Origin: Rhodospirillaceae bacterium
Lineage (GTDB): Bacteria; Pseudomonadota; Alphaproteobacteria; Bin65
Direction: 5' to 3'
Assembly (NCBI GenBank): GCA_028819475.1
Contig: JAPPLJ010000030.1
Coordinates: forward strand, 1 to 64,000
DNA: 64,000 nt
Shown here: piece by piece, positions 1 through 64,000 of the stretch
Layout: every line of letters begins with the position of its first letter
Numbering within the stretch: position 1 is the first letter of the stretch
Made by a program: the position numbers and the translations under genes
The notes under the pieces: generated by a model
Seen by the model: the letters and a program-made list of their open reading frames with translations, nothing else
Database searches by the model: none
What the model was told of the DNA's origin: nothing

Positions 1-131
1 GGACAGGTTGAGAATCCCCTTTCGCAGAGAAATCCTCTGAAGAGGGGGAAGGACAGGTTTGCGGCGGCCTGGCCCTTTTCGCAGAAAAATCCTGAGGAGA
101 GACGCGTCTCGAAGTTCCGTCCCGAAGGACG
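1..131. repeat. Degenerate intergenic repeat upstream of the accA terminus
   Basis: No gene is visible before position 146. The decamer ggacaggttg at 1-10 recurs almost exactly at 51-60, and each copy is followed by a related cctttcgcagagaaatcct-like block (about 18-37 and 74-92). The stretch 91-131 resembles the outer arm of the palindromic repeats at 58122-58264 and 61172-61332, including cgcgtctcgaag and gaaggacg. I read it as a decayed, possibly truncated member of that family, lying just beyond the 3' end of accA. Confidence 0.45.
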
Positions 132-145
132 AAGCGGCGCGGGGC

Positions 146-1102
146 CTATCCCAAGCCCTTCTGGCCCATGGCGAGGAATTTCTCGCGGCGCTGTTTGCGC
201 AGGACGGGGCCGTCGAACCGGAGCAGCGCGTCCAGCGCCCCGGCGATGGCGTCCTTCACGTTGGCGAAGACCATGTCCTTGTCCCGGTGCGCGCCGCCGA
301 CCGGTTCCGGCACGATGGCGTCGATCACCTCCAGGTCGAACAGGTCCTGCGCCGTCAATTTGAGCGCGTCGGCGGCATCCTGCGCGACATCCGAATCGCG
401 CCACAGGATGGAGGCGCAGCCTTCGGGCGAGATCACCGAATAGACCGCGTGCTCCAGCATGAGCACCCGGTTGGCCGCGGCCAGCGCGATCGCGCCGCCG
501 GACCCGCCCTCGCCGATCACGACGCCTATCAGCGGCGTCTCCAGATCGAGGCAGGTTTCGATCGACCGGGCGATGGCCTCGGCCTGGCCGCGCTCCTCGG
601 CGCCCTTGCCGGGGTAGGCGCCCGACGTATCGACCAGCGTGACGACCGGCAGGCCGAACCGCTCGGCCAGCCGCATCAGGCGCATCGCCTTGCGATAGCC
701 CTCCGGCCGCGCCATGCCGAAATTGTGGGTCAGGCGCGATTCGGTGTCGTGGCCCTTCTCGTTGCCGATGACGACCACGGAGCGGCCGTCGAAGCGCGCG
801 AGGCCGCCGACGATGGCGCGGTCCTCGGCGAAGGCGCGGTCGCCGGCGAGCGGCAGGTAATCCTCGAACAGGTTTCCGATATATTCCGAGGCGTGCGGGC
901 GTTCCGGATGGCGCGCAACCAGCACCTTCTGCCACGGCGTCAGCTTCGAATAGGTCGAGCGCAGCATGCGCTCCACCTTTTCCTGCATCCGGCCGACCTC
1001 TTCGGCAATGTTGAGGGCGCCGCCGTCCGTCAGGTGGCGCAATTCTTCGATCTTGCCTTCGAGTTCGGCGATCGGCTTTTCGAATTCGAGAAAGGACGGC
1101 AT
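146..1102 (-). CDS. accA: Acetyl-CoA carboxylase carboxyltransferase subunit alpha
   Basis: AccA forms the alpha2beta2 carboxyltransferase with AccD and moves the carboxyl group from biotinylated BCCP to acetyl-CoA, the committed step of fatty acid synthesis in the cytosol. The protein is 318 residues, the normal length. It opens with the family start [15 protein letters not shown], followed by a helical N-terminal region. The crotonase-type carboxyltransferase core carries GEGGSGGA (about residues 198-204) and [10 protein letters not shown] (225-234), which form the oxyanion and CoA-binding part of the site. The ATG at 1102 is the only start giving the conserved N terminus. The next gene upstream (di-haem peroxidase, same strand) ends 56 bp away and looks functionally unrelated. 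No defects are seen. Confidence 0.97.
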
Positions 1103-1158
1103 GGCGGGAGAATAGCGGATTCCGGAAATAATTCAATCGGTGGCAAACGCGAAAACAG

Positions 1159-2370
1159 CTATCTGCACTGCAAATCTCCGTTACGCCTTTCGACTTTGGG
1201 ACCCGGCTCGCGTTCCGTCAGGGTCTCCAGAAACGCCACCAGATCGGCCTGTTCCTGCGCGCTCAGGTCGAGCCGGCGCAGGATCCGTTCCCCGCCGGCG
1301 TGCAGCCGTTCCTCGTCGAGGGTCGAATAGTGCCGGACCACGTCGGCGAGCGTTCGGAGGCTGCCGGCATGCATGTAGGGCGCGGTGAACGCCGCGTTGC
1401 GCAGGCCCGGCACCCGGAATTCGCCGAAGTTGCTGTGGGCCAGGCGGACATGGCGGGTCTTGACGGCGGTGGCACGCGCCGGATCGTCGTTGAACCGGCC
1501 GAGCAGCGTGTAGGGACTCTTGCGCAATTTGCGGATGCCGCCGAAGCGGCCGGGGTCGGCCCGGCGGGATAGTGCGAAATGCGGCACGCCGGCATCGGCG
1601 AACTCGCCGTTGGTGAAGGCCGGGCCGAAATGGCAGAAGGCGCAGTTGCCCCGGCCGACGAACAGGCGCAGGCCGCGCTTCGCCGCCGCCGGGTAGCGGG
1701 CCCGGCCGGCGGCATCGTTGCGGGCGAGCGCGTCGCGGAAATCGTCGAACGGCGTGCGGCCGGTGACGAGGGTCTCCAGGAACGCCGCCATCGCCTTGCC
1801 GAGATCGACGAAGACCCGCTCGTCGTCCGCGCCCGGCACTTCGCCGAAGGCCTGCCGGTAGCCGCAGGCGAGCCGCCGGTCCGCGCGCACCAGCCGGGCC
1901 GCGCCGGCCGCGCCGACGCCCATCTCGCGCCGGTCGAGCAGCGGCCGGAGATTCTGCGCCCACAGCGTATCCTGCGCACCGTCCCAGCCGAACCAGCGGT
2001 TGAAGCGCAGGTTGAACAGGCTGAGCGCGTTGCGGTCGACCGCCTCGTGGCCGCGGCTGCGCGCGAGGCCGTCGGTCCAGCCCGCGTCCGGCCGGTGGCA
2101 GGTTGCGCACGAGATCGTGCCGGAGAGCGACAGGCGGGTTTCGAAGAACAGCGCGTTTCCGAAGGCGATGGCGGCCGGCTTGCCGGAAACCCGATTGCTC
2201 AGATCGGGGACGGCGGAAAGCGGCCACGGCCCGTGGCGCAGGATTTTCCGCATTTCCCCCGCCGTGAAATCGCCCGCCCCGGCCGGAAGTGCGGCGAAGG
2301 CCAGGGCCAATAGTATCAAAAGCAATAGTATACGGTATGCAACTGCAAATTTTCTAATGATTACAGACAT
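1159..2370 (-). CDS. Di-haem cytochrome c peroxidase (MauG/CcpA family)
   Basis: A 403-residue exported protein with two c-type haem sites, CATCH at residues 88-92 and CAFCH at 243-247, as in bacterial cytochrome c peroxidases and MauG-like enzymes. A hydrophobic signal peptide covers about residues 10-32 (LLLLILLALAFAALPAGAG), so the enzyme acts in the periplasm. The family either reduces hydrogen peroxide with cytochrome c electrons or oxidises protein side chains; the sequence alone does not separate the two. Both haem spacings and the overall length are intact. The upstream minus-strand neighbours are a YtkA/FixH-like exported protein and a Tat-exported amidohydrolase, so a shared periplasmic function is possible, but a 227-bp gap with a palindromic repeat separates them. 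Confidence 0.88.
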   Translation of the reverse strand: MSVIIRKFAVAYRILLLLILLALAFAALPAGAGDFTAGEMRKILRHGPWPLSAVPDLSNRVSGKPAAIAFGNALFFETRLSLSGTISCATCHRPDAGWTDGLARSRGHEAVDRNALSLFNLRFNRWFGWDGAQDTLWAQNLRPLLDRREMGVGAAGAARLVRADRRLACGYRQAFGEVPGADDERVFVDLGKAMAAFLETLVTGRTPFDDFRDALARNDAAGRARYPAAAKRGLRLFVGRGNCAFCHFGPAFTNGEFADAGVPHFALSRRADPGRFGGIRKLRKSPYTLLGRFNDDPARATAVKTRHVRLAHSNFGEFRVPGLRNAAFTAPYMHAGSLRTLADVVRHYSTLDEERLHAGGERILRRLDLSAQEQADLVAFLETLTEREPGPKVERRNGDLQCR

Positions 2371-2412
2371 TTGGCGGTCGCCGGTTTGAGGCTCATCGTT
2401 CCGTCAATTCCG

Positions 2413-2552
2413 CCCCGTCATTTCGACCGGAGCGGTTCGCAGAACCGCGAAGTGGAGAAATCCTTCACCCACGATGCAAGGGCCGGAGCACCGGAGTTGA
2501 AAGATTTCTCCGCTCCGCCGCCCTACGGGCGGCTCCGGTCGAAATGACGGGG
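2413..2552. repeat. 140-bp palindromic intergenic element with perfect 20-bp arms
   Basis: The arm ccccgtcatttcgaccggag at 2413-2432 is the exact reverse complement of 2533-2552. A second nested arm pair, ggagaaatc (2454-2462) and gatttctcc (2504-2512), follows. The element has no coding capacity; the open frame across it is an artefact. It belongs to a different family from the copies near 47-61 kb. It lies in the gap between the cytochrome peroxidase gene and the YtkA-like gene, a usual place for REP/BIME-like elements. Transcribed, it would fold into one long hairpin and could attenuate or process the message. Confidence 0.85.
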
Positions 2553-2597
2553 AGGAAGTAACGAAGCGGCGATCCTGGAACCGGGTCATCGTTCAGG

Positions 2598-3008
2598 TCA
2601 CTCCAGAACCGTTTCCGCGGTCAGCTTCTCTCTTCCCGCGTCGCCGGCGATATCCAGAATGAGCTGCCAGCGGCCCGGCATGTGGAACAGCAGCCCTTCC
2701 GCGGCGCCGGACCGGCCGCTGAGAGTCACGCCGGGCCGGTAGTTCATGCCGTGCCGGTGGACCGGCATCCAGCCGCGCACCCGAACCCGCCGGACCGGCG
2801 GTCCGCACAACCGGAAGCGGATCGAGAAATGCGCGCCGACCGGGATGGCGGCCGGGGCGGATTGCCACCATACGGACCAGGTCTTTCCGGCGATCCTCTG
2901 CGCCCCGGTCCAGCCCTGCGGCCGCTCGCAGGCCGCCGCGCTGCCGGCCGTCAGGACGAGCGCAAATGTCGCCGCGAGCGCCGGTCCGCACAGGCGCCAC
3001 CCGGCCAT
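2598..3008 (-). CDS. Exported YtkA/FixH-like domain protein
   Basis: A 136-residue protein with a signal peptide at residues 1-26 (hydrophobic run ending AGSAAA before Cys27). The mature part is a single beta-sandwich-like domain with the motif MPVHRHGMNY (81-90) and LLFHMPGRWQL (about 106-116). I recognise this pattern from YtkA-like/FixH-like periplasmic proteins, some of which handle copper or assist cytochrome oxidase assembly. The His-Met-rich motif would suit metal binding, but that is inference. The ATG at 3008 was chosen because it begins the signal peptide; a longer reading frame upstream lacks any exported character. It follows the amidohydrolase by 5 bp on the same strand, so the two are probably co-transcribed. 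Confidence 0.75.
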   Translation of the reverse strand: MAGWRLCGPALAATFALVLTAGSAAACERPQGWTGAQRIAGKTWSVWWQSAPAAIPVGAHFSIRFRLCGPPVRRVRVRGWMPVHRHGMNYRPGVTLSGRSGAAEGLLFHMPGRWQLILDIAGDAGREKLTAETVLE

Positions 3009-3013
3009 GCCCG

Positions 3014-3853
3014 TTACCGCAGCTGCGCCAGGTGCGGCCGGATCATCGCCTCGCCGTTGCGCCAGGCGATCTTCTCGGCAAGGTCCGGCGGCAGGTCGCG
3101 CAGCCATTCCCGGGTCCAGTTGGCGTGCTCGACGACATAGTGCCAGCGTTCCGGGGTGAAGGTGTCGGTGCCGACCATGACCCGGTCGGGGAAGGCGGCG
3201 AACAGGCTGCGCCAGTCGTCGTCGACCCGTCCGCCGTGGGCGTGCTCGCTCCGGAAGGCCAGATCGGTCCACAGGTTCGGATGCTTCTCCAGCATCGGTC
3301 CGACGATCTCCGGACCGGCGAACCCGGCATGGGCCCACAACACCCGGGCGTCCGGCCATTGGGCGAAAATCCCGTCGACGGCGCCGGCGTCGGAATGGGC
3401 GTGCAGCAGGAGATTGTGCTGCCGCGCCAGTTCGATCATGCGCCGCGGCACGGCCTTTTCCGTCTGGCCGGCGAACAGATGGAATTCGCCGACCGCGACC
3501 CAGCGGAACCGCTTGAGCCGGTCCTCGAGGAAATCGATCACCGTCGGATCGTCGACCCAGCGGCCGATTTCGCCGCGCCGGCGATAGGGGCGCAGGCTGG
3601 GCAGGACGAGATCCGGCGCGGCGGCGTAGAGCGCGCGGGTCCCGGCATCGCCCGAACTCGAAATCAGCGCCCGTTTCAGCCCGGCCTTCTCCATAAAGGC
3701 GACCGCCTCCGCGACGGTATGCTGCTCTGCCGCATCGTGGCTGAAATGGATATGGGCGTCGAAGATCGGCATCGGCGCGCCGACGGCGCGGGCCGCCGAG
3801 GGCAGCAGCGTCGCCGCGGCCGAGGTTGCCAGAAAGCGCCGGCGCGAAAACAT
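3014..3853 (-). CDS. Tat-exported amidohydrolase, TIM-barrel metal-dependent hydrolase
   Basis: A 279-residue protein beginning with a twin-arginine signal (SRRRFLAT, residues 3-10) and a hydrophobic stretch to about residue 25, so export of the folded protein is expected. The mature domain has amidohydrolase-2 landmarks: FDAHIH (31-36), HAHSDAG (151-157), WAHAGF (173-178) and VGTD (227-230), matching the metal-ligand and catalytic Asp positions of the ACMSD/TIM-barrel family. The substrate is unknown. The reading frame extends 21 codons upstream, but the Met at 3853 directly starts the Tat signal and is the better start. It is the first gene of a probable two-gene unit with the YtkA-like protein. 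Confidence 0.8.
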   Translation of the reverse strand: MFSRRRFLATSAAATLLPSAARAVGAPMPIFDAHIHFSHDAAEQHTVAEAVAFMEKAGLKRALISSSGDAGTRALYAAAPDLVLPSLRPYRRRGEIGRWVDDPTVIDFLEDRLKRFRWVAVGEFHLFAGQTEKAVPRRMIELARQHNLLLHAHSDAGAVDGIFAQWPDARVLWAHAGFAGPEIVGPMLEKHPNLWTDLAFRSEHAHGGRVDDDWRSLFAAFPDRVMVGTDTFTPERWHYVVEHANWTREWLRDLPPDLAEKIAWRNGEAMIRPHLAQLR

Positions 3854-3990
3854 GGCGGGGCTCCCTTCCGCTGGTCCGATGGGTTTCCCGAACCCTGTCA
3901 CTCCTGGCGCCTGCATGGCAAGCCCGCAGGCGGGCCGTCCCGCTTTCCGGGCGGATGCCGGCGGCGGGCCGGGTCCGGGCCGGGACGCCG

Positions 3991-5058
3991 TTACGGCAGC
4001 CGGATCCGGAGCAGTTCGAGCGGCCCCGATGCCGACGCGATCCGGCAGGCCATATCGGCCGGCAGCGTGAAGCTGTCTCCCGCCGCCAGTTCGTCCGGCG
4101 CGCGGCCGTCGACCGTCAGGGTCAGCCGTCCGTCCAGCACGAAGTGGAAGAGGAATTCGCCGCCGTGCCGCACGGCCGTATCGACATCGTCAGCCGCCTG
4201 CCGCAGCACCGCGACTTCCGCCAGTCCGCCGGTCGCCGCCGCGATGCCGAGGTCGCGCGCCTCGAAGCCGGCCATGTCGGCCGGCGCCCAGGGTGCGGCC
4301 TCCGCCCGGTGGAGCACGAAGCGCTGGCCGCCATAGTCCCGCTCCGGCAGGTGGCGCCCGGTCGGCAGGGGCAGGTCGTGGTCGAGCAGGGTCATGTGCT
4401 CGCCCGGACTGCCGATCTCGACCACCTCCAGCCCGTCCGAACATTCCAGAACCCGGTGGCGGATTTCCGGCGGCTGGAGCACGCAATCGCCCGGCCCCAT
4501 GACGAACGGCTCGCCCTGGTCCTCGTAGACCAGCCGCACCCAGCCCTTGTAATTGTAGATCATCTGGAAGCGGATCCTGTGGAAATGGACGTTGTCCGGC
4601 ACCGGCCCGCCGTCCGGGATGCGGATATGGGAGGCGATGAACCGGCCGCCCTCGCGCTCCGGGATCAGGTCGCGGTAGAGCATCCCGGCCCGGCCGACGC
4701 CCCAGCCGCCATTCGCGCCGTCCGCCCTGCAGATTGTCAGCTTCTGGTCGAGCGGCGGCAGGTCGAGCGGCGGATCGGCCTCGACCACCGTCACCGTCGC
4801 GCCGTTGGGGGCCGTGACCTTGCGGGCGCCATCCAGCAGCGCCGCCGGATCGGCGCTGGCGATGCGCAGCGCCGGCGGCGGGCCTTCGGCATCGCGGTCC
4901 AGCCGCAGCCGGAGCCCGTAGCCGGACAGGCTGGCGATTGCGGGATCGTCGGCCGGATGGATGGCGTCGAGCCGGAAGCCCAGGGTGTCCCGGAAGAAGG
5001 CGAGCGTCGCGTCGAAATCCGGGCTCGGCAGGATCACTTCGGCGGTCGGTGTTGTCAT
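3991..5058 (-). CDS. VOC (glyoxalase-like) domain fused to two cupin domains
   Basis: A 355-residue protein with three parts. Residues 1-100 look like a VOC/glyoxalase fold (FDATLAFFRDTLGFRLDAI). Residues about 150-225 form a cupin with HFH (158-160), PGD (189-191) and His201. Residues about 275-355 form a second, weaker cupin (FHFVLDG at 304-310, AAGDSF at 325-330). Bicupins of this shape are often dioxygenases or isomerases for small organic acids; no specific substrate can be read. ATG at 5058 was chosen because it starts the VOC domain. The gene stands alone, with a MITE-like element upstream. The three-domain fusion is unusual, but each part individually is convincing. Confidence 0.72.
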   Translation of the reverse strand: MTTPTAEVILPSPDFDATLAFFRDTLGFRLDAIHPADDPAIASLSGYGLRLRLDRDAEGPPPALRIASADPAALLDGARKVTAPNGATVTVVEADPPLDLPPLDQKLTICRADGANGGWGVGRAGMLYRDLIPEREGGRFIASHIRIPDGGPVPDNVHFHRIRFQMIYNYKGWVRLVYEDQGEPFVMGPGDCVLQPPEIRHRVLECSDGLEVVEIGSPGEHMTLLDHDLPLPTGRHLPERDYGGQRFVLHRAEAAPWAPADMAGFEARDLGIAAATGGLAEVAVLRQAADDVDTAVRHGGEFLFHFVLDGRLTLTVDGRAPDELAAGDSFTLPADMACRIASASGPLELLRIRLP

Positions 5059-5189
5059 TTTGCGCCTTGTTCGAGCCGTTTCCTGCCCGGTCGCCCGGCG
5101 CCTCCGACTCTCCGGCAGCGCCCCGATCGAACCGGTACCGCCTCCGACTATCACGAAATACCCGCAGTCGCGATAGCCGGTCGAACGAG

Positions 5190-5439
5190 GGTAGTGAGTC
5201 AGTCTGAAATTGTCCGTTGCGCCGTAACGCCCGGCAGCCCTCTCTTGTCGCCCCGGACGGAGCGGAGCGACGATCCGGGGACCAGAGCCACGGGCAGAAG
5301 CCTGTCGGGTCGGCCCCTTCGACAGGCTCAGGGCAGGCTCTGGACCCCGGCTCTCCCTGCGGTCGGCCGGGGAGGCACATCGGGGTGGACGGGACTTCGA
5401 GTTCTGCCCCTACCTGAAATTCAAACTGAACTCACTACC
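5190..5439. mobile_element. 250-bp MITE-like element with 8-bp flanking direct repeats
   Basis: The left end ggtagtgagtcag (5190-5202) and the right end, whose reverse complement reads ggtagtgagttcag (5426-5439), form terminal inverted repeats. The match continues inward imperfectly for about 22 bp (tctgaaatt versus tttgaattt). The octamer cgaacgag flanks both sides (5182-5189 and 5440-5447) as a probable target-site duplication. The interior holds a common REP-like palindrome (ccccgg...gatccggggacc) and no open reading frame of note. No transposase is present, so it would be non-autonomous. IS66 and ISL3 families leave 8-bp duplications, but I cannot tie the ends to either. Confidence 0.6.
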
Positions 5440-5444
5440 CGAAC

Positions 5445-5543
5445 GAGATTGATATTCCCGGCAGGCAAGCCCAGATTGCAGGCAACACCCCTTGCGGTTT
5501 CGACCGCAGGGCGCGGGGCCTCTTCGGAGGCCCCTGCTTTTTT
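5445..5543 (+). ncRNA. Candidate small RNA ending in a strong intrinsic terminator
   Basis: Two stem-loops lie in tandem: TGCGGT-TTCG-ACCGCA (5493-5508, extended by CCC/GGG around one bulged T) and GGGGCCTC-TTCG-GAGGCCCC (5515-5534) followed by TGCTTTTTT. Both loops are UUCG tetraloops, the second closed by a C-G pair. No plus-strand gene lies upstream that this terminator could serve, and both neighbouring genes are on the minus strand, so an independent short transcript is the simplest reading. The 5' end is a guess; a direct repeat gcaggcaa occurs at 5461 and 5478. I do not recognise the RNA family. Confidence 0.5.
5515..5543 (+). terminator. Rho-independent terminator, plus strand
   Basis: A perfect 8-bp G+C stem (5515-5522 with 5527-5534) with a UUCG loop is followed by TGCTTTTTT. 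It is strand-specific because no T-run follows on the minus strand. It ends the candidate small RNA. Confidence 0.85.
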
Positions 5544-5647
5544 CGGGCGCATCCGGGCTAACGGTCTACGACATTCGCAACTGCCGGATCCGATCCCCGG
5601 AACGAATATTCGGAAACCTGCGAACTGGTAAGCGCCGACGGGCCGGC

Positions 5648-6754
5648 CTATTCCGCCAGTCCGGCCGCGGCCTGCCGCACGACCCGGTCCGCAGTTTCCC
5701 AGATCATGGCCTTCCATTCCGCCGTGTCTCCGTAAAACGCATCCCGTATCTGCCGCTTGATCGCCCTGCCCTCCTCCGACTCCGGATCGCCGTAGAGATG
5801 CAGCCAGTTGTCGGCGCGCAGGGCCTCGAGAACCTCGGGCAACGTCTGCGTGCCGTATTCCAGCGCGACCGAGGTCACTTCGGTGTCCTGCGCAATGCCG
5901 TCGAAACCGTTCTCCACCGAACCGGTCACGACGGCGGAGAGGCTGTCGTTCCGTTCCGGCGATTTCACCGCGGCGCCATACCATCGGCGTGCGCGCCCGC
6001 CACCCGCGCCGCCGGCGCTTTCGACGCTGATGATCTCGCAGGCGCCATGGTCGCCGAGACCGGTGTGGAAATCCAGATGGGCGACCCGCCGCGCGCCGCG
6101 GCAGTGCGCGTCGACAATCGCCCGCCAGGTCTGCGCCGACCAGGAGAGCGCCCGGCCGCCGAAAAACAGGCCGTCGGGAAAATCGTACTGGCCGCCGCTC
6201 ACCGCCTCCTGGAAGGCGAACATGCCGTGCTCCCTGATATAGGCGGCGATGGCGGCATCGGCCCTTTCGCGCCCGGGCCCGGTCCAATCGCGCGGCGTCA
6301 GCCAGGCATGGATTTCGGCATATTTCTCATTCGCCGGATGTCCCGCGCCATGATCCAGATTGTTGCGGTTGAGATCGATATTGTGCTCGGTCACCCGGCG
6401 CAGCCACGCGAAACCATAGGGGTTGATGGCGTGGACCAGGACCAGGGCGCAATCGGCCGGCAGCAGATCGACCGCGCCGGTCTCCAGCATGCCGACCTGG
6501 CAGCCGGAGCCGCAGAAGCCCTCGACGCCGTGGGTGCCGGACGAAACGATCAGTACGCCCGCAGTTGCGCCCGGCGCGGGACCGAGCCGGGCGACATCGG
6601 TCGCGAGATCGCCGCCGCCGGGCTGCCGGGCGTTCGGGTTGACGTGGGTCTCCAGGACCGCGCCGGCCCGCTCCGCCGCGGCGCGGAACTCGACGCGCGC
6701 CCCGGCATAGTCGGCGGCGAACCAGGATTCGGGCCAGGATTCGGGCGGGTTCAT
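5648..6754 (-). CDS. DUF2817 family M14-like metallopeptidase
   Basis: A 368-residue cytosolic protein of the DUF2817 group, distantly related to M14 zinc carboxypeptidases. The zinc-binding signature appears as SSGTHGVEGF (71-80; His75 and Glu78), then NIDLNRN (125-131), which corresponds to the substrate-binding Asn-Arg region, and HLDFHTGLG (226-234), which supplies the second His. The enzyme probably hydrolyses an amide or peptide bond; the physiological substrate is unknown. No signal peptide is seen. The gene is single and divergent from the fatty-acid desaturase, with about 100 bp between them. Confidence 0.8.
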   Translation of the reverse strand: MNPPESWPESWFAADYAGARVEFRAAAERAGAVLETHVNPNARQPGGGDLATDVARLGPAPGATAGVLIVSSGTHGVEGFCGSGCQVGMLETGAVDLLPADCALVLVHAINPYGFAWLRRVTEHNIDLNRNNLDHGAGHPANEKYAEIHAWLTPRDWTGPGRERADAAIAAYIREHGMFAFQEAVSGGQYDFPDGLFFGGRALSWSAQTWRAIVDAHCRGARRVAHLDFHTGLGDHGACEIISVESAGGAGGGRARRWYGAAVKSPERNDSLSAVVTGSVENGFDGIAQDTEVTSVALEYGTQTLPEVLEALRADNWLHLYGDPESEEGRAIKRQIRDAFYGDTAEWKAMIWETADRVVRQAAAGLAE

Positions 6755-6854
6755 CGGGCTTCGGCCATGCTACACTATCGCGTTCGACGGGCGCGCAATG
6801 TAAGGCCGGAACCGGCGGGCGCTCAATGGCCAGCGCGGCAGGGTGCAGGGATCG

Positions 6855-7787
6855 ATGGACGCAGACGGGCCGATACCACGGGCGACCGACCATCGCGACG
6901 CCGTCGGCCGGCTGGGCCGGGAGCAGCGGCGGGAACTCCTGCAACGCTCCGACCGCAAGGGCCTCGCCCATCTTGCCGGCCATCTGGCGGCGCTCGGCCT
7001 GACCGGAACGCTGATCGCCCTTGAGGCGCCGGGCTGGCCGATCCTGCTGCTGCCCCACGGTATCCTGCTGGTCTTCCTGTTCTGCCTGCAGCACGAGGCG
7101 GTGCACAAGACGCCGTTCCGCAGCGCCTGGCTGAATGCGGCGGCGGGCTGGGGCGCCGGGCTCGTCAACCTGCTGCCGCCGGTCTGGTTCCACCATTTCC
7201 ACATGGACCATCACCGCTACACCCACGATCCGGCGCGCGATCCGGAGCTGGCCCGGCCCTTGCCGCAGTCGAAGGCGGGCCTCGCCTGGCTGATTGCCGG
7301 TGGCCCGTACTGGACGAGCCAGGTCCGCACGCTGCTGGTCAACGCCGCCGGCCGCAACCGCGACGGCTTCGTGCCGCCGGCGGCGCGCGCGCCGGTAGTG
7401 TGGGAGGCCCGGTCGTTCCTTGCCGTCTATGCCGCCGCGGCGGGAATTTCGATTTTCGCCGGCAGTGCGGCCCTGCTGTGGCTCTGGGTGCTGCCCGCGC
7501 TGCTGGGCCAGCCGTTCCTGCGGGTCTATCTTCTGGCCGAGCACACCGGCTGCCCGCATGTCGCGAACATGCTGGAGAACACGCGCACGACCTTCACCAA
7601 CCGGCTGGTGCGGTTTATCGCCTGGAACATGCCCTATCATGTCGAGCACCATGTCTATCCGGCGGTACCGTTCCATCGGCTGCCGGCGTTCCACGCGATC
7701 CTGCGCGACCGTCTGAGCGTCACGGCGGACGGCTACCGGGCGGCGACGCGGGCCACGACAGGGGCGATCCTGCGCGGCGAGGCGTAA
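6855..7787 (+). CDS. Membrane fatty-acid desaturase
   Basis: A 310-residue integral membrane di-iron desaturase. The three histidine boxes are complete: HEAVH (80-84), HHFHMDHHRYTH (113-124) and HVEHH (262-266). Hydrophobic segments at about 45-80, 95-112 and 185-225 fit the four-helix desaturase topology. The family inserts double bonds or hydroxyl groups into acyl chains or related lipids; the exact substrate (acyl lipid, carotenoid or fatty alcohol) is not determined. The ATG at 6855 follows AGGG by four bases; a GTG at 6843 would add four residues and is less likely. It lies alone between DUF2817 (divergent) and secA (co-directional, with its own promoter). Confidence 0.85.
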   Translation: MDADGPIPRATDHRDAVGRLGREQRRELLQRSDRKGLAHLAGHLAALGLTGTLIALEAPGWPILLLPHGILLVFLFCLQHEAVHKTPFRSAWLNAAAGWGAGLVNLLPPVWFHHFHMDHHRYTHDPARDPELARPLPQSKAGLAWLIAGGPYWTSQVRTLLVNAAGRNRDGFVPPAARAPVVWEARSFLAVYAAAAGISIFAGSAALLWLWVLPALLGQPFLRVYLLAEHTGCPHVANMLENTRTTFTNRLVRFIAWNMPYHVEHHVYPAVPFHRLPAFHAILRDRLSVTADGYRAATRATTGAILRGEA

Positions 7788-7811
7788 CAGCGGCCTGAGC
7801 GGCGCGGTTCG

Positions 7812-7840
7812 TTGACAGCTTTGGGCGCCCCCCCTATCTG
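7812..7840 (+). promoter_or_regulatory. Probable sigma70-type promoter of secA
   Basis: TTGACA at 7812-7817, a 17-bp spacer and TATCTG at 7835-7840. It lies 113 bp upstream of the secA ATG, leaving a 5' untranslated leader of about 105 nt. The leader could carry regulation, but I see no clear arrest peptide or hairpin. Confidence 0.55.
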
Positions 7841-7953
7841 TCCCTAACCCGGAATTCACGCAGCCCCTGCGCTTCGAAGGCCGTGTTTGCTCCCCTCCCG
7901 GAGCGGCCGGGACGCGCCCGCTGTTTCAGGCCGCTGTTTCAGGAAAGTCCTTG

Positions 7954-10776
7954 ATGTTCGGCAATCTCGCCCAGAAATTCTTCGGCTCGGCCAACGAACG
8001 CTACATCAGCCGCGTTCAGCCCCTGATCGACCGGATCAACGGGCTCGAGCCGGAGATGGAGGCGCTGTCGGACGCGCAGCTGGCGGCCCGCACCGGCTGG
8101 CTCAGGGAGCGCCACCAGAACGGCGAGGCGCTGGACGACCTGCTGGTCGACTCGTTCGCCACGGTGCGCGAAGCGTCGCGCCGCACCCTGGGCGAACGCC
8201 ATTTCGACGTGCAGCTCATCGGCGGCACCATCCTGCACCGCGGCATGATCGCCGAGATGAAAACCGGCGAGGGCAAGACGCTGGTCGCAACCCTGCCGGT
8301 CTACCTGAACGCGCTCGCCGGCAAGGGCGTCCATGTCGTCACGGTCAACGACTATCTCGCAAAGCGCGACGCTGAGTGGATGGGGCAGATCTACACGTTC
8401 CTCGGCCTCACCGTCGGCTGCATCACCCAGGAGCTCAGCGACGACGAGCGGCGCGCGGCCTACGGCTGCGACGTCACCTACGGCACCAACAACGAGTACG
8501 GCTTCGACTATCTCCGGGACAACATGAAGTTCGACCTGGAGGAGATGGTCCAGCGGCCGTTCAACTTCGCGATCGTCGACGAGGTGGATTCGATCCTGAT
8601 CGACGAGGCGCGCACCCCGCTCATCATCTCCGGCCCGACCGACGACACGTCCGAACTGTATATGGCGGTCGACAAGATCATCCCGAACCTGTCGCCGGAC
8701 GATTACGAGATCGACGAGAAACAGAAGACCGTCGCGCTGACCGACGCCGGCAACGAACATCTCGAGCGCCTGCTGGACGAGGCCGGGCTGCTCAGCGGCA
8801 GCAGCCTCTACGAAATGCAGAATGTCAGCGTCGTCCACCACGCCAACCAGGCGCTGCGCGCCCATACCCTGTTCCGGCGCGACACCGATTACATCGTCAA
8901 GAACGGCAAGGTCGTCATCATCGACGAGTTCACCGGCCGGATGATGGAGGGCCGGCGTTATTCGGAAGGGCTGCACCAGGCGCTCGAGGCCAAGGAGCGC
9001 GTCGAGATCCAGACGGAAAACCAGACCGTCGCGTCGATCACCTTCCAGAACTATTTCCGCATGTATCCGAAGCTGGCGGGCATGACCGGCACGGCCATGA
9101 CCGAGGCGGCGGAGTTCATCGACATTTACAAGCTGGAAGTCGTCGACGTGCCGACCAACCTGCCGGTCGACCGCACCGACGAGGACGACGAGGTCTACCG
9201 CACCGGCGCGGAGCGCGACAACGCGGTGCTCGACCTGATCGAGGACTGCTCGAAACGCGGCCAGCCCATGCTGGTCGGCACGGTCAGCATCGAGAAGTCC
9301 GAACTGCTGTCCGGGAAACTCCAGGAAAAGAAAATCCCGCACCAGGTGCTGAACGCCCGGCACCACGAGCGCGAGGCTTTCATCATCGCCCAGGGCGGCG
9401 AGCCGGCGGCGATCACCATCGCCACCAACATGGCCGGCCGCGGCACCGATATCCGCCTGGGCGGCAACGCCGACATGCGCATCGTCCAAGAGCTGGGCGA
9501 CTTTCCGGAGGGCCCGGAGCGCGATGCCAAAGAGGCCGAAATCCGCGCCCAGGTCGAGGAGCGCAAGAAAAAGGTGATCGCGGCCGGCGGCCTGTTCGTC
9601 GTCGCCACGGAGCGGCACGAGAGCCGGCGCATCGACAACCAGCTGCGCGGCCGCTCCGGCCGCCAGGGCGATCCGGGCAATTCGCGCTTCTTCCTGTCCC
9701 TGCAGGACGACCTGATGCGCATCTTCGGCTCCGACCGCATGGACGGCTGGCTCCAGCGCCTCGGCCTCAAGGAAGGCGAGGCGGTCGTCCACGGCTGGAT
9801 CAACAAGGCGGTCGAGCGGGCGCAGCACAAGGTCGAGGAACGCAACTTCGAGATCCGGAAGAACCTGCTCAAGTTCGACGATGTGATGAACGACCAGCGC
9901 AAGGTGATCTACGCCCAGCGCATCGGCATCATGAAGACGGACGACGTCTCGGAGACGATCCGCGAGTACCGCGAGGAGGCGATCGAGGCGATCGTCGAGG
10001 ACGCGATCCCCGAAGGCGCCTATGCCGAACAATGGGATATCGAGGGCCTGCATACCCGCACGCTCGGCGTCTTCGGCCTAGACCTGCCGGTCCGGGAATG
10101 GGCGGCCGAGGAAGGAATTGCCGACCAGGAAATCTACGAGCGCATCCTCGAGGCCGTGAGCCGGCACATGGCGGAGAAGACCGCGTCCTATTCGCCGGAG
10201 TTGATGCGCCTCGCCGAAAAGAGCGTCCTGCTCCAGATTCTCGACCAGCAATGGAAAGAGCACCTGCTTCAGCTCGACCATCTGCGCCAGGCCGTGAACC
10301 TGCGGGCCTACGGCCAGAAGGATCCGCTGATCGAGTACAAGCGCGAAGCCTTCGATATGTTCCAGGTCATGCTCGCCGGCCTCAAGGAAACCACGGTCGG
10401 CGCGCTTTCCCATCTGGAAATCGAGCTGGATGCCGATCCGGAAAGCCTACTGCCCCAGGACGAGAGCGCGGCCTGGGAACAGTCCGGCCCCGGCATGGGC
10501 GACGACCTTGCGCCCTTCGGCCTGCCGCCGCTCGGATCGCTGGAAGACATGGCGCGCATGGCCGGCATGGACCTGGATGCCCTGGAACCCGAGCCGGAAT
10601 TCACCAACGGCAACGGCGGCGTGATCGCGCCGGCGCGCACCCGTCCGGTCCGCACCCGCAGGGCCGCGGCGACCGTCGATCCGGGCAATCCTGCGACCTG
10701 GGGCAAGGTCTCGCGCAACGCGCCCTGCCCCTGCGGTTCCGGGAAAAAGTACAAGCACTGCCACGGCCGGGTCTGA
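7954..10776 (+). CDS. secA: Preprotein translocase ATPase SecA
   Basis: SecA is the motor that drives unfolded preproteins through SecYEG. The protein is 940 residues, the usual length. The Walker A motif is MKTGEGKTL (102-110), followed by the NDYLAKRD helicase motif and the [19 protein letters not shown]-like motif. Further helicase motifs include NMAGRGTDI and [13 protein letters not shown]. The C terminus keeps the zinc/SecB-binding tail [15 protein letters not shown] 7954 starts [11 protein letters not shown]; a TTG at 7951 directly before it is not needed. Transcription likely starts from the promoter near 7812-7840. The next gene, mobA, converges from the opposite strand 42 bp away. 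Confidence 0.98.
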
Positions 10777-10818
10777 CACCTGCCGGACGGGTTCCGGAAG
10801 CGGCCCGCGCCGCACGTC

Positions 10819-11448
10819 TCAGCCGCCCGACAGGAGCCTCTCCGCCGTCTCCAGGTCTTCCGGGCGGTTGGCGTTGAAGAAGGGGTCGGGCGGGCCGGCG
10901 CCGAAATCGGCGACCGCGAGCCTGTAGCGCGCGGTCCAGCGGTCGACCTTCGTAATTCCCTCGTCGCGCAGGGCGGATTCGAGATCGTCGCGCAGGCCGA
11001 CCGGCCACAGGCCGATCACCGGGTGATGCCGCCCGGCCGACGCGGCACAGGCCATGTCCGCGCCGTCGCGCCGGATCGCGGCGCGAAGGCGTTCGGCAAG
11101 GTCCGGCGGCAGGAAGGGCGCGTCCGTTGCAGCCGTCAGGATCCAGCCCGCTTCCGGCGCGTTGGCGGCGGCCCAGGCCATGCCGGTCAGGACACCGGCA
11201 AGCGGGCCGGGCTGGCCGGGCAGGATGTCGGCGGCGACCGGCAGGCCGAAAGCGGCGAAGCGGCCCGGATCGCCGTTGGCGTTCAGGACCAGACGGCCGA
11301 CCTGCGGCGCGATCCGCTCGATCGCATGGGCGAGCAGCGGCCGGCCGGCGAGCGGACGCAGGCACTTGTCGCCGCCGCCCATGCGGCGCGCCCGGCCGCC
11401 GGCAAGCAGAACGCCGACGGTTGCGGGATCGGATGGTCCGGCTGACAT
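10819..11448 (-). CDS. mobA: Molybdenum cofactor guanylyltransferase MobA
   Basis: A 209-residue nucleotidyltransferase that couples GMP from GTP to molybdopterin-Mo, giving the bis-MGD cofactor of DMSO-reductase-family enzymes. The N terminus has the signature GVLLAGGRARRMGGGDK (about 12-28), the GTP-binding loop with its invariant Arg and Lys. LAGVLTG and the TAATDAPFLP segment (about 95-105) match the metal- and substrate-binding Asp region. Length and motif order are normal. No other moco gene is adjacent. ATG 11448 places the nucleotide loop close to the N terminus as expected. It converges with secA. Confidence 0.92.
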   Translation of the reverse strand: MSAGPSDPATVGVLLAGGRARRMGGGDKCLRPLAGRPLLAHAIERIAPQVGRLVLNANGDPGRFAAFGLPVAADILPGQPGPLAGVLTGMAWAAANAPEAGWILTAATDAPFLPPDLAERLRAAIRRDGADMACAASAGRHHPVIGLWPVGLRDDLESALRDEGITKVDRWTARYRLAVADFGAGPPDPFFNANRPEDLETAERLLSGG

Positions 11449-11611
11449 GGATTTTCGGCGTTGCCGCTCCCCGGTCCGGTCGGAAGCGCCTTATTAGGCC
11501 ATGTCCGATTGCTGCGGAAGCCGGGCAGCCTAACGCGGTACCGGCGCGCGGGCTGCTGCGCTATGCTCCCTGCCCGGCTTTCCCCGGAACGTACGACAGG
11601 CGGGCACGGCG

Positions 11612-12853
11612 ATGACGACCCTGACGCGAGACGACCTGCTGCAACGCGACGCCGGCGATCCGCTGGCGCGCATGCGCGAGCGCTTCGACCTGCCGGACGG
11701 CATGATCTATCTCGACGGCAATTCGCTGGGCGCCCTGCCCCACATCACCAAGGACCGCATCCGCCAGCTGATCGAGGACCAGTGGGGCCTGGACCTGATC
11801 AAGAGCTGGAACGCCCACGACTGGTACCACATGCCGGGGCGCTGCGGCGCCAAGCTCGCCGCCTTCATCGGCGCACGGCCGGGCGAGGTCGTCTGCGCCG
11901 ATTCGACGTCCGTCAACCTGTTCAAGCTGCTCGCCGCCGCGCTGGCCGAGCGGCCCGACCGCACGGTCATCGTCTCGGAGAAGGGCAACTTCCCGACCGA
12001 CCTCTACATCGCCCAGGGCCTCACCGGGATGCTCGGCCGCGGCCACGAACTGCGCCTGGTCGAGAGCGACGCGGAACTGGACGGCGCGATCCGGGACGAT
12101 GTCGCGGTCGTCATGCTGACGCACATCGACTACCGCAGCGGCCGGATGCACGATATGGCGGCGGTGACCGGGCGGGCCCACGACGCCGGCGCGCTCGTGC
12201 TATGGGACCTGGCGCACAGCGCCGGCGCCGTGCCGGTCGATCTCAACGGCGCCGATGCCGACCTCGCCGTCGGCTGCGGCTACAAGTATCTCAACGGCGG
12301 CCCCGGCGCGCCGGCGTTTCTCTTCATCGCGGAACGGCTTCAGGACCGTATCCGGCCGCCGCTCTCCGGCTGGATGGGCCACGCCGCGCCCTTCGATTTC
12401 GACTGGTCCTACAGGCCGGCCGAGGGCATCGCCCGCAATCTTTGCGGCACGCCGCCGGTCCTGAGCCTCGCCGCCCTCGAAGCCAGCCTCGATACGATGG
12501 CGGATCTCGATATGGCCGCGGTCCGCGCCAAGTCTCTGGCGCTGGGCGACCTGTTCATCGAGCTGGTGGAGACCCGCTGTGCGGGGCACGGTTTCACGCT
12601 GGTTTCGCCGCGCGACGCCACCCGGGGCAGCCAGGTCAGCTTCGCCCATCCGGAGGGTTTCACGATCATGCAGGCGCTGATCGCCGGCCACGTCATCGGC
12701 GATTTCCGCGCGCCGGACATCCTGCGCTTCGGCTTCACGCCGCTCTACACCCGCTATGTCGATATCTGGGACGCGGTGGACGTGCTGGCGGATATCATGG
12801 CCAGCGGCCGGTGGAACGAGCCGCGCTTCCGCGCCCGCGGCACCGTCACCTGA
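11612..12853 (+). CDS. kynU: Kynureninase
   Basis: A 413-residue PLP-dependent hydrolase that cleaves kynurenine to anthranilate and alanine (or 3-hydroxykynurenine to 3-hydroxyanthranilate) in tryptophan breakdown. LDGNSLG (34-40) is the family start motif, WDLAHSAGAVP (198-208) carries the PLP-contacting Asp, and GCGYKYLNGGPG (221-232) holds the PLP lysine Lys225. The reading frame is intact to the TGA at 12851-12853. Its last 112 bp plus the stop are duplicated at 13916-14031, so the Abi-like gene downstream appears inserted behind kynU with a second copy of the gene's tail. No other kyn genes are in view. Confidence 0.95.
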   Translation: MTTLTRDDLLQRDAGDPLARMRERFDLPDGMIYLDGNSLGALPHITKDRIRQLIEDQWGLDLIKSWNAHDWYHMPGRCGAKLAAFIGARPGEVVCADSTSVNLFKLLAAALAERPDRTVIVSEKGNFPTDLYIAQGLTGMLGRGHELRLVESDAELDGAIRDDVAVVMLTHIDYRSGRMHDMAAVTGRAHDAGALVLWDLAHSAGAVPVDLNGADADLAVGCGYKYLNGGPGAPAFLFIAERLQDRIRPPLSGWMGHAAPFDFDWSYRPAEGIARNLCGTPPVLSLAALEASLDTMADLDMAAVRAKSLALGDLFIELVETRCAGHGFTLVSPRDATRGSQVSFAHPEGFTIMQALIAGHVIGDFRAPDILRFGFTPLYTRYVDIWDAVDVLADIMASGRWNEPRFRARGTVT

Positions 12854-12854
12854 C
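12739..12854. repeat. Direct repeat copy 1 (native kynU 3' end)
   Basis: This 116-bp stretch, the last 37 codons of kynU with its stop, recurs at an offset of exactly 1177 bp. Only three positions differ: 12751 (C/G), 12767 (T/C) and 12851 (T/C, which destroys the stop in the copy). Similarity ends abruptly on both sides. The repeats flank 1061 bp holding the HEPN/Abi-like gene. The duplicated tail resembles the way integrative elements restore the 3' end of the gene they enter. Confidence 0.93.
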
Positions 12855-13141
12855 ATTCCGCCGTTGCGCGTGGATTACGCAGGCGTCCCGCGCGCCCGAC
12901 CTTTCCGGGACCGGGCCGGCGCGCTCGCCGCGGGGCGGGCGCCTACAGACCGGCCGCTTTGCCGGCGGCCTCCCCGGCCCCTCCCGTGAACGCGGAAAGC
13001 GAATGCGGTTGACAGGCGGACCGGGACAATTCCTGCTGAGGCACAGTCCCGAAGAAATTTAACTCCGAAAAAACAAACCCCGGGCGCATGCGAAACGCAG
13101 AGGCGGACCCGGGGGGTTACAGTCGAGAGGTGGTTTACCCG

Positions 13142-13801
13142 ATGACGGATGTCAATACCTTTCGGGCGCTTCAGGAAGCGTTCTCCCGCGGGCGGATGCA
13201 GACCTACCTGGACTTCGCCCGGGGAGACCGCCAGACCGCGCTGCACCACTATGCCCGGAACGCACAACTCGGGGCCGCTTTCCATGGACCGTTGCAGGCG
13301 CTCGAGGTCGCTCTGCGCAACGCCATGCATGCCCGGCTCGCGGCGCGCTACGGCAGCCGGTGGTACACGGTCGCTGCCGCCGGCCTCGACAGGCACGCCC
13401 GGGACGCTACGGAAGCCGCGCTGAACCGGGGAGCGGCAGAGCCGGGCCGGTTCGTGGCGTCGATGTCGCTGGGCTTCTGGGTCCGGCTCCTCGGCCGCGG
13501 CGGCCATATCGACGGCGGTCGCAAGGCCGACTACGAAAGGACGCTCTGGCGTCCGGCGCTGTTCGAGGCGTTTCCGGGCCGTTCCCGCCGGATGGTGCAC
13601 CGGAGACTGGACCGCCTGCGGCAGCTTCGAAACCGGATCGCGCATCACGAGCCGATATTCGACCGGGACCTGAGGGAGGACTACGAGGGTCTCCTGGAGG
13701 CCGTGGGCTGGATCTCGGCCGACGTCCGACGATGGATCGAGACCCACAGCCTCCTGCCGGATGCGCTCCGGGCGCCGCCCTCCACGCCGGTCTGCTTCTA
13801 G
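13142..13801 (+). CDS. Abi-like protein with HEPN RNase motif
   Basis: A 219-residue protein of the Abi-like (abortive infection related) family. The C-terminal part contains LRQLRNRIAHHEPIF, which includes the HEPN signature R-x4-H (RNRIAH) found in ribonucleases of defence and toxin-antitoxin systems. The N-terminal half has the family block GPLQALEVALRNAMHARL. No membrane segment is seen. ATG 13142 has GAGAGGTGG eight bases upstream; a longer start at 13088 adds 18 poorly conserved-looking residues. No antitoxin or partner gene is adjacent. The gene sits between duplicated kynU tails, so it probably arrived as a single-gene island. A role in phage-triggered RNA cleavage is inference from the family. 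Confidence 0.75.
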   Translation: MTDVNTFRALQEAFSRGRMQTYLDFARGDRQTALHHYARNAQLGAAFHGPLQALEVALRNAMHARLAARYGSRWYTVAAAGLDRHARDATEAALNRGAAEPGRFVASMSLGFWVRLLGRGGHIDGGRKADYERTLWRPALFEAFPGRSRRMVHRRLDRLRQLRNRIAHHEPIFDRDLREDYEGLLEAVGWISADVRRWIETHSLLPDALRAPPSTPVCF

Positions 13802-13915
13802 CCGGTCCGGCTCTGCATCGCCTGACTGCGAATCGGCGCATTAGCTCCGTCCTGCAAACGACAACACTCGAAATGGGGCCGATACCGGCGCGGAACATGC
13901 CGAACGGGCCCTCGG

Positions 13916-14031
13916 GCCGCTCTACACGCGCTATGTCGATATCCGGGACGCGGTGGACGTGCTGGCGGATATCATGGCCAGCGGCCGGTGGAACGAGCCG
14001 CGCTTCCGCGCCCGCGGCACCGTCACCCGAC
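13916..14031. repeat. Direct repeat copy 2 (detached kynU 3' end)
   Basis: Copy of 12739-12854 with 113 of 116 positions identical. The frame is still open as PLYTRYVDIRDAVDVLAD and onward, but it lacks upstream kynU sequence, and the TGA has become CGA. It is a non-functional gene tail. Of the rest of the gene-free gap 13802-14251, 13802-13915 shows nothing recognisable, and the 14024-14138 part contains a tandem repeat and a promoter. Confidence 0.93.
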
Positions 14032-14063
14032 CGGATGCGGCCCCACCTGACCGGATGCGGCCC
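14024..14063. repeat. 20-bp tandem duplication at the repeat edge
   Basis: cacccgaccggatgcggccc (14024-14043) is followed immediately by cacctgaccggatgcggccc (14044-14063), differing at one base. The second unit keeps CACCTGAC, the original end of kynU, while the first carries the mutated CGA. The tandem copy lies exactly at the outer edge of the detached kynU tail. Confidence 0.85.
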
Positions 14064-14109
14064 GGCGCGGCCCTGCCCGTCGGGGCGCAGGATGCGCCGG
14101 GCAGGCGGC

Positions 14110-14138
14110 TTGACACTGCCCCGCCGCCCCCGTTTTAT
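14110..14138 (+). promoter_or_regulatory. Candidate promoter of the liv operon
   Basis: TTGACA at 14110-14115, a 17-bp spacer and TTTTAT at 14133-14138, about 113 bp upstream of livH. No other candidate of equal quality is present between the Abi-like gene and livH. Confidence 0.5.
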
Positions 14139-14251
14139 GCGCGCACGCTGAAAGGACGGGACCGCCCGGCGGCAGGGACGCCGGGCGCAGTCTTTGTCCG
14201 GCCTAGCCGGCCGCGGCCGGCGGATTCGGCCGGGAGGGAATTACCGGGCTC

Positions 14252-15169
14252 ATGGGCCAGCTGATCTTCGAGACGATTCTGAACGGGCTGCAGTTCGGCA
14301 TCTTCCTGTTCCTGGTCGCAGGCGGGCTGACGCTGGTTCTCGGCATCATGAGCTTCGTGAACCTGGCCCACGGCTCCATGTTCATGATGGGCGCCTATGT
14401 GGCGGCGTGGGTGTTCCAGCAGTCCGACAGCTTCCTGCTCGCCGCCATCGTCGCGCTGCCGGTCATCCTGCTGCTCGGCATCGGGCTGGAATATCTCGCC
14501 TTCCGGACCCTCTACACCCGCGATCACCTCGACCAGGTGCTCGCCACCTTCGGCTGCATCCTGTTCTTCAACCAGATGGTGCTGGTCGTGTTCGGCGCCG
14601 AGAGCCAGGAATTCAAGCTGCCGGAATCGATCAACTTTCCGTTTCCGATGCTCGGCTTCACCTATCCGTTCTACCGGCTGATCGTGATTCTGGCCGGCAT
14701 CCTGGTGGCGATCGGCCTGTATATCGCGATTACCCGGACCCGGGTCGGCATGCGCATCCGCGCCGGCGCGTCGAACCGCGCCATGGTCGGCGCGCTCGGC
14801 GTCAACGTGATCGCGCTCTACACCATCGTGTTCGGCATCGGCGCAGCGCTGGCCGGATTCGCCGGCATCATGATCGGCCCGATCGAATCGGTCGAAAGCG
14901 GCATGGGCGAGGAAAAGCTCATCCTCGCCATCGTGGTGATCGTGATCGGCGGCATCGGCTCGATCCGCGGCGCCTTCATCGCCTCGATCATCGTCGGCCT
15001 GGTCGAGATCGGCGGCCGGGTCTTCATGACCGATATCCTGCGCGCCTTCCTGAACGAGGAGTTCGCCCAGACGGCGGGCCCGGCGATCGCCTCAATGATG
15101 ATCTACATCCTGATGGCGGCGATCCTGTTCTTCAAGCCGGAGGGGCTGTTCCCGGCCCGCACCGGCTAG
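14252..15169 (+). CDS. livH: Branched-chain amino acid ABC transporter permease LivH-type
   Basis: A 305-residue inner-membrane permease of the HAAT family. It has eight or so hydrophobic segments and the conserved start ETILNGLQFGIFLFLVAGG, then GIMSFVNLAHGSMFMMGAY, the LivH signature with the NLAHG loop. A coupling-helix region near GALGVNVIALY matches the ATPase-contact EAA-like loop. It pairs with LivM to form the translocation pore. GGGAGGGAA precedes the ATG by 11 bases. It is the first of four co-directional genes (livH, livM, livG, livF). No periplasmic binding protein is in the operon, so substrate specificity (leucine-type amino acid, amide or urea) is open. Confidence 0.9.
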   Translation: MGQLIFETILNGLQFGIFLFLVAGGLTLVLGIMSFVNLAHGSMFMMGAYVAAWVFQQSDSFLLAAIVALPVILLLGIGLEYLAFRTLYTRDHLDQVLATFGCILFFNQMVLVVFGAESQEFKLPESINFPFPMLGFTYPFYRLIVILAGILVAIGLYIAITRTRVGMRIRAGASNRAMVGALGVNVIALYTIVFGIGAALAGFAGIMIGPIESVESGMGEEKLILAIVVIVIGGIGSIRGAFIASIIVGLVEIGGRVFMTDILRAFLNEEFAQTAGPAIASMMIYILMAAILFFKPEGLFPARTG

Positions 15170-15190
15170 GCGGGACGGGAGAACGCGACC

Positions 15191-16453
15191 ATGGCCGGAC
15201 ACGGCATATCCAACCTCAACCCGCGGATCAGATTCTCCTTCGCCGATCCGCGCTTCGTCATCATGGTCCTCGGCCTGATCGGCCTGGCCGTGCTGCCGAT
15301 CGTCGCCGGCGCGGCCGACGACGTGTTCATGATCTCCTTCATGGCGAAGATGATGATCTTCGCCATCGCCGCGGCGAGCCTGGACCTGATCCTGGGCTAC
15401 GGCGGCATGATCAGTTTCGGCCACGCCGCCTATATCGGCCTCGGCACCTATGCCGTTGCCGTATCCGCCCGCTATTTCGGCGACTTTTGCGCCGATGTCG
15501 AGGAAGGCCAGGCCTGCGCCTACGGTTTCCTGGCCAGCGGTTATTTCCAGTTTGCCGTGGCCATCGTCGGCTCGGCGCTGGTCGCGCTGGTGATCGGCGC
15601 GATCTCGCTGCGCACGACCGGCCTCTATTTCATCATGATCACGCTGGCCTTCACCCAGATGCTGTTCTTCCTGGGCATCAGCCTGGAGCCGTTCGGGGGC
15701 GACGACGGCATGACAGTCGACGAGCGCAGCGACTTCGCCTTTTTCACCATCGGCGACGACCTGCTCTACGAGGGCGACGGCGCAACCCTCTATTATGCCT
15801 GCCTGGTCGCCCTCCTGCTGTCGCTGCTGCTGCTGCGCCGCCTGGTGAACTCCCGCTTCGGCATGGTCATCCGCGGCAGCTATTCCAACCCGGTGCGCAT
15901 GGCGGCGCTCGGCTATCCGGTCTACCGCTACCGGCTGACCGCCTTCGTCATCGCCGGGACGATCTGCGGCGTCGCCGGCGCGCTGTTCGCCAACCACCAG
16001 GAATTCCTGACCCCGGAATACATGATGTGGATCCGCTCCGGCGAGATCATGATCATGGTCATCATGGGCGGGATGGGCACGATTTTCGGCCCGGTGTTCG
16101 GCGCACTCGCCTTCCTGAGCATCGAGGAGTTCCTGCAGGAGCTGGTCGGCAGCGACTACTGGATGATTGTGTTCGGCCCGATGCTCGTCCTGCTCGTGCT
16201 GTTCGCCAAGCGCGGCCTGTTCGGGCTGATTCCGGACAACTGGGCGGCGATGCCGCGCTTCGCCGTCGGCTTCGTCCTGCTCGTCGCCGCCGTCGCGATC
16301 TTCCTGTTCCTGATCACGCTGGCGACGCCGCTCACCATCGTGCTCGCCTTCGTCCTGCTGTCGCTGATCGTGAAGCTCGGCGTCGACTACGCCGGCTGGC
16401 CCAGTCCGCTGAAACGGCTGGCGGCGCTGACCGGGAGCCGGTCGGATGGCTGA
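15191..16453 (+). CDS. livM: Branched-chain amino acid ABC transporter permease LivM-type
   Basis: A 420-residue permease, partner of LivH. It carries the LivM motifs DLILGYGGMISFGHAAYIGLG (truncated here to its key part, about residues 63-80) and GGMGTIFGPVFGA in the C-terminal half, with roughly ten membrane segments. After the usual domain a C-terminal extension with two further hydrophobic stretches (about residues 350-405, RFAVGFVLLVAAVAIFLFLI and similar) is present, longer than many homologues. GGGAG lies about 10 bases before ATG. The stop overlaps the livG ATG by 8 bp, which indicates translational coupling. Confidence 0.9.
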   Translation: MAGHGISNLNPRIRFSFADPRFVIMVLGLIGLAVLPIVAGAADDVFMISFMAKMMIFAIAAASLDLILGYGGMISFGHAAYIGLGTYAVAVSARYFGDFCADVEEGQACAYGFLASGYFQFAVAIVGSALVALVIGAISLRTTGLYFIMITLAFTQMLFFLGISLEPFGGDDGMTVDERSDFAFFTIGDDLLYEGDGATLYYACLVALLLSLLLLRRLVNSRFGMVIRGSYSNPVRMAALGYPVYRYRLTAFVIAGTICGVAGALFANHQEFLTPEYMMWIRSGEIMIMVIMGGMGTIFGPVFGALAFLSIEEFLQELVGSDYWMIVFGPMLVLLVLFAKRGLFGLIPDNWAAMPRFAVGFVLLVAAVAIFLFLITLATPLTIVLAFVLLSLIVKLGVDYAGWPSPLKRLAALTGSRSDG

Positions 16454-17207
16454 CTCCCCTCGCCCGGGCCTGCATCTCGAAGTCCGCGACCTGTCCAAGA
16501 GCTTCGGCCAGGTCCACGCGACCCGGAACGTCAACCTGTCGGTCGAGCGCGGCGAGGTTCACGCCATCATCGGCCCGAACGGCGCCGGCAAGACGACCCT
16601 GATCGCGCAACTCAGCGGCGCGATCAGGCCGGACAGCGGCGAGATCATCTTCGACGGCCACGATATCGCCGGCCTGCCGGCGCACAAGATTTCCATGCTC
16701 GGCCTGGCCCGGTCGTTCCAGGTGACCAGCATCTTTCTGGACTTCACCGCCGAGGACAATGTCGCGCTCGCCGTCCAGGCCCACGCCGACCATTCCTTCA
16801 AATTCTGGAAGCCGGCGCAGACCGACCGGGCGCTGCGCGCTCCGGCGCGCCAGGCGCTCGAAACCGTGGGCCTGGGCCATCGCGCCGATACGCTGGCCGC
16901 CGACCTGTCCCACGGCGAGCAGCGCCAGCTCGAGATCGCCATGGCGATGGCCACCGGGCCGTCCATGCTGCTGCTCGACGAACCGACGGCGGGCATGGGC
17001 GCCGAGGAATCGGCCCACATGGTCGAGCTGCTGCGCGGCTTCGCCCGCGACCACACCATCCTGCTGATCGAGCACGATATGGATGCCGTCTTCGCGCTGG
17101 CCGACCGGATTACCGTGCTGGTCTACGGCGAGGCCATCGCGACCGGCGCGCCTGACGAGATTCGCGGCAACGACGAGGTCCGCGCCGCCTATCTCGGCGA
17201 AGACTGA
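16446..17207 (+). CDS. livG: Branched-chain amino acid ABC transporter ATPase LivG-type
   Basis: A 253-residue cytosolic ATPase. Walker A is GPNGAGKTTL (about 42-51), the signature region is LSHGEQRQLEIAMA, a known LivG variant of LSGGQ, and Walker B is LLLDEPTAGM. The H-loop IEHDMDAVF follows. The C-terminal end RAAYLGED matches LivG. It overlaps livM at its start and is followed by livF after 26 bp. Together with LivF it powers the LivHM pore. Confidence 0.93.
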   Translation: MADSPRPGLHLEVRDLSKSFGQVHATRNVNLSVERGEVHAIIGPNGAGKTTLIAQLSGAIRPDSGEIIFDGHDIAGLPAHKISMLGLARSFQVTSIFLDFTAEDNVALAVQAHADHSFKFWKPAQTDRALRAPARQALETVGLGHRADTLAADLSHGEQRQLEIAMAMATGPSMLLLDEPTAGMGAEESAHMVELLRGFARDHTILLIEHDMDAVFALADRITVLVYGEAIATGAPDEIRGNDEVRAAYLGED

Positions 17208-17233
17208 CGGGCGCGGACTGACGGGGCTGGGCG

Positions 17234-17935
17234 ATGTTGACCCTCGAAAGCGTCGAAACCTTTTACGGCCAGAGCCAGGTCCTGTTCGGCATGGGCCTCT
17301 CGGTCAACGACGGCGAGGTCGTCACCCTGCTCGGCCGCAACGGCATGGGCAAGACGACCACGATCCGCTCGATCATGGGCCTCACGCCGGCGCGGCGCGG
17401 CACGATCGCCTTCGACGGCGAGGACATCCGCAACTGGCTGCCCTACCGGGTGGCGCGGGCCGGCCTCGGCCTGGTGCCGGAGGGCCGCCAGGTCTTCCCC
17501 AATCTCACGGTCGAGGAGAACCTGATCTCGACCCACGAGAACCGTCACGGCAGCGACGATCCCTGGACGCTGGAAAAGATCTTCGACCTGTTTCCGGGGG
17601 TTGCCGAGCGTCGCCGCAACATGGGTAACCAGCTTTCCGGCGGCGAGCAGCAGATGGTGGCGATCAGCCGGGCGCTGATGACCAACCCGAGATTGCTGAT
17701 CCTCGACGAGGCGACCGAAGGGCTGGCGCCGCTGATCCGCCAGGACATCTGGCGCACCCTCGACATGCTGAAGGCGCACGGCGAATCGATCCTGCTGGTC
17801 GACAAGAATGTCGAGGCGCTGACCCGGCTGGCCGACCGCCACTACATCATCGAGAAGGGCAAGGTCGTCTGGACCGGCGACAGCGCCGAACTCCGCGCCG
17901 CCGAGGATTTGCAGCACCGCTATCTGGGGGTGTGA
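17234..17935 (+). CDS. livF: Branched-chain amino acid ABC transporter ATPase LivF-type
   Basis: A 233-residue ATPase with Walker A GRNGMGKTTT (about 35-44), signature LSGGEQQMVAISRAL and Walker B LLILDEATEGLAP. The N terminus VETFYGQSQVLFGM and the end LQHRYLGV are typical of LivF. It is the last gene of the operon; 237 bp without recognisable features separate it from the patatin gene, so transcription may end there, although I see no hairpin-T terminator. Confidence 0.93.
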   Translation: MLTLESVETFYGQSQVLFGMGLSVNDGEVVTLLGRNGMGKTTTIRSIMGLTPARRGTIAFDGEDIRNWLPYRVARAGLGLVPEGRQVFPNLTVEENLISTHENRHGSDDPWTLEKIFDLFPGVAERRRNMGNQLSGGEQQMVAISRALMTNPRLLILDEATEGLAPLIRQDIWRTLDMLKAHGESILLVDKNVEALTRLADRHYIIEKGKVVWTGDSAELRAAEDLQHRYLGV

Positions 17936-18172
17936 GGTGCGGTCCGTTCCATCCGGGGCGGCAAATTTGTTGGAACCTGGAGAATATAAGCGCTTGGCAA
18001 GATTGCATCCTCCGGGGCTTTGTCATGTGTTCACCCTGAAGTGCCGTCATCCCGAGTAGCCGCGGACCAGTGGCAGGTTGATTTGCGCGGCGCCACCGCA
18101 GGGGAGCCGAACAACGCATCAAGGCCGGCCGTGTATTCGACCGTACGGGCTTCGAAGCTCAACGGGTGAAGC

Positions 18173-20017
18173 ATGTCGCAGGAAGAAGAATCGTTACGGG
18201 AAGTCGGCCGGAGAGGGCTGCGTCACCTGTTCCCCTCTCTGGACGAGGAGGGCCGCGCCCTCTGGGAAGCCCGTATGAGCGGGAGAAACCTTGCGAAAGG
18301 GGAGGTGCTCTTTCGTGAAGGCGATCCGTCGGATGCTCTGTATGTCATGTTGCAGGGACGACTCGTCGCTGTCGCCAGAAACGAGCGGCGCGAGGAAATT
18401 GTCGTCGCGGTCGTCGGTCCCGCGGAGACGGTCGGCGAGAACGGGCTCATTTCCAGCGACCCGAGAGACCTGACCATCAAGGCGCTGACCGACAGCAAGC
18501 TGTTCCGGCTGTCCAAGGACGACTTCGCCGCACTCCATCGGCAGCATCCCTCCACCCTGCTCGACCTCGCCCGGCTTCAGGCTCGGCGCCATACGCAGAA
18601 CATCCAGACCTTCGTCACCAAGAATGAACGGCTGAAGAAGATCGCGCTGGTCCGAACCGAGAGCACTCCGACGATCGAAGCGTTCCTGGGGCGGTTCGGG
18701 GAGGGGCTATCTTCGGTGACGGGATCCTGGCTGGTGTCCTCGAACGACGTCGTGACGCAGTTCGGCAACGATGCGTCGTTCTTCCTCGACCTTATCGAGT
18801 ATTTGAGCCTGGACCTGACCTGCCTCGTCTTCGAGGCGGAGGTGTCGGATCCCCGTCTGGAACTCTTCTACGAGAGCTTCTTCGATGCGGTCGTGTGGCT
18901 GGTGGACGCAGAGTCCTCCCCGGAAATCTGCCGCCGGCAATGGGAGGAGCGGTTTCCGCGCGTCTTCTCCTACGATGTGCGGCGGGAATTACTGCTCGTC
19001 CGGCGGCCCGGTGTCCCCAGGCGCGCCGGGCCCTGGTTGGAGGACGACGCCTTCGACCTCGTCCATCACGTCGAGCTCGACAACCGGTCGGATTACAACC
19101 GGTTAGTCCGGTTTTTCCGCGGCGAAGCGGTGGGCGTGGTGCTGTCGGGCGGCGGAGCCCGAGGTTGGTTTCATCTCGGCGCGATGCGCGCGCTGCAGGA
19201 GGCTCGAATTCCCATAGACGCCATCGGAGGGGCCAGTAGCGGGGCGTTCGTCGCCGCCTGCTACGCCGAGAACCCGGTCTATGACGAATACCGCCGCATG
19301 GTGCACGATGCCGCCATGGCGAACGCAGACCACATGGCGCTGCGCAACTTCACCATGCCCCAGGTGTCGATTTTCAACGACAAGCGCCCGACGGACACCC
19401 TGGTGGCCACCTTCGGCGATCGGCGCATCGAGGATCTTCAAATCCCGTTCTTCTGCGTGAGCTGCAACCTGAACCGGAACAAGGAAACTACCTGGCGGCA
19501 GGGGAATCTGTGGAGAAGCGTCCGCTCCAGCGCGGCCATTCCCGGCATCCTTTCACCCGTCATCGAAGACGGCGAGCTGCACTTCGATGGGGGCCTGGTG
19601 AACAACCTTCCGGTTGACGTGATGCGCCGGCTCCTGCCTCCGGGGAGCGCCATAGTCGCTGTGGACGTGACCGACACGAGCATGGACGAGACCAGCTACG
19701 ACTTTCCCCCGAACCTTGGATTCGTGGATAGTCTGCTCATGTTCTTCAGGCTGAAGGGACGCCGGTACCGGTTTCCGAACTTTCGCGACACTCTTCTGAA
19801 GGCACTCATGGTCGGGGCGTTCGAACGAATCGAAAAGAACCGGGTCGAGGCCGATTTCCTGATCCGACCCGACCTGGGTTCGATCGGTATGACGGATTTC
19901 CGGGCGGGCCTGCCGCTGATCGAGACCGGCTATCTGGAGACGCACAGGCTTCTGGAGGCTCTGCCGGATACCGACCGCAGCCGCTTCTTCCTCAAGGACC
20001 GGGCCGAACTGCAATAA
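18173..20017 (+). CDS. Cyclic-nucleotide-binding / patatin-like phospholipase (NTE type)
   Basis: A 614-residue two-part protein like bacterial neuropathy-target-esterase homologues. Residues about 30-145 form a CRP-like cyclic-nucleotide-binding barrel (GEVLFREGDPSDALYVMLQG). Residues 150-310 link the parts. Residues 320-600 are a patatin lipase with oxyanion loop GGGARG (326-331), nucleophile elbow GASSG (Ser355) and catalytic DGG (472-474), so the Ser-Asp dyad is complete. It probably hydrolyses phospholipids or lysophospholipids, with ligand binding as a switch; the ligand is unknown, since the PBC arginine is not obvious. The gene appears slightly lower in G+C than its neighbours. It is single and convergent with the TPP-enzyme operon. 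Confidence 0.88.
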   Translation: MSQEEESLREVGRRGLRHLFPSLDEEGRALWEARMSGRNLAKGEVLFREGDPSDALYVMLQGRLVAVARNERREEIVVAVVGPAETVGENGLISSDPRDLTIKALTDSKLFRLSKDDFAALHRQHPSTLLDLARLQARRHTQNIQTFVTKNERLKKIALVRTESTPTIEAFLGRFGEGLSSVTGSWLVSSNDVVTQFGNDASFFLDLIEYLSLDLTCLVFEAEVSDPRLELFYESFFDAVVWLVDAESSPEICRRQWEERFPRVFSYDVRRELLLVRRPGVPRRAGPWLEDDAFDLVHHVELDNRSDYNRLVRFFRGEAVGVVLSGGGARGWFHLGAMRALQEARIPIDAIGGASSGAFVAACYAENPVYDEYRRMVHDAAMANADHMALRNFTMPQVSIFNDKRPTDTLVATFGDRRIEDLQIPFFCVSCNLNRNKETTWRQGNLWRSVRSSAAIPGILSPVIEDGELHFDGGLVNNLPVDVMRRLLPPGSAIVAVDVTDTSMDETSYDFPPNLGFVDSLLMFFRLKGRRYRFPNFRDTLLKALMVGAFERIEKNRVEADFLIRPDLGSIGMTDFRAGLPLIETGYLETHRLLEALPDTDRSRFFLKDRAELQ

Positions 20018-20044
20018 GCTGCCTGAAGCTCTGCCGGGGGCGCT

Positions 20045-21799
20045 TCACGCTTCCCCGCGCCGCTTCCGCTCCGCCTCGTCCCACACCGTCAGGGCGTGGA
20101 ATTCGGGTACGAAGCCGAGGCCCTTCTTCGAGTCGGAGGATACGGCGTCCTGCGAGGTGACGACGTCGACGACGGCGGGCGCGCGTTCAAGAGCCCGGGC
20201 GATGGCGCCGGCCAGGTCCGCCGGGTCCTCGACCCGCTCGCCGTGGGCGCCGAGCGCGCGGCCCATGGCGGCATAGTCGCAGTGTTCGAGCAGGGTGCCG
20301 ACGATGCGGCCGCCGTAATTGATATCCTGGTCGTGGCGCTCGATGTTCCAGGCGGCGTTGTTGGAGACGATGAAGACGGCCTTCGCGCCGTGGCGCACGG
20401 CGGTGTCGATCTCCATCGCGTTGATGCCGAAGGCGCCGTCGCCGTTGACCGAAATCACCTGCCTTTCGGGAAAGGCGAGGGCCGCGGCGACCGCGAACGG
20501 CACGCCGACCCCGAGGCAGCCGAAGATGCCGGCGTCCAGGTAGGTGCGCGAGTCGAGGCCGATGCGCGCGAAGCTCAGCAGGTCGCCGCCGTCGGCGATG
20601 GCGATATGGTCCGGATCGGCGGTCTCGCGGATCGCCTCGAAGATCGCCATCGGATGGATCTTGCCGTCGGCGCAACGCTTCGCCGCCGCCGATCCGGCGC
20701 CGCGGGCGACACGCTCCCGGTGCCTGCTGCGCAGGCCGTCCAGCCATTCGCTGTCGCGCACACCGGCGTCGTTGCCGAGCGCCTCGACAATGGCGTCGAG
20801 CGCGAGCCCGACATCGGCGAGCATCTCCGGCGCGCCGCGGCGGTTGTCGATCAGCTCGGCGCCGTTGTCCGCAATCCGCACGAACCGGGCCTCGGGAAGC
20901 ACCGCCGGCGAGCCGAAGCCGAGCTGGTAGTCGAGCTTGCGCCCCAGCGTGATCACCAGATCCGCTCCGGCCATCGCCGCGCCGCGCATCGATCCGACGG
21001 CCGAGGGGTGGTCCGCCGGGACGAGGCCGCGGCTCTCCTGGGTATCGAGATAGAGCGCATCGGCGGCATCGAGGAAACGCAGCACCGCCTCCCCCGCGCC
21101 CCGGGCGCCGCGGCCGGAAATCGCCAGCGGCCGGCGGGCGGCGCGGATCGCGGCGGCGGCCTCGGCAACGCGGTCGGGATCGGGCGGCAGGCGGCGCGGC
21201 GGCGCCGGTTCGAGCCACTCGTCGAGCACGAGGTGCCGGGCGACCGGCCGGCGCAGCACGTCGGTCGGGATCTCGATATAGGCCGGGCCGGGTTCGCCCG
21301 TGTCCCCGGCGGCGCAGGCGATGGCCTCGTCCAGCTCGCGCAGGGCGTGTTCGGCGATCCGCGCCGTGCGGGCATAGCGGGTGATCGGGCGCATGATGTC
21401 GGTCTGCGGAACGCCCTGCAACGGGCCCATATTGTCCTGCACCCGCGGCGCGCAGCCGCCGATCAGCAGCACCGGCACGCGGGCGAGCGCAGCGTTGGCG
21501 ACCGCCGTGACCGTGTTGGTAACGCCCGGCCCTGCCGTCGCCATCGCCACCCCGAGGCTTCCGGTAAGCTCGGCGTGGGCATGGGCCATGTGCATCGCCG
21601 CCCGCTCGTCGCGCACGTCGACGATGCGGATGCCGGCCTGCGCCACGCGATCCCAGATCGGCTGGATATGGCCACCCTGCAATCCGAAGACGCGGTCCAC
21701 GCCGCGCGCTTTCAGGGCGCGGGCGATCCAGGCGGCGACGCTGGTCTCGTCGCGGTTGGAGTCCTGGCGTTCGGGGCCGTCTGCCGCAGCGGTGGTCAT
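20045..21799 (-). CDS. Thiamine-pyrophosphate enzyme, acetolactate-synthase-like
   Basis: A 584-residue member of the TPP decarboxylase/carboligase superfamily. The three-domain plan is visible: N-terminal PYR domain with the catalytic Glu in VRDERAAMH (Glu65), a central Rossmann-like domain (about 200-330) and a C-terminal PP domain with [16 protein letters not shown] followed by the NN pair that binds Mg-TPP. It lacks the features of a housekeeping IlvB (no partner IlvH nearby). It is the last gene of a four-gene minus-strand unit with an acyl-CoA ligase, an ornithine cyclodeaminase-like protein and a methyltransferase-like protein, so a catabolic decarboxylase is more likely. The product and substrate remain open. 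ATG 21799 was chosen ahead of the PYR domain. Confidence 0.8.
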
Positions 21800-21833
21800 C
21801 GGCGCTCTCCGTTTGCAGTTTACCGGGGCGGAG

Positions 21834-23423
21834 TCAGGGGGCCCGTCCGTCCGGCGGCGTCCCGGATCGCGCGGCAAGCAGTTCGCGCAGCGTCCGGTGC
21901 AGGATTTTTCCCGTCGCGTTGCGCGGCATCTCCTCCTGGCTGAGGAAAACGATCTCGCGCGGCCGCTTGTAGCCGGCGAGGCGCTCCTTCGCCCAGGCGA
22001 CCAGTTCGGCCTCGCCGATATTGTGACCGGCCTGCCGCACGACCGCGGCCTGGACGCTCTCGCCCCATTTCGGGTCCGGCCGGCCGACCACGGCCACGTC
22101 GCGGACCGCCGGATGGCGCCCCAGAACGGATTCGACCTCGGTCGGATAGATGTTCTCGCCGCCGGAGATGATGAGGTTCTTCTTGCGGTCGATGACGCGG
22201 ATGTAGCCGTCCGCGCCGCGCAACGCGACATCGCCGACCGTGAGATAATCGCCGCGAAACGCCTCGGCGGTCTTGTCGGGCAGGTTCCAGTAGCCGTCGA
22301 AGGCGTAGGGCCCGCACGAGAAGAGTTCGCCGGGTTCGCCGTCCGGCACCTCGCGGCCGTCGTCGTCGAGCAGCCTGACCGGCGCCGAACCGATCACCTC
22401 GCGCCCCACGGTGCCGAGCTTGTCGAACTGCTCGTGCGGATGGAGCATGGTGACCCACCCGGCCTCGGTCGAGCCGTAGAGTTCGAAGAGACCGGCTTTC
22501 GGGAACATCTCCATGACCGCGCGCTTGGTGTCGGCGCGTGCCGGGGCGGAGGAGACCAGCAGTTTCGCGACGAGTTCGAAGCCTTCGACGGCGCGTTCGG
22601 ATGCCGGAACGTCGAGCAGCATGGTGTAGTGGGTCGGCACCAGCGAGGTGAAGGTGGCCCCGGTCCGCGCGAAGGTGTGCAGGCACAGCGCCGGATCGAA
22701 GCTCCTGCGCGAAAGGATCGTGACCGTCGCGTTGCAATAGATGAATGCGGTGAGGAAGTTGAGCGAATTGGCGTGGCACATCGGCATGACGAGCAGCCCG
22801 TCGTCGCCGCGGTGCAGGCCCATTTCGACCTGGGTCATCAGGGCCAGCATCGCCATGCCGCGGTGGCCGCGGATTGCGCCCTTGGGATTTCCCGTCGTGC
22901 CCGAGGTGTACATGATGCACCACGGATCGTCGGGCAGGACGGTGGCATCGGGCTCGCTGTCCGCGGCCGCAGCCAGCAGGCCCTCATAGTCGCGCCATCC
23001 GGCAGACCCGGCGGACGGGCCGATCGCGATGAAGCGGTCCTCCGCCAGGGCGAGCGTGTCGCGAATGCTCTCGGCGACCGGGATCAGCGCATCTTCGACG
23101 ATCAGCGCCGATGCGCCGCTGTCTTCGACGATGTAGCGCACTTCCGGCCCGGTCAGCCGGAAGTTGATCGGCACCGCGACCAGCCCCGATTTCGCGGCGG
23201 CTGCGTAAATCTCCGCCCATTCGACGCGGTTGTAGGCGAGGACCGCCACCCGGTCGCCCTTTGCGAGGCCGAGACCGGTCAGCGCGTTGGCGAGCCGGCA
23301 GGCCCGCGCATTCCATTGCCGGTAGGTCATCGCGCGCTCAAGGTCGCGCGCGGCCAGCTTGTCCGGCTGCACCCGCGCCTGCGCGCTCAAAACCTGGCCG
23401 AGGGTAAGGGGCGGGATGCTCAT
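21834..23423 (-). CDS. AMP-dependent acyl-CoA synthetase/ligase
   Basis: A 529-residue ANL-superfamily enzyme that activates a carboxylate through an acyl-adenylate to a CoA thioester. The P-loop is [11 protein letters not shown] (about 171-181), the adenine motif is ELYGSTEAG, the hinge motif is [19 protein letters not shown], and the catalytic Lys lies in [11 protein letters not shown] near the C terminus. Length and motif order fit fatty- or aryl-acid CoA ligases; the substrate is not predictable. It overlaps the stop of the ornithine cyclodeaminase-like gene by 4 bp and is followed by the TPP enzyme after 34 bp, so the three are co-translated parts of one pathway. Confidence 0.88.
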
Positions 23424-24385
23424 GCGCAGGCCTCCGGCGCCGCGGCCGTGACCCGGTCACAGGCCATATCGAACGCCAGCCGGGCCGCCGCCACGTCCTG
23501 GATCGCGATGCCGACCGAATCGTAGATGACGGTCGCCCCTTCCGACACAATTTTTGTTCCGGCGTAGACCTCGCCGACCTCCGCGAAGATAGCGCAGCCC
23601 GAGCCGCGGACATTGCCTGCCTGGTCACGCGCGGCATCGCGCGATTCGACCAGCACCGTATGGGCCATCGCATCGTCGTCCAGTTCCCGGCCGTCGGGGC
23701 CGTTCCAGCCGATCGAGGCGACCAGCGCGCCCTCCCGGACCCAGTTGCCTCTAAGCACCGGCTTCGTCGCCGACGTCGCGCAGACGACGATATCGGCATC
23801 GCGCACCGCCGCCTCGGCTTCGGTATGGAAGACAGCGCCGAGCGCCTCGGCGACCGGCCGGGCACGGGCTTCGTTGCGCCCCCACAGGCGCAATTCGGCG
23901 ATCTTCCGGACCGCGCGGAGCGCCTCGGCATGGGCCCGCGCCTGGATCCCGTTGCCGAGAATGGCGGCAGTCTTCGGGCTCTCCGAGGTCAGCTTGCGCA
24001 CGATGGCCGCCGTGCCGGCCGCGGTGCGCATTTCGGTGATCAGGCGGCCGTCCAGCACGGCGAGCGGCGACCCGTTCGCCATGTCGAACAGCAGGATGAC
24101 GGCCTGGTGGGTCGGAACGTCCGTGCCGGCGTTGCCCTGGAACAGGGTGACGACCTTTACGCCCATCGCCCCTTCGGCCGCCCCTCCTATTCCGGAGCCG
24201 ATCGCCGGCATCGCCCCCATGAACGCAGCCGCGCCCGGCACCGGGAGCATCTGGCGCACCGGCTGGACGACCCGGCCGGCCGAGAAGGCGGTCATCGCCG
24301 CCTCGATGGCGTCGACCAGGTCCGGCCAGCGCAGGACCGCGGCAATCTCCGCTTCGCCGATAAAGGGCAGGCGTTCGAAGCCCAT
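23420..24385 (-). CDS. Ornithine cyclodeaminase / mu-crystallin family protein
   Basis: A 321-residue NAD(P)-dependent protein of the OCD/mu-crystallin family. The Rossmann motif is AILGNGIQARAHAEAL (about 131-146). The N-terminal dimerisation half includes GMKV-like GVKVVTLFQGN and REMRTAA-type TEMRTAAGTA, where the family Arg-Thr contacts the substrate. Members are ornithine cyclodeaminases, ketimine reductases or amino-acid dehydrogenases; the actual activity cannot be chosen. It sits between the methyltransferase-like gene (30 bp upstream) and the acyl-CoA ligase (4-bp overlap). Confidence 0.85.
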   Translation of the reverse strand: MGFERLPFIGEAEIAAVLRWPDLVDAIEAAMTAFSAGRVVQPVRQMLPVPGAAAFMGAMPAIGSGIGGAAEGAMGVKVVTLFQGNAGTDVPTHQAVILLFDMANGSPLAVLDGRLITEMRTAAGTAAIVRKLTSESPKTAAILGNGIQARAHAEALRAVRKIAELRLWGRNEARARPVAEALGAVFHTEAEAAVRDADIVVCATSATKPVLRGNWVREGALVASIGWNGPDGRELDDDAMAHTVLVESRDAARDQAGNVRGSGCAIFAEVGEVYAGTKIVSEGATVIYDSVGIAIQDVAAARLAFDMACDRVTAAAPEACA

Positions 24386-24415
24386 GGCAGAGTCCCCCGC
24401 TCTGCGCGCCCGGTC

Positions 24416-25594
24416 TCAAGCGAAGCCGCGGGTCACAAGGAAGCTCTCGTCCTCGAACCACAGGCCGCCATACCGCTTCAGCACGTCGCGGGCCGCCTCC
24501 AGATAGTCGCCGTCGCGCAGCACGTCGACCATGCGGTCGTCCTCGATCTGCGCGACATAGGTTGCTGCGTTCCACGCCGCCAGAAGGGTCGAGGTGCCGA
24601 TGCTCTCGCCGATTTCGTCGGGCAGGGCGTGCAACTCATAGCGGAACGACGATTCATCGTCGCGCAGCGCGTCGTAGTTCAGGTCGTTGTGGCTCCCGTC
24701 CAGCGCCTCTTTCATCGCCGCGATCAAGTCGCGGCGCGGGGTGACGAAGGGGAATTCCTCCTCCCACACGGCGTTGATCAGTTCCATGCCCGGATCCTTG
24801 CCGGTCGACTGAATGACGATCATCCGCCCGCCCGGCGACAGGGCGCGGGCCAGCGGCCCCAGCACGTTGCGCACCTTGATTTCGGCGCTGAGTCGGGCCC
24901 GGTAGGGCTGCGAGGCGATCACGAGATCGTAGCCGGCCGGCGCGCCGCCCGGCGGCGGGATCACGCCATCGAGGGCGAAGGCCCGGTCCTTGCGGTAAAG
25001 CACCAGGATCGACGGCTGGACATAGAGCGGGTTGCCGGTTTTCTCGCTGGTTTTCGTCTGCCAGCCTTCGGCCAGGACCGGGCCCAGATTGCGGACCTGC
25101 TCGTCGAATTCGTGCGCCGTGCTGCCCTCCAGCGCGATGTTCCAGCGCTTGACCGCCGGTTTGGTCTCCGGCCGGTTGACGCGCAGCCAGGGCGATTCGG
25201 CGTAGTAGAGATTGGTGATGACGACGACGAGCTGAGGGTGCTCCTGGAAACGGTCCGGCAGTTTTTCCAGGGTCAGCCGCACATCCTCCATGCTGATTTC
25301 CTTGCCGACGACGCAGAAGGGTATGGCGGGAAACTGCCGGTGCAGGTTGCGCATCACCCGGGTCAGCACGGTGCCGTCGCCAACGCCGGCGTCGAACAGG
25401 TTGAGCGCCGGCGGCGTCGGCTTCAGGAACGGGATTTCCCGGCCGACCCGCTGCGCCACTTCCCACTTCTCCGAGCAGGTCGTGACGAACATCAGGTATT
25501 TCTCGCGGTTGTCGAAGAAGCGGAAGGCGTGTTTCTCGCCCGCGCGCTCCGGTCCGGGATCGACCGTGACCGCCATTTTTGCCGCCTGCGCCAT
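24416..25594 (-). CDS. SAM-dependent methyltransferase-like protein
   Basis: A 392-residue protein with a class I methyltransferase-like fold: motif I reads FDAGVGDGTVLTRVM (about residues 70-84), followed by a FCVVGKEIS strand and further alternating segments. The C-terminal 100 residues are acidic and helical. The family is not one I can name; a weak catalytic side (no clear NPPY or DPPY) leaves the substrate open. The frame runs upstream to 25645, but MAQAAK at 25594 or MAVTV at 25576 are the sensible starts. It heads the minus-strand operon and is divergent from a MetF homologue with 119 bp between them, which hints at shared one-carbon chemistry. Confidence 0.6.
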   Translation of the reverse strand: MAQAAKMAVTVDPGPERAGEKHAFRFFDNREKYLMFVTTCSEKWEVAQRVGREIPFLKPTPPALNLFDAGVGDGTVLTRVMRNLHRQFPAIPFCVVGKEISMEDVRLTLEKLPDRFQEHPQLVVVITNLYYAESPWLRVNRPETKPAVKRWNIALEGSTAHEFDEQVRNLGPVLAEGWQTKTSEKTGNPLYVQPSILVLYRKDRAFALDGVIPPPGGAPAGYDLVIASQPYRARLSAEIKVRNVLGPLARALSPGGRMIVIQSTGKDPGMELINAVWEEEFPFVTPRRDLIAAMKEALDGSHNDLNYDALRDDESSFRYELHALPDEIGESIGTSTLLAAWNAATYVAQIEDDRMVDVLRDGDYLEAARDVLKRYGGLWFEDESFLVTRGFA

Positions 25595-25713
25595 TTTCGC
25601 CTCGTCACCCGCTCCCGTCCCCGGCGGATTGCCGCCGCAGGGCATCCTGCTGTATGGCCGATAACCGCGGGCGGCGGCAAGGGCGGCCGGGCCGCAGGCG
25701 GCGAATATCAGGG

Positions 25714-26682
25714 ATGGCGGAAAAGACGATGAACGGACCGGTATCGGCGAACGGACTGAAATCCGGCGGCAAACTGGAACGGGTGCTGGCCGCCGGCGGC
25801 TTCGCCGTGACCTGCGAGACCTCGCCGACCGCGACGACCGACCTGGCGCCCCTGCTCGAGCGGGTGGCGCCGCTGAAAGGCGTCGCCGATGCGGTCAACG
25901 TCACCGACGGCGCGACGGCGAAGGCCCACGTCTCCAGCCTGGTGCTGGCCGGCGCGATGATGCGGCAGGGCATCCAGCCGGTGCTGCAGTTCACCGTGCG
26001 CGACCGCAACCTGATCGCCCTGCAGGGGGATCTGCTCGGCGCCGGAGCGCTCGGCATCCCCAACATCCTGTGCCTGACCGGCGACGACCCGAAGAAGGGC
26101 GAGGAGCCGGACGCCAGCCCGGTGTTCGATCTCGATTCTGCCGGCCTGATGCGGCTTGCCCGCCGGATGCGCGACGACGGGCTGCTGAACGCCGGCCGCG
26201 AGATCAAGGGGCCGCCGAAACTGTTCATCGGCTGCGCCGACGCGCCGATGGTGCCGAAACCCGGCTGGGAGCCGAAGAGCCTGCGCGCGAAAATCGATGC
26301 CGGCGCCGATTTCGCCCAGACCCAATACTGTTTCGACCTGGAGACGGCGAAAATCTATTTCACGCGGCTCGCCGATTTCGGCATTACCGAAAGGCTGGCC
26401 TTCCTGGTCGGTATCGGGCCGCTCGCCTCGCTGCGCCAAGCGAAATGGATGGACGAGAACCTGTTCGGCGTTTCCATTCCCGACGCGATCCTGAAGCGGC
26501 TCGAAGGCGCGGACGACGAGCGGGCGGAAGGCAAAAAGATCTGCGCCGAGCTGATCCAGCAGCTGCGGGAGGTTCCGGGCGTGCGCGGCGTCCACCTGAT
26601 GGCGCCGCGCCAGGAATCCGCCATGGCCGAGGTCATCGAAAGGAGCGGCGTGCTGGAGGACCGCCCGGCGCTCGCGGGCTGA
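25714..26682 (+). CDS. Methylenetetrahydrofolate reductase family protein
   Basis: A 322-residue flavoprotein-like TIM barrel of the MetF family. The catalytic Glu lies in FAVTCETSPT near the N terminus. NVTDGATA (about 62-69) and CLTGDDPKKGE (about 119-129) correspond to FAD/folate-binding Asp and Thr positions. QTQYCFDLETAK matches the QFFFD strand of MetF, and the C-terminal GVRGVHLMA is family-typical. It is somewhat divergent from housekeeping MetF, so it may act on a related pterin or in methyl-group catabolism. Start ATG 25714 (MAEKTMNG) was chosen; 25729 is possible. It is divergent from the methyltransferase-like operon. Confidence 0.82.
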   Translation: MAEKTMNGPVSANGLKSGGKLERVLAAGGFAVTCETSPTATTDLAPLLERVAPLKGVADAVNVTDGATAKAHVSSLVLAGAMMRQGIQPVLQFTVRDRNLIALQGDLLGAGALGIPNILCLTGDDPKKGEEPDASPVFDLDSAGLMRLARRMRDDGLLNAGREIKGPPKLFIGCADAPMVPKPGWEPKSLRAKIDAGADFAQTQYCFDLETAKIYFTRLADFGITERLAFLVGIGPLASLRQAKWMDENLFGVSIPDAILKRLEGADDERAEGKKICAELIQQLREVPGVRGVHLMAPRQESAMAEVIERSGVLEDRPALAG

Positions 26683-26760
26683 ACGCCGGCGTCTGTGCCG
26701 GTCTACAGCTCCGGATATCCCGTGGTATAGTCGGCGCTCCGCCATCGGGAGACCTTCGAC

Positions 26761-27336
26761 ATGGCCCCTTCCCAGGCCGCTCTCAAACGATCCGCACGCC
26801 GCGCGACCTACCAGGACGTGATCGACGCGCCGGCGCATATGGTTGCCGAGGTCGTCGAAGGGGCGCTTTACACCCATCCGCGGCCGGCCCCGCCGCATGC
26901 GCTCGCGTCGTCGTCTCTGGGAGGCGAACTCTCAAGCCCCTTCCAGAAGGGCCGTGGCGGCCCCGGCGGCTGGTGGATCATCGACGAGCCGGAGCTGCAT
27001 CTCGGCGAGGACATCCTGGTGCCCGACATCGCCGGCTGGCGGCGCGAGCGGATGCCGGACTTTCCCGATACGGCCTTCTTCACCCTTGCGCCGGACTGGG
27101 TCTGCGAGGTGCTTTCGCCCTCGACCCGCGATCTCGACCGCCACGGCAAGCGCCCGGTCTACGCCCGCGAGGGCGTTGCCCACCTCTGGTTTATCGACCC
27201 GGTGGCGCGCGACCTCGAAGCCTTCGAACTGCGCGACGGCGAATGGGTCCTGATCGCCACGGCGCGCAACGACGACCCGGTCTCGATTCCGCCGTTCGAG
27301 GCGATCAGCTTCCCGCTCGACGCGCTCTGGCCGTAG
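26761..27336 (+). CDS. Uma2 family (DUF820) putative endonuclease
   Basis: A 191-residue protein of the Uma2/DUF820 family, a PD-(D/E)xK nuclease fold. The core is visible: EVVEGAL at about 30, VPDIAGW (about 80-86) with the catalytic Asp, then CEVLSPSTRDLDRHGKR with the E-x-K positions and the closing GVAHLWFIDP. The family is abundant in some alphaproteobacteria and cyanobacteria and is often scattered among mobile regions. Its target is unknown. ATG 26761 is supported by a GGGAGA site 14 bases upstream. It is co-directional with a nucleotidyltransferase but has no clear partner. Confidence 0.85.
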   Translation: MAPSQAALKRSARRATYQDVIDAPAHMVAEVVEGALYTHPRPAPPHALASSSLGGELSSPFQKGRGGPGGWWIIDEPELHLGEDILVPDIAGWRRERMPDFPDTAFFTLAPDWVCEVLSPSTRDLDRHGKRPVYAREGVAHLWFIDPVARDLEAFELRDGEWVLIATARNDDPVSIPPFEAISFPLDALWP

Positions 27337-27447
27337 GGCCGGAGTGCTGAGTGCAGGCCGTGACAATGGAGAGACGTCCGGTTTAGATTGCCGAAGAGCG
27401 CTCCCGCATGGCTTCAAACGCCTGCACCGTTTCCGGGAGGGACCAAG

Positions 27448-27837
27448 ATGGCGGACGCGAAAACAGCCCCCGGCACGACGGCAATCGCGGCGCGCCGGGA
27501 TGCCGGACGGAGGCTGGATGCGCCAACGCTGAACGATATTGTCCAGCGGCTCGTCACGGCGTGCCGGCCGGAAAAAATCGTACTTTTCGGTTCCGCTGCC
27601 CGCGGCGAGATGGGCCCGCACAGCGATGTCGACCTGCTCGTCGTCAAGGATTACGGCAAGGATTGGCGCGAACGGAAGCGCATCTACGACAGCATTTACC
27701 GGGAACTATGCGGTGTGCCGGTTGCCATCGATGTCATCGTGGCAACTCCGGGCGATGTCCAACGATACCGGAATTCCCACCCCCTGGTCTTCAAACCCGC
27801 TCTGCGGGAAGGCCGGACAGTCTACGATGCCGCCTGA
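27448..27837 (+). CDS. Nucleotidyltransferase-domain protein (MNT-like)
   Basis: A 129-residue minimal nucleotidyltransferase. The active site is LFGSAARGEMGPHSDVDLLVV (key residues GSAARG and SDVDL, about residues 49-67), followed by a helix and a strand IDVIVATPG that would supply the third Asp. Such MNT proteins usually pair with a HEPN toxin as antitoxin (MntA-HepT), yet no HEPN gene is adjacent. GGGAGG lies ten bases before ATG 27448; an earlier start at 27388 is less likely. It is followed after 69 bp by the RdhA-like operon, with which it shares direction only. Confidence 0.8.
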   Translation: MADAKTAPGTTAIAARRDAGRRLDAPTLNDIVQRLVTACRPEKIVLFGSAARGEMGPHSDVDLLVVKDYGKDWRERKRIYDSIYRELCGVPVAIDVIVATPGDVQRYRNSHPLVFKPALREGRTVYDAA

Positions 27838-27906
27838 TCGATTTCCGCCGGAAAGCCTGTGCGGCGAATCGAGATCGCCGTAACAGACCGGATGCACCCA
27901 AGAGCC

Positions 27907-29169
27907 ATGTCCGAACCCGCCCGCCGCAACATGCCCGAGCCGCTGTCGGCCGCCAACCCGCCGACGCTGGAGGCGCGGTTCGACGGCGATCTGCACCGGC
28001 CCGACGACACCGAATGCGGTTTCGAGATCGAGCCGGAGTTCCAGCGCTTCAACGCGTGCAACGACACCTTCGCCCGGGCGCAGTGGGACGAGACCGTCCG
28101 CTCCGAGAAGGCGCTCGACTGGTTCAGGTCCATGTTCACCCACGGGCTGGGGGTGCGCAAGACCGAGGGCTACCGCACCAGGGACTTCGCGATGCGCAAC
28201 GCCGCCTGGGTCGGCGCCAATCTGCTGATCGAGCGCAAGCTGAAGGACGAGCGCCACGACGGGTTCCTCGACGAACTCACGCCCTACGCCCCGCCGGCGC
28301 CGACCCGCGAGCCGGTCGACGACCCGGCGGAAATGACGCTGGAACTGAAGCAGGCGGCGCGCATCTTCGGCGCCGACCTGATCGGCATCACGTCCACCGA
28401 CCTGCGCTGGCACTACACCAGGCGCTTCAACGCAAAGACGCGCACCGAAAAGGAGAATGCCGACTGCGCCGGCCTGCCCCACTGCATCGTCGTCGGCACG
28501 GAAATGCCCGGCAAGGTGATCCAGACCATGCCCTCGGCGCTCGGCGGCACCGCGGCCGGCTACGGCTATTCCAAGGACGGGCTGACGCTCATGTCGCTCG
28601 CCCAGTTCATCCGCAACCTGGGCTACAACGCCGTCGCCTCGCTGAACGACACGGCCCAGTGCATCCCCTACGCCATCCAGGCCGGGCTCGGCGAATACGG
28701 CCGCCACGGGCTGGTCATCACGCCGGAATTCGGCCCGCGCCTGCGCTTCGGCAAGATTTTCACCGACCTGCCGCTGGTCCACGACAGGCCGAAGACGTTC
28801 GGCGTGAAGGAATTCTGCGACCTGTGCCGCAAATGCTCGGACGCCTGCCCGCCCAAGGCGATTCCGGACGGCCCGCCCGACGGCGCCTACCATAACGCCT
28901 CCAACTTCGTCGGCATCAGGAAGTGGAATGTCGACGGCGAGAAATGCTTCCGCTTCTGGGCCAACCAGGGCACCGAATGCGGCATCTGCATCCGCGTCTG
29001 CCCCTACAACAAGCTGCCGGAGACGACGCTGGGCCGGGTCTATTTCCGGCTCTGGAAAAGGCTGGCCGGCGGGCCGTTCCGGCGGATCGCTTTGTGGCTC
29101 GACAACGCGCTGGGCTACGGCAAGCGCTACAAGCCGGACTGGTGGTGGAAGAACCGGCCGGGCTGGTGA
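27907..29169 (+). CDS. Reductive dehalogenase-like corrinoid/Fe-S protein
   Basis: A 420-residue protein of the reductive dehalogenase (RdhA) fold, related to QueG. Two [4Fe-4S] sites are complete: C304-x2-C307-x2-C310-x3-C314 and C347-x10-C358-x2-C361-x3-C365, the RdhA pattern with a stretched first gap. The catalytic/corrinoid region has GGTAAGYGYSKDG (213-225), GLGEYGRHGLVITPEFGPR (260-278) and FTDLPL (285-290), as in RdhA. No Tat signal is present, so it would be cytosolic, and no RdhB anchor gene is nearby, unlike organohalide-respiring systems. The activity may be a reductive removal of halide or another group, or something else on a corrinoid. It heads a four-gene operon with two CoA ligases and a second Fe-S protein. 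Start ATG 27907 is likely; 27892 is possible. Confidence 0.78.
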   Translation: MSEPARRNMPEPLSAANPPTLEARFDGDLHRPDDTECGFEIEPEFQRFNACNDTFARAQWDETVRSEKALDWFRSMFTHGLGVRKTEGYRTRDFAMRNAAWVGANLLIERKLKDERHDGFLDELTPYAPPAPTREPVDDPAEMTLELKQAARIFGADLIGITSTDLRWHYTRRFNAKTRTEKENADCAGLPHCIVVGTEMPGKVIQTMPSALGGTAAGYGYSKDGLTLMSLAQFIRNLGYNAVASLNDTAQCIPYAIQAGLGEYGRHGLVITPEFGPRLRFGKIFTDLPLVHDRPKTFGVKEFCDLCRKCSDACPPKAIPDGPPDGAYHNASNFVGIRKWNVDGEKCFRFWANQGTECGICIRVCPYNKLPETTLGRVYFRLWKRLAGGPFRRIALWLDNALGYGKRYKPDWWWKNRPGW

Positions 29170-29173
29170 CGCC

Positions 29174-30742
29174 GTGACTGCCCCGACCGCTTATGATCTG
29201 GTCTGGAACCAGGCGGACCGGTCGCCCGAGGCGCTGGCGATTCGGGACGACCGGACCGGCCGGCAATTCACCTACCGCCAGTTGATTGCGGAACTGGATG
29301 CGATCGCCGCTGGCTTTGCCGCGCGCGGCATCGGGCCGGGCGACCGGGTGGCGACCTGCCTGCCCAACATTCTCGAACACGGGCTCGCCCTGCTCGCGCT
29401 CACCCGGCTGGGCGCCGTCCCGGCGCTGGTCAATCCGCGCCTCAACCCCGTCGATATCGGCCGGCTGGTCGCCGCCGGCGCGATGAAGGGCGCGTTCGTG
29501 CTGCCGGATCCCGATGCCGTGAAGGCCGTTGCCGCCGCGCTGCCCGGAGGGGCGCCCTTGTTCGCGCCCGGCGGCGCGGTCGGCCAGGCTGAAGATTTCT
29601 CAACCTGCCGCGCCGACATTAGCGGCCTGCCGCCGCGGCCCGACCTCGATCGCGAAGACCCGGCGATCATCTTCTACACCTCCGGCACGACCGGCCTGCC
29701 CAAGGGCGTCGTGCTGGCCCAGCGCACCACCGAGCCGCGCGTGCTATGGCTGGCGACCCAGGGCGGCGTGCTGCACGGGCCGCACACGCGGGCGCTCGGC
29801 TTCATGCCGCTCGCCCACGCCATCGGCTTCTACGGCGTGTTTCTGGTGACACTGGCGTTCGGCGGCAGCTACCAGGTGATGAGCGCCTTCGATCCGGCGG
29901 CCGCCGTCGACCTGATCGAACGGCAACGGCTGACCTACACCTTCGCCGCGCCGACCCTGTATTACGCGCTGACCAGGGCGCCGAACTATGCGCCGGAGAA
30001 GCTGCGCTCCCTGCGCCGCGTGCTCTACGGCGGCTCGAACATTCCGGAGGAACTGATCGCCCACATGGACCGGTGCTGGGAGAATGCCGAGATCCGCCAC
30101 ATCTACGGCACCACGGAGACCATGTGCTCGGCCTACAACCCGGCGCCGGTCGGCGACCATCTCGCGCTGCGGCCCGGCTACTACACCCGCCTGCGGGTGG
30201 TGGCGCTGGGCGGCGGGCCGGACGACCTGATCGGCCCCGGCGAGGAAGGCGAACTGCTGGTCGCCGCCGACGCCGACACGATCTTCAGCGAATATCTCGG
30301 CCGGCCGGACGCGACGGCGGAGAAGGTGCAGGACGGCTGGGTGCGCATCGGGGACGTCGTGACCCTGGACGAACGCGGCTATTTCACCCTGCGCGGCCGG
30401 GTCGACGACATGATCCGCTCCGGCGGCGAGAGCATCCATCCCGGCGAGGTCGAGGCCATTCTGCACACCGCGCCGGGCGTCGACGACTGCTGCGCCATCG
30501 GCCTGCCCGACGAGCGCTGGGGCCAGATCGTCGTCGGCTGCATCGTCGGCGATGCCGAAGCCGCCGCGCTCGATGCCCACGCCCGGGCCTCGGACCTGCC
30601 CGGCTTCATGCGCCCGAAGGGCTATTTCTTCTGCGATGAAATCCCCCGCAATCCGGGCAACGGCAATATGCTGCGCCGACTGTTGCGCGAGGCGGCGGCA
30701 CAGGCCCAGAATAGCGGCGCGCCGAGCTGGCGTACGCCCTGA
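29174..30742 (+). CDS. AMP-dependent acyl-CoA synthetase (operon copy 1)
   Basis: A 522-residue ANL ligase starting at GTG 29174, four bases after the stop of the RdhA-like gene. The P-loop is FYTSGTTGLPKGVV, the adenine motif IYGTTETM, the hinge RVDDMIRSGGESIHPGEVE, and the C-terminal region PRNPGNGNMLRR carries Asn-Gly-Asn-Met where most ligases have TGK. The catalytic Lys may thus be missing or displaced; this is odd, since the Lys in that loop is needed for adenylation. The enzyme could be altered in function or use a different residue. The tight spacing implies coupled translation with its neighbour. Confidence 0.85.
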   Translation: MTAPTAYDLVWNQADRSPEALAIRDDRTGRQFTYRQLIAELDAIAAGFAARGIGPGDRVATCLPNILEHGLALLALTRLGAVPALVNPRLNPVDIGRLVAAGAMKGAFVLPDPDAVKAVAAALPGGAPLFAPGGAVGQAEDFSTCRADISGLPPRPDLDREDPAIIFYTSGTTGLPKGVVLAQRTTEPRVLWLATQGGVLHGPHTRALGFMPLAHAIGFYGVFLVTLAFGGSYQVMSAFDPAAAVDLIERQRLTYTFAAPTLYYALTRAPNYAPEKLRSLRRVLYGGSNIPEELIAHMDRCWENAEIRHIYGTTETMCSAYNPAPVGDHLALRPGYYTRLRVVALGGGPDDLIGPGEEGELLVAADADTIFSEYLGRPDATAEKVQDGWVRIGDVVTLDERGYFTLRGRVDDMIRSGGESIHPGEVEAILHTAPGVDDCCAIGLPDERWGQIVVGCIVGDAEAAALDAHARASDLPGFMRPKGYFFCDEIPRNPGNGNMLRRLLREAAAQAQNSGAPSWRTP

Positions 30743-30760
30743 ACCGCCAAGGCCGATCCG

Positions 30761-31684
30761 ATGCCCAGGAAAAGACCCGCCATCGACAAGGCTGCCGCCA
30801 AGGATGCCGTCCTCGCCTACTGCCTGAAGAAGGGCGCGCTGACCGCGGGAGTCGCCGACCTGGACGCCGTCAACCGCGTCTGTCCGCCCGGCTACCGCCC
30901 GGCCGATATCATGCCGCGGGTGAAGTCGGTGATCGCGCTTGGCGTCGGCGGCCAGACGCAAGGCGCCTGGACCGTGCCGGCCAAGGCGCTCGGCTATTTC
31001 GGCTCGACCGAGACGCGCGCCTACTCGATTTCCTACGGCCTCGCCTTCTATATCGAGAACAAGTTCGGCCTGCGCTCGATCTACTGCCCGCCGGACATGG
31101 ACCCGGACGCCGGCCCGCGCGTGCCGCTGCAAAGCCTGAAGGTCCATGCCGAACTGGCCGGCATCGGCGCCCGTTCGCTGGCCGGCGATATCCTGCTCCA
31201 TCCCGACTACGGCTACATGTATTTCGCCAGCGTGTTCACGGAACTGGAGCTGGAGCCTGACGCGCCGCTCGCCGAAAACCCCTGCCCGGCGCCGTCCTGC
31301 GTGAACATGTACCGCTCGATCCAGCGCACCCCCTGCATGAAATTCTGCCCGGTCCAGTGCCTCGACGGCGAGGTCGACGAGGAGACCGGCAAGCAGAAAG
31401 TCATGCGCTACGACATGGCCGCCTGTGCCGAGATGACCCAGCAGTACGAGACCGTTCCGGCCGCGATCATGGACGCCATCCGCGCGACCGACGAGGACGA
31501 CCGGGAGGACGCCCTGTTCGATCCGGACAACAAGATGCTCTGGTACAAGATGAGCGTCGGCTCGGGCGGGCTGCTGGCGCAATGCTTCGAATGCATGCGG
31601 GTCTGCCCGGTCGCCACCCAGGCGCCCCAGGCCGACCCGATCCTGCGTCACGAATACCGGCTGGACGCGGAGGCCGCCGGATAA
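30761..31684 (+). CDS. QueG/RdhA-related 4Fe-4S protein
   Basis: A 307-residue cytosolic Fe-S protein with the same fold as its RdhA-like neighbour: the core segment HAELAGIGARSLAGDILLHP (129-148) parallels the QueG/RdhA cobalamin-binding region. Cysteines occur at 175, 180, 192, 196 and 200 (PCMKFCPVQC at 191-200) and at 275, 278 and 282 (CFECMRVCP), enough for two clusters, but the first does not match a plain ferredoxin pattern. It could be a second reductase or the electron donor to one. It lies 18 bp after the preceding ligase, and its TAA overlaps the ATG of the next gene. Confidence 0.78.
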   Translation: MPRKRPAIDKAAAKDAVLAYCLKKGALTAGVADLDAVNRVCPPGYRPADIMPRVKSVIALGVGGQTQGAWTVPAKALGYFGSTETRAYSISYGLAFYIENKFGLRSIYCPPDMDPDAGPRVPLQSLKVHAELAGIGARSLAGDILLHPDYGYMYFASVFTELELEPDAPLAENPCPAPSCVNMYRSIQRTPCMKFCPVQCLDGEVDEETGKQKVMRYDMAACAEMTQQYETVPAAIMDAIRATDEDDREDALFDPDNKMLWYKMSVGSGGLLAQCFECMRVCPVATQAPQADPILRHEYRLDAEAAG

Positions 31685-33654
31685 TGGCCCGCGGGCTGAA
31701 CCGCCGCCAGATCGGCGTGACCGAGGAGATGATGGCGACCTTCGGGGAGATCGTTCTCCGGATGTCGCACAACCACCAGATCCGCGAAGGCGATCCCTAC
31801 CGGGAGAAGGACTGGGACGCCATCGAGCGCCACCGGGAGCCGATGGGCCTGTCGGACGCCCAGATCGCCGAGCGGATCGGCCTCAGCCGCAACCAGGTGC
31901 TCTATATCCGCACCCTGATGGAGCGCCGGCGCTTCCGCACGGGCCATTATGTCCGGCTGCTCGACCTGGGTGGCGGCAAGCGCTTCCGCACCGAGCGGTT
32001 CACCCCCCATCTCGACCATTTCCGCTACAGCGAGGACGCGCTGGAGCTGCGCGCCGCCATGAACTACCCGCCGGACCAGGCGCGCGACTATGTCGAGAAG
32101 GGCTGGTGGCGCAACGAGACCCAGCGCCGGTATCTGGAGCGCAATGCCGCCGAACGGCCGGACGCGCCGGCCTACGTCCTGCCCGGCCGGACGCTCACCT
32201 GGAAAGAGGTGCGCGACACCGCCGAGCGGGTTGCCGGGGGCCTGTGGCAGCTCGGCCTGCGGCCCGGCGACGTCGTCGCGGTGCAGCTGCCGAACATCCC
32301 GGAATTCGCGATCGCCAACCTGGCGGTGACCTGGTTCGGCGGCGTGGTCCAGACCGTCCACATGCCCTACCGCGACGCCGAACTCCAGACCCTGATCAAT
32401 CACGGCCGCTCGCGGGCGATCGTGTGCATGGGCGCGGGCAAGGACTGGTCGGCGGCGCAGGCGGCGCTCGACCTCCAGCCGCAGATGCCGACGCTCAGGC
32501 ATGTCATCGCGGTCGGCGACGCGCCGGACGGCGCGCTCTCCCTGGACGATCTGATCGCCGCCGATCCGGACATCGAGATCGGCCACGAGCCTTCGGCGGC
32601 CGACCCGCACCTGCTGCTCTACACCTCCGGCACGACGTCGTCGCCCAAGGGCGTGCCGCTCAATTCCCACAACATGCTGTCGAACGCCCGGATGAGCGCG
32701 CCGGAGAAGGGCCTGACCGCCGACGACCGCATCCTCTCCGCCGCGCCGTTCACCCATCTCTACGGGCTCTATGCGTTCCATCTCGGCCTCGTCACCGGCA
32801 TGGCGAACCTGCTGCTGCCCGCCTTCACGCCGCCGGCGCTGGCCGAATCGATCGAGAAGATGAAGCCCACGGCGGTCTGGTTCGCGCCGGCCCACGGTGC
32901 GGCCATGACGGCGGCCGGCCTGATCGGGAAGCACGATTTCAGCAGCATGAAGATGTGCCTGTTCGCCGGCAGCGCCGCGCCGCCGGCCATGCTGCACGCC
33001 CTGCAGGAGGCCTGGCCCGGCTGCCGGATCTGCCAGCTCTGGGGCATGACCGAGTTGCAGGCCGGCATGTTCACCCGGCCGGGAGACGGCATCGGCAAAT
33101 CCGCCGTCTTCGCCGGCCGCGCTTCGCCCGGCAGCACCGTGCGCGTCGCCGATCCCGATACCGGCGCGGAACGGCCGCGCGGCGAGGAGGGCGAAATCCA
33201 GATCCGGGGCCCGATGGTGTTCCCCGGCTACCTGCGCAACAAGGAGGCCAACGAGACGGCTTTCACCGCCGACCGCTTCTTCAGGTCCGGCGACCTCGGC
33301 TACATGGACGGGGACGGCTTCGTCGCCATCACCGGCCGGATCAAGGACATCATCAACCGCGGCGGGGTGAAGTTCAATCCGCAGGATATCGAGAACCTGC
33401 TGAGCGCCCACCCGGCGGTCCAGATGGCCGCCGTCGCCCCGGTGCCGCACGAGGTGCTGGGCGAGCAGGCCTGCGCCTGGATCCAGCTCAACCCCGGCGC
33501 GGACGCGCCCGACCTGGAGGCGCTGTGCGCGTTCCTGATGGAACACCGGATCGCCCGCAACAAGCTGCCGGAAAAGCTTGTCGTCGTCGACGAATTCCCG
33601 ATGACCCCGACCCGCAAGATCATCAAGGGCCGGCTCCCGGCGCCGGCGGAGTAG
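31684..33654 (+). CDS. Acyl-CoA synthetase with N-terminal HTH-like extension
   Basis: A 656-residue protein. Residues about 140-650 form a full ANL ligase: P-loop LLYTSGTTSSPKGVP, adenine motif LWGMTELQAG, hinge RIKDIINRGGVKFNPQDIE and a normal catalytic Lys in PTRKIIKGRL. Ahead of it stands a 140-residue extension with LSDAQIAERIGLSRNQVLYI (56-75), which reads like a helix-turn-helix of the sigma-factor or MarR type. An acyl-CoA ligase fused to an HTH is unusual. TAATG overlap with the Fe-S gene fixes the start at 31684. Last gene of the alternating Fe-S/ligase operon. Confidence 0.82.
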   Translation: MARGLNRRQIGVTEEMMATFGEIVLRMSHNHQIREGDPYREKDWDAIERHREPMGLSDAQIAERIGLSRNQVLYIRTLMERRRFRTGHYVRLLDLGGGKRFRTERFTPHLDHFRYSEDALELRAAMNYPPDQARDYVEKGWWRNETQRRYLERNAAERPDAPAYVLPGRTLTWKEVRDTAERVAGGLWQLGLRPGDVVAVQLPNIPEFAIANLAVTWFGGVVQTVHMPYRDAELQTLINHGRSRAIVCMGAGKDWSAAQAALDLQPQMPTLRHVIAVGDAPDGALSLDDLIAADPDIEIGHEPSAADPHLLLYTSGTTSSPKGVPLNSHNMLSNARMSAPEKGLTADDRILSAAPFTHLYGLYAFHLGLVTGMANLLLPAFTPPALAESIEKMKPTAVWFAPAHGAAMTAAGLIGKHDFSSMKMCLFAGSAAPPAMLHALQEAWPGCRICQLWGMTELQAGMFTRPGDGIGKSAVFAGRASPGSTVRVADPDTGAERPRGEEGEIQIRGPMVFPGYLRNKEANETAFTADRFFRSGDLGYMDGDGFVAITGRIKDIINRGGVKFNPQDIENLLSAHPAVQMAAVAPVPHEVLGEQACAWIQLNPGADAPDLEALCAFLMEHRIARNKLPEKLVVVDEFPMTPTRKIIKGRLPAPAE

Positions 33655-33680
33655 CGGCGCCGGCGCACCGGGCGGTGCCG

Positions 33681-33735
33681 TTGACAACCGCCTGGATTGT
33701 CGTATTTCTGCATCAAGGAAATGTCGTATTTTTGC
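33681..33735 (+). promoter_or_regulatory. Promoter and direct-repeat operator of the AbiE pair
   Basis: TTGACA (33681-33686) is followed 16 bp later by TATTTC (33703-33708). Two 14-bp direct repeats, tgtcgtatttctgc (33698-33711) and tgtcgtatttttgc (33722-33735), differ at one base, lie 24 bp apart and overlap the -10 and the start region. This layout suits autorepression by the AbiEi-type winged-helix protein encoded next. Confidence 0.6.
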
Positions 33736-33740
33736 GATTG

Positions 33741-34184
33741 ATGACAGGTATGAAACCCAGGAAGCGCAAGACCCTGGAGAAGCGCATTGCCGAGCGGATC
33801 GCGCGCAAGAAAGGCGATGTCTTCCTGCGTCGCGATTTCGAGGATCTCGGAGGGTACGACCAGGTGGGCCGCGGTTTGCGCCGTCTTGCCGCCAAGGGCC
33901 GGCTTGTCAGAATCGGTTATGGAATTTACGCCCGCGCTACGGTCTCCCCGCTTTCCGGCAAGATTGTCCCTGCCAAACCCTTGCCCGCGCTGGCGCGCGA
34001 AGCGCTGGCGCGCCTGAATGTTGAAACCGCACCATCGGAATTCGAGCGGGCCTACGGCGAAGGTAGAACGGCGCAGGTGCCGACGGGCCGCATGATCGCC
34101 GTCAAGGACCGGATTTCCCGCAAAATCGGTCACGATGGCAAATTCGCCGTCTTCGAGCGCATTTCCCGACCCCGCGCTTCTTGA
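33741..34184 (+). CDS. AbiEi/DUF6088-type antitoxin and autorepressor
   Basis: A 147-residue protein. Residues about 8-68 form a winged-helix DNA-binding unit typical of AbiEi/DUF6088 (RIAERIARKKGDVFLRRDFE then GLRRLAAKGRLVRIGYGIY, the arm that ends many such antitoxins). The remainder is the linking domain. In this family the protein represses its own promoter and counters the toxin. The start is either ATG 33741 (MTGMKP) or 33750 (MKPRKR). It overlaps the toxin gene by 50 bp. Two repeated boxes just upstream (33698-33735) are the likely binding site. Confidence 0.82.
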   Translation: MTGMKPRKRKTLEKRIAERIARKKGDVFLRRDFEDLGGYDQVGRGLRRLAAKGRLVRIGYGIYARATVSPLSGKIVPAKPLPALAREALARLNVETAPSEFERAYGEGRTAQVPTGRMIAVKDRISRKIGHDGKFAVFERISRPRAS

Positions 34185-35076
34185 GGCTGTCGCCACGGAA
34201 CTCGGCGTCGATCCGTCATTCGTGGAGAAGGACTGGCATGCGACGCAGGCGATCGCTGCTGTCGCCGGCGTTGTGCAAAACGGGTTGCGACCGGTGTTCT
34301 CCGGCGGCACCAGTTTGTCCAAGGGATATGGCCTGATCCGGCGGTTTTCCGAAGATCTCGACTTTAAGCTCCTCATGCCCGAGGCCGGCATCGATCGCAG
34401 CGAACGCCGGCGCTATCGCAAGGCGGTGATCGAGACGCTTCGCGCCGGAGGCGGGCGGACACTGCGCGATGAGGACATTCTCGTCGGCAACGAGAGCCGT
34501 TTCTTCCAGTGTCGAATCGGGTATCCGACGAATTTCGATCCTGCGTCCGCTCTGCGCCCGGAAATCAGGCTGGAAATGACGCTGTTACGCCCGGCACTGC
34601 CGCCGGAGGAGCAACCCTTGCGCTCCCTCGTGGCGGCAGCGCGTAAGCAGGCGGCGGAAGTTCCGCTGGCCGCTTGTGTCGCTCCGGCGGAGACTGCGGC
34701 CGACAAACTCAGCGCTCTCACCTGGCGTGTGTCGAGCAGGCAGCGGGGCGACGCGAACGACGACCCCACGCTGGTTCGCCATTTGCACGATTTGGCGGCG
34801 CTCGAAGCGCACGCCGCCGGCCATTCCCGCTTTGCCGAACTGTCGCGACGCGCTCTGGACTCGGATACGGCAAGAGCAGGGCAGATGTCCGGCGGCCTCG
34901 GGACGACACCGGCGGCGCGGGTTGCGGCAGCTCTGGACATTCTTTCGACCGATCCCGAGTACGGCGACGAATACGAGCGCTTCGTCGCCGCGATGTCATA
35001 CGGAACCGAGGCGGAAACCCCAAAATTCCGCGACGCCGTGCAATGTGTAAGGCGTATTGCCAGGCTATTGGACTGA
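34135..35076 (+). CDS. AbiEii-type nucleotidyltransferase toxin
   Basis: A 313-residue toxin of the AbiEii/AbiGii family, a nucleotidyltransferase fold. EKDW (31-34) lies near the N terminus, GGTSLSK (57-63) is the nucleotide-binding Gly-Ser motif, and FSEDLDF (71-77) supplies the catalytic carboxylates. Family members stop growth by modifying tRNA or nucleotides; AbiE of lactococci aborts phage infection. The C-terminal 230 residues are helical. The active site appears intact. The gene overlaps its antitoxin by 50 bp in a different frame. Confidence 0.85.
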   Translation: MANSPSSSAFPDPALLEAVATELGVDPSFVEKDWHATQAIAAVAGVVQNGLRPVFSGGTSLSKGYGLIRRFSEDLDFKLLMPEAGIDRSERRRYRKAVIETLRAGGGRTLRDEDILVGNESRFFQCRIGYPTNFDPASALRPEIRLEMTLLRPALPPEEQPLRSLVAAARKQAAEVPLAACVAPAETAADKLSALTWRVSSRQRGDANDDPTLVRHLHDLAALEAHAAGHSRFAELSRRALDSDTARAGQMSGGLGTTPAARVAAALDILSTDPEYGDEYERFVAAMSYGTEAETPKFRDAVQCVRRIARLLD

Positions 35077-35235
35077 AAGCCGGCGAGGCCGATCTCATCG
35101 TCGCTTGCGGATTTGGCGCGAGCACTTCGCCGCGCCGCCGGGCGGGCGGGGCGAATTGAACCCCCCGGTCGCCGGTGATAGCTTCCCGGCCCGCATCCGG
35201 CACGACGAAACCGGCAATCGAGACAGACGCCTCCC

Positions 35236-35799
35236 ATGCGCATCAACGGCAACGCCATCCGCCCCGGCAACATCATCGAGCACAACGGCCGCCTGTGGCG
35301 GGTCGCCAAGATACAGCACACCCAGCCCGGCAAGGGCGGCGCCTATCTGCAGGCCGAGATGAAGGACATCCGCGACGGCACCAAGCTCAACGAGCGGTTC
35401 CGGGCCTCGGAGAGCGTCGAGAAGGTGCGGCTTGACGAGGCGCGGTACCAGTTCCTCTTTGCCGACGGCGACGACGTCACCTTCATGGAGACGGAGACCT
35501 ACGAGCAGATCACGCTCAACCGCGAGGCGATCGGCGATCCGGCGGTTTTCCTGCAGGACGGCATGACGGTCACCGTCCAGTCCTACGAAGGGTCGCCGAT
35601 CGGCGTCGAACTGCCCGACAGCGTCGTCATGGAAGTCGTCGAGGCCGACGCGGTGGTGAAGGGGCAGACCGCCTCCTCGTCCTACAAGCCGGCTATCCTC
35701 GAGAATGGCGAGCGCATCATGGTGCCGCCGCATATCGAGGCCGGCACCCGGATCGTTGTCGCGACCGCCGACGGCAGCTACATGGAGCGCGCGAAGTAA
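35236..35799 (+). CDS. efp: Elongation factor P
   Basis: A 187-residue translation factor that rescues ribosomes stalled at polyproline stretches. The three OB-like domains are recognisable: the KOW-like domain with the modified-residue loop [10 protein letters not shown] (Lys33), the middle domain and the C-terminal ETDPGIRGDT-like segment, here [21 protein letters not shown]. Whether Lys33 is beta-lysylated cannot be read because no epm genes are in the window. ATG 35236 begins the normal [11 protein letters not shown]. It is followed after 95 bp by a suhB-type phosphatase, a common arrangement in alphaproteobacteria. Confidence 0.96.
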
Positions 35800-35894
35800 C
35801 CGTTTCCGGTTTCCGCCCGGCCGCCACCCCGTCGCCGCCCGTCGCCGGCCGGATCGCCGCCCGGTTGCCGTTCAAGAGCGCGAGGCCGCCTGCC

Positions 35895-36737
35895 ATGGTC
35901 CTGAAGCCCGCCATCGTCAACGTTATGGAAGGGGCCGCCCGCAAGGCCGCGCGAGCCCTGGTGCGCGACTTCGGCGAGGTCGAGCACTTGCAGGTCTCGC
36001 GCAAGGGCCCTTCGGATTTCGTCAGTGCCGCCGACCTGCGGGCCGAAAAAATCCTGTTCCACGAACTGCGCAAGGGCCGGCCCGGCTTCGGCCTGACGAT
36101 GGAGGAAAGCGGCAGCCTGCCCAGGGCGGAGGACCCCGACGCGCCGGAAACCGCCGGCACCGACCGCTGGATCGTCGATCCGCTCGACGGCACGACCAAT
36201 TTTCTCCACGGGGTGCCCCATTTCGCCGTGTCGATCGCCCACGAGGAGAAGGGCCAAGTCGTCGCCGGCGCGGTCTACCAGCCGCTGACCGACGAACTGT
36301 TCTGGGCGGTGCGCGGCAGCGGCGCCTTCCTCAATCACCGCCGGCTCCGGGTCTCGTCGCGCAGCGTTATCGCCGACGCCCTGCTGGCGACCGGCCTGCC
36401 CTATCGCGGCAAGCCGAAGCATCCGGCCTACGGCGCAACGCTGGAAGCCATCCTGCCCGCGGTTGCCGGCGTGCGCCGGTTCGGCGCGGCGTCGCTCGAC
36501 CTCGCCTGGGTCGCGGCCGGCCGCTACGACGGATTCTGGGAGTTCGACCTGGAGACCTGGGACGTCGCAGCCGGCCTGCTGCTGGTGCGCGAAGCGGGCG
36601 GCACGGTTTCCGATGTCGCCGGGCGCGACCGGGCCTGGAGCGGCGCCGAAGTGCTGGCCAGCAATACCGCGCTGCACGGCGATCTGCGCCGCGTCGTCGG
36701 CGATGCGATGGCAAGCGCCGGGACTTCCGGCGAATAG
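35895..36737 (+). CDS. suhB: Inositol monophosphatase family protein (SuhB-like)
   Basis: A 280-residue Mg-dependent phosphatase. The metal-binding motifs are MEESG (69-73), IVDPLDGTTNFLHG (93-106) and WDVAAGLLLVREAGG (about 219-233), all complete. The first helix segment and length match IMPase/SuhB. Physiological substrates include inositol-1-phosphate and 3'-phosphoadenosine-type compounds; SuhB in E. coli also works in rRNA antitermination. The TTG at 35865 was rejected in favour of ATG 35895, which has the usual VMEGAARKAARALV start. It lies directly after efp. Confidence 0.93.
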   Translation: MVLKPAIVNVMEGAARKAARALVRDFGEVEHLQVSRKGPSDFVSAADLRAEKILFHELRKGRPGFGLTMEESGSLPRAEDPDAPETAGTDRWIVDPLDGTTNFLHGVPHFAVSIAHEEKGQVVAGAVYQPLTDELFWAVRGSGAFLNHRRLRVSSRSVIADALLATGLPYRGKPKHPAYGATLEAILPAVAGVRRFGAASLDLAWVAAGRYDGFWEFDLETWDVAAGLLLVREAGGTVSDVAGRDRAWSGAEVLASNTALHGDLRRVVGDAMASAGTSGE

Positions 36738-36906
36738 GTCAGATTTTCCCACGATGCGGCGGTGAAGCGCCATTGTCGCGCAGCCCTGCGGCCGGTACAG
36801 TGAAGCGTCCGGGCTCCGACCGGATCCTTTGTAACATACCTTACCGTATGGAACGATCGAAGGCGGCGCCCGGGCCACGAAGTCCCCAGCGGCGGAGCCA
36901 CTGCCC

Positions 36907-38133
36907 TTGACCATCCCCGCGCGCTACCTGTTGCGCATGAGCGCCTTCCTGGCGGTCGTCTGTGCCGGGCTGATCGTCGTCGGCGACCGGTTGGTGGCCG
37001 CGTTCGCGGCCAATGTCTTTCTGAACGGGCTGATCGTCGTCGTCCTGCTGGTCGGCATCGTGTTCTGCGTGTGGCTGGTCGCGCGGCTGTGGCGCGACGT
37101 GGGCTGGATCGGACGCTACCAGCAGAGCCACGACCCGGCCGAGGCCGGCACGCCGCGCATGCTCGCGCCGATGGCGACGATGATCGGCGAGCGCGGCAAC
37201 CGTCAGCTGCGCCTGACCGCCACGACCATGCGCTCGATCCTCGACAGCGTCGGCGCCCGGCTGGACGAAGGCCGGGAGATATCGCGCTACCTGATCGCGC
37301 TCCTGATCTTTCTCGGCCTGCTCGGCACCTTCTGGGGCCTGATCGAAACCATCGAGGCGGTGTCGAGTGCGATCCAGAACCTGACGGTCGAAAGCGGCGA
37401 GAATTTCAAGACGGTCTTCCAGAAGTTCAAGGCGGATCTGCTGACCTCCATCGGCGGCGCCGGGACGGCCTTCAGCACGTCCCTGTTCGGCCTCGGCGGT
37501 TCGCTGATCGTCGGCTTTCTGGACCTGCAGGCCGGCCAGGCGCAGAACCGCTTCTACACCGGGCTGGAAGACTGGCTGTCCGGCGTCACCCGCCTGTCGT
37601 CGCTGCCGACCGAATTCGGCGAGGACGAGCCGGAATCGGCAGAAGCCTATCTTCAGGCATTGCTTGAGCATACTGCGGAGATTATGGAGAATATCCAGCA
37701 GTCGCTGACGGAATCCGAAAGGGACCGGGCGGATACGGGCCGGAACCTCGGCGCCTTGACGCAGGAACTCGCCGTCATCGCGGACAACATGCGTGGGGAG
37801 CAGACCCTGCTGCGCAACCTGGCCGAAGCGCAGATCGCCCTGAAGCCGGTCCTCGACCGACTGGCGGACGAGCAGGCCTTCGGCAGGCAGGAAATGGTGA
37901 AGGCGCTGAATGCGGAATTCCGCGCCGTGGGCAACCGGCTGATGGAACTCAACCGGGAACAGCGCCAGGTTCTGCAGCAAACAGTCCAGGAGTCGGCTGC
38001 CACGAGGCAGCAAATGATGCAGGAATTGCGCAACGAATTCAGAATTCTGGCGCGCACGCTCGCAACGGTCTCGTCCCGCGGCAGCGAAACGGCGGTCCAG
38101 GCAGCATTGGAACTGGAAGAAACGGAGCGTTAG
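36907..38133 (+). CDS. MotA/TolQ/ExbB-like inner membrane protein
   Basis: A 408-residue membrane protein of the MotA/TolQ/ExbB proton-channel family. Predicted helices are at about 12-32, 38-60, 130-152 and 178-205, with the conserved LGLLGTFWGLIETI helix (key residues GTFWG) and the TS-FG-G loop. The last 180 residues are a cytosolic coiled coil. It abuts the OmpA/MotB-like protein gene, forming a probable proton-driven envelope motor. The TTG start at 36907 has GGCGGAG nine bases upstream; the alternative ATG 36937 loses 10 conserved-looking residues. The region upstream carries an inverted repeat catac/gtatg (36835-36850). This is not a flagellar gene. Confidence 0.82.
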   Translation: MTIPARYLLRMSAFLAVVCAGLIVVGDRLVAAFAANVFLNGLIVVVLLVGIVFCVWLVARLWRDVGWIGRYQQSHDPAEAGTPRMLAPMATMIGERGNRQLRLTATTMRSILDSVGARLDEGREISRYLIALLIFLGLLGTFWGLIETIEAVSSAIQNLTVESGENFKTVFQKFKADLLTSIGGAGTAFSTSLFGLGGSLIVGFLDLQAGQAQNRFYTGLEDWLSGVTRLSSLPTEFGEDEPESAEAYLQALLEHTAEIMENIQQSLTESERDRADTGRNLGALTQELAVIADNMRGEQTLLRNLAEAQIALKPVLDRLADEQAFGRQEMVKALNAEFRAVGNRLMELNREQRQVLQQTVQESAATRQQMMQELRNEFRILARTLATVSSRGSETAVQAALELEETER

Positions 38134-40737
38134 ATGGCAGGGCGCAAACAGCCGCAACGGCGTTTCGAGATCTGGCCCGGCTTCGTCGATGCATTGTCGG
38201 GCCTGCTGATCGTTTTTGTCATCGTCTCGATGATCTTCATGACGGCCCAGTTCTTCCTCGGCGAGGAACTGGTCGGCCGCGACCGCACCATCGACCGGCT
38301 GACGACGCAGATCGCGACCCTGTCCAGGGAACTGGAAGAGGGGCAGACCAAGATCGAAGCGGCTGAAGGGCGGACGGCCAGGGCCGAAAAGACGATCGCC
38401 GACCTGACCGCGGAGCTTCAGACGGCGCTGGGCGAGCGCGACCGGCTGGCCGGCGAGAAGACGGAACTGGAAGCCAGCCTGACCGGCCTGCGCGGCCGGT
38501 TGACGGCGCTCGAGACGGACCGGGAAGCGCTGCGCGGCGAGATCGGCCAGCTGCAGACCGACCGGCAGGGCCTGCTCGTCAATCTGGAAACGCTGGAAAA
38601 GGACAAGAAGAGCCTGCTGCTGCGGATCGCGAGCCTGGAAGCGGAGGCCGACCGCCTCGCGCTGCAACTCGCCGAAGCGCTCAAGTCCGGCAAGGCGGCC
38701 GATGCCCGCGCCGCCGGCCTCGGCAAACGGGTCGACTCCCTGAGCGGGGAAAAGACCGGCCTGGAAGCCCGGCTGGCGGAACAAGAAGCCCGGTTGGCGG
38801 AACAGGAAGCGGAGAACCGGCGCCTCGCAATCCGGCTGGCCGACGAGATCGTGGCGCGCCGGCAACGCGAGGTGGCGTCGGCGTCGGCCGCGGCCAGAGC
38901 CGGCCTGCGCGAGGAGGATCTGACCGCGCAGGTCGCGCGCCTGGAATCCGACAACGCGGCGCTGCGCAAGCGGCTTGGCGAGGTCGTCGCCGCGCGCGAT
39001 TCGGCACAATCCCGGGCGACGAACCTTTCTGCCGACGTGAAGAAGCTGGAATCCCAGCTGGCGGAAGAGGCTGCGCTCCTGTCCGATTCGGCGAAGAAGC
39101 TGCGCGAGCGTCTGACCGCCGTGTCGGCCGCGCGCAAAGACGCGGAAGCCCGGGTCGCCGGACTTTCCGGCGAGGCGGTACAGCTGAAAGACCGGCTGGC
39201 CGCCCTGTCCGCCGACCTGCGGGATCTCGAAGCCCGGCTGGCGGCGGAAACGGCGGCGCGCGGTGAAATCGAGAAAACGGCGGCGTCGGATGCGGCCAAA
39301 GCGGCCGATTTGCAGAAGAAACTGACCGCCCAGATCGCGCGCCTCGACGCTGAGAATACCAGTCTGCGTCAACAGCTGACGGGGATCTCTGCGGCGCGCA
39401 AGGGCGCCGAAGCACGGGCCGAAGAGCTGGCCGCCGCGATAGCGAAGGCCGAGGCGGACGCGAGGAAGTTGGCCGAAGACGGCACGAAGGCCGAGGCGCG
39501 GGCCGCGGAACTGGCCGTCGAGCGTTTGAAGCTGGAAAGCCGGCTCGCCGCCATTACCCGGCGTCTGGCCGAGATCGAGGACGAGAACAAGCGACTGGCG
39601 AGCCAGCTGGCCGAGACGATCGCGGCGCGGAAGGAACTGGACAAGAAGGCCGGCGCCCTGGGCCGCGAGCGCGCGGATCTGGACGCGAAAGTACAGACGC
39701 TGGTGAAGCGGATAGCGAAGCTCGACGAAGAGAACAAGCGGCTGTCCGGGCAGTTGGCAGAAGCGCAGCAGGGCGGGACCCAGGCGGAGGCCCGGGTCAC
39801 CGAACTGACCGGCAGACAGACGGCGCTCGAACAGGAACGGGCCCAGCTTGCCGGCCAACTCGCCGAACTGCGCGAAAGGAATGCCGCCTTGCGTGCAAGC
39901 CTCGCAGCCGCGCTGCAGGATCGCGAATTCATCGGCCGAAGGTCAGGTTTGCTGATCGAACGGCAGAACCAGCTGATCGCCCGCCTTGCCGCGGTCGAAA
40001 AGGACCGCGAGGCGTTGCGCAAACGTCTGGCAGCGGCACAGGAGCAAGGCCAGGGTCTGGATGCTGAACTGAGCGCCGCCGCGAAGCGGATCGCCGAAGC
40101 GCGGAGATTTTCGGGCGCCCAGGCACGCCAGGTGCTGCTGTTGAACCGTCAGATTGCCGGCCTGCGCCAACAGTTGCTGTCGATCCAGGAGGCGCTCGAG
40201 GCCTCCGAGGTCAAGGGCAAGCAGCAGCAGATCAAGATCACCGATCTCGATCGGCGGCTGAAGGCGGCGCTGGTAGAGCGGGTCAACGAGCTGAAGCAGT
40301 ACAAGTCGGAATTCTTCGGCGAGCTGCGCAAGACGATCGGCAGGCGCGAGGACGTCAAGATCGTCGGCGACCGCTTCGTTTTCCCGTCATCGGTGCTGTT
40401 CGCCACCAACCTGTCGGGCCTGCAGGACGGCGGCAAGGTCGAGCTGCGCAAGCTGGCGACGACGCTCAAGGAACTGGCGAACAGGATTCCCGACGATATC
40501 GACTGGATCCTGCGGGTCGACGGCCACACCGACGCCCGGCCCTTCCGGGGCGGGTCGAACCTGGAGCTGTCGGCCAGGCGGGCGATCGCCGTGGTGAATT
40601 TCCTGATCGCGGAGGGCATCCCGGCCGGGCGGCTGCTCGCCGCCGGCTTCGGCCCGCACCACCCGATCGATGCCGGACAGACCGAGGAAGCCTACCAGAA
40701 GAACCGCCGCATCGAAATCCGCCTCACCCAGCGGTAG
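38134..40737 (+). CDS. OmpA/MotB-like protein with giant coiled coil
   Basis: An 867-residue envelope protein. After a short N terminus a single membrane helix (about 22-42, [19 protein letters not shown]) anchors it, as in MotB/TolR. Residues 45-720 are nearly unbroken heptad-rich coiled coil of the form ARLAAEEARL. Residues about 745-865 are an OmpA peptidoglycan-binding domain with [14 protein letters not shown] and [16 protein letters not shown], motif positions for the mDAP contact. The long coil would span the periplasm to the cell wall. It follows the MotA-like gene with no gap (TAG then ATG). The pair is likely an energised cell-envelope complex of unknown purpose. Confidence 0.85.
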
Positions 40738-40909
40738 GGCGATCCGGCTGACCGGTCCACGCCGGAAATTGCGGCGCACCGGCGCGCGGCCCTGCGCGGG
40801 TCTGCCGCTTGCTTCAGGCTGCGCCCGCAACCATATTCGCCGCTCCCGGGCGCAGGCCCGTTCCGCCGGCCGGGCGGAGCCGCCGCCGACCATTCGCCGA
40901 GACCGGACG

Positions 40910-41128
40910 ATGAAGCAGGACATCCATCCCGACTATCACGAAATCTCCGTCGTGATGACGGACGGAACCGAATTCAAGACCCGGTCGACCTGGGGCGCGG
41001 CGGGCGATCGCCTGAAGCTCGACATCGATCCGACGTCCCACCCGGCTTGGACCGGCGTGCACCGGCTGGTCGATACCGGCGGCCAGCTCGCCAAGTTCAA
41101 CAAGAAGTTCGAGAATTTCGGACTCTAG
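40910..41128 (+). CDS. rpmE: 50S ribosomal protein L31
   Basis: A 72-residue ribosomal protein starting [19 protein letters not shown] and ending [13 protein letters not shown], the standard L31 landmarks. The zinc-ribbon cysteines of the C+ form (CxxC) are absent, so this is the C-minus, zinc-independent variant. The ATG is preceded by GGACG at short spacing. It stands between the OmpA-like gene and the convergent mla operon; the 132 bp after it hold nothing recognisable. Confidence 0.95.
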
Positions 41129-41260
41129 GCGGCCAAAGCGACGGCGATCGGTTGGATCTGTCCGGCCATCGCCATAGTGCTTGAGGCCGGTCCGCACCTG
41201 TCCGACGCGGCGACGGCATTCGGCAAATAGGGCCGGCGGGGCCCCTCCGCAATCCGGGAA

Positions 41261-41932
41261 CTATCGGCCGGTAAGCCGGCCGCGCTGGCGATGCATCTGG
41301 CGCAGCGACCACTCGACGACCTGTTTCAGGACGCCGCCGACGGCCGCGTCGAAGCCTGTGACGATCGCTTCGTTGCTCGCGCCAACCAGAATCTCCGCCG
41401 CCTCGAAGGTTCGTGACGCGACGATATCCCGGTCGTTCCAGCGCACGAGACGGACATGGAGGCTGATACGGATGCGCGCCGGCGTTCCCTCGTACATTTC
41501 GGCATGAAATTCGCGCAGGTCGGATTTCAGCAGAAAATCGGTTCTCAGGCCGCTGCCCTGGCGGGCGACGCCGGCAATCCGGGCCGAATTGTCGAAGGAT
41601 TCAACCAGCAGCGTCTGCATCAGGTTGGTCGCAAGATCCGTCCATTCCGAATCGGCGAGATAGTCCAGCTTGGTCGGCTGCATCTTGATCGCGATCCGGC
41701 TGCTGCGCAGGCTCGCGGAGGCGGTCGGCGTTTCGACCAGGAGTTGCGCGCGGACGCGCGGCAGCTTACCGGCGAAACTGCCGGTCGGCCGCAGTTCGTA
41801 AAGCTGCGGCGGCTTGCGGTCGGCGCCGGGAATGATCGAGGCGCATCCGCCCAGCACGAGCAGCAGCGGCAACAGGCATGTCAGCCCGCTGCGAAACGGG
41901 CGGTGGCGCCGGCGGGATCGGGTGGCTGTCAT
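41261..41932 (-). CDS. ABC-type transport auxiliary lipoprotein (PqiC/MlaD-associated)
   Basis: A 223-residue lipoprotein. The signal ends in LLLVLGGCAS with the lipobox Cys at about 30, so it is anchored in the outer or inner leaflet after lipid attachment. The mature part is a DUF330/PqiC-like domain found next to MCE transporters. It is the last gene of the operon mlaE-mlaF-mlaD-lipoprotein and overlaps the MCE gene by 4 bp (ATGA). It probably links the MCE ring to the outer membrane. Start ATG 41932 was chosen from this overlap and the signal peptide. Confidence 0.82.
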   Translation of the reverse strand: MTATRSRRRHRPFRSGLTCLLPLLLVLGGCASIIPGADRKPPQLYELRPTGSFAGKLPRVRAQLLVETPTASASLRSSRIAIKMQPTKLDYLADSEWTDLATNLMQTLLVESFDNSARIAGVARQGSGLRTDFLLKSDLREFHAEMYEGTPARIRISLHVRLVRWNDRDIVASRTFEAAEILVGASNEAIVTGFDAAVGGVLKQVVEWSLRQMHRQRGRLTGR

Positions 41933-43305
41933 CGGGACCTCGGGTTCAGGCCGCCCTGCTGGCCGAAGAAGAAGCCGGACGGATCGCTCTCGATCCGCCG
42001 GACCAGCCGGTTGAGGTCGCGCATCAACCGGCGGCCGTCGGCGACGAACTGCGAAACATCGTAAAGGCCGGCATTCAGGAAACGGGCGACCGGCCGGCGG
42101 TTTTCCTCGACGAGCCGGGAGATGTCGCGGCTCATCCGGGAGAAGGCCTCCGCGCCCTCGTCGATCTTCGTCACGGTATCGGCCATCTGGGACAGCGAGG
42201 TGCCCAGTTTCTCGATCGCCGGGCGGATCTTCTCGGTGACTTCCCTGGTTTCCCGGGCGATTTTCTTCACATCTTCGGCCGCCGTTTCCGCCGATCCGAG
42301 AATCCGGTCGACCCTTTGCCGGTTCTTGTCGTCGAGGAACCCGGACGCGCGCTCCGACAGGCGGGTGGCGCTCGTGGAGAGGCCGGCGATGTTGCCGAGC
42401 GTCTTCGGCAGTTCCTTGAGCGTCGGTTCCAGCTCTTTCGCGCGCTTCTCGGCCTCGCGGACGAAACGGCTGGCGTCGTTCGAGGCCTGTTCCACATTGT
42501 TGAGAATCTGTTCCAGCCGCTTCCTGTTCCGGTCGCTGAGCACGGCCTCGGCCTTGTCGGTCAGCCCGGCGGCCTTGTCCGCCAGCGCGCGGACCGAGCG
42601 GATGGCAACGGTCAATTCCTTGGCGGCCGGGCGCAGGTCCCCGGCGACGGCGCGGGCGTCCCGGGCGAATGCGCTGGCCTCGACGGAAAAGGCGGCAAAC
42701 TCGCTGGCCGCCTTGTCCAGCGACTGAACGATCTCGCCGATCCCTTTGCCCGACGGGCCGCCGAAGGCCGCGTCCAGCCGGCCGACCGCCACGGTGGCGC
42801 GCTCGGCAAGCGTCCGGAAGGCGACGACGGCCCGCGGCACCTCTTCGATCAGCCGCTGCAGGTTGGTCGGCGTCCCGGGGATGCGCCGCGCACGAAGCGC
42901 CCCGGTCATCGCGCCGGCTGCGACCGGCCGGGCATCGGACCGGCGCTCGGACTGCGGCGGCCGTTTGAGCTGGATGAAGGGGATTCCGGTCAGGCCCTGC
43001 TGCTCGAGCGCCGCCACGAAATCCGGATAGATCCGGGCATCCGGACGCACGACAATGCCGACGAGCACGAATTCCGGATTCTTCGGATCGAGCCGGATGT
43101 CCCGCACCGTGCCGACAGGGATGCCGCGATAGCGCACGACAGCGCCCTTGTTCAGACCGGTAACGTCCTGCCGGAACTCGACGGTCATCGGGACACCGTC
43201 GGAGCGCCCGCCGCTGCCGCTGATCCACAACAGGAAGACCACCCCGGCGGCGATCAGGCCGAGCACGAAGGCGCCCACAAGCACGTAACTTGCCCTGGTT
43301 TCCAC
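41929..43305 (-). CDS. mlaD: MCE family phospholipid-transport protein (MlaD-type)
   Basis: A 458-residue inner-membrane-anchored protein with one N-terminal helix (about 6-26, YVLVGAFVLGLIAAGVVFLLW) and one MCE domain (about 40-120, VTVEFRQDVTGLNKGAVVRY-like; key residues VRYRGIPVGTVRDI). The following 300 residues are helical coils that could form a channel stalk. MlaD hexamers carry lipids through the periplasm. The start is GTG 43305. This is longer than E. coli MlaD (about 180 residues) and closer to actinobacterial and alphaproteobacterial MCE proteins. Confidence 0.88.
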   Translation of the reverse strand: METRASYVLVGAFVLGLIAAGVVFLLWISGSGGRSDGVPMTVEFRQDVTGLNKGAVVRYRGIPVGTVRDIRLDPKNPEFVLVGIVVRPDARIYPDFVAALEQQGLTGIPFIQLKRPPQSERRSDARPVAAGAMTGALRARRIPGTPTNLQRLIEEVPRAVVAFRTLAERATVAVGRLDAAFGGPSGKGIGEIVQSLDKAASEFAAFSVEASAFARDARAVAGDLRPAAKELTVAIRSVRALADKAAGLTDKAEAVLSDRNRKRLEQILNNVEQASNDASRFVREAEKRAKELEPTLKELPKTLGNIAGLSTSATRLSERASGFLDDKNRQRVDRILGSAETAAEDVKKIARETREVTEKIRPAIEKLGTSLSQMADTVTKIDEGAEAFSRMSRDISRLVEENRRPVARFLNAGLYDVSQFVADGRRLMRDLNRLVRRIESDPSGFFFGQQGGLNPRSR

Positions 43306-43327
43306 CGTTCCCGCTCAGCCTCCGCCC

Positions 43328-44128
43328 CTAGTGTCCGGAGCCGGCGGCGTCGTGCGCCGCTCGCGCGCGCGGTCCGCGGAAATAGGCCTGGATCCAAGGA
43401 TGCGGATCGTTCAGCAGCTCGTCCAGCGGTCCGACGCGGATTTTCCTGTCCACCAATACAGCAATTCGGTCGGCAATCGCGACCAATGAATTAAGATCGT
43501 GCGTCACCATGAAAACCGTAAGGCCCAGGCTCTGCTGCAATTCCCGGATCAGGCGGTCGAAATCGGCGGCGCCGATCGGGTCGAGCCCGGCGGTCGGTTC
43601 GTCCAGAAAGACGATCTCGGGATCGAGCGCGAGCGCGCGCGCCAGGCCGGCGCGGGTGCGCATGCCGCCGGAGAGCTGCGCCGGCATCTTGCCGGCCGTA
43701 TCCTGGGGCAGGCCGGCCATATCGATCTTCTGGCGCGCCAGCCGGTCGATCGGTCCCGGCGCCAGCCCGGTGTGGAGCTTCAGGACCAGGGCGATATTCT
43801 CCGCCACCGTCAGGCCGCTGAACAGGGCGCCGTTCTGGAACAGCACGCCGATCCGGGCCAGCAGCGCCTTGCGCTGACGGCCCTGCAACGCCGACAGGTT
43901 CTCGCCGAGCACGCTGACCTCGCCGGCGCGCGGGCGGTTGAGGCCGATAATGCTGCGCATCAGCACGGTCTTGCCGCTGCCGGAGCTGCCGACGACGCCC
44001 AGCACTTCGCCGGGCAGGACATCCAGGTCCAGCCCGTCATGAAGCAGGTTGGCGCCGAACCGGTTTTCCAGCCCGCGCACGGTGACCGCCGGTTCCGGCC
44101 TTGCCGCTTTCTTCGCCTTTCGGGTCAT
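43328..44128 (-). CDS. mlaF: Phospholipid ABC transporter ATPase MlaF-type
   Basis: A 266-residue ATPase with Walker A VGSSGSGKTVLMRSI, Q-loop FQNGALFSGL (the MlaF/Ttg2A hallmark), signature LSGGMRTRAGLARAL and Walker B IVFLDEPTAGLDP. The N terminus VTVRGLENRFG is typical. ATG 44128 overlaps the stop of mlaE by 4 bp. It powers lipid movement across the inner membrane with MlaE and MlaD. Confidence 0.93.
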   Translation of the reverse strand: MTRKAKKAARPEPAVTVRGLENRFGANLLHDGLDLDVLPGEVLGVVGSSGSGKTVLMRSIIGLNRPRAGEVSVLGENLSALQGRQRKALLARIGVLFQNGALFSGLTVAENIALVLKLHTGLAPGPIDRLARQKIDMAGLPQDTAGKMPAQLSGGMRTRAGLARALALDPEIVFLDEPTAGLDPIGAADFDRLIRELQQSLGLTVFMVTHDLNSLVAIADRIAVLVDRKIRVGPLDELLNDPHPWIQAYFRGPRARAAHDAAGSGH

Positions 44129-45300
44129 ATATTCAGCCAGGACAGGGCCATCGCGAAAGCGGCGTCGATCAGGATGACCGCGAAGATGGCTTCGACGACC
44201 GAGGTGGTCGTCCGCCGGCCGACGCTGGCCGCGCTGCCGGTTACCTTGAAGCCTTCGAAACAGCCGATGATCGCGATGGCGGCGGCAAAGAAGGGAGCCT
44301 TGGCCATACCGATCAGAAATGCCGTTGTATCGACCGCGCTGGACAGGCGTTCCAGGAACAGGGGAATGCCGATATCGAGCAGCGCGAGGCTCACCACGGC
44401 GCCGCCGGCGAGGCCGACCAGATCGGCATAGACGGTGAGCAGGGGCAGCGCGATCACCAGAGCCACGATCCGCGGCGTCGCCAGAACGGCAACGGGATCG
44501 AGGCCGATCGCCCGCATCGCGTCGACCTCCTCGTTGAGCGACATGGTCCCGATCTGGGCGGTAAAGGCGCTGCCGCTGCGTCCGGCCACCATGATGGCCG
44601 CGAACAGCACCCCCAGTTCCCGCAACATGGCGATGCCGACCATGTCGACCGTATAGATGCCGGCACTGAACTTTTGCAGCTGCAACGCGCCCATGAAGGC
44701 GACGACGACGCCGATCAGGAAAGCGAGCAGGCCGATGATCGGCAGCGCGTTGAGGCCCGCGGCCTGGAGATGATGGAAGGTCGCCCGCCCGTCGAGAGTC
44801 CAGGGACGGACAATGACTCCGGCGATCGCAACGATGCACAGCCCGAAGAAACCGACCAGTTCCCACATCCTGATGCCGGCGCCGACGGTCCGCCAGCCGA
44901 TAAGGGCCAGTTGCGCGCCCGCACCGCCGGGGCGCCGCGGCCTGGGCTGGTCGGTGGCGGCCGTCTCGGCGTCGGCCACGCGGCGCAGCAGCCCCCGATA
45001 CCGTTTGTCCACCCCGGTGATGGCATCCGGCGAGGGTACGGCGCGGATCAGCAGCTGCGCGCCCGCGCTGTCCAGTGCCGTCAGGGCGCTGGCGTCGATC
45101 TCGTGGACCGCGCGGCCGGACAGCCCCGCCCGCTCGAGCCGCCGCGACAGGAGGCCGACCTGGGCCAGCCGCCATACGCCGCCGACACGCAGGCGGTTCT
45201 CGTCCTCCAGATCGAACCAGGCGAGCGGCCGCTCGCCGGAAGAGGATGCGGAAGTTTCTGTCACGCTGCGTGTCCGGCTGGCCACAGACAGGGCGACCAT
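44125..45300 (-). CDS. mlaE: MlaE permease with N-terminal STAS domain
   Basis: A 391-residue protein. Residues 1-115 look like a STAS domain (DLEDENRLRVGGVWRLAQ; IDASALTALDSAGAQLLI). The remainder is a MlaE permease with five hydrophobic stretches and the conserved GRSGSAFTAQIGTM followed by EVDAMRAIGLDPV. Fusion of STAS (MlaB-type) to the permease replaces a separate mlaB gene. It heads the operon mlaE-mlaF-mlaD-lipoprotein. Upstream, palindromes and an AT-rich promoter-like patch lie between 45366 and 45452. Confidence 0.9.
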   Translation of the reverse strand: MVALSVASRTRSVTETSASSSGERPLAWFDLEDENRLRVGGVWRLAQVGLLSRRLERAGLSGRAVHEIDASALTALDSAGAQLLIRAVPSPDAITGVDKRYRGLLRRVADAETAATDQPRPRRPGGAGAQLALIGWRTVGAGIRMWELVGFFGLCIVAIAGVIVRPWTLDGRATFHHLQAAGLNALPIIGLLAFLIGVVVAFMGALQLQKFSAGIYTVDMVGIAMLRELGVLFAAIMVAGRSGSAFTAQIGTMSLNEEVDAMRAIGLDPVAVLATPRIVALVIALPLLTVYADLVGLAGGAVVSLALLDIGIPLFLERLSSAVDTTAFLIGMAKAPFFAAAIAIIGCFEGFKVTGSAASVGRRTTTSVVEAIFAVILIDAAFAMALSWLNI

Positions 45301-45365
45301 ATCGCGGACGCCGCCGCGCCCGAAAGGGACATTTCATGCCGGCCCAGCGGAACCCATGCATTTTT

Positions 45366-45452
45366 TGCATTGCAGCAATGACGGCCGAAAGTGGCATAAG
45401 AAATCCCTAATATACTGGATTTTTTGATGAAAAATTCTTTTGCACTGCAAAA
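45366..45452. promoter_or_regulatory. Twin TGC-N3-GCA palindromes around an AT-rich promoter-like patch
   Basis: TGCATTGCAGCA lies at 45366-45377, and the perfect 15-bp palindrome TTTTGCACTGCAAAA lies at 45438-45452. Between them is an AT-rich stretch with TATATT-like hexamers on the minus strand at 45409-45414. Both sites share the core TGC-N3-GCA; the first fits the published PhaR consensus TGCRNYGCASMA as I remember it. They sit 66-152 bp upstream of mlaE and 190-276 bp from the GNAT end. The rest of the gap 45301-45641 has a hairpin at 45571-45592 and no gene. Confidence 0.4.
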
Positions 45453-45570
45453 TAAGGTTGAAATTCCATAGCCCGGCCGGCATATAGAAACAGCGGCACA
45501 CGCCCGTGCCGGCGAACGCTTCGCCAGCACATGTCGCGATGATTGTCTTGGGCGTTTCCTCCCTAAACTT

Positions 45571-45592
45571 GGGCCGTGCCACCGCACGGCCC
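45571..45592. terminator. Perfect 9-bp hairpin, probable bidirectional terminator
   Basis: GGGCCGTGC (45571-45579) pairs fully with GCACGGCCC (45584-45592) around a 4-base loop. A T-rich tail (aattttatt) follows on the plus strand and a weaker aagttt on the minus strand. On the minus strand it lies 50 bp beyond the GNAT stop and would end that transcript. Confidence 0.6.
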
Positions 45593-45641
45593 AATTTTAT
45601 TGCCGCGTCGGGCGGCGCAGCGGGCGAACGCTTCCTGCGCC

Positions 45642-46190
45642 TCATTCTACATCCGGAAGACCGGAATCTCCCGCGCCCAGCGGGCGCTGCATCAACACCG
45701 CGTCGACCCACCGGCCGAGCTTGAAACCGACCGAAGGCAGCAGGCCGACATTCCGGAAACCGGCCTTTTCGTGCAGCCGGATCGACGCCGCGTTGCCGGA
45801 ATCGCCGATCACGGCCAGCATCTGGCGATAGCCGAGCGCGGTGCAGCGCTCGATCAGGGCGGACAACAGGGCGAGACCGACGCCGCGGCCGCTCCGGTCG
45901 GGCGACACATAGATCGAGTCCTCGACGGTGTAGCGATAGGCGATGCGCGCCCGGTAGCGCCCGGCATAGGCGTAGCCCGCAACCGTCCCGTCCACCTCGG
46001 CGACATAGTAGGGCAGGCCGCTGTGCTGTATGCCCTGGCGGCGCCGGTCCATTTCGCCGGCGGACGGCGGGTCGGTCTCGAAAGACGCCAGGCCGTCAAG
46101 CACATAGCCGCGATAGATTTCGGCAACCGCCGCCATGTCCCGCTCGGCGGCGTCGCGGATCAGCGGCTTCGGCGCGGTCTTCGGGTCCAA
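45642..46190 (-). CDS. GNAT family N-acetyltransferase (PAT-like)
   Basis: A 182-residue acetyltransferase resembling phosphinothricin/methionine-sulfoximine acetyltransferases: IRDAAERDMAAVAEIYRGYV at the start, VAGYAYAGRYRARIAYRYTVEDSIYV strands (key residues RYTVEDSIYV), the acetyl-CoA loop SGRGVGLALLSALIERC (about 96-112) and GFRNVGLLPSVGFKLGRWVDAV. The start at 46190 is TTG; no upstream ATG exists before the neighbouring stop, and the next ATG (46136) would cut the first strand. It lies 29 bp after the N-formylglutamate amidohydrolase on the same strand and may be co-transcribed with it. Confidence 0.82.
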   Translation of the reverse strand: MDPKTAPKPLIRDAAERDMAAVAEIYRGYVLDGLASFETDPPSAGEMDRRRQGIQHSGLPYYVAEVDGTVAGYAYAGRYRARIAYRYTVEDSIYVSPDRSGRGVGLALLSALIERCTALGYRQMLAVIGDSGNAASIRLHEKAGFRNVGLLPSVGFKLGRWVDAVLMQRPLGAGDSGLPDVE

Positions 46191-46219
46191 GCCTCTGCCG
46201 CTTTCGGCCGCGTCCGGGA

Positions 46220-47146
46220 TCAGGCGGCTGCCGCCATCGGCGCCCGGGTCAGCTCGCCGATCAACGCGGCCAGGTCGCCGGCCAGCGCGGCGAAGCCCGG
46301 CGTCTTGTGCAGGCTGGCTTCATCCATGTAGAGCGCGCGGTTGATCTCGATCTGCAAGGCGTGGACGCCGCGTTGCGGGGCGCCGTAGTGGCGCGTCGTA
46401 TACGCGCCGGCATAGGGCACGTTGCGCCGCACGACATAGCCCCGCTGGCCGAGCGTTCGCCGGGCAAGCTCGGTCAGCCGCCGGTCGCATGACGTGCCGT
46501 GACAGTCGCCGAGCACGATATCGACCCGGCGGCGGCCGGAATCGGCATCGGCCGGACCGCCGACCGACGGCATGGAATGGCAGTCGATCAGCAGGCAGAA
46601 GCCGAATTGCGCCAGAGTGCGCTCGACCAACCCGGCGAGCGCGGCATGATAGGGCCGGTAACAGGCGTTGACCCGGTGCAGCGCGTCGTCGAAACGCAGC
46701 TTGCGGCGGTAGATGTCGGCGCCGGACGAAACGACCCTGGCAATGGTGCCGAGCCCGGCGGCGACCCTGGGCGAGCGCGTGTTGACATAGGCCGGCAGCG
46801 GATCGGCGAACATGCGCGGATCCAGCTCGAAGGGTTCGCGGTTGGCGTCCAGGAAGGCGCGCGGGAAGCGGGCGCGCAGCAGGGGCGCGCCCATCGCCGG
46901 CGCGGAGGCGAACAGCTCATCGACGAAACTGTCCTCGGACTTGCGCAGGGCCAGCGGGTCGAGCCGTGACGCCTCGACGAATTCCGGCGGGTAGTCCGAT
47001 CCGCTGTGCGGCGAGGCGAAGACCGCCGCCGCGGTCTGCTGCACCGGCTCCAGCACGTCGAAGGCCGGCGAATGCAGCCAGCCTCCCTTGTAAATTTCTT
47101 CCGGTGCGGACGGTTCGGACGGCGCGGGCGGGAAAGATATTTCCAT
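46220..47146 (-). CDS. N-formylglutamate amidohydrolase family protein
   Basis: A 308-residue member of the N-formylglutamate amidohydrolase (HutG-like) family. Landmarks: FASPHSGSDYPPEF (about 43-56), DANREPFELDPRMF (98-111), LLIDCHSMPSV (about 164-174) and GAYTTRHYGAP toward the C terminus, with the His and Asp expected to bind metal. In histidine breakdown HutG releases formate from N-formylglutamate; other members act on related N-formyl amino acids, and no hut genes are here to decide. ATG 47146 was chosen over longer frames because MEISFPPAPSE leads directly into the domain. Confidence 0.85.
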   Translation of the reverse strand: MEISFPPAPSEPSAPEEIYKGGWLHSPAFDVLEPVQQTAAAVFASPHSGSDYPPEFVEASRLDPLALRKSEDSFVDELFASAPAMGAPLLRARFPRAFLDANREPFELDPRMFADPLPAYVNTRSPRVAAGLGTIARVVSSGADIYRRKLRFDDALHRVNACYRPYHAALAGLVERTLAQFGFCLLIDCHSMPSVGGPADADSGRRRVDIVLGDCHGTSCDRRLTELARRTLGQRGYVVRRNVPYAGAYTTRHYGAPQRGVHALQIEINRALYMDEASLHKTPGFAALAGDLAALIGELTRAPMAAAA

Positions 47147-47271
47147 GATGGCTCCGGGTTTACCCGATGCGGCGGAGCCTGTCACCGCCCGATGGCGTCG
47201 TAGGGGCCGCGTGTTGCCGTCCGGCCCCGGGCGGCGCGACATCCCTGGCCGCTGCGCATCCGGCCAGGACC

Positions 47272-47300
47272 TTGCATGGCCTGGCCAAGTGCGCGATATA
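47272..47300 (+). promoter_or_regulatory. Probable tRNA-Val promoter
   Basis: TTGCAT (47272-47277), a 17-bp spacer and GATATA (47295-47300), 57 bp upstream of the tRNA. No T-run terminator is seen after the tRNA; the palindromic repeat at 47433 may serve. Confidence 0.5.
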
Positions 47301-47356
47301 CCCGCCTTCATCCGGATCCGCCGCCACCTCCCTGGGGGTCGGGGGCAGCGGGCAAA

Positions 47357-47431
47357 GGGCGCGTAGCTCAGCGGGAGAGCACTACGTTGACATCGTAGGG
47401 GTCGCTGGTTCAATCCCAGCCGCGCCCACCA
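47357..47431 (+). tRNA. tRNA-Val(GAC)
   Basis: A full cloverleaf: acceptor stem GGGCGCG/CGCGCCC, D-arm GCTC-AGCGGGA-GAGC, anticodon stem CTACG-TTGACAT-CGTAG with anticodon GAC, T-arm GCTGG-TTCAATC-CCAGC, discriminator A and an encoded CCA (47429-47431). The gene body is 72 nt plus CCA. It reads valine codons GUC and GUU. Its 3' end touches a palindromic repeat, so the site could serve as an attachment point, but no integrase follows. Confidence 0.96.
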
Positions 47432-47432
47432 T

Positions 47433-47580
47433 CCTTCGAGTCGGGGCTTCGAGACGGGGCTTCGAGACGCGGTCTTGCAGACCGCTCCTCAGCCCCCCTC
47501 AGGATGAAGAGATTTGTTGGCTCAACAAATTCAGCTTCATCCTGAGGAGGCGAAGGCGAACGCCTGAGCCGTCTCGAAGG
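47433..47580. repeat. Palindromic interspersed repeat, copy A
   Basis: Arms ccttcgag...ctcgaagg enclose nested inverted repeats: cctcaggatgaag and cttcatcctgagg, with a central aatttgttg/caacaaatt pair. It starts two bases past the tRNA CCA. The right half gaggcgaaggcgaacgcctg is shared with copies B and C. A partial third arm extends to 47669. Confidence 0.88.
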
Positions 47581-47675
47581 GTTTCATCCTGAGGAGGCCA
47601 TTGAGGAGGCGCCCCTCGGCTTCGCTCGGGACAGGCTCCACGCCGTCGCGAAATGGTCGTCTCGAAGGGCGCCGT

Positions 47676-48518
47676 TCAGCCGTTCAGCGTCCCGGCGTGG
47701 TAGGCGACATGGTCGCCCATGAAGGTCTGGACGAAGAAATAGCCGTGGTCGTAGCCCTGCTGCATGCGCAGGGTGACCGGCTGGCCCGCCGCCGCGCAGG
47801 CCGCCTGAAAGGCGTCGATCTTCATCGCGCCCGTCTTGAAGAACTCGTCCTCGTCGCCCTGGTCAATCAGGATCGGCGCGCAGTTGTGCCCTTCCTTCAC
47901 CAGTTCCGTCGCATCGTATTCGCGCCAAGCGTCGCGGTCCGGGCCCAGATAGGCGCCGAAAATCTTCTCGCCCAAACCGGTTTCGGTCGGCGCGCAGATC
48001 GGCGCGAGCACGGAAACCGATTTGTAATGGTCCGGATTGCGCAGGGCGACGACCAGCGTGCCGTGGCCGCCCATCGAATGGCCGAACAGGCCGCGGCGGC
48101 TCATGTCGGCCGGCAGGTTCGCGCCGACGACGTCCGGCAGTTCCTCGACGACATAATCGTACATCCGGTAGTGGCCGGCCCAGGGGTCCTCGGTGGCGTT
48201 GACATAGAAGCCGGCGCCGGTGCCGAGATCCCAGGCCTCGTCGTCGGGCACCGCCTCGCCGCGCGGGCTGGTGTCCGGCGCAACGACCAGCAGGCCGTGT
48301 TCTGCCGCATGGCGCTGGACCGCCGCCTTCACGGTGAAATTCTCCTCCGTGCAGGTCAGGCCCGACAGATACGTCAATACCGGCACCGGCCCGTCCGCCG
48401 CCTGGGGCGGCACATAGGCGGAGAACTGCATCCGGCACCGCGTCGTCCGCGCCTCGTGGGCGTAGACATATTGCGTGCCGCCGAAACATTTGCTGGCGCT
48501 GACGGTTTCGAGAGACAT
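47676..48518 (-). CDS. fghA: S-formylglutathione hydrolase
   Basis: A 280-residue esterase-D-type enzyme that splits S-formylglutathione into formate and glutathione, the second step of formaldehyde detoxification. Motifs: YLSGLTCTEENF (oxyanion, about 48-59), nucleophile GHSMGGHG (Ser at about 147), and the acid/base pair in DQGDEDEF and GYDHGYFF. ATG 48518 starts MSLETVSASKCFGG, the family beginning. Copies A and B of the repeat family flank it. The pathway partner, class III alcohol dehydrogenase, lies two genes away on the same strand. Confidence 0.93.
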   Translation of the reverse strand: MSLETVSASKCFGGTQYVYAHEARTTRCRMQFSAYVPPQAADGPVPVLTYLSGLTCTEENFTVKAAVQRHAAEHGLLVVAPDTSPRGEAVPDDEAWDLGTGAGFYVNATEDPWAGHYRMYDYVVEELPDVVGANLPADMSRRGLFGHSMGGHGTLVVALRNPDHYKSVSVLAPICAPTETGLGEKIFGAYLGPDRDAWREYDATELVKEGHNCAPILIDQGDEDEFFKTGAMKIDAFQAACAAAGQPVTLRMQQGYDHGYFFVQTFMGDHVAYHAGTLNG

Positions 48519-48600
48519 GGTCGGGGCTTTCGGTGGAAGGGCGTTGCGCCCTGTCATGGCACAGGGCGCAGCCGCGATGCCAGCGGCTCCGGGCCGCAGG

Positions 48601-48740
48601 CGTCCTTCGAGACGAGGTTTCGAGACGCGATCCTGACGGATCGCTCCTCAACCTCTCCTCAGGATGAAGCTGTATTGGTGAAGCAAACACACCCCTTCAT
48701 CCTGAGGAGGCGAAGGCGAACGCCTGAGCCGTCTCGAAGG
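48601..48740. repeat. Palindromic interspersed repeat, copy B
   Basis: cgtccttcgagac at the left and gtctcgaagg at the right enclose cctcaggatgaag (48657-48669) and cttcatcctgagg (48694-48706). Its right 40 bp match copy A (47541-47580) without an obvious difference. Confidence 0.88.
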
Positions 48741-48747
48741 AGGCGCC

Positions 48748-49683
48748 CTACGGCCCCGGTGCGCTGCCTTGCCGGTTGGCGATCAGGATGCCGCCGACGA
48801 TCAGCGCCGTGCCGGCCAGATGGTAGAAGGCGATCTCCTCGGACAGGATGGCTACGGCAAAGGCGGCGCCGAACACCGGAATCAGGTAGAGGAAAAGGCT
48901 GCCGCCGGCGGCGCCGACCCGGCGGATGCCGAAATTCCACAATACATAGGCGCCGGCCGTCCCGATGACGCCGACATAGAGGATGCCGAGAACCGCTTCG
49001 GCGGTCGGGACCAGCCGGCCGCCGAACTCCAGCTCGGCGGCCGCCATCGGCGCCAGACCGAGGACCGAGACTCCCGCCATGGCCGCAAGCCCGGTGAGCG
49101 GCGGCATTGCGCTGTTCCAGCCGCGGATGCCGATCGTGTAGAGGCCCCAGAGGAACATGGCGCCGGCGATCCACAGGTCGCCCTCGACGAACTCCAGATC
49201 GGCCAGACGCTGCCAGCTGCCGTGGGTCACGACCACGACCAGTCCGGCGAGCGCGATGCCGATGCCGGCGATCCGCCCCGCCGTGTTGCGTTCGCCGATG
49301 CCGGCAAAGGACAGCAGCACGATATAGATCGGCACCGAGGCGTTGAGCAGCGCGCCGTTGATTGCGGTCGTCGTTTGCGTGCCGCGGAAGATCATGTAGT
49401 TGAAGACGATCGCCCCGGCGAGGGCGAGCAGCGCAACGGTGCGCCATTCCCGGCGCAGCGCCGCCCGGTAGCGCCAGATGGAAGCGCCGAAGATCGGCAG
49501 CAGGACGGCGGCGGCGGCGGCCCAGCGGAAAAACGCCATGACGGCCGGCGATACGTCCTGGTAGGAGCCGCGCGCCGCGGTCCAGGTGCCGCCCCAGCAG
49601 GCGGCCGCCGCGGTCAGCGCGATATAGGGCGCGGCGCGGGCGAGCCAGCCGCTGCCGGCGCCCGCCCCCGGCTCAGCCGGCAT
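48748..49683 (-). CDS. EamA/DMT-family transporter
   Basis: A 311-residue ten-helix inner-membrane transporter of the drug/metabolite superfamily, with two EamA repeats (about 15-150 and 165-300). Typical elements: FFRWAAAAAVLLPIFG, IFRGTQTTTAINGALLNASVPIY and the second-half ILYVGVIGTAGAYVLWNFGIRRVGAA. Substrates of the family are varied amino acids and metabolites. It lies between the two formaldehyde genes on the same strand, 21 bp after frmA, so it may be co-expressed; a role in formaldehyde or glutathione metabolism is not implied by sequence. Confidence 0.87.
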   Translation of the reverse strand: MPAEPGAGAGSGWLARAAPYIALTAAAACWGGTWTAARGSYQDVSPAVMAFFRWAAAAAVLLPIFGASIWRYRAALRREWRTVALLALAGAIVFNYMIFRGTQTTTAINGALLNASVPIYIVLLSFAGIGERNTAGRIAGIGIALAGLVVVVTHGSWQRLADLEFVEGDLWIAGAMFLWGLYTIGIRGWNSAMPPLTGLAAMAGVSVLGLAPMAAAELEFGGRLVPTAEAVLGILYVGVIGTAGAYVLWNFGIRRVGAAGGSLFLYLIPVFGAAFAVAILSEEIAFYHLAGTALIVGGILIANRQGSAPGP

Positions 49684-49704
49684 CGCCGGTCTTGTGCGCC
49701 GGCC

Positions 49705-50817
49705 TCAGTAGATCACCACGCTGCGGATGCTCTCGCCGGCGTGCATCAGGTCGAAGGCCGAGTTGATGTCCTCGAGCGGCATGGTGTGGGTGATCAGATC
49801 GTCGATGTTGATCTTCCCCTCCATGTACCAGTCGACGATCCTCGGCACGTCGGTCCGGCCGCGCGCGCCGCCGAAGGCCGTGCCGCGCCAGACCCGCCCG
49901 GTGACGAGCTGGAACGGCCTTGTGGCAATTTCCTGGCCCGCCCCGGCAACGCCGATGATGATGCTCTCGCCCCAGCCGCGGTGGCAGCATTCCAGCGCCT
50001 GGCGCATGACCTCGACATTGCCGATGCACTCGAAGCTGTAGTCCGCGCCGCCGCCGGTGATGTCGACGACCGCCTCGACCACTTTATCGCCGCCGATCTC
50101 GTCCGGATTGACGAAGTCGGTCATGCCGAACTGCTCGGCCAACGGACGCTTGGACGGGTTGATGTCGATGCCGACGATCCGGTCGGCGCCGGCCATGCGC
50201 GCGCCCTGGATGACGTTCAGGCCGATGCCGCCCAGGCCGAACACCGCCACGTTCGAGCCCGGTTCGACTCCGGCCGTGTTGATGACGGCGCCGATGCCCG
50301 TGGTGACGCCGCAGCCGATGTAGCAGATCTTGTCGAACGGCGCGTCCTCCCGGACCTTCGCCAGCGCAATCTCCGGCAGCACCGTGTAGTTGGCGAAGGT
50401 CGAGGTGCCCATATAGTGAAACACCCGCTCGCCGTTCATGCTGAACCGGCTGGTGCCGTCGGGCATCAGGCCCTGGCCCTGGGTGGCGCGGATCGCCGTG
50501 CACAGGTTGGTCTTCTGGGACAGGCAGCTTTTGCACTGCCGGCATTCCGGCGTGTAGAGCGGAATGACGTGATCGCCCTTCTTGAGCCCGGTCACGTCCG
50601 GCCCGGTCTCGACAACGACGCCGGCGCCCTCATGGCCGAGAACCGCCGGGAAGAGCCCCTCCGGATCGGCGCCGGACAGGGTGAACTCGTCGGTATGGCA
50701 GATGCCGGTGGCCTTGACCTCCACCATGACCTCGCCCGCCTTCGGGCCGTCGAGTTGAACCGTTTCGATCGTCAGCGCTTCGCCCGCCGCGTGTGCCACC
50801 GCTGCCTTGACATCCAT
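49705..50817 (-). CDS. frmA: S-(hydroxymethyl)glutathione dehydrogenase / class III alcohol dehydrogenase
   Basis: A 370-residue zinc dehydrogenase that oxidises S-hydroxymethylglutathione (formaldehyde plus glutathione) to S-formylglutathione with NAD. Catalytic zinc ligands sit in ATGICHTDE (Cys39) and GHEGAGVV; the structural zinc site is [18 protein letters not shown] (four Cys). NAD binding is [19 protein letters not shown]. The class III signature residues, such as the Arg/Asp glutathione contacts, fit the length and pattern. It pairs with fghA and is divergent from gamma-glutamyltransferase with 157 bp between. Confidence 0.95.
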
Positions 50818-50974
50818 GACGCGTCCTTCCCCGGTCTGTCTCTGCCGTCGGCGTGGGAACGGCCGTTCCGCCGCTCTTGCCGTCTCCTTGTTCCGTGCTA
50901 CACGGAGGGCGCGTTCCGCACAACCGTTCTAAGGCCGGCGTTCCAGGGCCGGCATTCGCAGACAGGGTCCCGCC

Positions 50975-52564
50975 ATGCGCGATATCCAGCTTCCCGGCCG
51001 TTCCGTCGTCCATGGCCTCAACGGCGCCGCGGCGACGTCCAGCACCATTGCCACGCTGACCGCGATCGACATCCTGCGCGCCGGCGGCAATGCGGTCGAT
51101 GCTGCGATCGCCGCCTGCGCGGTGCAGTGCGTGGTCGAACCCATGAGCACGAGCATCGGCGGCGATTGTTTCATGCTCTACCAGAAAGGCGGCGACGGGC
51201 CGGTCGTCGGCATCAACGGCTCCGGCTGGTCCCCGGCCGGCCTCACCGTCGACTCGCTGATCGAGCGCGGCATCGGGCAGATCGACCCCGACGGCGTCGA
51301 ATCGGTGACGGTGCCGGGCGCGGTCGACGCCTGGTGCGCCATCCTCGACGCCCACGGCGCCCTGGGCATCGACCGGGTGCTCCAGCCGGCCATCGCCTGC
51401 GCCGAGCAAGGCTTCACCGTCGGCGAGGTGACCCGCGCCCTGTGGGCCGGCCGGCTCGACGGGCTGCGCGGCAACGAAGCCGCCTCCGCACTCTATCTGA
51501 AGGACGGCGCGCTGCCGGCGACCGGCGATGTCTGGTATTCGCCGGCGCTCGGCCGGACGCTGCGCGCGATCGCCGGGCGCGGGCGCGACGGCTTCTACGC
51601 CGGGCCGGTGCTCGATGCGATGCTGGCCGCGCTCAACGCCGCCGGCGGCTGCCACACGGCGGAGGATTTTGCCGGACAGCGCCACGAGCCGGTCGCGCCG
51701 CTCGACTCCGGCTATCGCGGCCGGACGGTGCTGGAGATCCCGCCCAACGGCGGCGGCATCACGGCACAGATCATGCTCAATATCCTGGAGGGTTTCGATC
51801 TCTCCGCCCTCGACCCGGTCGGCGCCGAACGGCTGCATCTGGAGATGGAGGCCCAGCGCCTTGCCTATGCCCAGCGCAACGCCTTCGTCGGCGATCCGCG
51901 CCGCAGCAACGTGCCGGTCGAGCAATTGTTGTCCGACGATTTCGCCGCCGGGCTGCGCAGCCACATCCGCCGCGACCGGGCAATCGACGCGCTGCCGCCG
52001 GCCGAGATGCCGGAGCACAGGGATACGGTCTACCTGACCGTCGTCGACCGCGATCTCAACTGCGTCAGCCTGATCAACTCGGTCTACTGGAGCTTCGGCA
52101 GCTGCATCGCCTCGGAAGAGACCGGGGTGGTGTTCCAGAACCGGGGCGCCGGCTTCGTCGTCGAGCCGGGCCATCCCAACTGCGTCGGCCCGCGCAAGCG
52201 GCCACTGCACACGATCATCCCGGGGATGGTCCTGAACGACGGCCGGTGCGAACTGGCCTTCGGCGTGATGGGCGGCCCGTTCCAGCCGGTCGGCCAGACC
52301 CATGTCGTCACCAACCTGTGGGATTTCGGCATGGACATCCAGCAGGCCATCGACTGCCCGCGGGTGTTCCACGACGGCGGCGCCATCGTCGCCGAGCGCG
52401 GCGTGCCGCAGAGTGCGGCTGCCGGCCTGCGCGCCCTCGGCCACACGGTCGTGCCCGCCGAGAGCCCCCACGGCGGCGGCCAGGGCATCCTGATCGACCG
52501 GGAGCGCGGCGTGCTCTCCGCCGGCTCGGACCCGCGAAGGGACGGCTGCGCGCTGGGATTTTAA
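50975..52564 (+). CDS. ggt: Gamma-glutamyltransferase family protein
   Basis: A 529-residue Ntn-hydrolase precursor of the GGT/cephalosporin acylase family. The N terminus SRxVV-like segment GLNGAAATSSTIATLTAIDILRAGGNAVDAAIA (key residues GGNAVDAA) and the substrate-pocket PMSTSIGGD are present. The expected autocleavage Thr lies in HRDTVYLTVVDRD (about 349), and the C-terminal ends in PNCVGPRKRPLHTIIP. No signal peptide is visible, so it may be cytosolic. It may act on glutathione or another gamma-glutamyl compound. It is divergent from frmA. Confidence 0.88.
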   Translation: MRDIQLPGRSVVHGLNGAAATSSTIATLTAIDILRAGGNAVDAAIAACAVQCVVEPMSTSIGGDCFMLYQKGGDGPVVGINGSGWSPAGLTVDSLIERGIGQIDPDGVESVTVPGAVDAWCAILDAHGALGIDRVLQPAIACAEQGFTVGEVTRALWAGRLDGLRGNEAASALYLKDGALPATGDVWYSPALGRTLRAIAGRGRDGFYAGPVLDAMLAALNAAGGCHTAEDFAGQRHEPVAPLDSGYRGRTVLEIPPNGGGITAQIMLNILEGFDLSALDPVGAERLHLEMEAQRLAYAQRNAFVGDPRRSNVPVEQLLSDDFAAGLRSHIRRDRAIDALPPAEMPEHRDTVYLTVVDRDLNCVSLINSVYWSFGSCIASEETGVVFQNRGAGFVVEPGHPNCVGPRKRPLHTIIPGMVLNDGRCELAFGVMGGPFQPVGQTHVVTNLWDFGMDIQQAIDCPRVFHDGGAIVAERGVPQSAAAGLRALGHTVVPAESPHGGGQGILIDRERGVLSAGSDPRRDGCALGF

Positions 52565-52721
52565 TCGGAAATACCGGATTCCGACCGACGTAGTCCTGGT
52601 CGCCCTGAATCGACCGCGATCAGACTACGATGCACGAGGATTAGCTTTGACCGCCCGGCCGGTGGACGTGTCCGAACGGTACCGGAAATGACTGAAGCCG
52701 TCGTCTCGGAATCGGCTGGGA

Positions 52722-52749
52722 TTGACAAACTTCGTTAAATCGGTATAAC
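52722..52749 (+). promoter_or_regulatory. Near-consensus sigma70 promoter before the DUF6338-like gene
   Basis: TTGACA (52722-52727), a 16-bp spacer, and TATAAC (52744-52749), 41 bp before the ATG. It stands out as the closest match to the E. coli consensus in the window, in an A+T-richer patch. Confidence 0.75.
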
Positions 52750-52789
52750 GATTGCGAACATAAAGTGAAAACACTACGAGTTGAATCGA

Positions 52790-53413
52790 ATGGCCGTAAG
52801 CTGGATTTCTGGCGAGGTTGTTGGCACCCTGACATACCTCCTGCCAGGATTCGTCGCGGCCGGTATTTTTTATTCTCTCACGTCGCACCCGAAACCGAGC
52901 GCCTTCGACCGTACCGTTCTAGCGCTTATTTTCACCGTAATCGGACAGACGATAACGGAGTTCATCTTGCTGCCCACTGCTAGCGCAGTCGCAGGTGCGC
53001 AGACATTCAAGGGTTGGGAGCCTGCACTGTCTGTTCTGGTTGCAATTTTGCTTGGATTGGGCGCTTCCTTTTTCTCGAATACGGATGTCATGCACTGGAT
53101 TTTGCGCCGGTTGCGTTTCACGAGAGAAACATCGTATCCGTCGGAATGGTATTCGACCTTCGCACGCTACGGTGATCGATGTTTCTTGGTATTGCATCTG
53201 CAAGGTGAGCGCAGACTTTTTGGATTTGCTGAAGAGTGGCCAAGCAACCCGAAAGATGGGCACTTTCGCATTGCGGATGCCGAGTGGCTGATTGGTGAAG
53301 ACAAGAGAGTGCCCGCGACAGGCGTTGACGCTATTTTGATTCCTGCTACCGAGGTGACAATGATGGAATTCGTGCCTATAGCGACTGAAGAGCGACATGA
53401 GGAGGCGATGTAG
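52790..53413 (+). CDS. DUF6338-like membrane protein
   Basis: A 207-residue protein with an N-terminal hydrophobic pair of helices (about 10-35 and 42-65) and a third at about 78-98, then a soluble C-terminal half (EWYSTFARYGDRCFLVLHL, GKEDKRVPATG-like). I believe it is of the DUF6338 family; the function is unknown. Codon use and base composition are visibly less G+C rich than its neighbours, which suggests transfer. A TTG nine bases upstream (52781) is a possible start. A 44-residue proline-rich frame begins on its stop codon. Confidence 0.6.
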   Translation: MAVSWISGEVVGTLTYLLPGFVAAGIFYSLTSHPKPSAFDRTVLALIFTVIGQTITEFILLPTASAVAGAQTFKGWEPALSVLVAILLGLGASFFSNTDVMHWILRRLRFTRETSYPSEWYSTFARYGDRCFLVLHLQGERRLFGFAEEWPSNPKDGHFRIADAEWLIGEDKRVPATGVDAILIPATEVTMMEFVPIATEERHEEAM

Positions 53414-53547
53414 TGGCAAAGGAACCCACTCCTTCACCGACGAAACGTTCAGGTAATCAGGTCGTGATGAGAGCCCTTTCCCGAAAGCTCCCGCCGACCG
53501 TGAAGAAGCCGTCGCCGCCACCACCGCCGCCGCCCAAGAAAAAGTGA
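53413..53547 (+). CDS. Small proline-rich protein, overlapping the preceding stop
   Basis: A 44-residue frame whose GTG overlaps the last base of the TAG of the DUF6338-like gene (TAGTG). It ends in a run of seven prolines then lysines (PPPPPPPKKK). The N-terminal part has no recognisable domain. Overlap and shared direction suggest translational coupling. It is too short for standard predictors; no homologue is known to me. Confidence 0.4.
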   Translation: MAKEPTPSPTKRSGNQVVMRALSRKLPPTVKKPSPPPPPPPKKK

Positions 53548-53592
53548 CCACTGCGCCGCTGGGCTATTGAGGCGTCCGGCCCGCGGCCCGCC

Positions 53593-56118
53593 TCATTCGC
53601 GGCGTCCGTCGACGATCATTACGAGCGTCGGCAGGATGAACAGGGTGAAGATGCCGGCGGCGACCAGGCCGCCGAGCATGCTGACCACGAACGGCACGAA
53701 GCGGATCAGTTCGTCGCCGCGCGCGTAGAGCAGGGGCGAGAGGCCCAGGACCGTGGTCAGGCTGGTCAGGAAGACGGCGCGGAAGCGGTGGCGCGTCGCG
53801 GCGGAGGCGGCGGCGATGGCCGGCAGCATATCGTTGTCCCGCCGGATCGCATTGTAGCGGTCGAGCAGCACCAGGGAGTCGTTGACGATCACGCCGGCGA
53901 CGGCGACGACGCCGAACAGCGACAACGCCGTGACATCCCAGCCAAGAATCCAGTGGCCGAATATCGCGCCGGCAAACGCGACCGGCACGCCCGCCATGGC
54001 GACCACCGGCTTCCAGTAGCTGCGCAGGAAACCGGCCATCAGGGCATACATCGCAATCAACACGAAGGGCACGAGCAGGCTCAACGTCTCGAACAGATGC
54101 CTCTCCTGCCGCACGCCGGCGTCATCCGATATGCCGAGGCCGGGATATTTCGCGATCAGGCCGGGCAGAAACTCCCGGTCGATCTTCCGCCGCGCCTGGA
54201 TGGGAGTGATCTGGGTAAGTTCGGTGTGGGCGTTGACCAGCACCGTGCTCTTGCCGTCGATCCGGGTGAGCGCGGCGAGCTCGCGCTTTTCCTCGATCCA
54301 GGCCACGGTGGACAGCGGCACCTCGCCGCCGCCGGGCCGGCGGATCCGCTCGCCGGCGAGCTCGCGCAGACTGCGCCGCCGTTCCGCCGGATAGCGGACG
54401 ACAACCCGTATCTCGTCGCGGCCGCGCTGGATCCTCTGGACCTCGATGCCGTGGTAGTTCGCCCGCAACTGCCGGCCGATCCCGGTCGGCGTCAGCCCCG
54501 CCGCCTTGCCGGCCGGCGTGACCCGGACGACGAAATGCCGTTTGCCCGGCACCAGGCTGTCGGAGAGCTGGTAGATGCCCGGAACGGACCCGATGAACGC
54601 CTTGAGCTCGCGGGCCGCCTGCTCAAGTTTTTCGCGATCGTCGTGAACCAGGGCATAGGCGACGGACGGTATCATCCGGAAAAGGGTGGTCTGGACCGAG
54701 ACTTTCGCCAGTCCCGGCAGATTGCCGATATTCCGGCGCCACAATCGCTCGATTTCCCCGGGCGACGCCTGGCGCAGCGGCCGGTCGTGCAGATGAAGCC
54801 GGACCGAGGCCAGATGGCTGCCGTTGCGCTGCTCCTCGCCGGTGCGCGAACGGGAGACGCCGCCGACATTGCCGACGATCACGCTGATCGAATCGATGGC
54901 AGTCCCTTCGAGTTCTTTGTCGACCGCCTCGGCCGCCCGGACGAATCTTTCGGCGATGGCGGCGCTGGCTTCGAACGGCGCGCCGACCGGCAACTCGAGG
55001 TTTGCCTGGACCGTGTTCGAGCGGCTCGCCGTGTTGTCGAGGATGACCACGCGAACCTGCTCGGACCGCAGCAGGGCAAGAGCGGCAACGAAAAATACCA
55101 GGCCGAAGGCGATCGTCAGCCAGACATGGCGGACCGCCCAGGACACCGCCGGCGCCACGATCGAATCCCGCATCCGGTCGATCGCGTCGCGCGCCGAGGC
55201 CTGGATTTCGCGCAGCGGGGAGAGGCTCCAGTGCCGCTCGTGCGAGAGGTGCGACGGCAGGACGAAGAAAGCCTCGACCAGCGATACGGCGAGAACGAAC
55301 AGGGCGACCCAGAAGAATGGCTGGACGATCTGAAGGCTGCCTTCGGTAACGAACAGGAACGGCACGAATGCCAGGACGGTCGTGGATACGCCGACGAAGA
55401 TCGGGCCCGCGACCATCCGGGCCCCCGAAACGGCCGCCTCTACGGCGCTTTTCCCCCGCTCGCGTTCCGCAGCGACGCTCTCGCCGACCACGACCGCATC
55501 GTCGACGACGATGCCGATCAGCAGGAAGAACGCGAACAATGTCCCCAGGTTCAGGGTCAGGTCCGCCAGATCGAAGAACATCAGCGCGCCGACGAACGAC
55601 AGGGGAATGCCCAGGGTAATCCAGAATGCGAGTCGGAGGTCGAAAACGAGGAACAGGCACACGAACACCAGGATGACGCCGATCGCCGCGTTGCGGACGA
55701 TATCCGACAGAACGTCGAAAATCGGTTCCGCCGTATCGTTCCAGACCCGGATTTCGATCCCCGGCGGCGGCTTGTAGGTCTCGAGGCGTTTCCTGATGTT
55801 GGAGGAAATTTCGAGCAGCGACTGCTCCCTGGACGCTTCGACCCGGACGAAAACCGCCGGCTTGCCGTCGACCGTCGACAGGATGTCCTCGTCGACGAAG
55901 CCGTCGCGGATCGTGGCGACGTCGCCGAGCGTCACGATGGTGCCGTCGACCCGCGTAATCAGCGGTATGTTCCCGAATTCCTCGCCAACCTGCCGTTTTC
56001 CGACCGCATGGAGGACCACGCCGCCGGCGCGGGTGCGCAATTCGCCGAAGGTCGCGTTGCGGGAGACGCGCCGGACTTTTCTCGCCACCTTGGCGAGCGT
56101 CAGATTGTGTCGGCGCAA
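53593..56118 (-). CDS. RND efflux permease, C-terminal 841 residues (after in-frame amber)
   Basis: This frame continues the RND permease begun at 56694. The two are in the same frame, separated by TAG at 56125-56127. The listed start is a TTG, AGGAGG lying just before it but only two bases away, so independent initiation is doubtful. Content is a normal RND transporter: periplasmic pore domains, the proton-relay helices with VVDDAVVVGESVAAERE (about residues 208-225), and repeated halves with VIVNDSLVLLDRYN near the C terminus. The pump would expel small molecules with the HlyD-like partner. If the amber is real, the permease is probably inactive or needs read-through. Confidence 0.75.
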   Translation of the reverse strand: MRRHNLTLAKVARKVRRVSRNATFGELRTRAGGVVLHAVGKRQVGEEFGNIPLITRVDGTIVTLGDVATIRDGFVDEDILSTVDGKPAVFVRVEASREQSLLEISSNIRKRLETYKPPPGIEIRVWNDTAEPIFDVLSDIVRNAAIGVILVFVCLFLVFDLRLAFWITLGIPLSFVGALMFFDLADLTLNLGTLFAFFLLIGIVVDDAVVVGESVAAERERGKSAVEAAVSGARMVAGPIFVGVSTTVLAFVPFLFVTEGSLQIVQPFFWVALFVLAVSLVEAFFVLPSHLSHERHWSLSPLREIQASARDAIDRMRDSIVAPAVSWAVRHVWLTIAFGLVFFVAALALLRSEQVRVVILDNTASRSNTVQANLELPVGAPFEASAAIAERFVRAAEAVDKELEGTAIDSISVIVGNVGGVSRSRTGEEQRNGSHLASVRLHLHDRPLRQASPGEIERLWRRNIGNLPGLAKVSVQTTLFRMIPSVAYALVHDDREKLEQAARELKAFIGSVPGIYQLSDSLVPGKRHFVVRVTPAGKAAGLTPTGIGRQLRANYHGIEVQRIQRGRDEIRVVVRYPAERRRSLRELAGERIRRPGGGEVPLSTVAWIEEKRELAALTRIDGKSTVLVNAHTELTQITPIQARRKIDREFLPGLIAKYPGLGISDDAGVRQERHLFETLSLLVPFVLIAMYALMAGFLRSYWKPVVAMAGVPVAFAGAIFGHWILGWDVTALSLFGVVAVAGVIVNDSLVLLDRYNAIRRDNDMLPAIAAASAATRHRFRAVFLTSLTTVLGLSPLLYARGDELIRFVPFVVSMLGGLVAAGIFTLFILPTLVMIVDGRRE

Positions 56119-56124
56119 CTCCTC

Positions 56125-56694
56125 CTAGTTCATCTCGATTGCGATTTCGCGGTTGCGCGTGCCGCGCAGCTTGACCTGGGAGACCGACGGCAGCGCCAGC
56201 AGATCGTCGCGCAATTTCTCCGCGGCAAGGCGCAGGTCATTTTCGGTCGAAGTCGACGAGGCGACGGCAAGCGTCATCACTTCGATCGCCAGCTTCTTCA
56301 GTTCCACCCGCGGCCGTTCTGCATTGGCCGGCGGAAAATTCTCGATGCTCTCGACAGCGCTGCGGACATCGGCCAGGACCTCGCCGGCATCGGCGAAGGT
56401 TTCGAGTTCGACGTCGAACCGGGAGAATCCCTGCGAGGCGGTGCCCACGACCCGCGCGACGCCGGGAAGGCCGACCACGCTTTCCTCGATCCGGCGGTTG
56501 ATGTCCTCTTCGACTTCCTTCGGCGACGCGCCGGGCACCCGCACGGTCACGCTGACCGTGCGCAGATCGATTTCCGGAATGTGCTGAACGGTCAGCTGAA
56601 TCCCGGAAAACACGCCGCCGACGATCAGCAGGATCAGCAGGAATTTGGCGGCGACGGGATTGCCGACGAAATATGCGATCGGTCCGTTTTTCAC
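56125..56694 (-). CDS. RND efflux permease, N-terminal 189 residues (truncated by amber)
   Basis: The N-terminal part of the same RND permease starting at GTG 56694: membrane helix 1 (PVAAKFLLILLIVGGVFSG) and the first periplasmic segment with TVRVPGASPKEVEEDI, typical of the family. It ends NREIAIEMN, followed by TAG GAG GAG TTG, and joins in frame with the downstream part, whose EELRRHNLTLAKVARKVRR is the expected continuation. In other RND proteins this spot reads like EVSEEALRRYGLT. Together the halves would be about 1030 residues, the usual length. A single-base change of GAG, CAG or AAG to TAG is the likeliest cause. Confidence 0.75.
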   Translation of the reverse strand: MKNGPIAYFVGNPVAAKFLLILLIVGGVFSGIQLTVQHIPEIDLRTVSVTVRVPGASPKEVEEDINRRIEESVVGLPGVARVVGTASQGFSRFDVELETFADAGEVLADVRSAVESIENFPPANAERPRVELKKLAIEVMTLAVASSTSTENDLRLAAEKLRDDLLALPSVSQVKLRGTRNREIAIEMN

Positions 56695-56749
56695 GATAGT
56701 CCCTCGCGATGGCGCGCCTTGCGCACGCAGCGTCCGTCTTCAGGCCGGA

Positions 56750-57934
56750 TTATTCCGGCGACCGGATTGCCCTGGCCGTCACCTGCAATCCTGCCCTGGC
56801 ATTGGCCAGAACGCCCACGACGACACCCTCGCCCGCATCGAACGGCTCGACGATCCAGCCGTCGGCCGTGCGGCCGAGCGTTTTGGGCGTGAACGCGGCC
56901 AGGGCGCCCTTCCTGACCACCCACACGCTGTTGCGGTCGCGTGCCGCCGTCTCAGGCAGCACGAAGACCCCGTCGCGCGTTGGCCCGGTTACCGCAATTT
57001 CCACGAAAGTGCCCGGCGCGGGCAACGAGTCCGGCGGCGTATCCTTGGCGAAATTCAGGAACATCGACCCCAGGCGGGTGCGCGGGGCGACGACCGACGA
57101 CACCCTGACCACTTCGCCGTCGTATTTTCCGGCCCAGGTCGAGAGCCGGGCCGAACGGCCGACCATCGGTGCGAAACTCCGGAGATCCTTCGGCTCGACC
57201 GGCGCCCGGACCTGTACCGAGCCGGACCGGTAAACGACACCGAGCACCCACGAGCGCCCGACACTTTCGGCCGGGCCCACCAGTTCGCCGACCTCGACAT
57301 CCGAACGCACCACCCGGATGTCGTAGGGCAGCGATATGCTTGTGCGCGCCAGCTGCAGCTTCGCCAGATCCAGCGCCGCCTGCGCCCGGCCCAGCCTGGC
57401 TTCCGCCCTGGAAATCGACGAGACGCGGCGAACCCGTTCCGGAATCTCCGTTCCCGGATTGGCCTTCGCGAACTTCTCGGCGCCTTCCTTCGCAAGGGAC
57501 CTTTGAATTTGCAGGCTGGCCTCGGCTTCCACGACCGACATTGCCGCGCCCTGGACCCGAATTTCGAATTCGGACGGATCGATCCTGAGTAACGTCTCGT
57601 TTGCCGCGAGCGACCCGCCATTCGTGAATTTCGGCGAGACCCAGACGACCCGGCCGACGACCTCGGAAACGACCTTGGTCTTCCGTTCGAGCGTCACAGT
57701 TCCCGTCGCACGGACGGTAAAGGTGTATTTTTTCGGACTCGGCTGGACGACGCGGACGGGAGGCTTGCCGGGCCCGGCCGTCGTCGCGGCCGTCGCCCCG
57801 CGCTCGACCCGGTCGGGCGCGCGGGCAAAATAAAGAGCGACAACGATGGCGATCAGGATTGCCGCCAGCTGCGCGTATCCGAGCCACCGCGGCCTGTCGG
57901 GACGGCTGGCTGAGTCTGATGATTCCTGGGGCAT
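56750..57934 (-). CDS. RND periplasmic adaptor (HlyD/membrane fusion protein)
   Basis: A 394-residue adaptor with a membrane anchor at about 20-40 (LAAILIAIVVALYFA). It has the lipoyl-like beta-barrel segments (VRATGTVTLERKTKVVSEV and LLRIDPSEFEIRVQ), a helical hairpin at about 130-220, and the distal barrel. It connects the RND permease to an outer membrane channel. No outer-membrane gene is in view. It sits 55 bp before the permease start. The 335-bp gap upstream (57935-58269) has an A+T-rich stretch near 58070-58100 and repeat copy C. Confidence 0.85.
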   Translation of the reverse strand: MPQESSDSASRPDRPRWLGYAQLAAILIAIVVALYFARAPDRVERGATAATTAGPGKPPVRVVQPSPKKYTFTVRATGTVTLERKTKVVSEVVGRVVWVSPKFTNGGSLAANETLLRIDPSEFEIRVQGAAMSVVEAEASLQIQRSLAKEGAEKFAKANPGTEIPERVRRVSSISRAEARLGRAQAALDLAKLQLARTSISLPYDIRVVRSDVEVGELVGPAESVGRSWVLGVVYRSGSVQVRAPVEPKDLRSFAPMVGRSARLSTWAGKYDGEVVRVSSVVAPRTRLGSMFLNFAKDTPPDSLPAPGTFVEIAVTGPTRDGVFVLPETAARDRNSVWVVRKGALAAFTPKTLGRTADGWIVEPFDAGEGVVVGVLANARAGLQVTARAIRSPE

Positions 57935-58121
57935 CGCCGCGCTCCCGCTTACCTGAAGGGTTTGCCGGCGGGTTCGGGAACGGGCGATGCAAGATGCGAA
58001 GATCGTCTGGCCATTGCCCGGTTGCCCGTCCCGTCACCAGCCGTGTTCGGAAATATATCGGTTCGTAAAATCGGTGCAAGAATTTGCAAACGGCCAGGAT
58101 AATATATCGGACCCGGCATTT

Positions 58122-58264
58122 CGTCCTTCGAGACGGCTCAGGCGTTCGCCTTCGCCTCCTCAGGATGACGGGTTTTGTTTGCTTCACCCATACAGCTTCA
58201 TCCTCAGGAGGGGCTGAGGAGCGATCCGCAAGGATCGCGTCCCGAAGCCCCGTCTCGAAGGACG
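58122..58264. repeat. Palindromic interspersed repeat, copy C (inverted relative to A and B)
   Basis: cgtccttcgagac at the left and ctcgaaggacg at the right enclose cctcaggatga (58159-58169) and an imperfect cttcatcctcagg. Its left arm is the reverse complement of the right arm of copies A and B, so the orientation is flipped. Confidence 0.87.
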
Positions 58265-58269
58265 TCCCA

Positions 58270-58920
58270 TCAGGCGGCGCCGCGTGCCTCCAGAATCCCG
58301 GCGAACGCCCGGACGGCGGCGGCCGGGCCTTCCGGATGGTCCCAGACGCCGCCGACGACGGCGAGAAAATCGGCGCCGGCGCGGATCAGCGGGCGGCAAT
58401 TCTCCACGGTGATGCCGCCGATGGCGCCGCAGGGCACGACCGTTGCCGCAGACCATCCTTCCAGCGTTTCCAGCGTCGCCTGCGATTTCGGATCTTTGGT
58501 CCGGGTCGGGAAAAAGGCGCCGAAGGCGACATAGTCCGCGCCGGCCTCGGCCGCCTCCATCGCCAGATGCAGCGAGTTGTGGCAGGTCACGCCGACGGTC
58601 GCTTCCGCGCCGACCAGGGCGCGCGCTTCGGCATAGGCGGCGTCGTCCTGCCCGACATGAACGCCGTCGGCGCCGATCTCGCGCGCCAGATCCGGCCGGT
58701 CGTTGACGATGAAGGCAATGTCGTGGCGGTGACAGACCGGCATCAGGATTTCGGCCGCCCGGCGCACGGCATCGTCCGGCGCATCCTTGAGGCGAAGCTG
58801 GAGGCAGGCGGCCGGCCCGGCATCGAGCGCCGCTTTCAGCGTCTCCGCAAACGCCGCCGGCTCCAGCGCCGGAGGTGTAATCAGATAAAGCTGGCAGCCG
58901 GGATCGGCAGGATCGACCAT
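58270..58920 (-). CDS. thiE: Thiamine phosphate synthase
   Basis: A 216-residue TIM barrel that joins the thiazole and pyrimidine phosphates of thiamine. Landmarks are LYLITPP at the N terminus, CLQLRLKD (about 40-47), [24 protein letters not shown] (key NDR and HVGQ), GVTCHNS and [13 protein letters not shown] (phosphate loop), and AIGGIT. All catalytic blocks are present. It lies after the class I aldolase, 30 bp away on the same strand; no other thi gene is here. Confidence 0.92.
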
Positions 58921-58950
58921 CGCTCGTTCATCCGGCAGCGCGGCCGGCGC

Positions 58951-59871
58951 CTAGAGCTGCCCCTTGTAGATCCTGACCGCCTTGTCGAGCAGGGCGAGGG
59001 CGTCGTCGCGCGGGCGCTGGAAGCTGTTGCGGCCGATGATCGAGCCCGACGCGCCGCCGTCGCGCAGTGCGCGGATTTCGTCCAGGATCGCATCGTCGCC
59101 CTTGGCCGCGCCGCCGGAGAAGACGACCAGCCGGCGGCCGCCGAAGGCGCTCTGCATGACATGGGCGACGCGGGCGGACAGGCTCGAAATGTCGATGCCC
59201 TGCGCCTCGTAGAGCTTGCGCGCCTCGTCCTGTTCGATATGCGCGGTCGGCGGCTTGACCTTGATGATGTGGGCGCCGAGCAGCGCGGCCATGTGGGCCG
59301 CATAGGCGCAGACGTCGATCGCGGTCTCGCCGTCCTTCGACAGGCCGCCGCCGCGCGGATAGGACCAGATGACGACGGCGAGGCCGACCGATTTCGCCTC
59401 CGCCGCCAGCTCGCGGATTTCCTCCATCATCTCGAACTGGCTGTCCGAGGCCGGATAGATGGTGAAGCCGATGGCGGAACAGCCGAGGCGCAGGGCGTCC
59501 TCCACCCCGCCGGTGATCGCCTGGTCCTTGTCCCGGGCGTGGCTGTTCGAGCTGTTGACCTTGAGGATGGTCGGAATCTGCCCGGCGAACGTATCCGCGC
59601 CCGCTTCCAGCAGGCCGAGCGGCGCGGCGAAGGCGTTCAGCCCGGCATCGATCGCCAGCCGGTAATGGTAGTGCGGATCGTAGCCTTCCGGGTTCGGCGC
59701 GAAGCTGCGCGCCGGGCCGTGCTCGAAGCCCTGGTCGACCGGCAGGATGACGGCCCTGCCGGTGCCGGTCAGACGGCCGGTCATCAGGATGCGGGCCAGC
59801 TGGCCCTTGGTGCCCGGACAGTCGCTCTCGTAGTTCTTCAGGATCCGGCGCACCGTGGACGTCATCTTCAT
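58951..59871 (-). CDS. fba: Class I fructose-bisphosphate aldolase
   Basis: A 306-residue aldolase of the archaeal/DhnA-like class I (FbaB) type. Motifs include ILPVDQGFEHGP (about 41-52), LGCSAIGFTIYPASD (about 130-144), VIWSYPRGGGLSKDGE (about 168-183) and the Schiff-base lysine region HIIKVKPPT (about 200-208). The Lys in IIKVK is the expected Schiff-base residue. It cleaves fructose-1,6-bisphosphate or a related sugar phosphate. It is followed by thiE and preceded by a small conserved protein gene (120 bp). Confidence 0.92.
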   Translation of the reverse strand: MKMTSTVRRILKNYESDCPGTKGQLARILMTGRLTGTGRAVILPVDQGFEHGPARSFAPNPEGYDPHYHYRLAIDAGLNAFAAPLGLLEAGADTFAGQIPTILKVNSSNSHARDKDQAITGGVEDALRLGCSAIGFTIYPASDSQFEMMEEIRELAAEAKSVGLAVVIWSYPRGGGLSKDGETAIDVCAYAAHMAALLGAHIIKVKPPTAHIEQDEARKLYEAQGIDISSLSARVAHVMQSAFGGRRLVVFSGGAAKGDDAILDEIRALRDGGASGSIIGRNSFQRPRDDALALLDKAVRIYKGQL

Positions 59872-59990
59872 GGCTCGGCTATCCCCTTCGGCTCGTTCCG
59901 ACGGGCCGGCGCGCCGCGGGCCCCTCCTTCTCCCCGCTGTGCTTAGACAAGGCTGCGGGCGGTTTCAACGGGCGTCTTCGACGGCGCCCT

Positions 59991-60446
59991 TCAACTTCGG
60001 TTGTCGGCGTCGGCGGCCCCGGTTCGGCCGCCCCGGTTTTGCAAGGCAAACCGGCAGGAGGCTGCCGGATCCAGCCGGTCGCGCAGGTCGAGTTCCGGTG
60101 GCGGGCCGGGATGCAGCGCCCCGCCGCACCGTTCTGCGATCGACGCCAGTTTCTCCCGGACGTCGGCCCGGACGGCGACGTGCACGTTGCGCAGGCCCTC
60201 CCGAAAGGCGGACAGGGCGAAACCCGGCGCGGCGCCGCAATCGAGCACCGTCGCGGCCCGGCCGGGTTCCGCGGCCTTTGCGACCGCGCGGTCGAGGGCC
60301 GCCCAGTAGCCGACACCCAGGCTGCGGGCACCGTCCGGCGGGCTCCACAACTCCAGCGTCGCGCCCGCGGCCGCGGCCTCGTGCAGCGCGATCCGGGCGA
60401 GCCGCAGGTCGGCGACGATGCAGGCGAGGTGCGGGCGCTCCGGCAC
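59991..60446 (-). CDS. Conserved hypothetical protein
   Basis: A 151-residue protein beginning MPERPHLACIVADLRLARIALHE, followed by WSPPDGARSLGVGYWAAL and VLDCGAAPGFALSAFREGL. I cannot name a family, though the ThiE-aldolase context is one where alphaproteobacteria often have a small protein of this kind. A Gly-rich VLDCGAAPG loop resembles an SAM-binding motif I but the fold is too short for a methyltransferase. The C-terminal 25 residues are low complexity. It lies 15 bp after the 2-hydroxychromene isomerase gene, likely co-transcribed. Confidence 0.6.
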   Translation of the reverse strand: MPERPHLACIVADLRLARIALHEAAAAGATLELWSPPDGARSLGVGYWAALDRAVAKAAEPGRAATVLDCGAAPGFALSAFREGLRNVHVAVRADVREKLASIAERCGGALHPGPPPELDLRDRLDPAASCRFALQNRGGRTGAADADNRS

Positions 60447-60461
60447 CGGGTCCGGCCGCGG

Positions 60462-61088
60462 TCAGCGCCGCCGCTCGGCCGCGGCCGGCAGGGTTTCCAG
60501 CCGCTTCATGGCGTCGGTCCCGAGGATGGCCGGATCGGCCAGATAGGCGTGGGCGAAATCGGTGCCGTCGACGCCCCAGAAGAATTGGCCGTCGATCGCC
60601 AGGGTCGGCACGCCGAAAATGCCGGCGGCGACCGCCGCGTCCGTGTTTTCTTTCAGCGCGGCCTTGACCGGCTCCTGCGCGATCAGGGCATCGGCGTCGG
60701 CCGCGCCCAGCGCTTCGGTCAGCGCCGGCCATTCCGCGTTCGGCTCGCGGCCGTCGGCCCAGACGAAGCGGAAGATGGCGTCGATGGCGGCGAGATCGCC
60801 GTCGAGCGCGATGGACAGGCGCAGGATGCGCAGCGGGTTGAACGGATGGGCCGGCGGCATCCGGAAGGGCACGCCGAGGCGGCCGGCCGTGAACTGGCAG
60901 AAACGGTAGGTCCACAGCCGCTTGGCCGGAATCTCGGCCGGGCCCAGGTTGCCGGTCGCGTTCAGGAGCCCGGCGAACAGCACCGGCACCGGGCGAATTT
61001 CCGCGATTCCGGCGAACTCGCCCAGCCGCTGCGACTGCAGATAGGCGTAGGGCGAGATATAGTCGAAATACCAGTCGATTCGTTTCAT
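60462..61088 (-). CDS. 2-hydroxychromene-2-carboxylate isomerase / DsbA-fold protein
   Basis: A 208-residue DsbA-fold protein of the HCCA isomerase family. It starts WYFDYISPYAYLQSQRL, the glutathione-binding Ser region, and contains GVPTLAIDGQFFWGVDGTDF (key GVPT, the cis-Pro loop). HCCA isomerases act in aromatic breakdown with glutathione; many relatives are of unknown function. ATG 61088 gives the conserved start. The 308-bp gap upstream (61089-61396) holds only repeat copy D. Confidence 0.85.
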   Translation of the reverse strand: MKRIDWYFDYISPYAYLQSQRLGEFAGIAEIRPVPVLFAGLLNATGNLGPAEIPAKRLWTYRFCQFTAGRLGVPFRMPPAHPFNPLRILRLSIALDGDLAAIDAIFRFVWADGREPNAEWPALTEALGAADADALIAQEPVKAALKENTDAAVAAGIFGVPTLAIDGQFFWGVDGTDFAHAYLADPAILGTDAMKRLETLPAAAERRR

Positions 61089-61171
61089 GCGTCCTCGCTC
61101 GGGCCGCTGTCCGGGGCTTTCCAGCCGCGAGAGGTAGGGGAATTGTGCAGCGTACGGTGCGAATGCAATGC

Positions 61172-61332
61172 CGTCCTTCGAGACGGGCGTTTCGAGACGG
61201 CGCTAGAGCGCCTCCTCAACGCCCTCCTCAGGATGAAGGGCTTGGGGTCTGGCCAAATTTGCAGCTTCATCCTGAGGAGGGGCTGAGGAGCGGTTCGCAG
61301 AACCGCGTCTCGAAGCCCCGTCTCGAAGGACG
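61172..61332. repeat. Palindromic interspersed repeat, copy D
   Basis: cgtccttcgagac and gtctcgaaggacg are exact inverted ends. Inside lie cctcaggatgaag (61229-61241) and cttcatcctgagg (61266-61278). It fills half of the gap between the isomerase and the deacetylase. Confidence 0.9.
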
Positions 61333-61396
61333 GCGTTGCAAGCCGGCGCCGGGTCGGCTAGGCGTTGGCGTGTCCCGACCGCACCGGCATCCGCCC

Positions 61397-62428
61397 ATGC
61401 TGCCCATCGTGTTCCATCCCGGCCACGCCCGCCACGATCCGCAGCTCTATTTCAAGGCCGGCGGGTTCCATTCCCATCCGGAAATGCCGTCGCGGGCCGA
61501 GGCCATCGTGCGCGCCCTGGAGGCGCAGGGCGGCGAAACCGTCGCCCCGGACGACTTCGGCCCCGGCCCGCGGGCGGACGTCCATACGGCGGAATACCTC
61601 GATTTCCTTTCGGGCGTATACGGGAGATGGAAGGCGGAAGGCCAGTCCGGCGACGAGGTCGTGCCGAACATCCATCCCGGCCGGCACATGGCCGGACGTC
61701 CGGCGAGCCTGCTCGGCCAGGTCGGGTTCCATACGACCGATCTTTCCAGCCCGGTCGGGCCGGGCACCTGGGAGGCGGCCTGCGGCAGCGCGAATACGGC
61801 GCTCCACGCCGCGAAGCTGGTGCTCGACGGGGCGCCGGCCGCCTACGCCCTGTGCCGCCCGCCGGGGCATCACGCCTACGCCGACATGGCCGGCGGATTC
61901 TGCTTCCTGAACAACATCGCGATTGCCGCCCAATACGCTGTGCGCTGCGGCAGGCGGCCGGCGATCCTCGACGTCGACGTCCATGCCGGCAACGGTACCC
62001 AGGGAATCTTCTATCGCCGGCCTGACGTGCTGACCGTTTCGCTGCATTGCGATCCGGCGGACTATTACCCCTTCTTCGCCGGCCATGCCGATGAGCGCGG
62101 CGCCGGCGACGGCACCGGCTGTCACCTCAACCTGCCGCTGCCGCCGGAGACCGGGGACAACGCCTATCTTTCCGCGCTCGACTCGGCGTTGAACCGCATT
62201 GCCGCCTGGGGGCCGGACATACTGTTCGTCGCGCTCGGCGTGGACGGCTACGAGAAGGACCCGCTGCGCGGCATCTGCCTGACCACGCCCGGCTTCAGCC
62301 GCATCGCCCGGGCGATCGGCGAGCTGAAAGTTCCGACGGCGCTGATCCAGGAAGGCGGATACCATGTGCCGGACCTGGGAAAAAACGTCTTCTCCTTCCT
62401 CGAAGGCTTCGAGGCGGCCCACGGTTAG
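61397..62428 (+). CDS. Histone-deacetylase family protein (acetylpolyamine amidohydrolase-like)
   Basis: A 343-residue zinc amidohydrolase of the arginase/deacetylase fold. It has the catalytic His pair in CRPPGHHA (153-160), zinc ligands in DVDVHAGNG (Asp194, His196) and a third in GVDGYEKDP, and the capping Tyr/His side near EGGYHVPDL. Bacterial members deacetylate polyamines, acetoin-related or other small substrates. ATG 61397 starts MLPIVFHPGHARHDP; the longer frame upstream runs into the repeat and is rejected. Confidence 0.88.
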   Translation: MLPIVFHPGHARHDPQLYFKAGGFHSHPEMPSRAEAIVRALEAQGGETVAPDDFGPGPRADVHTAEYLDFLSGVYGRWKAEGQSGDEVVPNIHPGRHMAGRPASLLGQVGFHTTDLSSPVGPGTWEAACGSANTALHAAKLVLDGAPAAYALCRPPGHHAYADMAGGFCFLNNIAIAAQYAVRCGRRPAILDVDVHAGNGTQGIFYRRPDVLTVSLHCDPADYYPFFAGHADERGAGDGTGCHLNLPLPPETGDNAYLSALDSALNRIAAWGPDILFVALGVDGYEKDPLRGICLTTPGFSRIARAIGELKVPTALIQEGGYHVPDLGKNVFSFLEGFEAAHG

Positions 62429-62454
62429 GGCGTCCCGGGTTCCTGCGTCGGCCG

Positions 62455-62916
62455 TCAGGCGGCGGAGTCGAGCGCGTCGCCGCCCAGATTGTCGTAGACC
62501 CGGACCAGCATCCGCTTGAGCGCGGCGGCTTCTTCTGCCGTGAAACCGGCCAGTGCGACCGTTTCGTAGCGCCGGGCGACCGGCACGATGGCCCGGACGG
62601 TCGCCCGGCCGACCGGCGTCAGGGCGACGGCGACGACCCGCGCATCCGCATCCGGTTCCCGCCGGCGGTTCACCATGCCCCGGCTCTCCATCTTGCCGAC
62701 CAGCCGGGACAGGGTGGAGATGTCGATCGAGGTCAGGTCCGCCAGATCGCTGATCCGCAGGCCGTCGCGGTGATGGAGCGCGGCAAGGACCCGCCACATC
62801 TGCAGGGTGACTCCGTGCGGCGCGATCTCGCGCGAAAAGGCCGCCGCCAGTTCGACGCCCGTGCGGTTGATCAGGTAGGGGAGGTAGGCGGTGAGGTCGA
62901 AGGACACGGCGGTCAC
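62455..62916 (-). CDS. MarR-family transcriptional regulator
   Basis: A 153-residue winged-helix regulator of the MarR type. The N-terminal dimer helix, then RISDLADLTSIDISTLSRLVGKMESRGMV (key residues STLSRLV) and the wing RREPDADARVVAVALTPVG are clear. It probably represses its neighbour on binding an aromatic or phenolic ligand. The start is GTG 62916, overlapping the TGA of the LLM oxidoreductase by four bases; GTG 62907 is the alternative. It is translated from the same message as that gene. Confidence 0.87.
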   Translation of the reverse strand: MTAVSFDLTAYLPYLINRTGVELAAAFSREIAPHGVTLQMWRVLAALHHRDGLRISDLADLTSIDISTLSRLVGKMESRGMVNRRREPDADARVVAVALTPVGRATVRAIVPVARRYETVALAGFTAEEAAALKRMLVRVYDNLGGDALDSAA

Positions 62917-63989
62917 GCCGCTTTGCGCTGGGCCCGGCGGGCGTTGTGCTTGCCGTCGAAGTGGGGCGCGACCTCGTCCATGAACAGGTGCATCTGTTCC
63001 TCGACGATCGCCTTGTCCTTTTTGCCGACGTTGAAATAGAGGATCACCTCGTCGATCCCGGCTTCCTCGACCTCTTTCAGCTTGTCGATCGCCTTCTGCG
63101 GCGGGCCGAGCAGGATGGATTTGTCGGTCAGGTCTTCGCCCTGCATGTTCTCCAGGATGTCGACGATCTTGCGGAAATAATGCATGGTCGGCGGCGCCTT
63201 GGCCGGGTCGCCGGTGAAGGCCGGCAGGGCGCAGTGTTTGAAATAGTCCATCTGGCTGCTGCGACCGTAGCTGTCGTTCTCGTCGATATAGATGAAATAG
63301 CTGCACATCTTGCGGCCCGGCTCGGTGCCGGCGCGCGCGCAGGTCTCGCGGTAGGCCTCGGCGGCCTTGTCGAGCCCGCCATACATCATGCCGGCGGCGA
63401 ACGGCGCCCAGATGACGTTGGTGCCGTGGCGCGCCGCGATCTCCAGCGAGGTGTTGGAGAAGGAGGCCGTGTAGAACGGGATCGGGTTCTGCACCGGTTT
63501 GGGCGTGATCTCCATTTCCGGGATGTCGTGGAACTGGCTCTTGTGCGACCACGGCCCGTCGCCCCAGGCCTTGAGGATGATCTCGATGGCGTCTTCGAAA
63601 TATTCCGCCGATTTCATGAAGTCGGCGCCGAAGGGCGCGTATTCCCGCTGGTCGTAACCGCGCCCGGCGGCGAAATCGACCCGGCCGCCGGACAGCAGGT
63701 CCAGCGTCGCCCAGGTCTCCGCGACATGGACCGGATGGTGCAGCGGCAGCACGGCGACGGCCGGCGCCAGGCGGACGTGCTGCGTTTCCGGGATGATGCT
63801 GGCGAGCAGCAGGTCCGGGCGCGAATTGACGCCGAGGGAATCGAAATGATGCTCGCCGATCCAGACCGAGTGATAGCCCAGCCGGTCGGCCAGGATCGCC
63901 TGTTCGCGGATGTCGAGCACAAAATCGTTCGGCGTGCGCGGATTGTCCGGATAGTGGTTGTCGCTGAGCGTGAAATAGCCGAATTCCAT
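62913..63989 (-). CDS. LLM-class flavin-dependent oxidoreductase
   Basis: A 358-residue luciferase-like monooxygenase using FMNH2 or F420. Landmarks: YFTLSDNHYP, ADRLGYHSVWIGEHHFD (about 34-50), PLHHPVHVAETWATLDLLSGGRVDFAAGRGYDQREY (key residues SGGRVDF and GRGYD) and ENMQGEDLTDKSILLGPPQKAI further on. The substrate, perhaps an alkane sulfonate, ketone or aromatic compound, is unknown. It is the first gene of a two-gene unit with MarR. Eleven bases remain to the window edge. Confidence 0.9.
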   Translation of the reverse strand: MEFGYFTLSDNHYPDNPRTPNDFVLDIREQAILADRLGYHSVWIGEHHFDSLGVNSRPDLLLASIIPETQHVRLAPAVAVLPLHHPVHVAETWATLDLLSGGRVDFAAGRGYDQREYAPFGADFMKSAEYFEDAIEIILKAWGDGPWSHKSQFHDIPEMEITPKPVQNPIPFYTASFSNTSLEIAARHGTNVIWAPFAAGMMYGGLDKAAEAYRETCARAGTEPGRKMCSYFIYIDENDSYGRSSQMDYFKHCALPAFTGDPAKAPPTMHYFRKIVDILENMQGEDLTDKSILLGPPQKAIDKLKEVEEAGIDEVILYFNVGKKDKAIVEEQMHLFMDEVAPHFDGKHNARRAQRKAA

Positions 63990-64000
63990 GACCGTCGCTC

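Follow-up and report, generated by a model that had tools for sequence, protein, structure and literature searches.

A probable two-part AbiF-like module, a hairpin RNA with a HEPN RNase gene, inserted between duplicated kynU 3' ends in an alphaproteobacterium

In the 64,000-nucleotide stretch of a Rhodospirillaceae genome analysed here (the window), the 3' end of kynU, the kynureninase gene, is present twice with a HEPN gene between the copies, which raises the questions of what was inserted behind kynU and how it came to be there. We conclude that a two-part AbiF-like module, in which a hairpin RNA of ~37 nt precedes an ORF for a HEPN RNase, was probably inserted between kynU and a transporter operon. 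The repeat (direct repeat D2) is 116 nt long, with copies at 12739–12854 and 13916–14031 (both + strand), an offset of 1177 and 3 mismatches. kynU itself (11612–12853, + strand; TIGR01814, E = 1.9e-97) is intact, ends in the proximal copy with the stop codon TGA, and encodes a product of 413 aa with 92–98% amino-acid identity in congeners. A sequence-only reading of this DNA had reported the repeat, the preservation of kynU by the first copy, the loss of the stop from the second, and a single gene in between, encoding a 219-aa HEPN/Abi-like protein with an R-x4-H motif; all of these observations stand after recomputation of the coordinates, and there is no other substantial gene between the copies. 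The lost stop reads CGA in the window genome. Because the distal copy of a sister species retains TGA, this loss is secondary and specific to the window genome.

The proximal copy meets the insert at a TGAC/ATTCC junction, and the distal copy is joined to the ancestral downstream sequence and its branched-chain amino acid/UrtB-type ABC permease gene (14252–15169, + strand; PF02653, E = 2.2e-33). Among control gene-sized slots in comparable loci, 0.8% are straddled by such a repeat (at least 100 bp long and at least 80% identical), and the pair is common to the independently assembled sister species; thus, the kynU repeat is not due to chance. Two other direct repeats lie elsewhere in the window: one of 138 bp (83%; 47447–47580 and 48605–48740), which begins 16 bp past a tRNA-Val gene (47357–47431), and one of 112 bp (81%; 58155–58264 and 61223–61332), with copies ~3 kb apart.

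Comparison of orthologous kynU loci supports the earlier proposal that the HEPN gene arrived on an acquired insert. Specifically, four congeners (G002, G003, G004 and G005) have an empty site, at which kynU runs directly into the sequence found 3' of the window's distal copy and is continuous with the permease gene. A second kynU tail was found only in the window genome (G000) and its sister species (G001; kynU 98% identical in amino acids) among the 61 genomes searched, and none of the 61 carries a second tail while lacking the HEPN gene. The insert junctions of the sister species are identical to those of the window. Relative to the window insert, its insert has an extra ~1.6 kb (L033 4150–5750), containing tRNA-Leu(caa), tRNA-Pro(tgg), an IS1595 zinc-ribbon (transposase) fragment and an AT-rich orphan ORF of 279 aa with no Pfam match. 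The left part of the insert (12855–13077) is non-coding and has a strong match in these two genomes only, and the right part (13802–13915) shows clear similarity to the sister species alone. Since the left part is 97.9% identical between the two genomes and the flanks are 97.9 and 98.3% identical, the two inserts descend from one insertion, which would date to the common ancestor of the two species. The insert has been inherited vertically in both.

As for the route of entry, recombination, whether homologous or illegitimate, explains the locus better than site-specific integration does. Incoming module-bearing DNA would have been joined at kynU by such recombination, re-copying the last 116 bp of the gene without a kynU-specific integrase. 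In a Campbell-type version of events, a circular molecule that already bore both the module and a kynU tail would have entered chromosomal kynU by a single crossover. That event would yield exactly the observed order of gene, insert and tail, and homologues of the HEPN gene are common on plasmids (340 records), some of them adjoining RepC-like HTH genes. However, no circular molecule bearing a kynU tail was found and the window insert is without a replication gene, and we consider this particular route unlikely.

The ORF of the module (13142–13801, + strand; ATG at 13142, stop codon at 13799–13801) encodes a predicted AbiF-like HEPN RNase with the motif R163-NRIA-H168, in which R163 (codon 13628–13630) and H168 (codon 13643–13645) are invariant in 18 homologues. 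In Pfam, the protein scores 22.6–22.9 bits against Abi_2, below the curated cut-off of 25.6, and its HEPN_Swt1 match is also under the curated cut-off; the homologues match Abi_2 in 16 of 18 cases (E ≤ 0.01) and HEPN_Swt1 in 13 of 18, mostly weakly. The best match in the PADLOC defence library is PD-T4-5 (E = 1.5e-10; residues 29–101 of a 237-aa reading of the ORF). An AlphaFold model (pLDDT 91.8) predicts an AbiF-like fold: the sole confident fold match in the PDB is 8vz6, PbAbiF bound to its non-coding RNA (probability 1.00, TMq 0.57, but E = 0.023). A profile sequence search of the PDB returned mostly ankyrin/DARPin repeat artefacts, which were discarded. With a dN/dS of ~0.2 (versus five homologues), the HEPN gene is under purifying selection in the window genome.

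The window genome also carries a second HEPN gene, 54% identical and with the same hairpin (G000:C36:164657–165286; L042 6628–7443, minus strand), which adjoins a RepC/DnaD-like HTH gene and a gene resembling a phage head-morphogenesis gene. An HTH protein is encoded directly 5' of the hairpin and HEPN gene in L042, L073, L184 and L185, with RepC/DnaD_N similarity in L042 and L073, and is absent at the window locus.

The cargo had been taken for a single gene in the sequence-only reading, which overlooked a conserved hairpin directly upstream of the ORF (13078–13114, ~37 nt, + strand). When unrelated loci are compared, similarity begins just 5' of this hairpin and ends near the ORF stop; hairpin RNA and ORF recur together as one unit. 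The hairpin, a candidate antitoxin, has an outer stem (CCCCGGG/CCCGGGG) and inner stems (CGC/GCG and UGC/GCA), with an A between CGC and UGC on the 5' side and, on the 3' side, a GAG bulge and a GA before the outer stem. It is found 5' of ~45 homologous loci in Alphaproteobacteria, Gammaproteobacteria, Actinobacteria and plasmids, and its GCAGAGGC core, invariant in the first 30 aligned, is present in most of these loci. In 23 distinct proteobacterial hairpins (an ungapped hand-built set with loops masked), base pairs are formed in 93.3% of pair cells versus 32–54% when partners are slid. Two pairs show double changes; the stem is nearly invariant, so that covariation gives modest support. Our first RNA model, R1, matches the window hairpin at 2.1e-12 and was built on a poor RNAalifold structure of 9 pairs. 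A scan against Rfam 15 detected no known RNA in the window leader, the hairpin included, or in 15 homologue loci in most of which the new hairpin was not detected, and no promoter or terminator for a separate RNA was found at the hairpin.

The hairpin model matches 14 of 385 genomes, mostly at the HEPN gene family. Some copies have no HEPN gene within flanks of ~1.5 kb (L193, L197, L200, L204 and L207, in G280, G185 and G003), and several of these are dispersed copies in one genus. At L162, the gene has three hairpins in front of it and two behind, all five within ~190-bp repeats, and at L161 there is one on each side. In the sister species, the hairpin has lost one base of its stem and the otherwise invariant GAGGC, and the HEPN protein has lost 56 residues in an internal deletion that includes the conserved EVALRN helix; RNA and protein have therefore decayed together. 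The locus is best read as encoding a HEPN RNase, divergent but AbiF-like, and a hairpin RNA that would serve as its antitoxin, both of which are decayed in the sister species.

The hairpin could instead be a cis-acting leader only, controlling translation or attenuation, as its position within ~120 nt of the start codon, both in the window and at most other loci, would allow. We regard this as quite unlikely, given the multiple copies both 5' and 3' of the gene in L162 and L161, the gene-less copies in G185, G280 and G003, and the analogy to the abiF RNA, which is active in trans (PMC12373285).

Gene-tail duplications straddle the HEPN gene in 3 of the 65 homologue loci with enough flank (versus 0.8% of control slots), not counting L162, whose repeats consist of the RNA. 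Including the index case at kynU, the excess has a P-value of ~0.014; without it, the excess is not significant, and we therefore claim no general rule. The recurrence is suggestive only. The second firm case is in Boseongicola (L052), where the module separates an MFS gene from a DedA-like gene and is bordered on both sides by a duplicated stretch that comprises the MFS tail and the intergenic region and differs in length from that at kynU; in the relative L209, the MFS and DedA-like genes are adjacent. The third locus, L073, at a WGR gene, was downgraded to a weaker candidate: the distal WGR tail matches a relative at 90% but the proximal copy of the same locus at 85%, and the proximal side extends 445 bp into native sequence. 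A shared MFS remnant in L051, considered as a captured gene piece, fits common descent with L052 instead.

These loci bear on the proposal of the sequence-only reading that kynU served as an attachment site, at whose 3' end a tyrosine or serine recombinase acting in trans would have integrated the cargo, with the element supplying a tail that restored the gene. The restored kynU 3' end, a repeat that ends at the stop codon and the existence of an empty site agree with such integration. Against it, no recombinase gene or remnant was found in the window insert or in the larger insert of the sister species, and among the 61 genomes searched the second kynU tail is confined to those two. Repeated insertions do not share a target, L052 using an MFS tail and the looser L073 a WGR gene, nor was a shared core site seen; inspection by eye revealed no sequence that the junctions of the three loci have in common. 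The different target and duplication length in L052 point to recombination or illegitimate capture over an integrase. Additionally, both tails of a genome follow its host lineage: they differ at 3 of 116 sites within each genome and at 7–9 between genomes, and share lineage-specific states (positions 12788, 12790 and 12792 in G001; 12801 in G000). Because the tails are closer within a genome than to their orthologues, gene conversion has acted since the species split, and as this is expected of direct repeats, no site-specific recombinase is needed. Integration at a kynU attachment site is thus highly doubtful, although an integrase that has since disappeared may have acted. An assembly artefact, conceivable in draft contigs, has a negligible probability, because two independent assemblies carry the insert with identical junctions.

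Under the preferred reading, a recombined-in AbiF-like module, a HEPN dimer would cleave RNA, and the hairpin, made from the leader transcript, would bind and silence it, in the manner of AbiF and other type III RNA toxin–antitoxin systems. Loss of the hairpin RNA, for example after phage takeover, would free the RNase. The direct repeats may now permit the module to loop out or be exchanged by RecA-type recombination, and the duplicated tails provide a natural case of a module held between recombining repeats.

Cas13 has been proposed to descend from AbiF and its RNA antitoxin. We tentatively suggest, short of regarding it as probable, that the hairpins form an RNA-antitoxin family distinct from the abiF RNA, spread over plasmids and chromosomes of Proteobacteria and Actinobacteria and partnered by a compact clade of HEPN RNases that belongs to the AbiF/Cas13 side of the HEPN tree, and that the multicopy or gene-less RNAs of some genomes could silence incoming toxins. 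A second, sequence-distinct hairpin with a compact, widespread AbiF-like clade would provide an independent comparison for the control of HEPN toxins by short RNAs, and, if the suggestion is true, would give a function to many plasmid genes labelled 'Abi family' or 'hypothetical'.

Among known systems, integrative elements that restore a gene's 3' end resemble this locus in having a gene tail on both sides of the insert and an empty site in relatives, but here there is no recombinase, no shared core site was seen, and the second case differs in target and length. PD-T4-5, like homologues of the module's gene, is a plasmid-borne Abi-like gene and is described by its discoverers as a distant AbiF/D relative; unlike the module, it has no RNA partner reported in the part of their paper drawn on here (PMC9519451). 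In AbiF/AbiFr with RCd22 (Rfam RF03085; PDB 8vz6), as here, a short and sometimes repeated hairpin RNA lies directly 5' of an Abi-type HEPN RNase gene, and the predicted fold is the same. The PbAbiF chain, however, has 297 aa and the module's protein ~220 aa; the AbiF RNA core is AGC..GCUCAAAUC and that of the module GC-A-UGC..GCAGAGGC; and the Rfam abiF model has no match in the window stretch, where this different hairpin of similar size is present. Because the hairpin sequence is not that of the abiF RNA, we class the module as one that works like AbiF. In the AbiF system of Clostridioides difficile, RCd22, an RNA lying upstream, binds the toxic HEPN protein directly and thereby neutralises it, both in cis and in trans (PMC12373285), and judged by its anatomy the module most likely works in the same way, its hairpin being best read, from sequence, as a putative RNA subtype new relative to Rfam 15 within the known AbiF kind.
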